Positions 1 through 32,779 of a DNA stretch of 32,779 bases are shown here, one piece after another. Every line of letters begins with the position of its first letter. The stretch's first letter is position 1. The translations under genes and the position numbers were made by a program. The DNA comes from a virus, in IMG/VR virus record IMGVR_UViG_3300047557_001104, positions 1 through 32,779 of that record; one strand, 5' to 3'. Below the pieces are notes generated by a model. It saw only the letters and a program-made list of their open reading frames with translations. It was not told where the DNA came from and did no database searches.

Positions 1-44
1 GCCCATATGGCTTTACGTCTTGATTCCGTATCAAAGCTAGTCAT
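1..44 (-). CDS. Truncated start of a minus-strand gene
   Basis: An ATG at 44 on the minus strand opens a reading frame that runs off the window edge, beginning MTSFDTESRRKAIW. The start is supported by a strong Shine-Dalgarno (AGGAGG) six bases upstream. It begins 9 bases after the stop of the 117-aa gene, so it is probably the next gene of the same operon. Too little is visible to assign a function. Confidence 0.6.
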   Translation of the reverse strand, partial: MTSFDTESRRKAIW

Positions 45-52
45 GCTGCCTC

Positions 53-406
53 CTAATGACAACGTAAGATTTCAACGTCAGGGCCAACCAAGCAAGTCTT
101 ATAAGACCCTTTGCCCCAGTGCTCAGTGGCCCATGCAGTAATCGCCCCTTGAAGCGCTCTTGGCTCAAAGTCAAAGTTTTTGATAGCAACAACATCACCA
201 ACTTTCATGTCTTTGATAAGCGGGTAATAAAACTTGTGCATCGTTCCTGGTGGGTACTTAAAAGTCTTGTTAGTCTTTTTAGGTTCGACTACAGCAAGCT
301 CCCCATACTCGTTGCCGTCTTGATCGATCACTTTGTATTTGCAACCTGATGCGTCAAGCAATTTGATCGCTTGATTGATGGTGCGTTTAACGATCTCTGG
401 AATCAT
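53..406 (-). CDS. Small phage protein, YP-x4-KVGD type (117 aa)
   Basis: Function unknown. The C-terminal half (about residues 60-115) has the layout YPLIKDMKVGD, a helix-like stretch of alternating Ala and Leu, then a basic end EILRC. This resembles the small phage proteins of the 'YPF..M.VGDSF...RVWR' type, also represented here at 4525-4737; the similarity is by eye. The ATG overlaps the stop of the upstream gene as ATGA, and GGAGG stands five bases before it, so translation is probably coupled. It is the second gene behind the candidate promoter at 684-712. No membrane segment or signal peptide is visible. Confidence 0.75.
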   Translation of the reverse strand: MIPEIVKRTINQAIKLLDASGCKYKVIDQDGNEYGELAVVEPKKTNKTFKYPPGTMHKFYYPLIKDMKVGDVVAIKNFDFEPRALQGAITAWATEHWGKGSYKTCLVGPDVEILRCH

Positions 407-651
407 GCTGCCTCCTCATCAAAGCAAGTGCTAATGTCTTTGCGAGCATCACGGGTCTTGATGTGGTTGAGCATGTTCTTCAGCTCTTCGGCTTCACCAA
501 TCAAGCGTTCAATGACCTTGACTTGGTACTCAGACATAAAGTCCCAATCGCTTGCAAGCACTCGATGAATGTTGGCGCAGCCCTCAATAATGTGGACTGT
601 CTTAAGCCTGATGTCATACAGATCGGACTCGATTAACTTCAAATGTTTCAT
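403..651 (-). CDS. Hypothetical small helical protein (82 aa)
   Basis: Function not recognised. The protein begins MKHLKLIESDLYDIRL and looks largely helical and charged, with an acidic C-terminus (CFDEEAA). I chose the ATG at 651 rather than the in-frame ATG at 678 because AAGGGG lies five bases upstream of 651. The likely transcription start of the TATAAT promoter (about 677) would also leave the earlier ATG without a leader. The stop overlaps the next start (ATGA), making a two-gene or longer minus-strand operon with 53-406. Confidence 0.7.
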   Translation of the reverse strand: MKHLKLIESDLYDIRLKTVHIIEGCANIHRVLASDWDFMSEYQVKVIERLIGEAEELKNMLNHIKTRDARKDISTCFDEEAA

Positions 652-675
652 GATTACCCCTTTGGTTAAGTACAA

Positions 676-712
676 CACTGGTGATTATACACACTAGGAA
701 CATATGTACATA
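676..712 (-). promoter_or_regulatory. Candidate sigma70-type promoter, minus strand
   Basis: A consensus -10 TATAAT reads on the minus strand at 689-684 and predicts a start near 677, 26 bases before the ATG at 651. The -35 position (about 712-707, TATGTA) is poor, so a phage activator or an AT-rich upstream element may be needed. It would drive 403-651, 53-406 and the gene cut at the window edge. Confidence 0.5.
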
Positions 713-746
713 GCTAGTAATCTACCGTTCGTCGGATAGATAGTTC

Positions 747-766
747 ACGCGCCTTAACGCGCCTTA
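747..766. repeat. Tandem 10-bp direct repeat
   Basis: ACGCGCCTTA occurs twice head to tail (747-756 and 757-766) between the minus-strand promoter and the + strand hairpin RNA. It could be an operator pair. It overlaps the possible -35 of the + strand candidate promoter. Confidence 0.45.
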
Positions 767-783
767 GCGAGCTTGAGTACAAT
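754..783 (+). promoter_or_regulatory. Weak candidate + strand promoter for the hairpin RNA
   Basis: TTAACG (754-759) and TACAAT (778-783) are separated by 18 bases, four and five matches to the sigma70 consensus. A start near 790 would produce a leaderless RNA of about 95 nt ending at the T-run after the hairpin at 809-879. The -35 lies in the 10-bp tandem repeat. This is pattern matching only. Confidence 0.3.
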
Positions 784-789
784 CAGGTT

Positions 790-885
790 GTCTGTGTGGT
801 GCAGATTGAGCCGTTAAGCATGTTCCCTGCCTTGCACTTACCCCGCAAGGATCACCACCAGGGGGCATCCTTAACGGCTTTTTTG
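790..885 (+). ncRNA. Long nested hairpin ending in a T-run: candidate small RNA or terminator
   Basis: Bases 809-818 pair perfectly with 870-879. After one C.C mismatch, 820-829 pairs with 859-868 (10 bp, two of them G.U). After an 8-nt bulge (851-858), 830-835 pairs with 845-850 around a 9-nt loop. That is 26 bp, followed directly by T at 879-884. The layout is that of a + strand intrinsic terminator with an unusually long stem, or a short self-terminating RNA. No + strand gene lies upstream, so a stand-alone RNA is the better reading. It is not a tRNA: there is no T-arm and no 7-bp acceptor layout. Confidence 0.55.
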
Positions 886-1116
886 TTTCTGACCAGACCG
901 TACTCCGCACGATAGTAGGCACTTACCATGGTGGCTCGGAGTTGAGGTGGTACGCCGTATGTCGCAAGACTAGGGGGCAGTTCCCGAAGAACCGGCGCGG
1001 CTGGTCGAATCTGCAAGCCGAGGGGTTGCGAGAGCAACATGCAGATGCTGCTTGACAGCGGAGGAACCTCCCCTCTCTACCCCGTTCTTGTTTGGGGTAG
1101 GGGGGTCTTTGGGAGG
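886..1116. other. Gene-free, GC-rich region full of nested inverted repeats
   Basis: No convincing gene is present. Pairings visible are: 891-896 with 1001-1006 (GACCAG/CTGGTC); 902-907 with 937-942 (ACTCCG/CGGAGT); 1009-1015 with 1040-1046 (ATCTGCA/TGCAGAT), enclosing 1025-1029 with 1034-1038 around a GAGA loop; 1047-1050 with 1056-1059; and 1067-1072 with 1111-1116 enclosing 1077-1083 with 1094-1100. The GAGA loop is a GNRA tetraloop only on the + strand, which favours a + strand RNA. The region could equally be structured untranslated RNA in the minus-strand operon transcript. Confidence 0.45.
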
Positions 1117-1125
1117 AAAGAGGGG

Positions 1126-1374
1126 TTAAACCTTCCTTAAAGGGCAGTCTCTGCCCTGATTACAGTCCTGATTACATGGTGGGCATCCAGGTTCTGCATT
1201 AGGTTCTACAGATTCTGCAACCAGATACTGCAACTGCTCTCTGACGATACTTATCCTTTGTTCCATGTCTTCCACATAGTCCAGGATTGCTTGCAGTTCA
1301 TTGCCATGCACCATCACAAAGTCATTGACTTGTGCCAAGCTAGCAATGAGTTTCATGTTGTGATCGCCACTCAT
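1126..1374 (-). CDS. Small protein with Cys-rich C-terminus (82 aa)
   Basis: Function unknown. The N-terminal 50 residues look helical (MSGDHNMKLIASLAQVNDF, then heptad-like ILDYVEDMEQRISIVREQ), and the last 20 carry CPPCNQDCNQGRDC, a compact five-cysteine cluster that may bind zinc. I recall such tails in small phage proteins, but no function is known. The start ATG overlaps the stop of the preceding gene as ATGA with a G-rich Shine-Dalgarno. The gene ends the contiguous minus-strand chain, and the folded region 886-1116 follows directly. Confidence 0.7.
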   Translation of the reverse strand: MSGDHNMKLIASLAQVNDFVMVHGNELQAILDYVEDMEQRISIVREQLQYLVAESVEPNAEPGCPPCNQDCNQGRDCPLRKV

Positions 1375-1706
1375 TGCTTTCCCCCCTCACGCTCGTTTTT
1401 AATGCGCTCTTCAATTTGCCACTCAAGCTCTTTCAGCAAATCTTCAGTGCTATCGCCATGCCCTGTTGCGTAACCTTGGCTCATCATCCAAGCGGCCAGC
1501 TTGTTTCTCTCGGTAGCAGCGAACACATGCGCTGCTGGTTCTTGATCGCTCATCATGACGCGCAGGCGCTCAACAGGCTCACCCATGACCAGCGGCGCAG
1601 ACGCACCCGGTGGAGTTCCAATACCTACATTCCCGTCCCCGTGGTAAGTCAGATCAACCCGCTCCCACTCAATCACTTCCTTACCGTCTTTGATTACTTT
1701 GTTCAT
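1371..1706 (-). CDS. Conserved-type hypothetical phage protein (111 aa)
   Basis: Function unknown. The C-terminal part, with LAAWMMSQGYATGHGDS followed by a DLLKELEWQ helix, is a pattern I recognise from small early proteins of phages of Gram-negative bacteria. I chose the ATG at 1706 because AGGAG stands 8-9 bases upstream. An ATG at 1739 overlaps the previous stop as ATGA and has GGGGAG four bases before it, so an 11-residue longer form is possible. The stop overlaps the next gene by four bases. Confidence 0.7.
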   Translation of the reverse strand: MNKVIKDGKEVIEWERVDLTYHGDGNVGIGTPPGASAPLVMGEPVERLRVMMSDQEPAAHVFAATERNKLAAWMMSQGYATGHGDSTEDLLKELEWQIEERIKNEREGGKQ

Positions 1707-1735
1707 TTTGATTTCTCCTGCGAATGGATATATGT

Positions 1736-1957
1736 TCATCTGTCTCCCCTTGCTCGGATTGCTTGCGCGGCCACCTTTGTAATGTCTGACGCATATTCAG
1801 GATGTACAGCAAGCACATCACACACCTTCGCACACGCCTCACGCTCGGCAGCAGCAACAAGGGAGGCGAAGCGTGTTACAGAACCTAATGGCTTATCGTC
1901 AGACCCGTAAGCCAATCCAGCCTCCCGCGCCATGCGGATTATTTTTTCTCTATCCAT
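1736..1957 (-). CDS. Conserved-type hypothetical phage protein (73 aa)
   Basis: The protein begins MDREKIIRMAREAG and contains FASLVAAAEREACAKVC and AIRARG, a very common layout in small proteins of phage early regions. No biochemical role is known to me. It looks all-helical. I start it at 1957 because GGGAG lies eight bases upstream; the longer in-frame ATG at 1996 lies inside the preceding gene. It overlaps the upstream stop by 8 nt. Confidence 0.75.
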   Translation of the reverse strand: MDREKIIRMAREAGLAYGSDDKPLGSVTRFASLVAAAEREACAKVCDVLAVHPEYASDITKVAAQAIRARGDR

Positions 1958-2168
1958 GATTCTTCTCCCGCAGTTTGGCTTCAATGGCTCTTGCAAAAGT
2001 CACATCAGTCCAAGGCGCAGTCCAATCTCGTTTATACCGAACGCTGTTTATTTCTTCATCCGTCAGCCCAACCCATTCTTTCTTTTTTGGTTCTAGCCCA
2101 TACCACACACCGTCGATAAAACCTACCCCGCTATCTGTTGGTGTCTTTGCTGTTTTGTTCTCACTCAT
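1950..2168 (-). CDS. Conserved-type hypothetical phage protein (72 aa)
   Basis: A small acidic-to-basic protein with EWVGLTDEEI in the middle and a C-terminal helix ARAIEAKLREKN, both recurrent in phage early-region proteins of unknown function. The start overlaps the upstream stop as ATGA, so translation is probably coupled. No membrane segment or metal-binding pattern is seen. Confidence 0.7.
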   Translation of the reverse strand: MSENKTAKTPTDSGVGFIDGVWYGLEPKKKEWVGLTDEEINSVRYKRDWTAPWTDVTFARAIEAKLREKNHG

Positions 2169-2353
2169 TGCATAGCCCCCTTACTCATTGACCTTACATA
2201 GAAGTGAATCTCAATCGCTCTATGCAGCTCATGCTCATCAACCCCTGCTTGCTCGCATAGGATGGGAAGGTAAGCAACATGTCTTGCTAGCTCTTCCTGC
2301 CATTTGTCGATCATGGCTTGGGTCTCAATGTCTTTTAATTGCTTTTTACTCAT
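2165..2353 (-). CDS. Hypothetical helical protein (62 aa)
   Basis: Not recognised. It begins MSKKQLKDIETQAMIDK, is rich in Glu, Lys, Gln and Leu, and is likely helical. It is joined to its neighbours by ATGA overlaps at both ends (2350-2353 and 2165-2168), which is the main reason to accept it as a gene. Confidence 0.65.
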   Translation of the reverse strand: MSKKQLKDIETQAMIDKWQEELARHVAYLPILCEQAGVDEHELHRAIEIHFYVRSMSKGAMQ

Positions 2354-2586
2354 GGCTTACCCTTTACTTTCTCAATGGCAGCTCTAGCCCTTGCTGATGA
2401 CTGTTTCATATGGTCTTCCATGTATTCGACCGCGTGGAAACTTGTAACCATTCCCCACAATGCTTCGACTAGCTCATCGATCAATGCTTGTTGTTCTTTG
2501 ATTAAGCCTGCTGCACTTCTGATCGAGTGCGCTGCAACAAGCAAACTTGTCTGCAAGTTCTCAGGATTTTGTTGATCGATTTTCAT
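2350..2586 (-). CDS. Hypothetical helical protein (78 aa)
   Basis: Not recognised. It begins MKIDQQNPENLQTSLLVAA and has heptad-like leucines (LIKEQQALIDELVEALWG), suggesting a short coiled coil, with a basic C-terminus. The open frame extends back to 2718, but I start it at 2586, where the ATG overlaps the stop of the 65-aa gene (ATGA) and GGGAG lies six bases upstream. The extension would overlap that gene almost entirely. Confidence 0.7.
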   Translation of the reverse strand: MKIDQQNPENLQTSLLVAAHSIRSAAGLIKEQQALIDELVEALWGMVTSFHAVEYMEDHMKQSSARARAAIEKVKGKP

Positions 2587-2780
2587 TGGGACTCCCGCGA
2601 GGGTGTGTAATGCGACCATGTCCTGAATGCTTTGTGCTTTCGCATAGTCTCCAGACACTCGGTCGATGGTGGTTTCCAACCATGTTCTCTCCAGACCTGA
2701 TCGACGGGTCGAAACCATTTATCGGGTTGGATTTGATGATCGATAAGATCGATCCATGAAGGCATTTGACGTTCTTCCAT
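2583..2780 (-). CDS. Hypothetical protein (65 aa)
   Basis: Not recognised. It is rich in Trp, Pro and His (MEERQMPSWIDLIDHQ, WREHGWKPP). The start at 2780 has GGAG nine bases upstream, and its stop is translationally coupled to the next gene (ATGA). It is the first gene after the minus-strand terminator at 2803-2840, so its transcription depends on readthrough or an unrecognised promoter. Confidence 0.65.
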   Translation of the reverse strand: MEERQMPSWIDLIDHQIQPDKWFRPVDQVWREHGWKPPSTECLETMRKHKAFRTWSHYTPSRESQ

Positions 2781-2802
2781 GTAGGTTGACTCCAGTTAAG
2801 TA

Positions 2803-2840
2803 GAGAAAACGCCTCAGAAGCCGTTTTAAGGGCTCTGAGG
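2803..2840 (-). terminator. Intrinsic terminator, minus strand
   Basis: 2812-2818 (CCTCAGA) pairs with 2834-2840 (TCTGAGG), and 2820-2822 with 2831-2833, with one bulged A (2819) and an 8-nt loop. On the minus strand the stem is followed by CG and then TTTT (2809-2806). It sits between the 25-aa membrane ORF and the 65-aa gene, so it may attenuate transcription from the control region into the distal small genes. Confidence 0.6.
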
Positions 2841-2847
2841 GGGATTA

Positions 2848-2925
2848 TTAAAGGTTAAAGAAGACTGCGCAGGCAAGGGCTACCCCAAAGAGTGCAGCAA
2901 TGATCCAGTCGATTAAACTTTGCAT
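2848..2925 (-). CDS. Tiny single-span membrane peptide (25 aa)
   Basis: An ORF of MQSLIDWIIAALFGVALACA plus five residues is almost entirely a hydrophobic helix. The start overlaps the end of the 57-aa ORF by 13 nt and has GAG eight bases upstream. It ends just before the intrinsic terminator. Its size and hydrophobicity fit a small membrane modulator or toxin-like peptide, but function cannot be told from sequence. Confidence 0.45.
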   Translation of the reverse strand: MQSLIDWIIAALFGVALACAVFFNL

Positions 2926-3086
2926 GGTGTTATCTCAATCACGTTAATGACGCCATAGGCTATGCCTGACTGTGCTTTGATGTATGTGTATATCTCCCGA
3001 AAGGTCTTATCGCCTTCAGTCCATGAGCGTAAAGGCGATCCATCGGGAGCTATTGCGAGCAATTGGCTATCGGTTACTGGTTCCAT
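2913..3086 (-). CDS. Hypothetical small protein (57 aa)
   Basis: Not recognised. It begins MEPVTDSQLLAIAPDGSPLR and ends VINVIEITPCKV. The ATG at 3086 has GGAG eight bases upstream, a good ribosome site, and the 3' end overlaps the 25-aa membrane ORF. The spacing, ribosome site and ordinary composition argue for a real gene despite its small size. Confidence 0.55.
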   Translation of the reverse strand: MEPVTDSQLLAIAPDGSPLRSWTEGDKTFREIYTYIKAQSGIAYGVINVIEITPCKV

Positions 3087-3126
3087 AATGTTGGCTCCAT
3101 TGGTTAAGTGATGCTGATTGCATCCA

Positions 3127-3152
3127 ATAGCCGACTATTGCTAATCGGCTAT
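3127..3152. other. Perfect 8-bp inverted repeat downstream of the gp88-like gene
   Basis: ATAGCCGA (3127-3134) and TCGGCTAT (3145-3152) form an 8-bp stem with a 10-nt loop, 9 nt past the stop of the gp88-like gene on the minus strand. No T-run follows on either strand, so it is more likely an mRNA 3'-end stabiliser or protein site than an intrinsic terminator. Confidence 0.4.
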
Positions 3153-3161
3153 AAGCTGAAA

Positions 3162-3809
3162 TCAGGCAATTGCCTTGAGCTTGATGACCTTAGCCATGCT
3201 TTTGCCATGCGCCACATAGCCAATGACTGGCACGGATTTATCCCAACATGCGCGACAACCTGAGCATTTACCGCCATGCTCATAAGCTTTACAGACGGTG
3301 ATTGATGGATTGTCAAATGAGCTTGCAATCGTGCTCGAATGGGATTGATCGGCTAACACATCACCGGTGACACTATCTGAGCTTGCGCGTACTACGACGT
3401 TGGGGAGCTCTCGCATAAGCTCGATGATTGCTTGGAACTTTGCAAACTTATGCATACGTGTCGGCAGCCAATGTTTAACATGGGGAGTCGCTTGCATGAC
3501 CATGTAGATCTTTCGAGCTAGATTTATCGAATACATGTCACCGCTATCGAACCAACGAAAGTATCGATCATTGTCTAGTGATTGAATCATTTCGAACACC
3601 CAATCATCGCGCTGCCAGTCGTCGCGATTGAATTGTCGTGGAGCTTTCACGTTGGGATAACGATAGTTGCCTTGCGTTGCATAACATCCCTTACAAGCAT
3701 CAACAAGCTCCCCGTTTGATGCTATAGAACCAGGGCATGTCTCAAGAGCTTGCAAGCTCCAAGATCTGATCCCATCGAGCTTGCTAGTAATACTAAGTTT
3801 TACTTGCAT
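3162..3809 (-). CDS. gp88-family phage protein (215 aa)
   Basis: This resembles the phage 'gene product 88' family, whose function is unknown. Visible marks are C25, C39 and C42 (CKGCYA), a WFDSGDMYS segment near 86-94, VRASSDSVTGD near 140-150, and a C-terminal cluster C173, C182, C185, C188 (CSGCRACWDK). The CxxCY followed by a barrel-like strand pattern recalls radical-SAM-like phage proteins; that is inference, as the canonical CxxxCxxC is absent. I start it at 3809, with GGAG seven bases upstream. The open frame continues to 3926 but would collide with the 40-aa gene. It is the second gene in the minus-strand operon. Confidence 0.75.
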   Translation of the reverse strand: MQVKLSITSKLDGIRSWSLQALETCPGSIASNGELVDACKGCYATQGNYRYPNVKAPRQFNRDDWQRDDWVFEMIQSLDNDRYFRWFDSGDMYSINLARKIYMVMQATPHVKHWLPTRMHKFAKFQAIIELMRELPNVVVRASSDSVTGDVLADQSHSSTIASSFDNPSITVCKAYEHGGKCSGCRACWDKSVPVIGYVAHGKSMAKVIKLKAIA

Positions 3810-3856
3810 GATGTATCTCCAAAAGTTAAGAGGGGCGGTTAGCCCCATGTGGTTAG

Positions 3857-3979
3857 TTAGGCGATCAATCCGGTTAGCTTTGCACCGGCACATAGCACTA
3901 CCAGTGCAATGAAAGTAAGCCCGCACCCTGCCAATAGCGTTACAGCTAAGATGTTGCCGATCATGTTTAATGCTTTCAT
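3857..3979 (-). CDS. Small membrane protein or lipoprotein-like peptide (40 aa)
   Basis: The ORF begins MKALNMIGNILAVTLLAGCG and is hydrophobic almost throughout. LLAGC at 15-19 matches a lipobox, but the residues after the Cys are hydrophobic again (LTFIALVVLC), so a single transmembrane peptide is as likely as a lipoprotein. The ribosome site (GGAG, nine bases before ATG) is good. It is the first gene of the minus-strand operon after the control region. Role unknown; membrane-acting early peptide is inference. Confidence 0.5.
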   Translation of the reverse strand: MKALNMIGNILAVTLLAGCGLTFIALVVLCAGAKLTGLIA

Positions 3980-4037
3980 TTGTGTTATCTCCATATAAGA
4001 TTAAGTAAGAGAATAATCACATGCTTTGTGTATATAC

Positions 4038-4058
4038 TCTAGATACTTTAGTATTAGA
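4038..4058. repeat. Bulged palindrome, operator-like
   Basis: TCTA-g-ATACT-tt-AGTAT-TAGA: the inner 5-bp arms (4043-4047, 4050-4054) and outer 4-bp arms (4038-4041, 4055-4058) are perfect, with one bulged G at 4042. It lies 59-79 bases upstream of the first minus-strand gene, where a repressor site would be expected. Confidence 0.45.
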
Positions 4059-4078
4059 TCCACACAAATACACACCGA

Positions 4079-4199
4079 GACATTAGATAGGCTAGAGAAA
4101 TACTCTTAGAATCTTAAAAACTATATATAGGGATATAGGGTTTCCTATATATAGATATATGTGGTTAGTCCTAAGACTCATGCACTAGGGACATTAGAT
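4079..4199. repeat. Repeated GACATTAGAT boxes (4079-4088, 4190-4199)
   Basis: GACATTAGAT occurs twice in direct orientation, and a related GTATTAGAT lies at 4051-4059. They flank the AT-rich inverted repeat. They could be iterons or binding sites for a phage regulator; only two copies are exact. Confidence 0.4.
4121..4154. repeat. 11-bp perfect inverted repeat of self-palindromic AT arms
   Basis: CTATATATAGG (4121-4131) and CCTATATATAG (4144-4154) are perfect inverted copies separated by 12 bases, and each CTATATATAG is itself a palindrome. It lies in the most AT-rich part of the window seen outside genes, so it is a candidate operator or easily melted origin element. Confidence 0.5.
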
Positions 4200-4286
4200 G
4201 ATTATTATCTATACGCCCGGTGCATCAATTGACAATGGGGCACAAGGGTCGGTAACCGTCTACATTTCCCCTACGCAGTGCATGAG
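4177..4286. repeat. Distant 10-bp inverted repeat flanking the -35 boxes
   Basis: CTCATGCACT (4177-4186) and AGTGCATGAG (4277-4286) are perfect inverted copies 90 bases apart. They bracket the TTGACA/TTGTCA region, a layout compatible with looping between two operators of one dimeric protein. Confidence 0.45.
4207..4257. promoter_or_regulatory. Candidate overlapping divergent promoters
   Basis: On the + strand, TTGACA at 4229-4234 matches the -35 consensus, but the -10 position (about 4252-4257) is poor. On the minus strand the same bases read TTGTCA, followed after 16 bases by TATAGA, a moderate -10. The minus-strand promoter would drive the small-gene arm starting at 3979. Activator-dependent + strand use is inference. 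Confidence 0.3.
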
Positions 4287-4524
4287 CAGGCATGTGCTCA
4301 AGGCCAATCGGGTATGACTTGGCCGCAACCAGTCGCGCAGATCGCTCGTTGTTGGCGCAAGCAAATGGGACGGGGGGTCGGGATTTAGGTGCACCACTAC
4401 GCTTCCCGCCCCAAAAGAAATTCAGTTTTTACCCTCCCCGCCCCAAGGAAAATCTGCTTTTCCTGCCTACCTTAAATATCTTTGTGTGTATGATGAGTAC
4501 ATCGACAACATGGAGATGTACGAG

Positions 4525-4737
4525 ATGTTTAAGTTAGAGAGAGGTTTAGATATACCTGATAGGAAGACAGGGCCTAAATACCCTTATGAACAGTTAGAAC
4601 TAGGAGATAGTTTCTATCTAGAGGGAGGTGATTTATCGAAGCTATGTAATGCTAACTATAGAGAATGGAGAAGAACAGGAAAGAAGTACACGGCAAGGAA
4701 GGTAGAGAATGGCGTAAGGGTGTGGAGGATTGAGTGA
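4525..4737 (+). CDS. Small phage protein of the YP..L.LGDSF...RVWR type (70 aa)
   Basis: Function unknown. KYPYEQLELGDSFYL and the C-terminal GVRVWRIE are hallmarks of a small phage and plasmid protein family with a mixed alpha/beta layout. I start at ATG 4525 because GGAG (4512-4515) stands nine bases upstream. A GTG at 4486 or ATG at 4510 would add 13 or 5 residues but have no good ribosome site. Its TGA is overlapped by the methyltransferase GTG and abuts the ATG of the overlapping ORF. A distant relative may be the minus-strand gene at 53-406. Confidence 0.75.
   Translation: MFKLERGLDIPDRKTGPKYPYEQLELGDSFYLEGGDLSKLCNANYREWRRTGKKYTARKVENGVRVWRIE
4724..4728 (+). promoter_or_regulatory. Shine-Dalgarno shared by two out-of-frame starts
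   Basis: GGAGG ends five bases before the GTG at 4734 (methyltransferase) and nine bases before the ATG at 4738 (overlapping ORF). Both spacings are functional in bacteria, so one ribosome site could feed two reading frames. Confidence 0.6.
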
Positions 4738-5519
4738 ATGAGTTGGCTCTTTTCGCGGGCGCTGGTGGAGGAATACTTGGAGGGAAGTTGCTTGGATGGC
4801 GAACCGTCTGTGCAGTCGAGTGGGAACCCTATGCCGCAAGCGTACTTGTGCAGCGACAAAATGATGGGATTCTCCCGCCTTTCCCGATTTGGGATGACGT
4901 TCAGACTTTTGACGGAAAGCCGTGGAGAGGCATTGTTGATGTCGTATCTGGAGGATTTCCCTGTCAGGACATCTCAGCCGCAGGAAAGGGTGCAGGAATT
5001 GATGGAGAGCGATCAGGTATGTGGCGAGAAATGGCAAGGATCATTTGCGAAGTACGACCGCGATACGCATTCATTGAGAACTCACCAATGCTCACTACTA
5101 GAGGACTTGACCGAGTCTTGTCAGACCTTGCCAGCATGGGGTTTGATGCGAGATGGGGAGTGTTGGGAGCAGCCGACGTTGGCGCTCCGCATCAGAGGGA
5201 CAGAATCTGGGTTGTGGCCAACGCCGCAATCAGCAGACGCAAAATCCACGATAGTTCAAAAGGGTCATCAAAAAAATTTGACTCACCAAGTGATGAAATG
5301 GCCTACTCCAACAGCGCACAACGCCAAGGAAACCAATTCACCGAGCGAAGCAAAGCGCAACGAACCAACGCTTGCAAGCCGAGTTGGTGGAACATTGAAC
5401 CCGACGTGGGTCGAGTGGCTGATGGGGTGGCCGCTAGAGTGGACAGACTTAAAGCCATTGGAAATGGACAAGTTCCAGCAGTGGCAGCAACAGCATGGAA
5501 GCTATTGAGTGAAGCATGA
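4734..5519 (+). CDS. DNA (cytosine-5-)-methyltransferase (261 aa)
   Basis: Transfers a methyl group from S-adenosylmethionine to C5 of cytosine in a DNA target. Motif I is LFAGAGGG (6-13), motif IV GGFPCQDIS (73-81) with catalytic Cys77, motif VI IENS (114-117), motif VIII QRDR (154-157), and motifs IX/X RVDRLKAIGNGQVP (235-248). The target-recognition part (about 165-225) is short; with 261 residues the enzyme is smaller than HhaI (327). It starts with GTG, chosen because no ATG precedes motif I in frame; the GTG overlaps the upstream TGA. It likely protects phage DNA from host restriction. Nearly the whole gene is also open in the +1 frame. Confidence 0.92.
   Translation: MNELALFAGAGGGILGGKLLGWRTVCAVEWEPYAASVLVQRQNDGILPPFPIWDDVQTFDGKPWRGIVDVVSGGFPCQDISAAGKGAGIDGERSGMWREMARIICEVRPRYAFIENSPMLTTRGLDRVLSDLASMGFDARWGVLGAADVGAPHQRDRIWVVANAAISRRKIHDSSKGSSKKFDSPSDEMAYSNSAQRQGNQFTERSKAQRTNACKPSWWNIEPDVGRVADGVAARVDRLKAIGNGQVPAVAATAWKLLSEA
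4738..5508 (+). CDS. Out-of-frame ORF inside the methyltransferase gene: LNPTWVEWLMGWP-type protein (256 aa)
   Basis: This ATG-started ORF lies in the +1 frame of the methyltransferase and covers nearly all of it without a stop. Its product begins MSWLFSRALVEEYLEG and contains FSRLSRFGMTF (45-55), two WPTP repeats (160-169, 188-198) and LNPTWVEWLMGWP (220-232) followed by EWTDLKPLE. I recognise this layout from annotated phage proteins of unknown role, some apparently not overlapping a methyltransferase gene; that is memory, not a search. Its ATG directly follows the upstream TGA, and the next gene's GTG directly follows its own TGA. Either it is a true overprinted gene or a widespread artefact of methyltransferase coding. 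Confidence 0.55.
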   Translation: MSWLFSRALVEEYLEGSCLDGEPSVQSSGNPMPQAYLCSDKMMGFSRLSRFGMTFRLLTESRGEALLMSYLEDFPVRTSQPQERVQELMESDQVCGEKWQGSFAKYDRDTHSLRTHQCSLLEDLTESCQTLPAWGLMRDGECWEQPTLALRIRGTESGLWPTPQSADAKSTIVQKGHQKNLTHQVMKWPTPTAHNAKETNSPSEAKRNEPTLASRVGGTLNPTWVEWLMGWPLEWTDLKPLEMDKFQQWQQQHGSY

Positions 5520-5730
5520 TGATGCGGTGAGATGGATTACGAAGTATGCAGAGGATGATCCAGCCTACCCGTATCTGGCGATGAAGTGGTATGAGGATGA
5601 GAGAAAGAAAAGGCCGTTGAGTGCTGATGAGCAAAAGACGGTGTTGTGGTTAAAGGAAAACTATGGAATTGAAGCCCGATTGCAGAAACTGCCATTACAG
5701 CCAAGAAATTGGACTAAAGGAAAGTCATGA
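5509..5730 (+). CDS. Hypothetical protein (73 aa)
   Basis: Not recognised. It begins with GTG as MKHDDAVRWITKYAEDDPAY, then PLSADEQKTVLWLKENYG, and ends very basic (PRNWTKGKS). The GTG immediately follows the TGA of the overlapping ORF and overlaps the end of the methyltransferase by 11 nt; GGAAG lies seven bases upstream. The 3' end overlaps the 52-aa Cys gene. Confidence 0.65.
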   Translation: MKHDDAVRWITKYAEDDPAYPYLAMKWYEDERKKRPLSADEQKTVLWLKENYGIEARLQKLPLQPRNWTKGKS

Positions 5731-5821
5731 TGGAAAGGAAGTGGTGTTGATCTGTATGAGAGATGGTTTGCTGGCAGAGAAGGTTTGCACCTATTACGAA
5801 TATGAACCAGGTACGCAATGA
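5663..5821 (+). CDS. Four-cysteine (zinc-finger-like) small phage protein (52 aa)
   Basis: The protein reads MELKPDCRNCHYSQEIG..., with C7 and C10 as CxxC, then C31 (LICMRDGLL) and C42 (KVCTYYEYEPG). The pattern CxxC-x20-C-x10-C and the ending YEYEPGTQ recur in small phage proteins that probably bind zinc. The ATG at 5663 has AAGGA within seven bases, and its stop overlaps the terminase start as ATGA. It overlaps the 73-aa gene by 68 nt in another frame, which explains why it is easily missed. Function unknown. Confidence 0.7.
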   Translation: MELKPDCRNCHYSQEIGLKESHDGKEVVLICMRDGLLAEKVCTYYEYEPGTQ

Positions 5822-7578
5822 AGTTTGACCTGAATCACTTCTACAAGTTCTGCAAGGAACTGAAGGTTGAAACCAAAGAGTTAGGCATACAGCGTCTTGG
5901 ACAGCGTTTGCTTGGTAGCCAGACCTATGTGATGGAAGAGATTGCCAAGGGTCTGAATAATGACATTCACTTCTTTGTGATTCTCAAAGGCAGGCAGCTT
6001 GGGATTACCACCATATCGCTTGCACTTGACCTTTACTGGCATTTTAAGAATCCTGGGTTTCAAGGAACGCTTACAACCGATACGGAAGAGAACCGAGATC
6101 AATTCAGAACGACACTAGCCATGTACATGGATGGGTTGCCACCGGAATACAAGATTCCTTTAATGACGCATAACAGGAATCAGATGGTGTTAAAAAACCG
6201 AAGCAGGCTTTTTTACCAGGTAGCAGGCTTGCGAGCCAAGGGGTCGTTAGGGCGTGGCAAGGGGATTACCTATTTGCATGGCACAGAGACGTCTTCTTGG
6301 GGTGATGAAGAAGGATTGGCATCACTGCTAGCGTCTTTGGCAGAGAAAAATCCCAATAGGCTTTACCTCTTTGAAAGCACGGCGCGTGGATTCAACATGT
6401 GGCATGACATGTGGGCCGTTGCCAAACGTGCAAGAACGCAGAAAGCGATCTTCTGTGGCTGGTGGCGTAATGAACTCTATTCGGCAGATGCTAAGTCCGA
6501 TGTCTACAAGGTGTACTGGGACGGCAAGCTAAGTCCTGAAGAAAAAGAATGGACACGAGAAGTTAAAAAACTCTACCAGTTTGAGATCAATTCAAGGCAG
6601 ATTGCTTGGTGGCGGTGGAAGATGAATGAGGGGATTAAGGATGAAGCCCTCATGTATCAGGAGTTTCCACCGACTGAAGACTATGCCTTCATCATGACGG
6701 GTTCTAGTTTCTTCTCACATGCCCGTTGTACTGATCAAGCCAAGGTTGCCAAGCAATTACTACCTCGGTTCTATCGCTTCTCGATGGGACAATACTTTGA
6801 AGACACTGAGTTAATTAACTCAACAGAGCGCATGGCAACGCTTAAAGTGTGGGAGGAACCTGTTGATAACGCCTACTACGTCATCGGTGCTGATCCAGCA
6901 TATGGAAGCAGCGACTGGGCTGATCGTTTCTGCATCCAAATCTACCGCTGCTATGCAGATGGACTTGATCAGGTTGCGGAATTTGCTACCTCAGAACTTA
7001 ACACCTACCAGTTCGCCTGGGTCGTGTGCTATCTGGCAGGGGCTTATAAGAACTCCACCCTCAACTTAGAAGTTAATGGGCCAGGTCAGGCTGTTATTAA
7101 TGAGATGCGCAACCTTAAACGACAGGCGCAGACGATGGAACCACGCAAGGCAAGAGGTTTAATGGATGTGCTATCTCACATGCAACACTACCTTTGGCGG
7201 CGTAATGATTCGTTGGGTGGCGTCTCGAACTCGCTTGGTTATCTCACCACGCATTCTTCCAAAGAACGGATGCTGAATTACTTTAAGGACTACTTTGAGC
7301 GCGGGATGATGAATGTGTATTCCATGGACTTATTGGAAGAGATGAAGTCCGTGGTGCGTGACCAAGGCTCGATTAGTGCCTATGGACGCAACAAAGATGA
7401 TCGTGTTATTGCTACAGCCCTTGCTTGCGTAGCTTTTGCCGAACAACTCATGCCAAGGCTCTTGCAAATGCGTATGACGCGTGATCGCAAAGAAGAAGCC
7501 GTCACACCGGTGCAAGTGCCAGTCGTGGATAAACAAATTAACAACTACTTGAAGGCGATTGGCGTTGGGCCTCAGTAA
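5818..7578 (+). CDS. terL: Terminase large subunit (586 aa)
   Basis: The motor ATPase and nuclease that packages DNA into the prohead through the portal. The N-terminal ATPase shows a Walker A-like ILKGRQLGITT (55-65) and a Walker B region around ITYLHGTETSSW (about 149-160). The C-terminal RNase H-like nuclease shows IGADPAYGSSDWAD around residue 355-370, with the first catalytic Asp near 358. Full length for the family. The start overlaps the stop of the 52-aa gene (ATGA). No small terminase was recognised beside it; the 69-aa protein at 32485 is the only weak candidate in the window. Confidence 0.93.
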   Translation: MKFDLNHFYKFCKELKVETKELGIQRLGQRLLGSQTYVMEEIAKGLNNDIHFFVILKGRQLGITTISLALDLYWHFKNPGFQGTLTTDTEENRDQFRTTLAMYMDGLPPEYKIPLMTHNRNQMVLKNRSRLFYQVAGLRAKGSLGRGKGITYLHGTETSSWGDEEGLASLLASLAEKNPNRLYLFESTARGFNMWHDMWAVAKRARTQKAIFCGWWRNELYSADAKSDVYKVYWDGKLSPEEKEWTREVKKLYQFEINSRQIAWWRWKMNEGIKDEALMYQEFPPTEDYAFIMTGSSFFSHARCTDQAKVAKQLLPRFYRFSMGQYFEDTELINSTERMATLKVWEEPVDNAYYVIGADPAYGSSDWADRFCIQIYRCYADGLDQVAEFATSELNTYQFAWVVCYLAGAYKNSTLNLEVNGPGQAVINEMRNLKRQAQTMEPRKARGLMDVLSHMQHYLWRRNDSLGGVSNSLGYLTTHSSKERMLNYFKDYFERGMMNVYSMDLLEEMKSVVRDQGSISAYGRNKDDRVIATALACVAFAEQLMPRLLQMRMTRDRKEEAVTPVQVPVVDKQINNYLKAIGVGPQ

Positions 7579-7969
7579 GCGTCAGATGATGGAAGTGATT
7601 CCTGCGTTTATGAAGGATAAGAAACGCGGCATCTCCATTGCTCTTTTTGCCGAGCTATGCGGCCTTGATCCTTTGCACCTAAGAGATGTGTTTCTCAATG
7701 GGAAATACCCGCTAACAGAGCTTGTACAGACCCGTGTGAACCGTGCTTATGAGCATTGGGTTAATGGCGATGTTGCGGTCATGATTAAGGCTGGCAAGAA
7801 GTATGTTGAATTCAGAAAGCAACCCAAGCCACAGATGGTGAGAAGAAGACTGCTTACCTATGATGGCAGCGGTTTTAAGTTAGACCTGGGCATTCGCCCT
7901 AAAGCACAAGACTATCAACGCCCAAATCTTGACCAGCAACTAAGGAGAAACTATGGCAGTCGTTCATGA
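7559..7969 (+). CDS. Hypothetical protein with a possible helix-turn-helix (about 136 aa)
   Basis: Function unknown. Residues about 24-45 (ISIALFAELCGLDPLHLRDV) look like a helix-turn-helix, followed by a basic region (KPQMVRRRLLTYDG). The start is uncertain: TTG at 7559 or 7565 (AAGG upstream) would overlap the terminase end, while the first ATG is at 7586 with no clear ribosome site. Position between terminase and portal suggests a role around packaging, which is inference. Confidence 0.65.
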   Translation: MALGLSKRQMMEVIPAFMKDKKRGISIALFAELCGLDPLHLRDVFLNGKYPLTELVQTRVNRAYEHWVNGDVAVMIKAGKKYVEFRKQPKPQMVRRRLLTYDGSGFKLDLGIRPKAQDYQRPNLDQQLRRNYGSRS

Positions 7970-8390
7970 TTACAAATGTCCCGCACATGGCTTTTTTGAA
8001 AGCAGAGAACCTGTATGTCCGCATGGTTGTACATCCGATGTACAAATGGTGTTCTTGCAAGCCGTGGGTATGAAGTCCGATTCCACCAAACATGCTGACA
8101 CCACCTTGCGTGAATTAGCCAAGGATTACGGCATGAGTGACATCAAGTCTTCGCGTGAAGGCGATCATCAGCAACATGCCTTGCTAGGCAATAAACAAGC
8201 CGCTCAACCACAGAATCCTTTTGCTGTGCAGTGGGGTAACCCCAAACAATTAGGCAACTACAATCTCAATTCAATACGCGGAGAAACGGTTGGGGGCTTG
8301 TCTGCTGTCAAAGAAAGTGGTATAGCATTGCGCAAACCAACGCCTTCAGTGGTCATTCGTGATCATGAGAACTTAAAGTTGCCTACATGA
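7953..8390 (+). CDS. Hypothetical protein with N-terminal Cys/His cluster (145 aa)
   Basis: The N-terminus YKCPAHGFFESREPVCPHGC has Cys and His spaced as in a small zinc ribbon. The rest is polar and probably flexible. AAGGAG stands six bases before the ATG at 7953. The gene overlaps the previous one by 17 nt and the portal gene by four (ATGA). It is always plausible as a head or packaging accessory protein here, but nothing shows a specific role. Confidence 0.7.
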   Translation: MAVVHDYKCPAHGFFESREPVCPHGCTSDVQMVFLQAVGMKSDSTKHADTTLRELAKDYGMSDIKSSREGDHQQHALLGNKQAAQPQNPFAVQWGNPKQLGNYNLNSIRGETVGGLSAVKESGIALRKPTPSVVIRDHENLKLPT

Positions 8391-10015
8391 GAATTCCTGA
8401 CGATCCCATCCAGAGAGAGTATTTCTACAATGACTTGGTAGATAAGTGCTCCGTCAGCATTCAGGAGCGCACGGGAACTTATGACTCGTTGCGCTCTTAC
8501 TATCTCTTTGGTGCTGGATTGGATGCACCGCCTGCGTACTACAACAAGATTTACCCGCACATTGATCAACTCTCCTCCTTTCTCTATTCCGCTGAAACCA
8601 CGCGCTTTACTATCTCGCTTGGCGCCTCGGTCAATAAGCACGAGCAAACCAAGATTCCTTCGCTAACAGGCGCATTAAATGACGATTGGTTAAACAGCAA
8701 CGCTGATCAAGTCTTTGCCCAAGCGCTGAACTGGGCGCTTTGCTACAACTCAACCTTCATTAAGCTCATTCAAAAGAATGGCTTGCACCCTTATATGGTT
8801 GATCCACGGTGTATTGGCGTGTATCGAGAAGATACCCCGCACACCGATCGTCAGGAAGCGTTGATTCAGATTTACTACATCACACGCTCTGAGTTGTATG
8901 CCAGGCTTTACTCGCACCCGCAACGTGAGGCATTGCTTTCTCGTTTGCAAATGGGGCAAAGCCAGGAGAACCAGGTGCCTGATGGCATTCAACGTTTGAT
9001 CCTATCGGCCACTGACCCCACGATGTACGGCAATGTGAACCTCAATATTGCTGGTATGCAGCAGTACAAGGCTCGCGTTGCTGAAGATACGATCAAGATG
9101 ACCGAATTGTGGGTCTATAACGATGACACTGAGGACTATCAGTGCGTCACCATTGCTGACCCGAACGTCATCATCTATGACCGTTCAGGTCAAAGCATGT
9201 TCCTAAAGGGTGAATTGCCCTTTATTCAGCTCTGCCCAACCCCGCAGTATGACTACTACTGGGGTATTTCGGAGGTTGCAAGGCTGGTTTTCCTGCAAGA
9301 CATGCGCAATAAACGGATGTCTGAGATTCTTGACCTCTTATCCAAGCAAGTCTCACCGCCTACAGCGCTCATTGGCTTTACAGGCTTACTTGATGAGAAG
9401 AACTTTGCGCTTAATCGCGTAGGTGGCTTGCTATCAACCGACATGCCAAATGCCAAAGTTGAGCAAATGGCGCCTTCCATCCCTAACGATCTCTTTAGAG
9501 AGATTGCAGAGATTGATCAAATGTTTGAAGAAGCCTCTGGCATTGTCAATGTGCTGCAAGGCAGGGGTGAATCCGGTGTGCGAAGTGCAGGCCATGCCTC
9601 GCAATTAGCGCGGTTAGGCTCTTCGAGGGCTAAGAAACGTGCATTGATCATTGAAGATGCGCTAGAAAAGATGGCAACGCTGTACTTAAAGGCCATGCAA
9701 ACCTATTCAGACCGCATTTATACCGATGATCAAGGTGATAAATTTATTGCAAATCAGTTCACCAAGGACTTTGTGGTCAAGGTTGATGCTCATTCCAACT
9801 CACCGATCTTCACGGAAGACCTGCGAAGCCTTGCTTTTGCGCTTGCAGACCGTGGTGCGATCACCAAAGAGCGTTTGATTGACATTTTGGAGCCTCCTAT
9901 GAAGCAATTGCTCAAGGAAGACCTCCGAAAGATGGAACAAGCGCAGCAAGCAGCTCAGGAAATGAAAAAACAGCAAGCGCCAACCCCTGAAAGCGCTGCT
10001 CCACCTGCTACGTAG
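8387..10015 (+). CDS. Portal protein (542 aa)
   Basis: Forms the dodecameric ring at the capsid vertex through which DNA enters and leaves and to which the tail attaches. The assignment rests on size, position directly after terminase, and portal-like segments: an N-terminal YNDLVDKCSVSIQERTG, a long central stem region, and a C-terminal stretch with GRGESGVRSAGHASQL followed by helices. The last 35 residues are Gln, Ala and Pro rich. The start overlaps the preceding stop. Confidence 0.85.
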   Translation: MRIPDDPIQREYFYNDLVDKCSVSIQERTGTYDSLRSYYLFGAGLDAPPAYYNKIYPHIDQLSSFLYSAETTRFTISLGASVNKHEQTKIPSLTGALNDDWLNSNADQVFAQALNWALCYNSTFIKLIQKNGLHPYMVDPRCIGVYREDTPHTDRQEALIQIYYITRSELYARLYSHPQREALLSRLQMGQSQENQVPDGIQRLILSATDPTMYGNVNLNIAGMQQYKARVAEDTIKMTELWVYNDDTEDYQCVTIADPNVIIYDRSGQSMFLKGELPFIQLCPTPQYDYYWGISEVARLVFLQDMRNKRMSEILDLLSKQVSPPTALIGFTGLLDEKNFALNRVGGLLSTDMPNAKVEQMAPSIPNDLFREIAEIDQMFEEASGIVNVLQGRGESGVRSAGHASQLARLGSSRAKKRALIIEDALEKMATLYLKAMQTYSDRIYTDDQGDKFIANQFTKDFVVKVDAHSNSPIFTEDLRSLAFALADRGAITKERLIDILEPPMKQLLKEDLRKMEQAQQAAQEMKKQQAPTPESAAPPAT

Positions 10016-10023
10016 AGGTTTTT

Positions 10024-10212
10024 ATGCTGACAAACGGTAATTCCAACATCAATGGCGGTTCTGGCGGCTCTGCTCGCTATTCCTTTCAAAATGACCAACC
10101 AAGAACGACAAAATCTGACTTAAAACAGATTTATAGGACGCCGCAACTCAATTATGGTCGTGCGACGATGAATCGCACGGGTTATCAACGCGCAGGAGGT
10201 CGTTTTTCATGA
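10024..10212 (+). CDS. Small Gly/Asn/Arg-rich protein (62 aa)
   Basis: Not recognised. It is polar, disordered-looking and basic (begins MLTNGNSNINGGSGGSARYS, ends YQRAGGRFS). AGAGG precedes the ATG by five bases. It lies eight bases after the portal stop. Similar small basic proteins occur between portal and scaffold genes in related-looking phages; this is memory-based. Confidence 0.6.
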   Translation: MLTNGNSNINGGSGGSARYSFQNDQPRTTKSDLKQIYRTPQLNYGRATMNRTGYQRAGGRFS

Positions 10213-10256
10213 TGCAACGCAAAATGCTCCGTTATGCACGGCCCTCACGCCGTTAA
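10209..10256 (+). CDS. Mini-ORF for a 15-residue basic peptide
   Basis: MMQRKMLRYARPSRR starts with an ATG that overlaps the preceding stop (ATGA) and has a perfect AGGAGG nine bases upstream, one of the strongest ribosome sites in the window. The peptide carries six Arg or Lys. It could be a leader peptide before the promoter at 10261, a real microprotein, or a chance frame. Confidence 0.35.
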   Translation: MMQRKMLRYARPSRR

Positions 10257-10260
10257 TCGC

Positions 10261-10289
10261 TTGACAGACGGTCAGTAAGTGGTTACAAA
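10261..10289 (+). promoter_or_regulatory. Internal sigma70-like promoter before the head genes
   Basis: TTGACA (10261-10266), 17 bases, TACAAA (10284-10289): a perfect -35 at ideal spacing with a four-of-six -10. The predicted start near 10296 is just upstream of AAAGGA, the ribosome site of the gene at 10310. It would raise expression of scaffold and capsid genes. Confidence 0.5.
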
Positions 10290-10309
10290 CCGCCCTGAAA
10301 GGACACAAT

Positions 10310-10786
10310 ATGGCTGTTAGCGCTGAAGAACTAATGAAATTGATTCGCGGCGGTGCCAAAAACGGCAAATCTTCGATGGAAATCGAGGTTGAAGAGGAAG
10401 GCACTGACGGCGAAGAAGGCGAAGAAAAGAAACCGGCATTGTCTGGTGCTTCCTCGCCACCCATGTCTTCCCCTATGTCTACGCCTGAACCCAAAAAGGG
10501 TGAGGAAATGCAAGGTCGCATTGATGTGCAACTTGGCATGGGCATGTTAATGGGTGCGATGCAAAAGTTTCCCGATGGTTCGCCTGAGCAAAAGGCTATC
10601 AAGGACGCTATTGGGAAGATTGGTTCTGCATTTGGCGAGATGGACTACAAAGCCAAGGAACTTGTGCCTTCTGAAATCATGCAAATGATTCAAACCCTGC
10701 CTCAAGCTGGTGGCGCGTCGGCTGAGATGCGAGCAATGGCTGCGGCTCCAACCCCTGGGACTCAAAACCCACCCTTACCTATCTAG
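10310..10786 (+). CDS. Acidic, disordered structural or scaffold-associated protein (158 aa)
   Basis: Function unknown. Residues 22-45 are almost all Glu, Asp and Gly; a Pro/Ser-rich linker follows, then a helical part (KAIKDAIGKIGSAFGEMDYK) and a Met/Ala/Pro-rich tail. Acidic proteins of this kind between portal and capsid genes are often scaffold or assembly factors; this is inference. AAAGGA stands six bases before the ATG. Confidence 0.7.
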   Translation: MAVSAEELMKLIRGGAKNGKSSMEIEVEEEGTDGEEGEEKKPALSGASSPPMSSPMSTPEPKKGEEMQGRIDVQLGMGMLMGAMQKFPDGSPEQKAIKDAIGKIGSAFGEMDYKAKELVPSEIMQMIQTLPQAGGASAEMRAMAAAPTPGTQNPPLPI

Positions 10787-10795
10787 GAGATAGAG

Positions 10796-10975
10796 ATGGA
10801 ATTGTTCAAACCCCGTGCTGGAACAATCCGTCGCCCGACGGACAACCAGCAAAAGAATGGTCAGATTTACAACCCACCTCGGTATGAGCCGTTTGGTGGC
10901 TTAAGCGGATCGTCAAAGGTTACTAAAAACCAGATGACGCTCTCCAAACCTGGTGACACCAAGCGTGTCATTTAA
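10796..10975 (+). CDS. Small basic hypothetical protein (59 aa)
   Basis: Begins MELFKPRAGTIRRPTDNQQK and ends TLSKPGDTKRVI; polar, basic, without obvious domains. AGGAG stands six bases before the ATG, and the gene fills the space between the acidic protein and the scaffold-like gene, which supports it. Not recognised. Confidence 0.6.
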   Translation: MELFKPRAGTIRRPTDNQQKNGQIYNPPRYEPFGGLSGSSKVTKNQMTLSKPGDTKRVI

Positions 10976-11002
10976 TTAATTGTTTTGAACGGCTGAAAAA
11001 CA

Positions 11003-11545
11003 ATGTCGCTAGAAAACCTTACCCCTGACGCACGAGATGAGCTTGCTGCCTTGGCGAAAGCCTTGGCTGAAAATCCAAAGACCCGAAAGGAGTTTTTGCG
11101 ATTGACCAAGCAGGCACATCCCGACCTTCCTGTTCCTGAACTTGAAATTGAAGATCGAACCAATCATGCAATTAGCGAGCAACGAAATCGCATTGCACAG
11201 TTGGAGGCGAAGTTGAAAGAAAAGGACGCTCGTACTGAGTTAGAACGGCGTAGAAATACGTTGAAGGAGAAACGTCTTGCCGAATCAGATGATGATGTTA
11301 AAGCAATTGAGAAGTTAATGATTGAAAAGGGCATTAGCAATCATGAATCGGCTGCCGAGTATTACAACTGGATGCGCCAGGCTGATAAGCCTACGCCAGC
11401 ATTCAGCAACGCTCCAATTACCTCTAAGGTCAATGATTTTCAGAAGTATTTGAAGAATCCTGCGGCAGCGGCTAGGGAAGCAGCGGCGAGTGCACTCAAC
11501 GAGCTAAGACAGGGAAACCAGTCTCGCCCGATTGGACTTCGTTAA
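11003..11545 (+). CDS. Putative scaffolding protein (180 aa)
   Basis: Scaffolding proteins guide capsid assembly and then leave the prohead. Evidence is its position directly before the major capsid gene and its helical, charged composition with a coiled coil at about 60-95 (NRIAQLEAKLKEKDARTELE), then an Ala-rich helix and a basic C-terminus (GNQSRPIGLR), where scaffold proteins usually bind the shell. No obvious Shine-Dalgarno is seen before the ATG. Confidence 0.6.
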   Translation: MSLENLTPDARDELAALAKALAENPKTRKEFLRLTKQAHPDLPVPELEIEDRTNHAISEQRNRIAQLEAKLKEKDARTELERRRNTLKEKRLAESDDDVKAIEKLMIEKGISNHESAAEYYNWMRQADKPTPAFSNAPITSKVNDFQKYLKNPAAAAREAAASALNELRQGNQSRPIGLR

Positions 11546-11574
11546 TTAGGTCTGTTTCTTAAAAGGAACCTATC

Positions 11575-12576
11575 ATGCCTATTGGTGGCGGTATTATCCC
11601 GACAGCAGGCACCAGTCAGTACAATGAACTGACCTACGTTACCCGTAGGGCTTTCATCCCGAAACTGGTTGTCCAGCTTTATAACTCAACTCCCCTGCTT
11701 GCCGCATTGCTTGCAAACTCGCAGACTGCTTCTGGCGGTGTGTCGTCTGTAACCGTGCCTGTTCAGGGTTCCCAGTTTGTCAACGCACAATGGTCGGACT
11801 ACAGCGGTTCGTTTGCACAGCCTAGCGTCATGCAGGGTGCTTACAACGCTGAATTCAACCTTAAGTTGATGATCGCACCGGTTCCCTTCCTTGGCATGGA
11901 AGGTGCTGTACAGCAAGACTACGCTGTGATTCCTTTGATTGAGGCTCGCATGAACGATGCGACCAACGTCATGATGGATGCCATGGCAACGGCGCTCTAC
12001 AACAACACCAGCAATGCACAGCAATTCACTGGACTGCCCATTGCAGTTGATTCGGCAGGCACCTATGGTGGCTTGAGCCGTTCAACCTACACATGGTGGA
12101 GTTCCAAAGAGTATGCCGCTGGTTCGGTTAATCCAACCCGTCAAAACATCCTTCAGTACATCTCTGGAACGGTGAAAAACGGTGCTGAGGTGCCTTCCTT
12201 TGGTGTTTGCGGCTTTGGTACTTGGACGTTGTTGGCGCAAGACTTTGTAGGCCAAGAAACCTACATGATCACCCCTGGTAGCAACTTTGCTAGCGGTGAA
12301 GAAGGCCCAACGTCCGGTTTCCGTGCGCTTATGGTTGCAGGTGTGCCGATTTATCCTGATCCCTACTGCCCAGAAGGCACGTTGTACTTGCTGAACTCGA
12401 ATTATCTCAGCATGTACATTCACGATCAGGCTGAGTTTGCGTTTACCGGCTTTGAGTCCACGCTGCCTAACTGGCAGATTGGTTATGTTGGCGCTGTGTT
12501 GACCATTGCAGAAATGGTGAGCACGAAGCCCAAGAGCATGACCAAAGTGACCGGCCTTAACTCACTCACGCTGTAA
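11575..12576 (+). CDS. Major capsid protein (333 aa)
   Basis: Shell protein, probably HK97 fold. Position after the scaffold-like gene and before connector genes, its size, and the composition (few charged residues, many Thr, Ser, Gly and aromatic residues; GVPIYPDPYCPEGTLYLLN near 260-280 as in many capsid P-domain strands) support this. AAAGGA lies eight bases before the ATG. There is no long N-terminal delta domain, consistent with a separate scaffold. Confidence 0.85.
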   Translation: MPIGGGIIPTAGTSQYNELTYVTRRAFIPKLVVQLYNSTPLLAALLANSQTASGGVSSVTVPVQGSQFVNAQWSDYSGSFAQPSVMQGAYNAEFNLKLMIAPVPFLGMEGAVQQDYAVIPLIEARMNDATNVMMDAMATALYNNTSNAQQFTGLPIAVDSAGTYGGLSRSTYTWWSSKEYAAGSVNPTRQNILQYISGTVKNGAEVPSFGVCGFGTWTLLAQDFVGQETYMITPGSNFASGEEGPTSGFRALMVAGVPIYPDPYCPEGTLYLLNSNYLSMYIHDQAEFAFTGFESTLPNWQIGYVGAVLTIAEMVSTKPKSMTKVTGLNSLTL

Positions 12577-12586
12577 GGAGTCGATC

Positions 12587-12910
12587 ATGGCATTGGCACT
12601 TAATAAAATCATCGTTAGTGGTTTATCCAGCGATGCTGACGGCGCGTACTTTGACTACGTTACCCAATCGGTAACGGCAGGCACTGACTACACGCTGCCA
12701 GCAGGTCTGTACGTCATCTATCCCGTCGCAAACTGTAAGTATCAGGCTTACAACGGCTCTGCTTGGGCTGATGTAATTGCAGCCAATACCGGTGGCATGA
12801 TGGTTTCTGATGGTCAGAACGTGAAAATCGTTTCGACCTCTGGTACTGTCACGGCACTGTTCTTGACCGTTAATGGCGGTCAGGCTGCTTCTGGCACCTA
12901 CAACTCGTAA
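12587..12910 (+). CDS. Putative head decoration or virion protein (107 aa)
   Basis: A beta-rich, charge-poor protein (DYTLPAGLYVIYPVANCKY, then GGMMVSDGQNVKIVS), directly downstream of the capsid gene, where decoration proteins often lie. AAGGAG precedes the ATG by about seven bases. The role is inferred from position and composition only. Confidence 0.6.
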   Translation: MALALNKIIVSGLSSDADGAYFDYVTQSVTAGTDYTLPAGLYVIYPVANCKYQAYNGSAWADVIAANTGGMMVSDGQNVKIVSTSGTVTALFLTVNGGQAASGTYNS

Positions 12911-12922
12911 TTGGAGTAAAGC

Positions 12923-13342
12923 ATGGATGCAAACAAAGTCGGTAGTCTATTGCCGCAGCAGTTTGGAGGCATCCTGCTTGGGAAATTGATCGGCGCAAAT
13001 ATGAATTCCACCGCCGATCAGCAAATCACCATGTTTAGCAACCCGTCGAAGTTTATTCTGCGACGGATTGTGGTGACCAATGCTTCAATCTCTTTGACCA
13101 CGGCTGCTGGCGGCGTTTATACCGCTGCTAGCAAAGGTGGTACAGCGGTTGTTGCAGCGGCCCAGGCTTACTCCTCCCTTACAACGTCAGCGCTTTTCCT
13201 TGACTTGACCCTTAGTACGACAAGCAGTGCAAGCACCACGGTCAAATCGAGCATTCCCAACTTATACTTATCGCTCACCACCGCTCAAGGTGCGGCAGCA
13301 ACAGCAGATGTATACGTTTACGGGGACATTTTAGAAGCATGA
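12923..13342 (+). CDS. Putative virion structural protein (139 aa)
   Basis: Beta-rich and Ser/Thr/Ala-rich (SISLTTAAGGVYTAASKGG, LTLSTTSSASTTVKSS), with almost no charged residues after residue 50. TGGAG stands seven bases before the ATG. The sequence suggests a jelly-roll or fibre-like surface protein; no family recognised. Confidence 0.6.
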   Translation: MDANKVGSLLPQQFGGILLGKLIGANMNSTADQQITMFSNPSKFILRRIVVTNASISLTTAAGGVYTAASKGGTAVVAAAQAYSSLTTSALFLDLTLSTTSSASTTVKSSIPNLYLSLTTAQGAAATADVYVYGDILEA

Positions 13343-13680
13343 TCTTTGTGACAAACAAAGGTTCTCAACCACTGGTTGCCAAGTATGTCGATCAGTGGTT
13401 TGAGTTTCCTCCAGGCAAAAGCGTTCCTATCGAACCTCAAGTCGCGCGACATATCTTTGGTTATGGCGACGACAATAAATATCAATACCTAGTGCGTTTA
13501 GGTTGGATGAAGATGTCAACCGACCGTGAGAAAGCGATGGCTCGGCTTGCCGAGTTCACCTTTACAGACGCACCAGTAAAAGACCAGCAATCAGCCGTGT
13601 TGGTGGAACGAGTAGCCCCTCCCGCCCCGCGTGGGCGAGCAGGGGTCAAAGTCCAGCCCCAGACAAGCGATGAGGCATAA
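13339..13680 (+). CDS. Conserved-type phage structural-region protein (113 aa)
   Basis: The pattern WFEFPPGKSVPIEPQVARHI, FGYG and RLGWMK recurs in capsid-connector regions of phages; function is not known to me. The last third is a Pro/Arg/Ala-rich disordered tail. It overlaps the previous stop by four bases (ATGA) and stops directly before the adaptor gene. Confidence 0.65.
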   Translation: MIFVTNKGSQPLVAKYVDQWFEFPPGKSVPIEPQVARHIFGYGDDNKYQYLVRLGWMKMSTDREKAMARLAEFTFTDAPVKDQQSAVLVERVAPPAPRGRAGVKVQPQTSDEA

Positions 13681-14322
13681 ATGGCAACCTACTCAGGGTA
13701 TATCGCAGAAGTTCGGAGACTGCTGCATGATGCTGCTGGCAACTTTTGGACTGACACCGAGTTAACCGACTACATCAACGGTGCTCGGCATCGTGTCGTC
13801 CGTGACACGGGTTGTTTGCGCAATATCCTGACAGGTGCAACCACCACCTCGGTTGAAACCCTTAACATTGCAGCATTAACACTGCCATCATGGGCAGAAC
13901 AAATTCTTGACATCCTCAATATCAATCTTTATTGGGGCAATACGCGCATACCACTGCGATACATGTCATGGACGCAGTTCAATGCTGAGTTGCGGTTTTG
14001 GCAGAACTACACAGGCAGACCTATTGCGTTTACGCGGTATGGGCAGAATGAGATTTACTTTGGCCCAGTGCCTGATCAAGTCTATGTGATTGAGGTGGAT
14101 ACCATCCTTTTGCCTGTGCCTTTGACATCAGACTCGCAGACTGAGGTGATTCTTGAGCCATATACCTCGCCTGTTGCGTTTTATGCGGCTTATAAGGCAA
14201 AGTACAAAGAGCAATCCTACGGTGAAGCAGAGATATTCAATGCCGAGTACAAGAAGCAATTGCTGGCAGCAATTAATTCGAGCTTCACGCGCCGTCTACC
14301 AACGCCTTACTCGATCCAGTAA
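13681..14322 (+). CDS. Putative head-tail adaptor protein (213 aa)
   Basis: Likely binds the portal ring and extends the connector. The N-terminus YIAEVRRLLHDAAGNFWTD then ELTDYINGARHRV is typical of the phage adaptor family (gp4/gp6-like), and helices around 150-200 (SPVAFYAAYKAKYKEQSYGE) fit. The gene starts directly after the previous stop with GAGG five bases upstream. Family assignment is by recall. Confidence 0.7.
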   Translation: MATYSGYIAEVRRLLHDAAGNFWTDTELTDYINGARHRVVRDTGCLRNILTGATTTSVETLNIAALTLPSWAEQILDILNINLYWGNTRIPLRYMSWTQFNAELRFWQNYTGRPIAFTRYGQNEIYFGPVPDQVYVIEVDTILLPVPLTSDSQTEVILEPYTSPVAFYAAYKAKYKEQSYGEAEIFNAEYKKQLLAAINSSFTRRLPTPYSIQ

Positions 14323-14324
14323 TC

Positions 14325-16064
14325 ATGGCCGCAGTTGAGCAAAAGAAGTCCTACCACGTTACCAAGGATTTCAAAGGGCTTAACACCAAGGCCAATCGCA
14401 CGGCCATTCAGGAAAATGAATTTGCCTGGATAGAGAACGTGATGCCTATCGGGTACTCAAACCTGAAGGTCATTCCTAAAGAAAAGCGTGTTACTTACAG
14501 CAGTACCAGTTTTACATGGGGCGGCACGGTGCATTATTTGGCACCAGCCAATATTGGCGGTGTTGCCTATATGTTTGCGTTCTTCACCAATGGAGGTGCG
14601 CAGTATGTCAACCTGGAAACGCCAACCGCACCCGTTACGCTGGCAGCGTCTGGGACATTCAGCGGAACAAGAACTCAAATTAGTCAATGGAAGAATGAAC
14701 GAGTACTCATCATTGACACAACTTATGGATACGCTACGTTTGACGGGACGAATCTCGTTCGGGTCGGTTCGGTTGCCACCATTGAGGTCACCGCAGGCGG
14801 TTCAGGCTACTCATCAGCACCGACAGTAACGATTGGCCCACCTAATCAAACAGGTGGAATTCAAGCAACCGCAGAAGCTACGATCTCTGATGGGATTGTC
14901 ACTGCGATTACGATTACTGAACCTGGTACGGGTTACACCTCCGCCCCTACTATTAGCTTCTCAAGCGGTGCAGCCACGGCAACTGCAACGATTATTAGCC
15001 AGCTTGGTACGTCAATCCAGTCATTTTCAGGTCGAGTATGGATTGCTGATGGTAGAACGGTGTACTACACCGCAGCAGACAGCTACAACGACTTTACAAG
15101 TATCTCTGCTGGCAACATTACGCTTGTTGATGCTACGCTTTATGGCGACATCACGCAGATCATTGCTGCAAACAACTTCTTGTATGTGTTTGGTGAGTCA
15201 TCCATCAACGTATTTTCAGATGTTCGCGTTAATACGTTGGGTGAAACACTCTTTACCAACACCAATATCAGTGCCTCAATCGGTACGGAACTGTTTTTAG
15301 GCATCTTTGCCTACTTTAGAAGTATCTTATTCATCAATCGGTATGGTGTTTATGCCTTAGTTGGCGCAACAACGACCAAGATTAGCGATGCGCTTGACGG
15401 CATCTTCCCAAATATTGACTTTAGTTCGACGGTTACGGGCTGCCAGACACTGATCTACAACATTCTTGTGTCTGCATGGAACGTCAGATACAACGATAAC
15501 GGTACTTACAGGCGTGTCCAGTTGGTCTTCTTTGACCGCAAGTGGTTTATTAGCTATCAAGGTAACCTTACACACATCAACTCATCACCCGTCAATGGTT
15601 TGATCAATGCCTATGGTGTTGAATCAGGCGGTGCGTTCTACCGATTGTACGAAGATCAGACGGCAAATATTGCCACTGAGGTTGTCACAGCGCTTTGGGA
15701 CTTAAAAGACCCGATTCGAGACAAGCAAGCGCTCAAACTTGGTGTTGAAGCGACGTTTCCGGTCACAGTTGCCGGTCAATTGAATATTTCGATTGATAGC
15801 GAGTCAAGAGCGTCAACATCAATTGCACTTGGTAATGCGGTTGCATGGCAAAACAATAGTTTTAACAATATTGCGTGGACAAATAACGCAGGAAGCACGT
15901 TGCAGTGGGTTTCTTCTGGGTATCAACTCACAGAAGGGTACAAGTTGCTGAAGTACGATGCTCAGATGTATGGAAAATACCTCGGCATGACGGTAACATC
16001 CACGGCACCAGCATTTACCTTCAACGGCTTCCAGCTTGAACATGAATTAAGAGCGAGGTTCTGA
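14325..16064 (+). CDS. Putative tail hub / DNA stabilisation protein (579 aa)
   Basis: A large beta-rich protein directly after the adaptor gene, as for the P22 gp10-type or T7 gp12-type nozzle of short-tailed phages. It begins with a conserved-looking KDFKGLNTKANRTAIQENEF then ENVMPIGY. Residues about 150-220 contain a duplicated module, GGSGYSSAPTVTIG and GTGYTSAPTISFS. No Shine-Dalgarno is visible, and the ATG follows the previous stop by two bases, so re-initiation is likely. Exact role inferred from position. Confidence 0.6.
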   Translation: MAAVEQKKSYHVTKDFKGLNTKANRTAIQENEFAWIENVMPIGYSNLKVIPKEKRVTYSSTSFTWGGTVHYLAPANIGGVAYMFAFFTNGGAQYVNLETPTAPVTLAASGTFSGTRTQISQWKNERVLIIDTTYGYATFDGTNLVRVGSVATIEVTAGGSGYSSAPTVTIGPPNQTGGIQATAEATISDGIVTAITITEPGTGYTSAPTISFSSGAATATATIISQLGTSIQSFSGRVWIADGRTVYYTAADSYNDFTSISAGNITLVDATLYGDITQIIAANNFLYVFGESSINVFSDVRVNTLGETLFTNTNISASIGTELFLGIFAYFRSILFINRYGVYALVGATTTKISDALDGIFPNIDFSSTVTGCQTLIYNILVSAWNVRYNDNGTYRRVQLVFFDRKWFISYQGNLTHINSSPVNGLINAYGVESGGAFYRLYEDQTANIATEVVTALWDLKDPIRDKQALKLGVEATFPVTVAGQLNISIDSESRASTSIALGNAVAWQNNSFNNIAWTNNAGSTLQWVSSGYQLTEGYKLLKYDAQMYGKYLGMTVTSTAPAFTFNGFQLEHELRARF

Positions 16065-18640
16065 TGGCAAAGCCAGTAACAATCCCGAATACATTTGCCA
16101 CGGCGACGACATCCATCCCGCTTGCCAACCTGGATGCGGATTTCAGCACGGTTGCAACGGCACTTAATGACGCATCGACCTATAGCAACTATGCCTTAGA
16201 TTCAGGCACAACCAATGCTTATGTGGTTTCGCTTTCTGGGCTATCAACGACGTACCAGGCAGGTCTTGCGATTCAGTTTCAGGCAACCAGTGCAAACACT
16301 GGAGCCTGCACATTAAACGTCAACGGCCAAGGTGCTAAGAACATCATTTACCCTGATGGCAGTACATTGTCTGCTAATGCCATTGTGGTTGGCGCAATTT
16401 GCTCGCTCATGTATGACGGCTCTAGCTTTCAGTTGCTGTCGGTTAAAAATGCAGCAGGAGGCGGCGGAGGAGGTGGCAGTGTTTCCTCGGTTGCGATGTC
16501 GGTTCCTGCTTTCTTATCGGTTTCTGGCTCGCCCATCACAACTTCTGGCACGTTAGCTGTTAGCTACTCTGGCACACCGTTGCCAATTGCCAATGGTGGT
16601 ACAGGTGCAACCACGGCGGCTGGCATACGAGTCACGATTGGCGCTGGCGATGTAAACGGCCCTGCGGCATCGGTTGATGATGAGATTGCGCTTTACTCAA
16701 GTACAACGGGTAAGGTTATCAAGCGAGCAACTACAACCGGTATTCTTAAAGCAACGGCTGGTGTATTGTCGGCTGCTACTGGAGGTACTGATTATCTTGT
16801 TCCTGGCGGCGCACTTGGCACACCATCTTCTGGCGATCTATCAAACTGCACTAATCTTCCTTCTGGAAGTATTACCGGACTTGGTACTGGCGTACTTACT
16901 GCCTTACAAACCGCTATTGGAGCAAGCGGTGCATTTGTTCCTACAGGAGGTACAGGTGCCACCGGAACATGGAACATTGATGTTCTTGGTAATGCAGGCA
17001 CTGTAACCAACGGTGTTTACACGACAGGTAGTTATTCAAATCCTGCATGGATAACAGCGCTTGCGGCTACCAAGATCACAGGTACGCTTGCAATCAGTCA
17101 GGGCGGTACAGGTCAAAGCGATAAGACTTCAGCGTTTGATGCACTAGCGCCGACAACAACCAAAGGTGACATGATTGTTAATACGGGAACGGACAATGTT
17201 CGTTTGCCAATTGGCACTGACGGTCAGATACTGGTTGCGGACTCCACCACGACTGAAGGTGTGAAATGGTTTACCTCAACGGGTTCTGGAACTGTTACAT
17301 CGGTTGGCATTAGCCCACCAGCATTCTTAACGGCAGGCTCGCCAGTCACAAGTGCTGGAGACATCACACTGACCTATTCAGGTACGGCCATACCAATCAC
17401 ATCTGGTGGCACAGGGCTGACAGCGCTAGGCACTGCCGGTCAGGTGTTGCGTGTTAACTCTGGTGGCACCGCGCTTGAATATGGCGCAGTAACTGGCACA
17501 GGTGATGTTGTCGGCCCAGCATCGTCAGTCAACGCTCAGATTGCTTTATACAGCGGTACGACTGGTAAGCTAATCCAAGCCGCAACGACAACAGGCATGG
17601 TCAAGGCGACAAGCGGTGTTATTGCTGCTGCTGTTGCTGGCACTGATTACGTTGCACCAGGTGGTGCGCTTGGTACACCTTCGTCAGGTACGTTAACCAA
17701 CACAACAGGTCTACCAATCTCAACCGGTGTTGCTGGACTTGGAACGGGGATTGCAACAGCGTTAGGCCAATCTGTAGGCACTGCTGGTGCACCGGTTCTG
17801 TTTAATGGCGCATTAGGTACGCCATCAAGCGGTACGCTCACCAATGCTACGGGCTTACCAATCAGCACCGGTGTATCTGGTCTTGGAACTGGTGTAGCAA
17901 CGGCACTAGGGCTAACTGCTGGCACAACAGGCGGTGTCGTTACTTATGATGGTGATGCTGGTACGCCATCGGCGCTCAACCTTACTAATGCAACTGGCCT
18001 ACCGTTATCAACAGGCATTACCGGCACATTAGGCGTTGCTAATGGTGGTACAGGGTTGACTGCCATAGGTACGGCTAATCAGTACCTTAAGGTCAATAGC
18101 GGTGGCAGTGCGCTTGAGTTTGCAACGTTGACAGCAGGTGATGTGAATGGGCCTGCAAGTTCGACAGACAATGCGATTGCTCGATTTGATTCAACGACCG
18201 GCAAGTTGTTGCAGAACTCCAGTGCAACGATCACTGATCTTGGTCAGGCATCGTTTGTTGGCTATGCGCAGGTTACGGCCAATACAGGTGCTGGTACATC
18301 GGGTTACTTAGAGCTTCAGTCTAATGACGCAGGTTCTGGTACCAAGACATTACGCATTCAGCCGAGTAACGCAGCCACAACGTCAACGCAGACTTACACA
18401 TTCCCAACAGACTATGGCTCTGCGGGTTACTTCTTGCAAAGCGATGGCGCTGGTGCGCTTACATGGGCTGCTGGCGGTGGGGGCGGTTCTGGTGGGCCAG
18501 TGCTTGAGTCACAGATTGTGATTAGCCAGAACTACACATTCACAAGTAATACAAATGGATTATCAGTGTCACCTGTAACAGTAGCGGCAGGATATTCGGT
18601 TACTGTTGGTACGGGCCAAGCCTGGATGATTTTAGGTTAA
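16064..18640 (+). CDS. Repeat-rich tail fibre protein (858 aa)
   Basis: Likely a trimeric fibre for host binding. The N-terminal 80 residues (begins MAKPVTIPNTFATATTSIPL, with NLDADFSTVATALND) look like the virion-anchoring domain. The rest is low-charge, Gly/Thr/Ser repeats: three 'GDVxGPASS...A.YSxTTGKL' blocks, several 'GALGTPSSGTLTN' segments, and repeated GGTGLTALGTAGQ/LRVNSGGTALE. A poly-Gly hinge lies near 138-145. The start overlaps the upstream stop (TGATG). Repeats make it prone to recombination. Confidence 0.8.
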   Translation: MAKPVTIPNTFATATTSIPLANLDADFSTVATALNDASTYSNYALDSGTTNAYVVSLSGLSTTYQAGLAIQFQATSANTGACTLNVNGQGAKNIIYPDGSTLSANAIVVGAICSLMYDGSSFQLLSVKNAAGGGGGGGSVSSVAMSVPAFLSVSGSPITTSGTLAVSYSGTPLPIANGGTGATTAAGIRVTIGAGDVNGPAASVDDEIALYSSTTGKVIKRATTTGILKATAGVLSAATGGTDYLVPGGALGTPSSGDLSNCTNLPSGSITGLGTGVLTALQTAIGASGAFVPTGGTGATGTWNIDVLGNAGTVTNGVYTTGSYSNPAWITALAATKITGTLAISQGGTGQSDKTSAFDALAPTTTKGDMIVNTGTDNVRLPIGTDGQILVADSTTTEGVKWFTSTGSGTVTSVGISPPAFLTAGSPVTSAGDITLTYSGTAIPITSGGTGLTALGTAGQVLRVNSGGTALEYGAVTGTGDVVGPASSVNAQIALYSGTTGKLIQAATTTGMVKATSGVIAAAVAGTDYVAPGGALGTPSSGTLTNTTGLPISTGVAGLGTGIATALGQSVGTAGAPVLFNGALGTPSSGTLTNATGLPISTGVSGLGTGVATALGLTAGTTGGVVTYDGDAGTPSALNLTNATGLPLSTGITGTLGVANGGTGLTAIGTANQYLKVNSGGSALEFATLTAGDVNGPASSTDNAIARFDSTTGKLLQNSSATITDLGQASFVGYAQVTANTGAGTSGYLELQSNDAGSGTKTLRIQPSNAATTSTQTYTFPTDYGSAGYFLQSDGAGALTWAAGGGGGSGGPVLESQIVISQNYTFTSNTNGLSVSPVTVAAGYSVTVGTGQAWMILG

Positions 18641-18649
18641 GGAAGCGAG

Positions 18650-19318
18650 ATGAGTAAGATCAAATTCCAAGGTAATGCAAGCGGTACTGGGACGACGACG
18701 TTTCAGTCTGCCAACACCTCTTCTAGTACGACGTTCACGCTTCCTGGTACGGATGGAACGAACGGGCAGGGATTAGTTACTGACGGTTCGGGAACGCTTA
18801 GTTTTGCCACGGTAGGTGGCACAACTAGCAATGCCTTGACCATGAACAACGGTGGTTCTGGTGATGCGTCAGGAACGACGTTTAACGGGTCTGCGGCCAG
18901 AACCATTAGCTACAACACCATTGGTGCAGTACCGCTTAACGGTGCTTTAGGTACGCCATCTTCTGGGACGTTATCTAGTTGTACGGTAGATGGTACCAAT
19001 AAGGTTGGTTATATCGGTGCGCCACAAAGCACGAACACAACCGTGGCGGCAAGTGATGCAGGCAAGCACATTTACTTCACAGGTGGATCGACTGCAACGC
19101 TTACGGTAAATACGAACTCGACAACTGCTATTGACGTAGGCACAGTGATTCTTGTGGTCAATAACAACTCTGGAAACCTGACGATTTCTGGTGCTGGCGT
19201 GACATTTCAATTAGCAAACGGTGCTACAGGTAACAGAACGGTGGCAACAAAAGGTATGGCGACCATGTTAAAGGTTGCAACCGATACTTGGTATGTTTCT
19301 GGAGCGGGGGTAACCTGA
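18650..19318 (+). CDS. Tail fibre-like protein sharing repeats with its neighbour (222 aa)
   Basis: Begins MSKIKFQGNASGTGTTTFQS; contains NGALGTPSSGTLSSCT, the same module found repeatedly in the 858-aa fibre, followed by a beta-rich C-terminus (TVAASDAGKHIYFTGGS, VGTVILVVNNNSGNLTISG). The C-terminal half looks like the pyocin/fibre-type Ser/Thr-rich sheet domain. AAGGAAG precedes the ATG. Probably a second fibre or fibre-extension subunit. Confidence 0.7.
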   Translation: MSKIKFQGNASGTGTTTFQSANTSSSTTFTLPGTDGTNGQGLVTDGSGTLSFATVGGTTSNALTMNNGGSGDASGTTFNGSAARTISYNTIGAVPLNGALGTPSSGTLSSCTVDGTNKVGYIGAPQSTNTTVAASDAGKHIYFTGGSTATLTVNTNSTTAIDVGTVILVVNNNSGNLTISGAGVTFQLANGATGNRTVATKGMATMLKVATDTWYVSGAGVT

Positions 19319-20229
19319 TGGCTGGCGCACTTACAGCGGCAATAGCGGCGGCGTTTACAAGTTCCGGCGCTACAGCACCGCCATCCGTTTATTATCTTGT
19401 GCTTGCTGGTGGAGGTGGGGGTGGTAAAGATTGGGCTGGCGGCGGTGGAGCAGGCGGTTATCGTGTAGACACAACAACAGGACTATCTGTTACAGCAGGA
19501 ACTAATTACACGGTAACCGTAGGTGCTGGTGGAGCAGGAAGTACGGGATCGCCAAGTAAAGCTGGGCTTCCAGGAAGTAATTCTGTTTTTTCAACAATTA
19601 CCTCATCAGGCGGTGGCGGTGGCAGCACCATCAATGTCAACGGAAACGCTGGTGGATCTGGTGGAGGGGCGGGGGGTGATAATGCAAGTTCTGGGGTAAG
19701 AACAGGTGGAGCAGGAAACACCCCATCAACATCTCCAAGTCAAGGAAATAGTGGAGGTGGGCGACCATCAGGGCCAAATGTAGGAGCAGGAGGAGGCGGT
19801 GGGGCCGGTTCAATAGGTAGTGATGGTAGCTCTTCTTCTGGTGGGAATGGAGGGTCAGGTAGCGCGTCATCAATTAGCGGCTCTTCTGTGACTTATGCTG
19901 GTGGTGGTGGTGGTGGTGGTTACAGTCCTTACGTTCCTAATGCTGGGAGCGGTGGCAGCGGGATTGGTGGGGCTGGTAGTGCGGTGGGAACCTCCCCTGG
20001 TGGAAGTGGAAGTGCAGCATCTCCGGCAAATAGAGGTTCCGGCGGTGGTGGCGGCTCAGGAGACCAAGGGAATGGTGGTGCAGGTAGTTCAGGTGTCGTG
20101 ATTATTTCTTACGCAAGCACATACGCTGATCTTGCATCTATAGGTGGCGGGTTGACGTACACGAAAACCACATCTGGTGGTAATACAATTTACACGTTTA
20201 CCGCAGGGACTGGAAATATTTCATGGTAA
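19318..20229 (+). CDS. Glycine-rich adhesin-like tail protein (303 aa)
   Basis: After a short N-terminus (MAGALTAAIAAAFTSS) the protein opens with YYLVLAGGGGGG and AGGGGAGGYRVD, continues with runs of Gly broken by Ser, Asn and Ala to about residue 265, and ends GVVIISYAS then a beta segment. This is the glycine-rich phage surface-protein layout; polyglycine-II packing, as in T-even gp38 adhesins, is a possible fold. I start at 19318, where ATG overlaps the stop of the previous gene (TGATG). Likely receptor contact, by inference. Confidence 0.75.
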   Translation: MAGALTAAIAAAFTSSGATAPPSVYYLVLAGGGGGGKDWAGGGGAGGYRVDTTTGLSVTAGTNYTVTVGAGGAGSTGSPSKAGLPGSNSVFSTITSSGGGGGSTINVNGNAGGSGGGAGGDNASSGVRTGGAGNTPSTSPSQGNSGGGRPSGPNVGAGGGGGAGSIGSDGSSSSGGNGGSGSASSISGSSVTYAGGGGGGGYSPYVPNAGSGGSGIGGAGSAVGTSPGGSGSAASPANRGSGGGGGSGDQGNGGAGSSGVVIISYASTYADLASIGGGLTYTKTTSGGNTIYTFTAGTGNISW

Positions 20230-20828
20230 GTCTGCATAATTTATTTCCCATCCCTGTAGGCTTTGCAGAGCTTGGCAGACCTCTGAGCGATGAAGAGTTG
20301 TTCTTTATTTGTGAACTGCCAACAAGACCCAACATGGGTAACACCACAAGCACGAATAACTTTGTACTGCGTGACCCTGCACTAACAAGCCTTCGTTCGT
20401 TCATAGAAGATGCGGTATCGGATTACTTCAAAAACACAGTCAATCCCAAGCACAACGTAAGCCTACGAGTGACTCAAAGCTGGTGTAACTACTCGGAGCC
20501 TGGTCAATACCATCACAAACACGCACATCCAAACAGCTACATATCAGGTGTTTTTTATGTGCAGACCAACGTTGATGACAGGATTTACTTCTATCGTGAT
20601 GGCTGGCAGCAGATCAAGTTCCCACCTGAGCAGTGGAACCCGTACAACTCTGAAAGCTGGTGGTTTGAAGCTACTGCTGGCAAGCTGATTCTGTTCCCGT
20701 CGTCACTGACGCACATGGTTCCTGAAGTCAAAGGTGACGACACAAGAATTTCACTATCGTTTAATACCTTTCCAGTTGGCGTAGTTGGGGAAGAGATGGA
20801 TTTAACTGGACTTAAATTGGAGGCATGA
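20223..20828 (+). CDS. 2OG-Fe(II) oxygenase family protein (201 aa)
   Basis: Matches the phage and marine-bacterial 2-oxoglutarate/Fe(II) oxygenase type. YHHKHAHPNSYISGVFYV (96-113) supplies the iron-binding His pair region, and LILFPSSLTHMVPEV (155-169) gives the distal His164. TRISLSFN (174-181) carries the 2OG-binding Arg175. It should hydroxylate a protein or small-molecule substrate; the substrate is unknown. It sits inside the fibre module and overlaps the glycine-rich gene by seven bases, suggesting modification of a tail protein or of host surface. Full length for the family. Confidence 0.85.
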   Translation: MVSLHNLFPIPVGFAELGRPLSDEELFFICELPTRPNMGNTTSTNNFVLRDPALTSLRSFIEDAVSDYFKNTVNPKHNVSLRVTQSWCNYSEPGQYHHKHAHPNSYISGVFYVQTNVDDRIYFYRDGWQQIKFPPEQWNPYNSESWWFEATAGKLILFPSSLTHMVPEVKGDDTRISLSFNTFPVGVVGEEMDLTGLKLEA

Positions 20829-21199
20829 TGGCGCATTACGCCTTCTTGGATGAAAACAATATCGTCACTGAAGTCATCGTTGGCAAGAACGAAGGTGAGG
20901 ATGGTGTTGACTGGGAGCAATGGTACGGTGACTTTCGGGGTCAGGTTTGTAAGCGTACTAGTTACAACACCATTGGCGGCATTCACAACAATGGTGAAAC
21001 ACCGTTTCGTAAAAACTATGCAGGTATTGGTTACACCTACGATTTACAACGAGATGCTTTCATTCCTCCTAAACCATACGAAAGTTGGGTATTAAATGCA
21101 GGCTCATGCCTTTGGGAACCTCCAGTAGCAATGCCGACTGACGGTCAGATGTACGCATGGGATGAAGCAACCACTTCTTGGGTAGCACAAAATGGCTAA
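20828..21199 (+). CDS. Conserved phage tail-region protein, MAHYA... type (123 aa)
   Basis: Begins MAHYAFLDENNIVTEVIVGK and contains TSYNTIGG then FRKNYAGIGYTYD and RDAFIPPKPYESWVL, a highly recurrent layout in phages, including cyanophages, usually next to fibre and 2OG oxygenase genes. Function unknown. I start at the second ATG (20828): GGAGG ends four bases upstream, whereas the first ATG (20825) is only one base away. The stop overlaps the next gene by eight bases. Confidence 0.8.
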   Translation: MAHYAFLDENNIVTEVIVGKNEGEDGVDWEQWYGDFRGQVCKRTSYNTIGGIHNNGETPFRKNYAGIGYTYDLQRDAFIPPKPYESWVLNAGSCLWEPPVAMPTDGQMYAWDEATTSWVAQNG

Positions 21200-21758
21200 C
21201 ACCATCAACGCCACGTCAGGCGTAGGCATAGTCTCTACGGCTGACAATACCAACATCCTCACGCTACAGACCAACGGCACTAACGGTCTTACGATAGACG
21301 CTAGCCAAAACGTATCGTTTGCTAATCAGCTATCGCTTGGCGTTAGCGGTACAACGATGCAGTTAAAACTGTCTGCCGCAGCAGAGACGGTAACAATTGC
21401 AGCAACAGCCGCCACGGGTACGGTTAACTTTGACGTATCTACGCAGTCCATCCTGTATTACACAAGCAATGCCTCTGCTAACTGGACGTTGAACATTCGT
21501 GGGTCTAGTTCAGTGACGCTCAATAGCATCATGTCTACAGGCCAGAGCGTGACGGTAACTCACTTAGTAACTCAAGGTGGTACGGCTTACTACAACTCTG
21601 CGGTTACGGTAGATGGCACAAGCGTCACCCCTAAGTGGTCAGGTGGTTCTGCGCCTAGTGTTGGCAATACCAATAGCGTAGACGTTTATACCTACACGCT
21701 TATCAAGACGGGTAGCGGTTCGTTCACGGTCTTTGCAAGCCAAACACGGTACGCATAA
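21192..21758 (+). CDS. Tail fibre-like beta protein (188 aa)
   Basis: Begins MANTINATSGVGIVSTADNT and has LTIDASQNVSFANQLSLG, a repeat type common in phage fibre tips, then Ser/Thr-rich strands (SVTLNSIMSTGQSVTVTHL). Low charge, no Cys. Overlaps both neighbours (8 nt before, TAATG after). Likely a surface or fibre component; there is no Shine-Dalgarno, so coupling is likely. Confidence 0.65.
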   Translation: MANTINATSGVGIVSTADNTNILTLQTNGTNGLTIDASQNVSFANQLSLGVSGTTMQLKLSAAAETVTIAATAATGTVNFDVSTQSILYYTSNASANWTLNIRGSSSVTLNSIMSTGQSVTVTHLVTQGGTAYYNSAVTVDGTSVTPKWSGGSAPSVGNTNSVDVYTYTLIKTGSGSFTVFASQTRYA

Positions 21759-22477
21759 TGCCCATCCTGTCTGCGTTCGGTGCTGCAAGAACAATACCTG
21801 GGGCTAGCGGTGTTGTTGAGGGCGAGTATTCGTATGACTTCAATGGTTCTTCGTACTTCACTTACCCAGCTTCTTCATCGTTTGCCATAGGTACGCAACA
21901 GTTCAGCATCGAATGTTTTGTCTACTTGGATTCATATCCATCTACGACAGCGGCAATCCTTGATTTTGGTTATGGCACAGGTAGTTCGCAACCGCAACGA
22001 GTACAGTTTTACATCAACTCATCGGGGCAGCCTGCTTTTGTAAGAAACGATTACCCAACGACTAGCGGATCAACAACAGCCACTTCATCAGAAGCAGTTC
22101 CTTTATCAACATGGACTTACATAGCGGCATCAAGATTGTCGTCAGGTGTTGTACGTATTTTTGTTAACTCAAATCAACGTGCGGCAGCAACCATATCTGG
22201 AACCATTACGAGCGGTTCAACAGTTACGCCATCAGTTGGAAACGGTACTGTGCAAACGACTAGATTCCTTGACGGCAAGATCAGCAACTTACGGTTCAAT
22301 CTTGGATCATCGTTTTCTACAGCCACGGTTCCTACGCAGCCTCTGACTGCTGTAGCTACAACCAAAATGCTTACATGCCAGTCATCAACCGTTAAAGACA
22401 ACAGTGTTGCTAATGGTGGTGGGCCTTGGACGGTTACTAACTCTGGCGTTATTGTTTCAGGTTCGGGGCCGTTTTAG
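21758..22477 (+). CDS. LamG / concanavalin-like tail protein (239 aa)
   Basis: Residues about 25-185 look like a laminin-G-like jelly roll: YSYDFNGSSYFTYPASSSF, then FSIECFVYLDSYP, LSTWTYIAASRLSSGVVRIF and FLDGKISNLRFN. Such domains bind carbohydrates and are frequent in phage adhesins, so a host-glycan contact is likely. Starts on a TAATG overlap with the previous gene. No signal peptide. Family assignment is by pattern. Confidence 0.75.
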   Translation: MPILSAFGAARTIPGASGVVEGEYSYDFNGSSYFTYPASSSFAIGTQQFSIECFVYLDSYPSTTAAILDFGYGTGSSQPQRVQFYINSSGQPAFVRNDYPTTSGSTTATSSEAVPLSTWTYIAASRLSSGVVRIFVNSNQRAAATISGTITSGSTVTPSVGNGTVQTTRFLDGKISNLRFNLGSSFSTATVPTQPLTAVATTKMLTCQSSTVKDNSVANGGGPWTVTNSGVIVSGSGPF

Positions 22478-22479
22478 CC

Positions 22480-22818
22480 ATGAACCTAGACAATCTCTCT
22501 AACGTCGTCTTTGGTGACGCAGACGGTTTGCGAGAGATGATATTTGAGAACGCACAGCAACATCGTACGTTCTACCTACAACTGTTAGATCAAAACATCA
22601 TCATTCCCCAGTACCCAATGGGTGATGCTGATTTAGATGATCTTGATGACTGGCTTTGGTCGCATTATCAAGAGCATGAAGCGCTTGCAAACAGGTTGAG
22701 TCTAGAGAATCCGTTTGATTTGTTTGACACTGATTGGAACCAAGAAGATGATTTTTATGAATGGTTGCAAGGTCATTTAACAATCCATCAATCAATTATT
22801 AATCGATTAGGCCTGTAA
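22480..22818 (+). CDS. Acidic hypothetical protein (112 aa)
   Basis: Not recognised. Strongly acidic (about 25 Asp/Glu) and rich in Trp and His, with two similar halves: DDWLWSHYQEHEALANRLSL and DFYEWLQGHLTIHQSIINRL, a possible internal duplication of a helical motif. Proteins of this pattern occur beside fibre genes in related-looking phages. Only two bases separate it from the previous stop; no good ribosome site is seen. Confidence 0.65.
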   Translation: MNLDNLSNVVFGDADGLREMIFENAQQHRTFYLQLLDQNIIIPQYPMGDADLDDLDDWLWSHYQEHEALANRLSLENPFDLFDTDWNQEDDFYEWLQGHLTIHQSIINRLGL

Positions 22819-22834
22819 TTTATTAGAGGTAATT

Positions 22835-25800
22835 ATGTCTGAAGAAAACGCTTATGATCCATCGGCAGATCTAGCTTCTCGCCTTGATGCGCAAAACTTA
22901 GAAAAAGAAAGATTGCAGCGTTTATTGGCTACGCCACAAGCTAAAAAAATCACTACCGTATTGCTTGGCCCTTTAGGCACAGACAAAAAGAAACTGTCCG
23001 CTGCAATGACAAATGCCGAGCCAGATTTGCTCAGGGCAATTATTGACTATTACGATATACCAATATACGAAACAATAAATGCAAAAGGCGTTGTCAAATC
23101 TTATGAACGATATCCGAACGTAAGCATTTCAAAATATTTTGAAAGAAGACAAACACGGTTATTTCAAGAAAGTGAGAACCGTAAAGCGGTCTCCAGAGGT
23201 CTTCCGCCTCCTTACAAAATAGCTTATACAGACGAAGATCATAAAAATTATTATGAATCTGTAGCTAACAATATGTCAATACCTGTTGACAAACAGGCAG
23301 AACTTATTAAGTCATACATGGCAGAGCAAGGTATCACTGCTGACAACCTAGCAAGAATAACCGGAGTGCCGAAAAACAAACTATTTGAATTATCAGATAA
23401 AGGCGTTTCAACAGCACAAATAACGGCAAAAACAACTGACCAGATAAAAAATGAAGTTGTAGCAATAGTGAACGACCCTGCTTTGAAAATTTATCAAAAG
23501 CAGGAAATGCTCAATAAAATCAAGCAAGACAATAACCTTACAAATGAACAACTTGCTACCGCAAGTGGATTCCCAATAGATACTATTAACGCTTTTTTTT
23601 TAATTAATGACCGCCCAGAAGCTGTCAAAAGCACGATAGAAAGTATCCTTGCAGATACAACAATAGGCGTACCTGAAAAAGCAAAAAAAATAACCGAATA
23701 CAAAGCGTTTAGTTATTTATCTGACGAAGATATAGCGTCAGCAACTGGATATTCTGTAAATGACGTAAAGAATTTTTTAAGTCTTGCTCCAGTTCCTGAG
23801 GTAATAAAAACACCAGCGACTAAAAAAAATTACCCAACCATTGTTGATTATAAAGGCCAAACATTTGACGGCAATGTACTTTTCAAATTAGCAGGGCAAA
23901 TTGCGCAACACTTAGACGTATCACAATTGAGTGGTGATGCTTTCCGTGTCAATGTAGATGGAAGTACGAGTATAGGTTTTAATGCTCAAGAAATAGTCAA
24001 ACTGTTGGACAGAATGCCAACAGCCGCTGAAATGATTATTTTTGATATGGCGAGAAGTCTCGTTACTCAAGATATCAATGACATTTCAGACATTGCTAAG
24101 TACAAACCCACGGAAGTAACAGAAGTTGTTTCTGGCGAAGGTTCTGACACTACGCAAGTAGTTACCAAGTTAATCGATCCAGAGACAGGAAAAGAGTTTA
24201 TTCCCGGATTTGGTGCAACTTACACAGGTAAAGGTGGGACTGGGTATGGGGTGTCAATAGATGCTAATGGCACCCCAAGTTTTTCAACGTACCAGATAAA
24301 CACAAATGACGCTAAAAGCATTTTGCCAATTATTTCAATTGCATTGGCTGCGTTTCCTGGTGTCGGTATTGCCATAGGTAGTGCTTTAGGAGCTACAACT
24401 ACAGCAGGAGCTGCCGCTTTAGGAGGAGCTGTAATAAATGCAGGAATGCAAATTGCGTCAGGTGTCCCGATAGATAAAGCAATTCTAAATAGTGCACTAT
24501 CTTATGGCGTGTCTCAATATGTTCCTAATTTAACGGGTAATGCCTATATTGATAATGCAGTCAGGTCTGTTGCAACGGCTGCACTTACAGGTGGTGACAT
24601 AAATAATGCTTTATTGAATTCTTTCATATCTACAGGTGCTAGCGATTTTCTTGGAAATGCAAACATTACAGGAGATGCAGTGCTTGATAGTGGTATTGTT
24701 TCTGCGTTAACAAGCGGTGCGCAGGCTGCTGCAACTGGCGGTGATGTAGTTCTATCTGCAGCAACAGGTTTCATTCGAGGCGTATCTGTTGCTGAACAAA
24801 AATATGGCGCATCTGAAAAGGCTAGAGCTAAATTAGACGCGCTAAGAAAAGCAACTGGACAGGACAGTATTGCTGGAGGCGGGCAAGATACCGTTGTTGG
24901 AATTGGTACAGACACTGTCAATGGAGCGGGTAATGCAGATACATCTACTTGGACTCCTGATGTAGGTTTAGACACAGGGTCTGGTGTGGAAGGCACTGAC
25001 ATTATTGACACATTTAATAATGGTGTGACTTTTTCACCGCCTGTAACTTTAGATACTGCAATGCAAACAGTGTCTCCAATTACAGCAGCCGAAGCTGCGG
25101 CTCAAGAACTTTATCCGTTAACCGAGCGATACCAAGGCCCAAACGGAACTATTTATCTTAGAGACGTTAATACAGGCAAAATTTGGCAAGTTACACCAAT
25201 AGGTGAAGCAAGTTCGCTTGCTGGCGGTGGGGAAGTGTATCTTGATTCACCTAACGTTATTGGTATGGTTGAAGCATTGCCTGCTAATGCCGTGTATAAA
25301 GGCATTCTTTATGCAAGCGATCCTAATTTGATTGGTAAACAACTAACAGAAAACGATCTTGCATTGTTAAGAGTAAGTTCAGAACGCGATTTGAATGTTC
25401 TTCCTGTTGGCAATCTTGTTATTAAACAAAATACTGATGGGTCTTACACCCAATACGATCGTGTAACAGGCGATATTGCAGTCATTGATAAATCTGGAAA
25501 TGTTGTCAATGAAAGCAAAAGCAATTATACAAAAGCAAATGAAATAATTAACGGCTTGATTGGTACGGCTCAAGCTGCTGGTGGTGATTTAGGCGCGTCT
25601 TTATCAGGTTCTCTTGAGCAATTAGGAATTCCAACGCAGCAATTAACTGCTGCTTTGCAAAGTATTGAAGCGGCTGGAACGCGTATGCGGCCTGAGCTAG
25701 TCAATACTGCAGCAAACGATTTTATTAACCGTATTTATAACTATGCAAGTTTTCCAGGGGTAACAGAGCTTGATATAGCAAAGTTTATTGTCAATGAATT

Positions 25801-28006
25801 TGCAACAAATCCATTGGGTGCTGCTGCGGTTATAGGCAAAGAAATATTACAAGAGCTTCCTGCTGCAGCATTAAACCCAGGAGGGTTTGTTGCAAAGATG
25901 TTGACTTCAATGGCATTGAATGTTGCAGAGTCTGCTGGCGCTCAATCATTGCAAAAAATTGAAGAGTTACAAAGACAAAATCCAAACTTAACGCGAGAAG
26001 AATTAGTTGCTGCCGCTAAACCATCTGCTGCTACTGCTGCGCTTGTTACAGGTTTAGTAGGATTAGTTCCAGGAGGTAATTCATTTGCTTTAAGATCAAT
26101 TACGTCTTCAATATCAGAAGGGTTTGAAGAAGGACTTATTACTTATTTAGATACTGGCGATCCTTTGAAAGCACGAGGTGCAGCAGTATTAGGCGCTGTT
26201 ATTGGTGGCCCAACGTCTACCATTATTGATACAGCAGATAAATTATCTAGTGCAATATCAACGTTTCAAGGTCCTGGTGTAGCTGCTGGATCTAACGTGC
26301 CTGATACTCCTGGTGGTTCAATAACGCCAAGTGCTGGCACATTGACTGTGACAAGTTCTAAATTACCTTCTGGCGTAGATACTGATGTTGGTGGAAATGT
26401 AGATGCTGGCGGGGATGACATTGATCTTGGTGAAGATGTAGATCTTGGGGGTGATACAGGTCAAGGTAATGTATTAGATGTTGGTGGAGGTGGTATAGAT
26501 GTTGGTGGTGGTGTAGATACTGGAGGAGGTATAGACGTTGGTGGTGGTGTAGATGTTGGTGGAATTGAAGATACTGGAAATGTTGGTGGCACTGGAAATG
26601 TAGAGACAGGAGATACGTCTTTAAACTATCTTTTGAACCAAAATCAACAAAATAAAGGGTCTACCAATTTTACAATTGGTCTTGTTTTTCAAAACAATAA
26701 CGATGGAACATCATCAGTACTTACTGAAAATGGGAATGTTTTAGTTGTTCCATCTACAGACGCAGCAACGGGCAACGTTCTAAACCTTGGTTCACAAGTA
26801 ACAGTAAATAACTCTAATCAAACTGCCACATTAACTCCAGGAACTGGTTCAAGCGTACTTACAGGTGGTACAGGTAGTGGTACAGGTAGTGGTACAGGTA
26901 GTGGTACGGGTGTTGATACTGGTGTTGATACTGGTGGTACAGGTTTGACTTTTGATGACACAAGTAGTGGCACTGGAAACGTTGGCGGAGGAATAGATAC
27001 CGGTAGTGGTGTGGATACCGGTGGTGGTGTGGATACCGGTAGTGGTGTGGATACCGGTAGTGGTGTGGATACCGGTAGTGGTGTGGATACCGGTGGTGGT
27101 GTGGATACCGGTAGTGGTGTGGATACCGGTGGTGGTGTGGATACCGGTAGTGGTGTGGATACCGGTACAGGAATAGATACTGGAAACGGTGTAGACGTTG
27201 GTGGAGCATTAGACACTGGTGGTGGTGTAGACACTGGTGGTGTAGATACTGGTGGTGTAGATACTGGTGGTGGTGTAGACACTGGTGGTGGTGTAGACAC
27301 TGGTGGGGGTGTAGACACTGGTACAGATTTAGATGCCGCTTCTAAAGGCGACGCATCTACTGGAATTGTTATTCAAGACAATAATGATGGAACAGTATTA
27401 GTGCTAACAGACAATGGAAACGCAGTCATTATTGACAATATTGATAATTCAACAGGTAATAATTTAACAGTCGGTTCTTCTGTTGTTGTTGATACAAGTG
27501 CTAATACTGGTTCTGTTGACACTAACTTAAACGATGATACTAATTTTCCTTTAGATAAAAAAATACCACCAGATATAAATCCGCCGATTGATATAAATAA
27601 ACCAAACATTGATATAGTCAATACAGACAATCTTCCGCCGAACGATTTGTTTCCGCCTGTAACAGAAATAACAGAAAAAAAGGTTATTGATGAAGGCCCA
27701 GTTATAAATCCTCCAGTTATAGATAAACCTTCTCTTGATGACATTGAAAAAGACTTTGACTTTCCAGAAAATGAAGAGCCACCTGTAGTTACTGATGAGG
27801 AAGTTCTTCGTCTTATAAGCCCAAGTGTTGTAAGAAAACCAAGCGCCCCTCCTGGAAGCAGAGTAGAAGAGGCAAGTGGCTTGCTTCCTCTGAGGCCAGG
27901 CTTGTCAGAAAATTATTTAGGTGATATAGAGGGCACAACTGAAGAAAAGCAGCAGCCCGTCTGGAACGTTAGATCGTTGAAATTACGTCGTTTGTTAGGA
28001 ATCTAA
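22835..28006 (+). CDS. Very large repeat-rich virion protein (1723 aa)
   Basis: Function unknown; size and position suggest an injected or internal virion protein. Residues 1-320 contain three helix-turn-helix-like modules (about 162-186, 232-256, 293-315). A hydrophobic Gly/Ala-rich stretch (about 495-540) could be membrane-active. Residues 560-1150 are mixed and helical. From about 1170 the chain becomes Gly/Asp-rich with '(G)VDTGG/S' repeats, interrupted by two copies of a 50-residue module (about 1280-1327, 1509-1560), and ends Pro/Asp-rich. No lysozyme or transglycosylase motif was seen. AGAGG precedes the ATG. Base composition is visibly richer in A and T than its neighbours up to about 26300. 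Confidence 0.7.
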   Translation: MSEENAYDPSADLASRLDAQNLEKERLQRLLATPQAKKITTVLLGPLGTDKKKLSAAMTNAEPDLLRAIIDYYDIPIYETINAKGVVKSYERYPNVSISKYFERRQTRLFQESENRKAVSRGLPPPYKIAYTDEDHKNYYESVANNMSIPVDKQAELIKSYMAEQGITADNLARITGVPKNKLFELSDKGVSTAQITAKTTDQIKNEVVAIVNDPALKIYQKQEMLNKIKQDNNLTNEQLATASGFPIDTINAFFLINDRPEAVKSTIESILADTTIGVPEKAKKITEYKAFSYLSDEDIASATGYSVNDVKNFLSLAPVPEVIKTPATKKNYPTIVDYKGQTFDGNVLFKLAGQIAQHLDVSQLSGDAFRVNVDGSTSIGFNAQEIVKLLDRMPTAAEMIIFDMARSLVTQDINDISDIAKYKPTEVTEVVSGEGSDTTQVVTKLIDPETGKEFIPGFGATYTGKGGTGYGVSIDANGTPSFSTYQINTNDAKSILPIISIALAAFPGVGIAIGSALGATTTAGAAALGGAVINAGMQIASGVPIDKAILNSALSYGVSQYVPNLTGNAYIDNAVRSVATAALTGGDINNALLNSFISTGASDFLGNANITGDAVLDSGIVSALTSGAQAAATGGDVVLSAATGFIRGVSVAEQKYGASEKARAKLDALRKATGQDSIAGGGQDTVVGIGTDTVNGAGNADTSTWTPDVGLDTGSGVEGTDIIDTFNNGVTFSPPVTLDTAMQTVSPITAAEAAAQELYPLTERYQGPNGTIYLRDVNTGKIWQVTPIGEASSLAGGGEVYLDSPNVIGMVEALPANAVYKGILYASDPNLIGKQLTENDLALLRVSSERDLNVLPVGNLVIKQNTDGSYTQYDRVTGDIAVIDKSGNVVNESKSNYTKANEIINGLIGTAQAAGGDLGASLSGSLEQLGIPTQQLTAALQSIEAAGTRMRPELVNTAANDFINRIYNYASFPGVTELDIAKFIVNEFATNPLGAAAVIGKEILQELPAAALNPGGFVAKMLTSMALNVAESAGAQSLQKIEELQRQNPNLTREELVAAAKPSAATAALVTGLVGLVPGGNSFALRSITSSISEGFEEGLITYLDTGDPLKARGAAVLGAVIGGPTSTIIDTADKLSSAISTFQGPGVAAGSNVPDTPGGSITPSAGTLTVTSSKLPSGVDTDVGGNVDAGGDDIDLGEDVDLGGDTGQGNVLDVGGGGIDVGGGVDTGGGIDVGGGVDVGGIEDTGNVGGTGNVETGDTSLNYLLNQNQQNKGSTNFTIGLVFQNNNDGTSSVLTENGNVLVVPSTDAATGNVLNLGSQVTVNNSNQTATLTPGTGSSVLTGGTGSGTGSGTGSGTGVDTGVDTGGTGLTFDDTSSGTGNVGGGIDTGSGVDTGGGVDTGSGVDTGSGVDTGSGVDTGGGVDTGSGVDTGGGVDTGSGVDTGTGIDTGNGVDVGGALDTGGGVDTGGVDTGGVDTGGGVDTGGGVDTGGGVDTGTDLDAASKGDASTGIVIQDNNDGTVLVLTDNGNAVIIDNIDNSTGNNLTVGSSVVVDTSANTGSVDTNLNDDTNFPLDKKIPPDINPPIDINKPNIDIVNTDNLPPNDLFPPVTEITEKKVIDEGPVINPPVIDKPSLDDIEKDFDFPENEEPPVVTDEEVLRLISPSVVRKPSAPPGSRVEEASGLLPLRPGLSENYLGDIEGTTEEKQQPVWNVRSLKLRRLLGI
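26989..27321 (+). repeat. Tandem 18-bp coding repeat (GVDTGS/GVDTGG)
   Basis: GGATACCGGT recurs every 18 bases from 27013 to 27157 (nine exact copies, plus a near copy at 26994), encoding GVDTG[S/G]. A second block with different codons (GTAGACACTGGT) runs to 27321. Nucleotide identity within the first block indicates recent expansion by slippage or unequal recombination. Confidence 0.85.
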
Positions 28007-28008
28007 TC

Positions 28009-29106
28009 ATGGCTAAACAACTTGCCGCACTACTTGGTGGCGGACTCGATCTAAAAGCGTTAGCAGAGATGCTGCGCAGGCAGGGGCGTGGGCAAGATAC
28101 TATCTTGGCGCACATCACACCGCAAGAGGCTGCACTGCTCAAGTCTAGGGGCGGTGCTGGCACCATGAATCCTGCGACGGGATTGCCTGAGTTTGAAACA
28201 GATGATTATGGTGATGATTACTCTGGCGTTGATTTAGGTGTTTATACACAGCCAGTAGCAAATCGAAATATTGAGTTTGGTCAAAGTTTAGGTGAAGGGC
28301 CTATGGAAATTGGCAATCCACTTGTCATTTCTGATCCAAACGACACTATGACACCAATTGGTGTTCCTGACTATACGCAAGACCTATATCCACCTATATT
28401 GCCATCATTTAGACCTGCCATAAATGCTGGTGCAGGTCTTTATGAAGGTGAAATGGTTGGCCCACCACAAGTAAGAGACTTCAAACAAGAGGCAATAGAC
28501 CAAGGTGCTGCGCCACAACGTGATATGCAAGACCTTGTTAAATCTGGCGCTAAACAAGTACTAGAAGGATTAAAGACACCAACAGGTGCGGCATTAGGGC
28601 AGTCAGCATTGGCAGCACTTATGGCTCGCCGTGGCTATAAGCAGGCTCGTGCTATGGAAAATGAGTTGCGCCAACTTGGTCAAGCGCCTAGGCAGGTAGG
28701 ACAAGAGCAACTTGGTGCTGGCATGAGAGGTGAACTAACACCAGTGCAGCGCCAGCAAATTGCTGCATTCCAAGCGCAGCAACGCCAAGCGTTAGCAAAC
28801 ATGGGGCAAAGATCAGGGACTGCGCAGCAACAACTAGCGGCAAGAACGACAGAGATGCAGCAGCGTGGCGCTCAGGACTTGATTAACCAAGGCTTGAAGA
28901 ACATCGGCATCTCAGACAAGTATCTGCAACAAGCCATTCTTGCTGGCTACCAGGCAGACTCTCAGGTTGCTGACGCACTTGGCGAAGCTCTTAAATCGGC
29001 TGGAAGCATCCTTGCTGGTACACCATCAGCACAGGTTGCTAAACCTGTTCAAACGCCTGCGACACAGGCAAGGAAGACACCTTTAACTAGCCCATTAGGT
29101 GGTTAA
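28009..29106 (+). CDS. Virion-associated protein with LAHITPQEA motif (365 aa)
   Basis: Residues 24-65 contain RRQGRGQDTILAHITPQE, then LLKSRGGAGTMNPATGLPEF, a segment I recognise from internal or structural proteins of many phages. The middle is acidic and Pro-rich; residues 180-330 are Gln/Ala/Arg-rich helices with many QQ pairs, typical of injected proteins. AGGA stands eight bases before the ATG, two bases after the previous stop. Role in ejection is inference. Confidence 0.65.
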   Translation: MAKQLAALLGGGLDLKALAEMLRRQGRGQDTILAHITPQEAALLKSRGGAGTMNPATGLPEFETDDYGDDYSGVDLGVYTQPVANRNIEFGQSLGEGPMEIGNPLVISDPNDTMTPIGVPDYTQDLYPPILPSFRPAINAGAGLYEGEMVGPPQVRDFKQEAIDQGAAPQRDMQDLVKSGAKQVLEGLKTPTGAALGQSALAALMARRGYKQARAMENELRQLGQAPRQVGQEQLGAGMRGELTPVQRQQIAAFQAQQRQALANMGQRSGTAQQQLAARTTEMQQRGAQDLINQGLKNIGISDKYLQQAILAGYQADSQVADALGEALKSAGSILAGTPSAQVAKPVQTPATQARKTPLTSPLGG

Positions 29107-29108
29107 CC

Positions 29109-30587
29109 ATGGCAACAAGCGTCACTAGTCTTCGCAATCCAATTGACGATTTAACGTCAAAGTTAAATCAACCGCCAACTAAACCTGTCGGTTCAATTGA
29201 AGAACAGCTTAGAGGGCAGCGTGAGCGTGGCGCTGTTGCAGAAGACGTACGTCCACAAGTCATGAAAGAAAGTCTTGGTGCCGTTGAAACAGCCATGACT
29301 GACTTGCAAGCTAAAAGAGAAAAGGGTGCTACAGATTACGGGAATATGCTTGAAAAACAGGCAAAGGACACTGCTGCATTAGAAGAGAAGTACACGGCCA
29401 TGCGGCCAGAACCTATTGAGTTTGCGCCGAGCCAGCAAACCCCAGAGCAATTGCAGACTATTGCTGTGTCAATGATGTTGATTGGAGCGCTAGCAGGCGG
29501 TTCCGCAAAGCGTAGTGGGATTGCAGGTTTGAAAGCCATGAAGGGTATGGTTGATGGCTACAGGCAAGGACGCAAGGATGTCTTTGACCGCGAGAAAACA
29601 ATCTTTGAAAAAGCATTAGACACTCAGAAACAGAAGTTAGACGAAGTTAAGGCGCTTTATGACTCAGCGCTTAGAGCGCAAACTGCTGGACAAACGGCAG
29701 AGGCTAACAAGTTCAAAGCATTGCTAGAGGCTGAAATTGCTGGCGGTTCTATGCATGTGGACATAGCTAGAGGTCGCAATGATGCTGTTAACAAGATGTT
29801 TGACGCCACCTTCAAAGCTCGCGACGAAGCTACTAAGTCATTGATTGAAATCAACAAGGCTAATGAAAATCTCAAGTTGCAACGAGACAGGATGGCACAA
29901 GAAGCTAAATTCAAAGAACGTGAGCTTGAACTTAGAGCACAAGAAATTGCTAATAAAAATGTAAATTTAAAGCCGCCTCCTGCCGAGGTTTTACAAGCCA
30001 ATAGGTTGCGAAGCACTTTGATTCCAAAGATTGAACAAGCGTTACCTGTGATCGATAGGCTTGCTAAAGAAAAAAGCAATCTTGGTGTATCAAAATGGGC
30101 AGAGTTAACAACGTTATTAGCTGCTGACCCAAGGGCTGCTGAGTTTCGTTTCAAAGACGATCCAGAAGCAATTAACTTGATTCTTACATTAGCTTACTTT
30201 AGATCAAAAGAATTCGAGACTGCTGGCAAAGCGCTTACAAGAAAAGAAGACCAGATTCTTGCACCAATTGTTCGTGGCGATTTGCGCGTTTACGAAGGTA
30301 TACGCAATGCGCTTGTTGAAGGGACAAAGACGCTTAAGCAAGAGCAAGCGTCTATGGAATTAAGTTATCCATTTATATCTCGTTTGAATGCTGCCTATCG
30401 TGGAGAGGCTCCTGATCAAGAGCCATCAAAGCCTCCAAGTAATCCTACACCGCCTTCGCCTTCACCAGCCGCTTTGCCTAAGAGACCAGATGGCGTTCCA
30501 AGCAATGCCGGATGGAGTCCAAGTGCCAAGGCTTGGTTTTGGAAAGATGAAAATGGCGTGACTCAGAAAAAATCAGGAGTTCAATGA
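29109..30587 (+). CDS. Coiled-coil internal virion protein (492 aa)
   Basis: A mostly helical, highly charged protein with a short hydrophobic stretch (QTIAVSMMLIGALAGGS, about 117-133) followed by long coiled coil (about 150-290: DREKTIFEKALDTQKQKLDE, KFKERELELRAQEIA). The C-terminal 80 residues are Pro/Ser-rich and end in a WSPSAKAWFWKDENG domain-like segment. Candidate ejection protein; no enzymatic motif seen. The gene follows the last one by two bases and overlaps the next by four. Confidence 0.65.
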   Translation: MATSVTSLRNPIDDLTSKLNQPPTKPVGSIEEQLRGQRERGAVAEDVRPQVMKESLGAVETAMTDLQAKREKGATDYGNMLEKQAKDTAALEEKYTAMRPEPIEFAPSQQTPEQLQTIAVSMMLIGALAGGSAKRSGIAGLKAMKGMVDGYRQGRKDVFDREKTIFEKALDTQKQKLDEVKALYDSALRAQTAGQTAEANKFKALLEAEIAGGSMHVDIARGRNDAVNKMFDATFKARDEATKSLIEINKANENLKLQRDRMAQEAKFKERELELRAQEIANKNVNLKPPPAEVLQANRLRSTLIPKIEQALPVIDRLAKEKSNLGVSKWAELTTLLAADPRAAEFRFKDDPEAINLILTLAYFRSKEFETAGKALTRKEDQILAPIVRGDLRVYEGIRNALVEGTKTLKQEQASMELSYPFISRLNAAYRGEAPDQEPSKPPSNPTPPSPSPAALPKRPDGVPSNAGWSPSAKAWFWKDENGVTQKKSGVQ

Positions 30588-32149
30588 TGGCTGATGAACT
30601 ACCTAAAGATTTGATTTACGGCTCTTCTAACGAAGACATGCCAAAAGATATTGTCTATAGCACTGAAGAAATTGTAAGCAGAATTCCAACAGGTAAGCCT
30701 GGCGGTGAACAGAGGCAAGAAGTCCCATACGGTGAGGCTGCTGCAAAATCAGGCGGTCTTGCTGGCGCTATTTACGCTGGCGCTAGAGCCGCACGACCCG
30801 CTGCCCAGCAATTGCGCAGTTTGCCGCCAACCCCTTACTTCCAACCTTTGCGTGGCGCCGGTTATCTTTTGGATATTCTTGGCCGATCACCTGTAGAAGC
30901 TGTCGCGTCCGGCGCTGCGGCTGGCGCGGCAGGAGAGGCGGCAAGAAGATCGGGGGCCGGAGAAGGCCCAGCATTAGCAGCAGAGATTGCCGCAGGAGCG
31001 GTTCCTTCATTAGTTAAAGGCGCGGCAAGAAGAACGTATGAATCATTGTTAGGAACGCCGTCAGAGAAAGCAGAAGAGCTTGCTCGCAGGGCTTCTGAGC
31101 AACGCATTTCATTGGAGCCTGGTCAGTTAAGACAAGATGTAAAGCAAGCGGCAATGACCGGAGGCACGGCAGACATTGCAAAACAAAATCAACAAAGGTT
31201 TAATGAAATTGCGTCAGAAGCCACCGGTTTAAGTAAGCCGACAATTACTGACGAATTCATTGGTCAAAGGATGAATGCAGTTGGCACGAACATTGGGAAC
31301 ATTATTCAAAGCGTTCCTCTGTATGACCCGTTTCCTGCGATCAATAGGATTAGCAATCTTCTTACAACAGAATTAAGTGTCGGCTCTCCAACGGCGTCTG
31401 TCGCTGCTAGAAACATTCTTTCTAATTTAGAGCAACGTGCTAACCAAGGAGCTGGCATACCAGCAACCGAACTTCAAAGGTTTAGGACTGAGCTTGGCCG
31501 AGTCATAAGAACATCTTCTGATCCACAAGACCGTTTTGCTGCAAGCAACGTCATTGACATTCTTGATGATCTTGTCATGGCTCAACTTCCTGCTGGTCAA
31601 CAAGCGGCTTTGCAACAAGCGAGGACGCAATATCGAGCCGCAGCAACTCTTAACGATTTGTATCGAAGAGGCGGCATTGACCCCAATGGAAACTTATCGC
31701 CTGAAAGGTTGGGGAAATATCTTTTGCAGAAAGACGCTTTGTTTTCTAGAGGTCAAAGTACAAACCCTGTTGCAGGCCTTGGCGAGCTTGGAAGGCAGTT
31801 CAAGTTGCGAGGTATTTTTGAACCACAAATGCCAAGAGGAGCAGAGGCTGGCGAAGATGCCGCAACAAAAGCCGCAAAAGCACTGACTAGATTCAGTAGG
31901 GCCGCTATTGGTGGCGGGGTTGGTTATGCGGCGCAAGGGCCGGTTGGCATGGCTATAGGGACTGGTCTAGGTATGGCAGCCCCTGAGATTGCGGCGGCTC
32001 TTACAAGGACGCCTGGCGCTAGATTTGTTCAACGAACAGGTGCGCCATTCATGAGAGAAGGCGCTATGCCTAGAAGCCCTCGTGTTTTTGCTGGCGTCAG
32101 TTCCGCAGAAGCTACAAAAGGAGAAGCAAATGCCTCTCAAAAAAGGTAG
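30584..32149 (+). CDS. Ala/Arg-rich internal virion protein (521 aa)
   Basis: Begins MMADELPKDLIYGSSNEDMP; a second copy of the PKDIVYS motif follows at once. Gly/Ala-rich hydrophobic helices lie at about 105-145 and again at 435-470 (AAIGGGVGYAAQGPVGMAIG), with a helical Gln/Arg-rich core between. Membrane-interacting Gly/Ala segments are common in phage ejection proteins, so this is a candidate. The second ATG (30587) is seven bases from AGGAG and may be the true start. Confidence 0.65.
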   Translation: MMADELPKDLIYGSSNEDMPKDIVYSTEEIVSRIPTGKPGGEQRQEVPYGEAAAKSGGLAGAIYAGARAARPAAQQLRSLPPTPYFQPLRGAGYLLDILGRSPVEAVASGAAAGAAGEAARRSGAGEGPALAAEIAAGAVPSLVKGAARRTYESLLGTPSEKAEELARRASEQRISLEPGQLRQDVKQAAMTGGTADIAKQNQQRFNEIASEATGLSKPTITDEFIGQRMNAVGTNIGNIIQSVPLYDPFPAINRISNLLTTELSVGSPTASVAARNILSNLEQRANQGAGIPATELQRFRTELGRVIRTSSDPQDRFAASNVIDILDDLVMAQLPAGQQAALQQARTQYRAAATLNDLYRRGGIDPNGNLSPERLGKYLLQKDALFSRGQSTNPVAGLGELGRQFKLRGIFEPQMPRGAEAGEDAATKAAKALTRFSRAAIGGGVGYAAQGPVGMAIGTGLGMAAPEIAAALTRTPGARFVQRTGAPFMREGAMPRSPRVFAGVSSAEATKGEANASQKR

Positions 32150-32312
32150 TAGCCAAAAGACAATCTCTACCAACATTGGTGAGATGGTGCGGAAGTTCAA
32201 AGAAAGTGGCAAGATTGGTACAAGCCGACCTGCCAGTAAGAGAGCTGCAGTCAAGCAGGCTGCGGCCATAGCCTATTCCACAGCGCGTAAAACCAAGAGA
32301 GGTATGCGATGA
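32130..32312 (+). CDS. Small basic phage protein, MPLKKG... type (60 aa)
   Basis: A lysine-rich protein MPLKKGSSQKTISTNIGEMV with AAVKQAAAIAYSTARKTKRG; this layout (KKGSSxKxIxxNI... QAxAIAxSxA) is common in phages, function unknown. I start at 32130, where AAGGAG lies six bases upstream; the longer frame from 32082 lies inside the previous gene. It overlaps that gene's end by 20 nt. Confidence 0.75.
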   Translation: MPLKKGSSQKTISTNIGEMVRKFKESGKIGTSRPASKRAAVKQAAAIAYSTARKTKRGMR

Positions 32313-32488
32313 ACTACGATGGCATGATGAAAGCTGAAGGCAATAAAGAGATGAAGCGTCAGGAGGCGCAGGCAGCAGAGGCAGGTCGCAATGAGGTTGC
32401 AGGTTCGCTTGCAGCGCAACGTGCGCTAGGTCGCCAGCCTATGAACAAGATGCCTGAGCGCCAACCCAAGCGCCGAATGATGCGGTGA
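32309..32488 (+). CDS. Small basic hypothetical protein (59 aa)
   Basis: MNYDGMMKAEGNKEMKRQEA..., Ala/Gln/Arg-rich, probably one long helix with a basic end RQPKRRMMR. The start overlaps the previous stop (ATGA) and the stop overlaps the next start (GTGA), which supports it. Not recognised. Confidence 0.6.
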   Translation: MNYDGMMKAEGNKEMKRQEAQAAEAGRNEVAGSLAAQRALGRQPMNKMPERQPKRRMMR

Positions 32489-32694
32489 AGCGCAAGCAGT
32501 CGGGCATAAACCCTGACTTAGAGGCTGCGATAAGCAAACTCTTGGCTGAAGTCATGGCAGACCCTGAAGCAAGCCTTACAGACAAGTCAAAGATTATTGA
32601 CCGAGCATTGAAGTTAGAAGCCATTCGCCTGAAAGCTAGTGATGCTGACTGGGGAAGAGGTTTCATGGATGAAGACGAAGATGAAGATAGTTAA
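32485..32694 (+). CDS. Small phage protein, SLTDKSKIIDRALKLE type (69 aa)
   Basis: GTG start on a GTGA overlap. The core EVMADPEASLTDKSKIIDRA, then LKLEAIRLKASDADWG, is a pattern common in small phage proteins near packaging genes; a link to the small terminase is possible but unproven. The C-terminus is very acidic (MDEDEDEDS). Confidence 0.65.
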   Translation: MKRKQSGINPDLEAAISKLLAEVMADPEASLTDKSKIIDRALKLEAIRLKASDADWGRGFMDEDEDEDS

Positions 32695-32734
32695 GGTAGA
32701 CTAGATAACCTTAATTAACCCCATGAGGCTGAAC

Positions 32735-32779
32735 ATGGATTCGAATCTTCTGTTGAAGGTAGTACGCATTAGTTTGAAG
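32735..32779 (+). CDS. Truncated start of a plus-strand gene
   Basis: ATG at 32735, with GAGG six bases upstream, opens MDSNLLLKVVRISLK and runs off the window. An in-frame ATG at 32723 lacks a ribosome site. The 40-base gap before it contains a weak inverted repeat (AAGGT/ACCTT) that is not followed by T. Confidence 0.5.
   Translation, partial: MDSNLLLKVVRISLK

Follow-up and report, generated by a model that had tools for sequence, protein, structure and literature searches.

A probable small RNA gene of phages, conserved in fold and pseudoknot across unrelated gene settings

Introduction

The window analyzed here (32,779 bases, from a virus with genes for terminase, portal, capsid and baseplate, among others) carries on its plus strand a long hairpin that ends in a run of T. 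Is this a terminator of unusual length or the gene for a small RNA, and if the latter, how might the RNA act? A sequence-only reading had proposed a small RNA that might regulate the minus-strand operon as an antisense transcript. Comparison with relatives bore out the small RNA part of this reading and spoke against the antisense part.

Fold of the locus

The nested hairpin (helices of 10, 10 and 6 bp with one mismatch, one bulge and T6) is real. By fold and alignment, it forms a rod at 809-879 of the plus strand, consisting of helix A (809-818/870-879, 10 bp), helix B (820-829/859-868, 10 bp) and helix C (830-835/845-850, 6 bp). The mismatch (C819 x C869) separates helices A and B, and the bulge of 8 nt (851-858) lies in the 3' strand alone. 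The apical loop ACUUACCCC (836-844) recurs within the window's own group, not family-wide. The rod runs into a U-run (T6 at 879-884, followed by GTTT), typical of an intrinsic terminator, and there is no plus-strand gene directly upstream, as already noted from the sequence. Positions 788-886 have a folding energy of -44.5 kcal/mol versus -27.2 +/- 3.5 kcal/mol for dinucleotide shuffles (z -5.0), with none of 200 shuffles as stable.

What the sequence-only reading overlooked is a short 5' hairpin, H1, and a complementarity between its loop and the bulge, which make the rod a part of a larger conserved RNA, hereafter RNA1. H1 was located by fold and alignment at 791-805 (plus strand), where UCUG (791-794) pairs with CAGA (802-805). 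Its loop GUGGUG (796-801) and the CACCAC of the bulge (853-858) are complementary and represent the two strands of a predicted pseudoknot. The predicted transcript spans 788-886 (plus strand), with a start predicted near 789-790 and an end in the U-run, both deduced from the comparison with relatives.

Relatives and covariation

In order to sample relatives, we gathered 106 viral loci via the terminase and the flanking 117-aa protein, and compared 24 distinct homologous regions. A rod with a U-run was found in nearly all homologous regions that were folded, and the letters of the rods often differed considerably. When IMG/VR was scanned with patterns for the short 5' hairpin, many further copies turned up, for a total of 81 distinct ones, mostly on metagenome contigs, so that independent events are fewer than the sequence count suggests. 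The copies fall into two main types according to the H1 stem, which is UCUG/CAGA in type I (the window's type) and UGUUG/CAACA in type II. Invariance of the H1 stem letters within each type is partly by design, as the search patterns fixed the stem and the loop ends. Loci fetched by the terminase or the 117-aa protein are free of this pattern bias and have the same loop-bulge pairing. Reverse-strand matches of a covariance model were rejected as palindrome artefacts.

In the relatives, the H1 loop and the bulge of the rod are reverse complements of each other. Some 20 loop words are in use among the 81 distinct relatives, and the bulge is nearly always the exact complement. The pairing is weaker for the loop GUGGCG, present in four type I copies, of which three pair strictly over five pairs only. 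When loop words were tried against the bulges of other copies within their type, only 6 of 1370 combinations paired as well as a loop with its own bulge.

Compensatory changes in relatives, which had been named beforehand as a check of the small RNA proposal, are present in the alignments of both types. For type I (36 sequences), 97.3% of the cells of the whole structure are paired, with 126 double-change cells versus 34 in shuffles, and the covariation score is 0.318, versus 0.149 for shuffles and no more than 0.091 with slid partners. At the variable positions of the pseudoknot, up to four kinds of Watson-Crick pairs were seen with zero failures (for example UA 13, AU 12, GC 6 and CG 5 times for the type I pair 13-74). 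For type II (38 sequences), all pseudoknot cells are paired (304/304, 100%), and double changes occur in four of the eight pairs. We dropped the idea that the pseudoknot diverges exceptionally fast, since it exceeds the per-site rate elsewhere only by a factor of about 1.4-1.5.

Prospective searches gave compensated pairs as well. With a pattern that fixed only the H1 stem and the loop ends and left four loop letters free, 42 matches had a strong rod and a U-run, and the exact 8-nt complement was present in 40 of them; the other two are coding-like sequence. Among the remaining matches, the complement was found in 0 of 53. A type I loop pattern with four free letters had 0 matches. Natural twins tell the same story on a smaller scale. 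L006 and L020 differ solely in GUGAGAG/CUCUCAC versus GUGGAAG/CUUCCAC, so that two letters are swapped in the loop and two in the bulge to match, and in the pair L018 and L155 the loop and the bulge are also the sole differences.

When the region was compared by BLAST with phages and plasmids, the window's own sequence returned nothing, and its relatives led to two groundwater phages only. The matching words in these named phages (MW202484 and MW202426), reached by BLAST and by a covariance model without the pseudoknot, are new (GUAACGGU/ACCGUUAC and UAGCGU/ACGCUA). In a diverged copy found by model search (L216), the words also match (GUGGUG/CACCAC). Genome contigs were scanned twice, with the RNA pattern and with the terminase, and no host was found.

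Pairing within or between molecules

Covariation alone fits pairing within one molecule and pairing between two identical molecules equally well, and a self-assembling RNA, with loop and bulge joining separate molecules into dimers or rings, has to be considered. There are precedents in phages. In the pRNA of phi29, the loop-loop complement varies among relatives. RNA1 is distinct from it, with a fold of hairpin plus rod and, among at least five gene settings, a single one beside a terminase (there, RNA1 follows the large subunit, as might suit an assembly role). Neither the pRNA fold nor a phi29-type packaging ATPase was found for the window phage, which has a terminase large subunit. In the cages of GOLLD and ROOL, too, kissing loops join the molecules. 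These two are structured RNAs encoded by phages, with conserved kissing loops and of unknown function (PMC12286853); unlike RNA1, which has no Rfam match, they are ~660 to more than 800 nt long and often located near tRNA islands.

The geometry of the rod points to pairing within the molecule. From the bulge word to the U-run, the distance is 17-21 nt in 80 of the 81 copies, even though the helices below the bulge are split differently among copies (10+10 or 11+8). Such a near-constant spacing of about 20 nt fits internal docking at a fixed height. Tandem copies in one locus, L166 (7776-7873 and 7930-8018), also argue against assembly, because they have different self-matching words. In both, the 5' loop matches the RNA's own apical loop and not a bulge (GUGGAAG/CUUCCAC and GUGAGAG/CUCUCAC). 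L166 looks like a Bacteroidota phage by its promoter, and its tandem RNAs are candidate homologues of RNA1. Altogether, we regard self-assembly as very improbable.

Promoter and terminator

The candidate promoter that had been pointed out at 754 is present, as TTAACG-N18-TACAAT (754-783), with a -35-like hexamer at 754-759 and a -10-like hexamer at 778-783 of the plus strand. In the window alone it proves nothing, since three promoter-like matches in 5 kb are fewer than the 7.4 expected in shuffles. It is the relatives, in which both hexamers are conserved, that make a sigma70-type promoter convincing. In 76 of the 81 copies, 5-6 nt separate the end of the -10 hexamer from the conserved 5' end, and a match of at least 8/12 to the two hexamers at fixed spacing is found in 83% of the 81 copies, but only in 3.5% of shuffled upstream sequences. 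In several copies, the -35 hexamer is TTGACA. At the other end, the U-run has a length of 5-8 nt in 80 of the 81 distinct copies, and of 4 nt in the remaining one.

The conserved positions of the -10 hexamer and the U-run led us to predict the transcript ends at H1 and at the U-run. Most likely, transcription begins at the 5' hairpin and stops past the rod, and RNA1 is probably a terminated RNA gene of ~97 nt. A strong terminator of the ordinary kind, long by chance, would also have the GC-rich stem and T6 of the window, but it needs neither a conserved upstream promoter nor a compensated loop-bulge pairing. We judge this explanation extremely improbable, and reject a plain terminator as the sole function on the grounds of the covariation. 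Together with the promoter conserved in relatives, the covariation strongly supports a small RNA.

Most members of the window's group share two conserved blocks, ACACTAGGAACATA and AATCTACCGTTCGTCGG, upstream of RNA1 at 692-737, beside a minus-strand TATAAT. They may serve the adjoining minus-strand genes as an operator or promoter region. L005, L029 and L083 have repeats of the TTTGCCA/TTTTTGCCG type between divergent promoters, in place of the window's GCGCCTTA repeats.

Gene settings

The gene neighborhoods of RNA1 are of at least five unrelated kinds, and in most of them RNA1 is in sense. In the window's group, it is opposite a minus-strand operon with a YqaJ-type exonuclease and ArdC. In the other four, it is in sense: between two small genes adjoining a Sak annealing protein, directly 3' of a terminase large subunit, 3' of a helicase and a primase-like gene, and 3' of a regulator (in MW202484). 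An antisense orientation is not conserved across these settings. Their variety favors an autonomous gene over an antisense RNA with a conserved role at a single operon.

Antisense regulation of the minus-strand operon is also poorly matched by the window itself. RNA1 sits between minus-strand genes, not on them, and its longest complementary stretch in the rest of the window (12 nt) was equalled or exceeded by 38 of 200 shuffles, as expected by chance. One local observation would suit an antisense or seed-pairing small RNA directed at the minus-operon mRNAs or, via the pyrimidine-rich apical loop, at ribosome binding sites: the apical loop UUACCCC of the window's group complements GGGGUAA, which immediately precedes a candidate minus-strand start codon (ATG, 650-652) of the neighboring small gene. 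Across the family, apical loops vary, as do orientation and neighbors, and with complementarity elsewhere in the window at chance level we consider such a role improbable.

An exchangeable neighbor

In most RNA1 copies, a second region of ~200-400 nt starts within ~15 nt after the U-run. In the window, this is RNA2 (887-1123), a second structured RNA, whose GNRA tetraloops, together with 18 compensated pairs in 16 relatives, place it on the plus strand. As its single-sequence folding energy is unexceptional (mean z -0.34 versus -0.40 for control stretches), the case for RNA2 is one of covariation only. In other phages, the slot holds other modules, which are combined freely with the RNA1 type; at least five types of structured RNA were seen. 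One of them is Betaproteobacteria-1 (RF02932), right behind the RNA1 copy of L036 (4687-4816, 82.1 bits), which gives this Rfam orphan a phage context. RNA1 was found without RNA2 in L166, L216 and L330, and protein genes start within ~30 nt of RNA1 in the latter two. In L330, a gene that by eye is HNH-endonuclease-like (500-994) begins ~30 nt after RNA1, in the usual place of RNA2.

A constant promoter plus RNA1 might control a slot in which many unrelated large structured RNAs replace one another. We put forward such a two-part RNA cassette tentatively; if true, it would be an all-RNA counterpart of the accessory-gene hot spots of phages, perhaps used against host defences.

Cis leader or autonomous RNA

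Phage leaders offer close parallels. Lambda 6S RNA, the pR'-tR' leader, is a short RNA that starts at a phage promoter and is terminated. RNA1 is similar to it and to other terminated leaders in being short and having a promoter and a terminator, but it has no constant downstream gene, and its fold is kept while its neighbors change. The put RNA of HK022 is a cis-acting antiterminator of ~70 nt (PMC9378689). Like putL and putR, RNA1 is a phage RNA of similar size with two adjacent stem-loops at or near the transcript start (as predicted for RNA1). Unlike them, it has a terminal U-run and a loop-bulge pseudoknot of 6-8 bp.

A cis leader role resembling that of HK022 put is the main rival to our preferred reading. 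The promoter and a conditional terminator would then meter transcription into RNA2 or the next sense gene, as in lambda pR'-tR' or HK022 put. The close spacing of RNA2 in most copies, with no recognizable promoter between RNA1 and RNA2, is in line with this, as is the position of RNA1 at the predicted transcription start, which it has in common with putL (PMC9378689). Less compatible are the three loci with RNA1 and no RNA2, the different downstream genes in every setting, and the direction of read-through in the window, which enters convergent genes. On balance, we find a cis leader unlikely, though still well ahead of the antisense role.

We favor, with some confidence, an autonomous structured RNA gene that acts in trans and is folded into a compact pseudoknot. 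Its fold, pseudoknot, promoter and terminator conservation, and mobility between settings were shown by sequence comparison. Host sigma70 RNA polymerase would initiate just before the 5' hairpin, and RNA1 would end at the U-run of its own rod. The H1 loop would dock on the 3' bulge through 6-8 Watson-Crick pairs and close the pseudoknot. The folded RNA would then most likely bind a host or phage macromolecule rather than act as antisense. We infer action in trans as a folded RNA because the shape and not the sequence is conserved, and because the gene moves between unrelated neighborhoods. Read-through of the terminator would probably yield RNA2 as well.

Relation to known RNA families

With Rfam 15, no family was found in the window at gathering scores. 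For positions 640-1140, a search at E-values up to 10 gave three matches, all far below the cut-off. Among the relatives, the only family detected was RF02932, which fills the RNA2 slot in L036. It differs from both RNA1 and the window's RNA2, neither of which matches an Rfam family. No description of RNA1 was found in the literature covered, which was incomplete, with most subscription papers outside, and RNA1 very probably represents a previously unnamed family of phage RNAs. To our knowledge, few phage RNA genes are conserved by fold, in unrelated phages, and independently of neighboring proteins. The well-defined predicted start, end and tertiary contact of RNA1 make its function directly testable, and RNA1 also leads to the adjoining set of exchangeable structured RNAs.

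Two "hypothetical proteins" in GenBank, UOF77725.1 and UOF76796.1, overlap RNA1/RNA2 (L230 2526-2885 and L231 2446-2574) and are probably not genes.

Follow-up and report, generated by a model that had tools for sequence, protein, structure and literature searches.

Nested reading frames in one stretch of phage DNA very likely encode the two halves of a heterodimeric C5-cytosine DNA methyltransferase

M.EcoHK31I, which belongs to an E. coli restriction-modification system, is a C5-methyltransferase made of two polypeptides (YGGCCR). Its small subunit, of 176 amino acids, is reportedly nested in an alternative frame of the large one. In the background section of a research paper, which summarises the work of Lee, Kam and Shaw (1995), motifs I–VIII and X of M.EcoHK31I are placed on the large polypeptide and motif IX alone on the small one, the predicted TRD is assigned to the large subunit, and the small subunit of M.AquI is given motifs IX and X (PMC3404938). 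No report of an overprinted phage C5-methyltransferase was found in the literature searched, and published descriptions of such an overlap may exist in other, mostly subscription, journals.

The DNA analysed here is the IMG/VR virus record IMGVR_UViG_3300047557_001104 (32,779 bases, referred to as the window over its whole length), and the overlap and the small ORF before it lie on its plus strand. Frame A (4734–5519) starts with GTG and encodes 261 amino acids carrying motifs I–VIII and X of a C5-cytosine DNA methyltransferase, as the putative catalytic (alpha) subunit. Frame B (4738–5508), in +1 relative to A, starts with ATG and encodes 256 amino acids, the putative small (beta) subunit, carrying the presumed recognition region and motif IX. 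Unlike the arrangement in M.EcoHK31I, the overlap takes up nearly the whole gene: 771 bases are common to both frames, B covers 98% of A, the two starts are 4 nt apart, and a single Shine–Dalgarno sequence, GGAGG (4724–4728), lies 5 nt from the GTG of A and 9 nt from the ATG of B. An earlier note on this DNA had proposed both the two full-length overlapping frames and the single Shine–Dalgarno; the ORFs and the site upstream of both starts were confirmed, with an openness far beyond chance.

A site resembling a Shine–Dalgarno precedes the ATG of B in 58 of the 68 distinct loci selected with frame A, and the start of B, ATG-AGY-TGG, is kept in nearly all close loci. By contrast, 15 of the 68 have a non-start codon where A should start, four bases before this ATG. 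On the 5´ side of A, a small ORF of 83 amino acids (4486–4737) ends in a TGA that overlaps the GTG (GTGA), directly 5´ of the ATG of B, an arrangement that makes its translational coupling to the pair likely. Genes for the terminase, portal and major head protein are found downstream of the overlap. The pair also differs from M.EcoHK31I in adjoining a phage terminase, with no restriction enzyme recognised among its examined neighbours in the window. On the minus strand, a 254-aa ORF of unknown function (3162–3926) strongly matches phrog_1392 (PHROG, E=4.7e-28).

Frame A matches PF00145 in Pfam (E=6.7e-34) and the DNA methyltransferase family phrog_363 in PHROG (E=2e-72), and its residues 4–162 match M.HhaI (10mh_A, E=8.4e-14). 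From the sequence and the M.HhaI alignment, motif I (LFAGAGGG) was located at 4749–4772, motif IV with the catalytic Cys (GGFPCQ) at 4950–4967, motif VI (IENS) at 5073–5084 and motif VIII (QRDRIWVV) at 5193–5216. Motif X (IGNGQVPAVAATA), at 5457–5495, was assigned by its sequence and by the return of selection to frame A. A C5-cytosine methyltransferase is recognised in a single polypeptide by motifs I, IV (PCQ), VI (ENS), VIII and X, all of them in frame A. The earlier note had credited this frame with every motif of the family, but motif IX was not found in frame A of the window using the frame-B motif matrix (P=0.90) and lies in frame B instead.

The motif IX carried by frame B, LNPTWVEWLMGWPLEW, occupies the matching DNA position between the recognition region and motif X. 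The sequence LNPTWVEWLMGWPLEWTDL (5395–5451) is the best conserved stretch of the frame, and the spacing P-x6-M-G-aromatic-P is the same as in the motif IX of M.HhaI (KLHPRECARVMGYP). When whole proteins were scored with a matrix derived from 116 frame-B motifs, the true motif IX was the top position in M.HhaI (residue 273), M.HaeIII (residue 274) and four further single-chain enzymes, L308, L313, L166 and L170. Three of these top-ranked matches are individually weak against shuffled protein (P=0.13 for M.HaeIII and a marginal 0.05–0.06 for L166 and L170). The C-terminal parts of the M.HhaI and M.HaeIII sequences used in this test are identical to those in the PDB. The variable region of frame B (5215–5390), with WPTP repeats at 5215–5226 and 5299–5310, is presumed to be the target-recognition region, and over it frame A is the passenger. 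Along the DNA, the inventory and order of the motifs (I–VIII, recognition region, IX, X) equal those of M.HhaI and M.HaeIII; the window departs from these single-chain enzymes in giving the recognition region and motif IX a start of their own, in the +1 frame.

Residues 45–208 of frame B match phrog_1008 (PHROG, E=6.3e-24), and tblastn with frame B gave matches in 126 phage records, which bears out the recurring phage protein type that the earlier note had seen in it. The family phrog_1008 is named 'DNA methyltransferase'; it is the frame-B family, so that the name reflects annotation only and the profile represents the small, not the catalytic, subunit. No Pfam model matches frame B, C-terminal fragments by themselves do not match PF00145, and a frame-B profile gave no match among PDB sequences. 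AlphaFold2 modelling reached a pLDDT of 47 for frame B with 51 close homologues, and of 62 (pTM 0.36) for its core with 130 diverse homologues. The better model had no Foldseek match in the PDB, and comparison with BFVD gave weak superpositions (TM-score 0.21–0.25), some of them on annotated methyltransferases. A poor fold when modelled alone may be expected of an obligate subunit, yet it is no evidence for one.

Frequent stops in close relatives, in which the earlier note saw a sign against a frame-B gene, are absent. In 74 distinct homologues gathered by frame A only, a choice hence neutral on B, frame B contains 2 stops, compared with 391 expected from permuting synonymous codons within frame A. 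Both are no more than 53 nt from the end of A, and frame B is fully open in 72 of the 74 homologues (0.12 expected). The +2 frame of the same loci shows no depletion, with 1203 stops against 953 expected, and neither do canonical single-chain controls (17 vs 15.4 and 22 vs 22.4 expected). Two controls came from five loci that match a frame-A stretch of L004 and are canonical methyltransferases. For the window alone, 0.06% of permutations lack any +1 stop, over a tested +1 frame that itself has two stops outside B. A depletion beyond codon permutation, as in a coding overlap, is also seen in two further sets, both fetched with B and so biased towards it. The 67 bacterial-genome loci hold 0 of 36 expected stops over motifs I–III, 0 of 136 over IV–VIII and 4 of 80 in the remainder; the corresponding values in 41 distant viral loci are 49 of 70, 0 of 148 and 37 of 92, with stops at both ends because B begins later there and ends just past motif IX.

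The phase of the overlap makes codon position 3 of A position 2 of B, and position 1 of A position 3 of B. Among 56 disjoint close pairs (an all-pairs version was also run), changes pile up at A position 3 over motifs I–III (69%), IV–VIII (58%) and X (59%), whereas the recognition region (50%) and motif IX (57%) have them concentrated at B position 3. Counted as amino-acid changes, the ratio of A to B is 0.25 over motifs I–III, 0.35 over IV–VIII, 1.66 (1.47–1.93) over the recognition region, 2.67 (2.08–3.70) over motif IX and 0.39 over motif X. Therefore, constraint rests on A as far as motif VIII, then on B through motif IX, and on A again over motif X. This pattern recurs in the genome and distant viral sets, so that the three sets agree, and the controls behave. 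Furthermore, over motif IX (P223 to A241 of frame A), nine four-fold third positions of frame A are 99–100% fixed and one is 96% fixed, compared with 34–52% expected from codon use.

Purifying selection on B once A is accounted for, the check that the earlier note had proposed, was found in two parts of the frame, its recognition region and its motif IX. Frame B is a genuine reading frame under selection and no artefact of codon use. In its N-terminal half, purifying selection is undetectable at the amino-acid level: over motifs I–VIII, frame B accumulates 0.27–0.28 amino-acid changes per codon, compared with 0.29–0.30 in the non-coding +2 frame. Since this first half is stop-free yet hardly constrained, ribosomes would enter at the upstream ATG, with the sequence itself mattering little. 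Overprinting, also suggested in that note, is involved, but its direction was half right: B is constrained and A the passenger between motifs VIII and X, with the reverse over motifs I–VIII and X.

Judged by motif placement, the A/B pair has the division reported for M.EcoHK31I, with motifs I–VIII and X on the large subunit and motif IX on the small one. It differs in the recognition region, which codon-position data place in the small subunit here, whereas PMC3404938 has the TRD of M.EcoHK31I in the large subunit. The pair resembles M.AquI in that the division falls past motif VIII but before the enzyme ends, and in that the small subunit has motif IX together with some of the variable region. 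However, motif X lies in the small subunit of M.AquI and in the large one here, which sets the window apart from the AquI type.

Other architectures are found among the relatives. In L220, the A-type ORF stops soon after motif VIII, and PTP repeats, motif IX (LNPDWVEWLMGYP) and motif X (LKCLGNSIVPQ) follow one another in a single frame, that of an overlapping +1 ORF. Mycobacteriophage Blue7 (L312) is split in the same way, into the annotated genes gp92 and gp91, which have 155 nt in common. Relatives of Blue7 gp91 are present in thirteen viral contigs, twelve of which have the A-type/B-type split. The Blue7 pair and L220, with motifs IX and X together in the small subunit, are the M.AquI-like members. 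The recognition region must come from the B-type protein, because the alpha subunit of Blue7 stops just past motif VIII. In Gordonia phage Inspectinfecti (L310), gp5 is a single chain of 652 amino acids with motifs I–VIII, PTP repeats, a segment resembling motif IX, and motif X. The catalytic-domain tree places the Blue7-type genes and Inspectinfecti beside an overlap-type gene (98/98), and L220 beside two overlap-type genes (96/94). These groupings imply that the architectures interconverted at least twice, without a direction, as the root of the tree is unresolved.

An overlapping A homologue is present at every B locus (130 viral, of which 78 are close and 52 distant, and 80 from genomes), and the stand-alone B genes that the earlier note had asked about were not found among the roughly 210 frame-B loci scanned. 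The A/B arrangement is found in phages and in bacterial genomes of several phyla, the hosts of the genome loci including Acinetobacter, Pseudomonas, Pantoea, rhizobia, Akkermansia and Geothrix. A search with one canonical phage methyltransferase returned one relative only.

Several existing records contain pieces of this arrangement. In Pseudomonas phage VB_PaD_phPA-G (PP083311; L001 1501–2229), B alone is annotated, as hypothetical protein XAI65183, and the unannotated frame-A methyltransferase is 82% identical to that of the window over residues 22–163. In mycobacteriophage Llama (gp74/gp75; L005 1305–2064), one frame disruption relative to mycobacteriophage Spikelee (L311) breaks both frames at once, leaving halves that are annotated as two 'DNA methyltransferase' genes. 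Inspectinfecti gp6 (L310 1802–2257), annotated as an endonuclease, is a +1-frame ORF within the gene of the single-chain methyltransferase, and could be an inserted homing-type element. Frame-B homologues also lie under annotated cytosine methyltransferases in the Leptospira interrogans plasmids NZ_CP043879 and NZ_CP092671, and in NC_019972, an archaeal extrachromosomal element of Methanomethylovorans hollandica.

Very likely (probability of about 0.88), the C5-cytosine DNA methyltransferase is a heterodimer whose two subunits are read from one DNA stretch in nested frames. Frame A would provide the catalytic subunit, with the SAM-binding and catalytic motifs I–VIII, an unconserved linker and motif X. 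Frame B, from its own ATG behind the common Shine–Dalgarno, would provide the small subunit, in which an N-terminal half that is merely stop-free in this clade would be followed by the WPTP-repeat region and motif IX. B is considered a subunit of the same enzyme since its conserved core consists of the recognition region and motif IX that are absent from A, and we infer that it is translated separately, assembles with A into a heterodimer and recognizes the DNA. The two would form the equivalent of one complete enzyme, B supplying what forms the small domain in M.HhaI. This enzyme would act on the DNA of the phage, perhaps also on that of the host, and methylate a specific site; its most likely role would be restriction evasion.

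It could be argued instead that programmed +1 ribosomal frameshifting after motif VIII joins A and B into one long chain, given that the constraint switches frames exactly where such a shift would be needed and that Inspectinfecti gp5 offers a natural single-chain version. This is very unlikely, mainly because B retains a start codon and motif X lies once more in A. The conservation of motif X in A past motif IX would demand a second, compensating shift, the ATG of B is conserved and has a Shine–Dalgarno-like site, and the stop-free, hardly constrained stretch of B over motifs I–III, in the close and genome sets, fits only ribosome entry at the upstream ATG.

An independent function of B, such as anti-restriction or methyltransferase regulation, with an overlap that is coincidental, is highly improbable. 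The conserved core of B is the very region missing from A, at the homologous position, which also tells against the regulatory or anti-defence role put forward in the earlier note; relatives carry this segment joined to motif X or to a complete enzyme, and stand-alone B genes are missing from the loci scanned. B is nevertheless a conserved separate ORF, and it stays intact beside a broken A at 2 of 80 A-selected loci, L068 (a nonsense codon in A) and L033 (A truncated before motif X), which reflect decay, error or a real B-only state. Barring sequence error or gene decay, these two loci would not favour a strictly obligate heterodimer.

Finally, the view that frame B is an artefact, with its +1 frame held open by the conserved residues and codon use of A and its tblastn matches being shadows of A, an option the earlier note had left standing, is refuted by a roughly 200-fold depletion of stops when the A protein and its codon set are kept fixed, by the frozen A-synonymous sites over motif IX, and by codon-position evidence, in three data sets, that selection over the recognition region and motif IX acts on B rather than A. 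Some of the similarity to B is nonetheless such a shadow: the canonical L308 and L313 give B-profile matches over motifs VI–VIII (E about 3e-7) with their frame B closed, and the rate of change of B over motifs I–VIII is close to that of the +2 frame.

Two subunits of one enzyme nested almost fully in one DNA stretch represent an extreme gene overlap. M.EcoHK31I provides the biochemical precedent; here the partition is seen in many phages, prophages and bacteria, supported by selection tests, and the intermediate architectures make the origin of the overlap traceable. Mosaic overlapping genes of this kind probably constitute a large unrecognised family of phage and bacterial methyltransferases, in which the functional frame switches twice, the missing half lies in an unannotated +1 frame, and small frame shifts allow interconversion with split and single-chain forms. 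Automatic annotation retains one frame, so that sequence records and PHROGs call either half 'DNA methyltransferase' and record part of the enzyme. Expressing frame A alone would probably yield an inactive protein, and, if A alone were considered, the specificity of the enzyme would be looked for in the wrong protein sequence.
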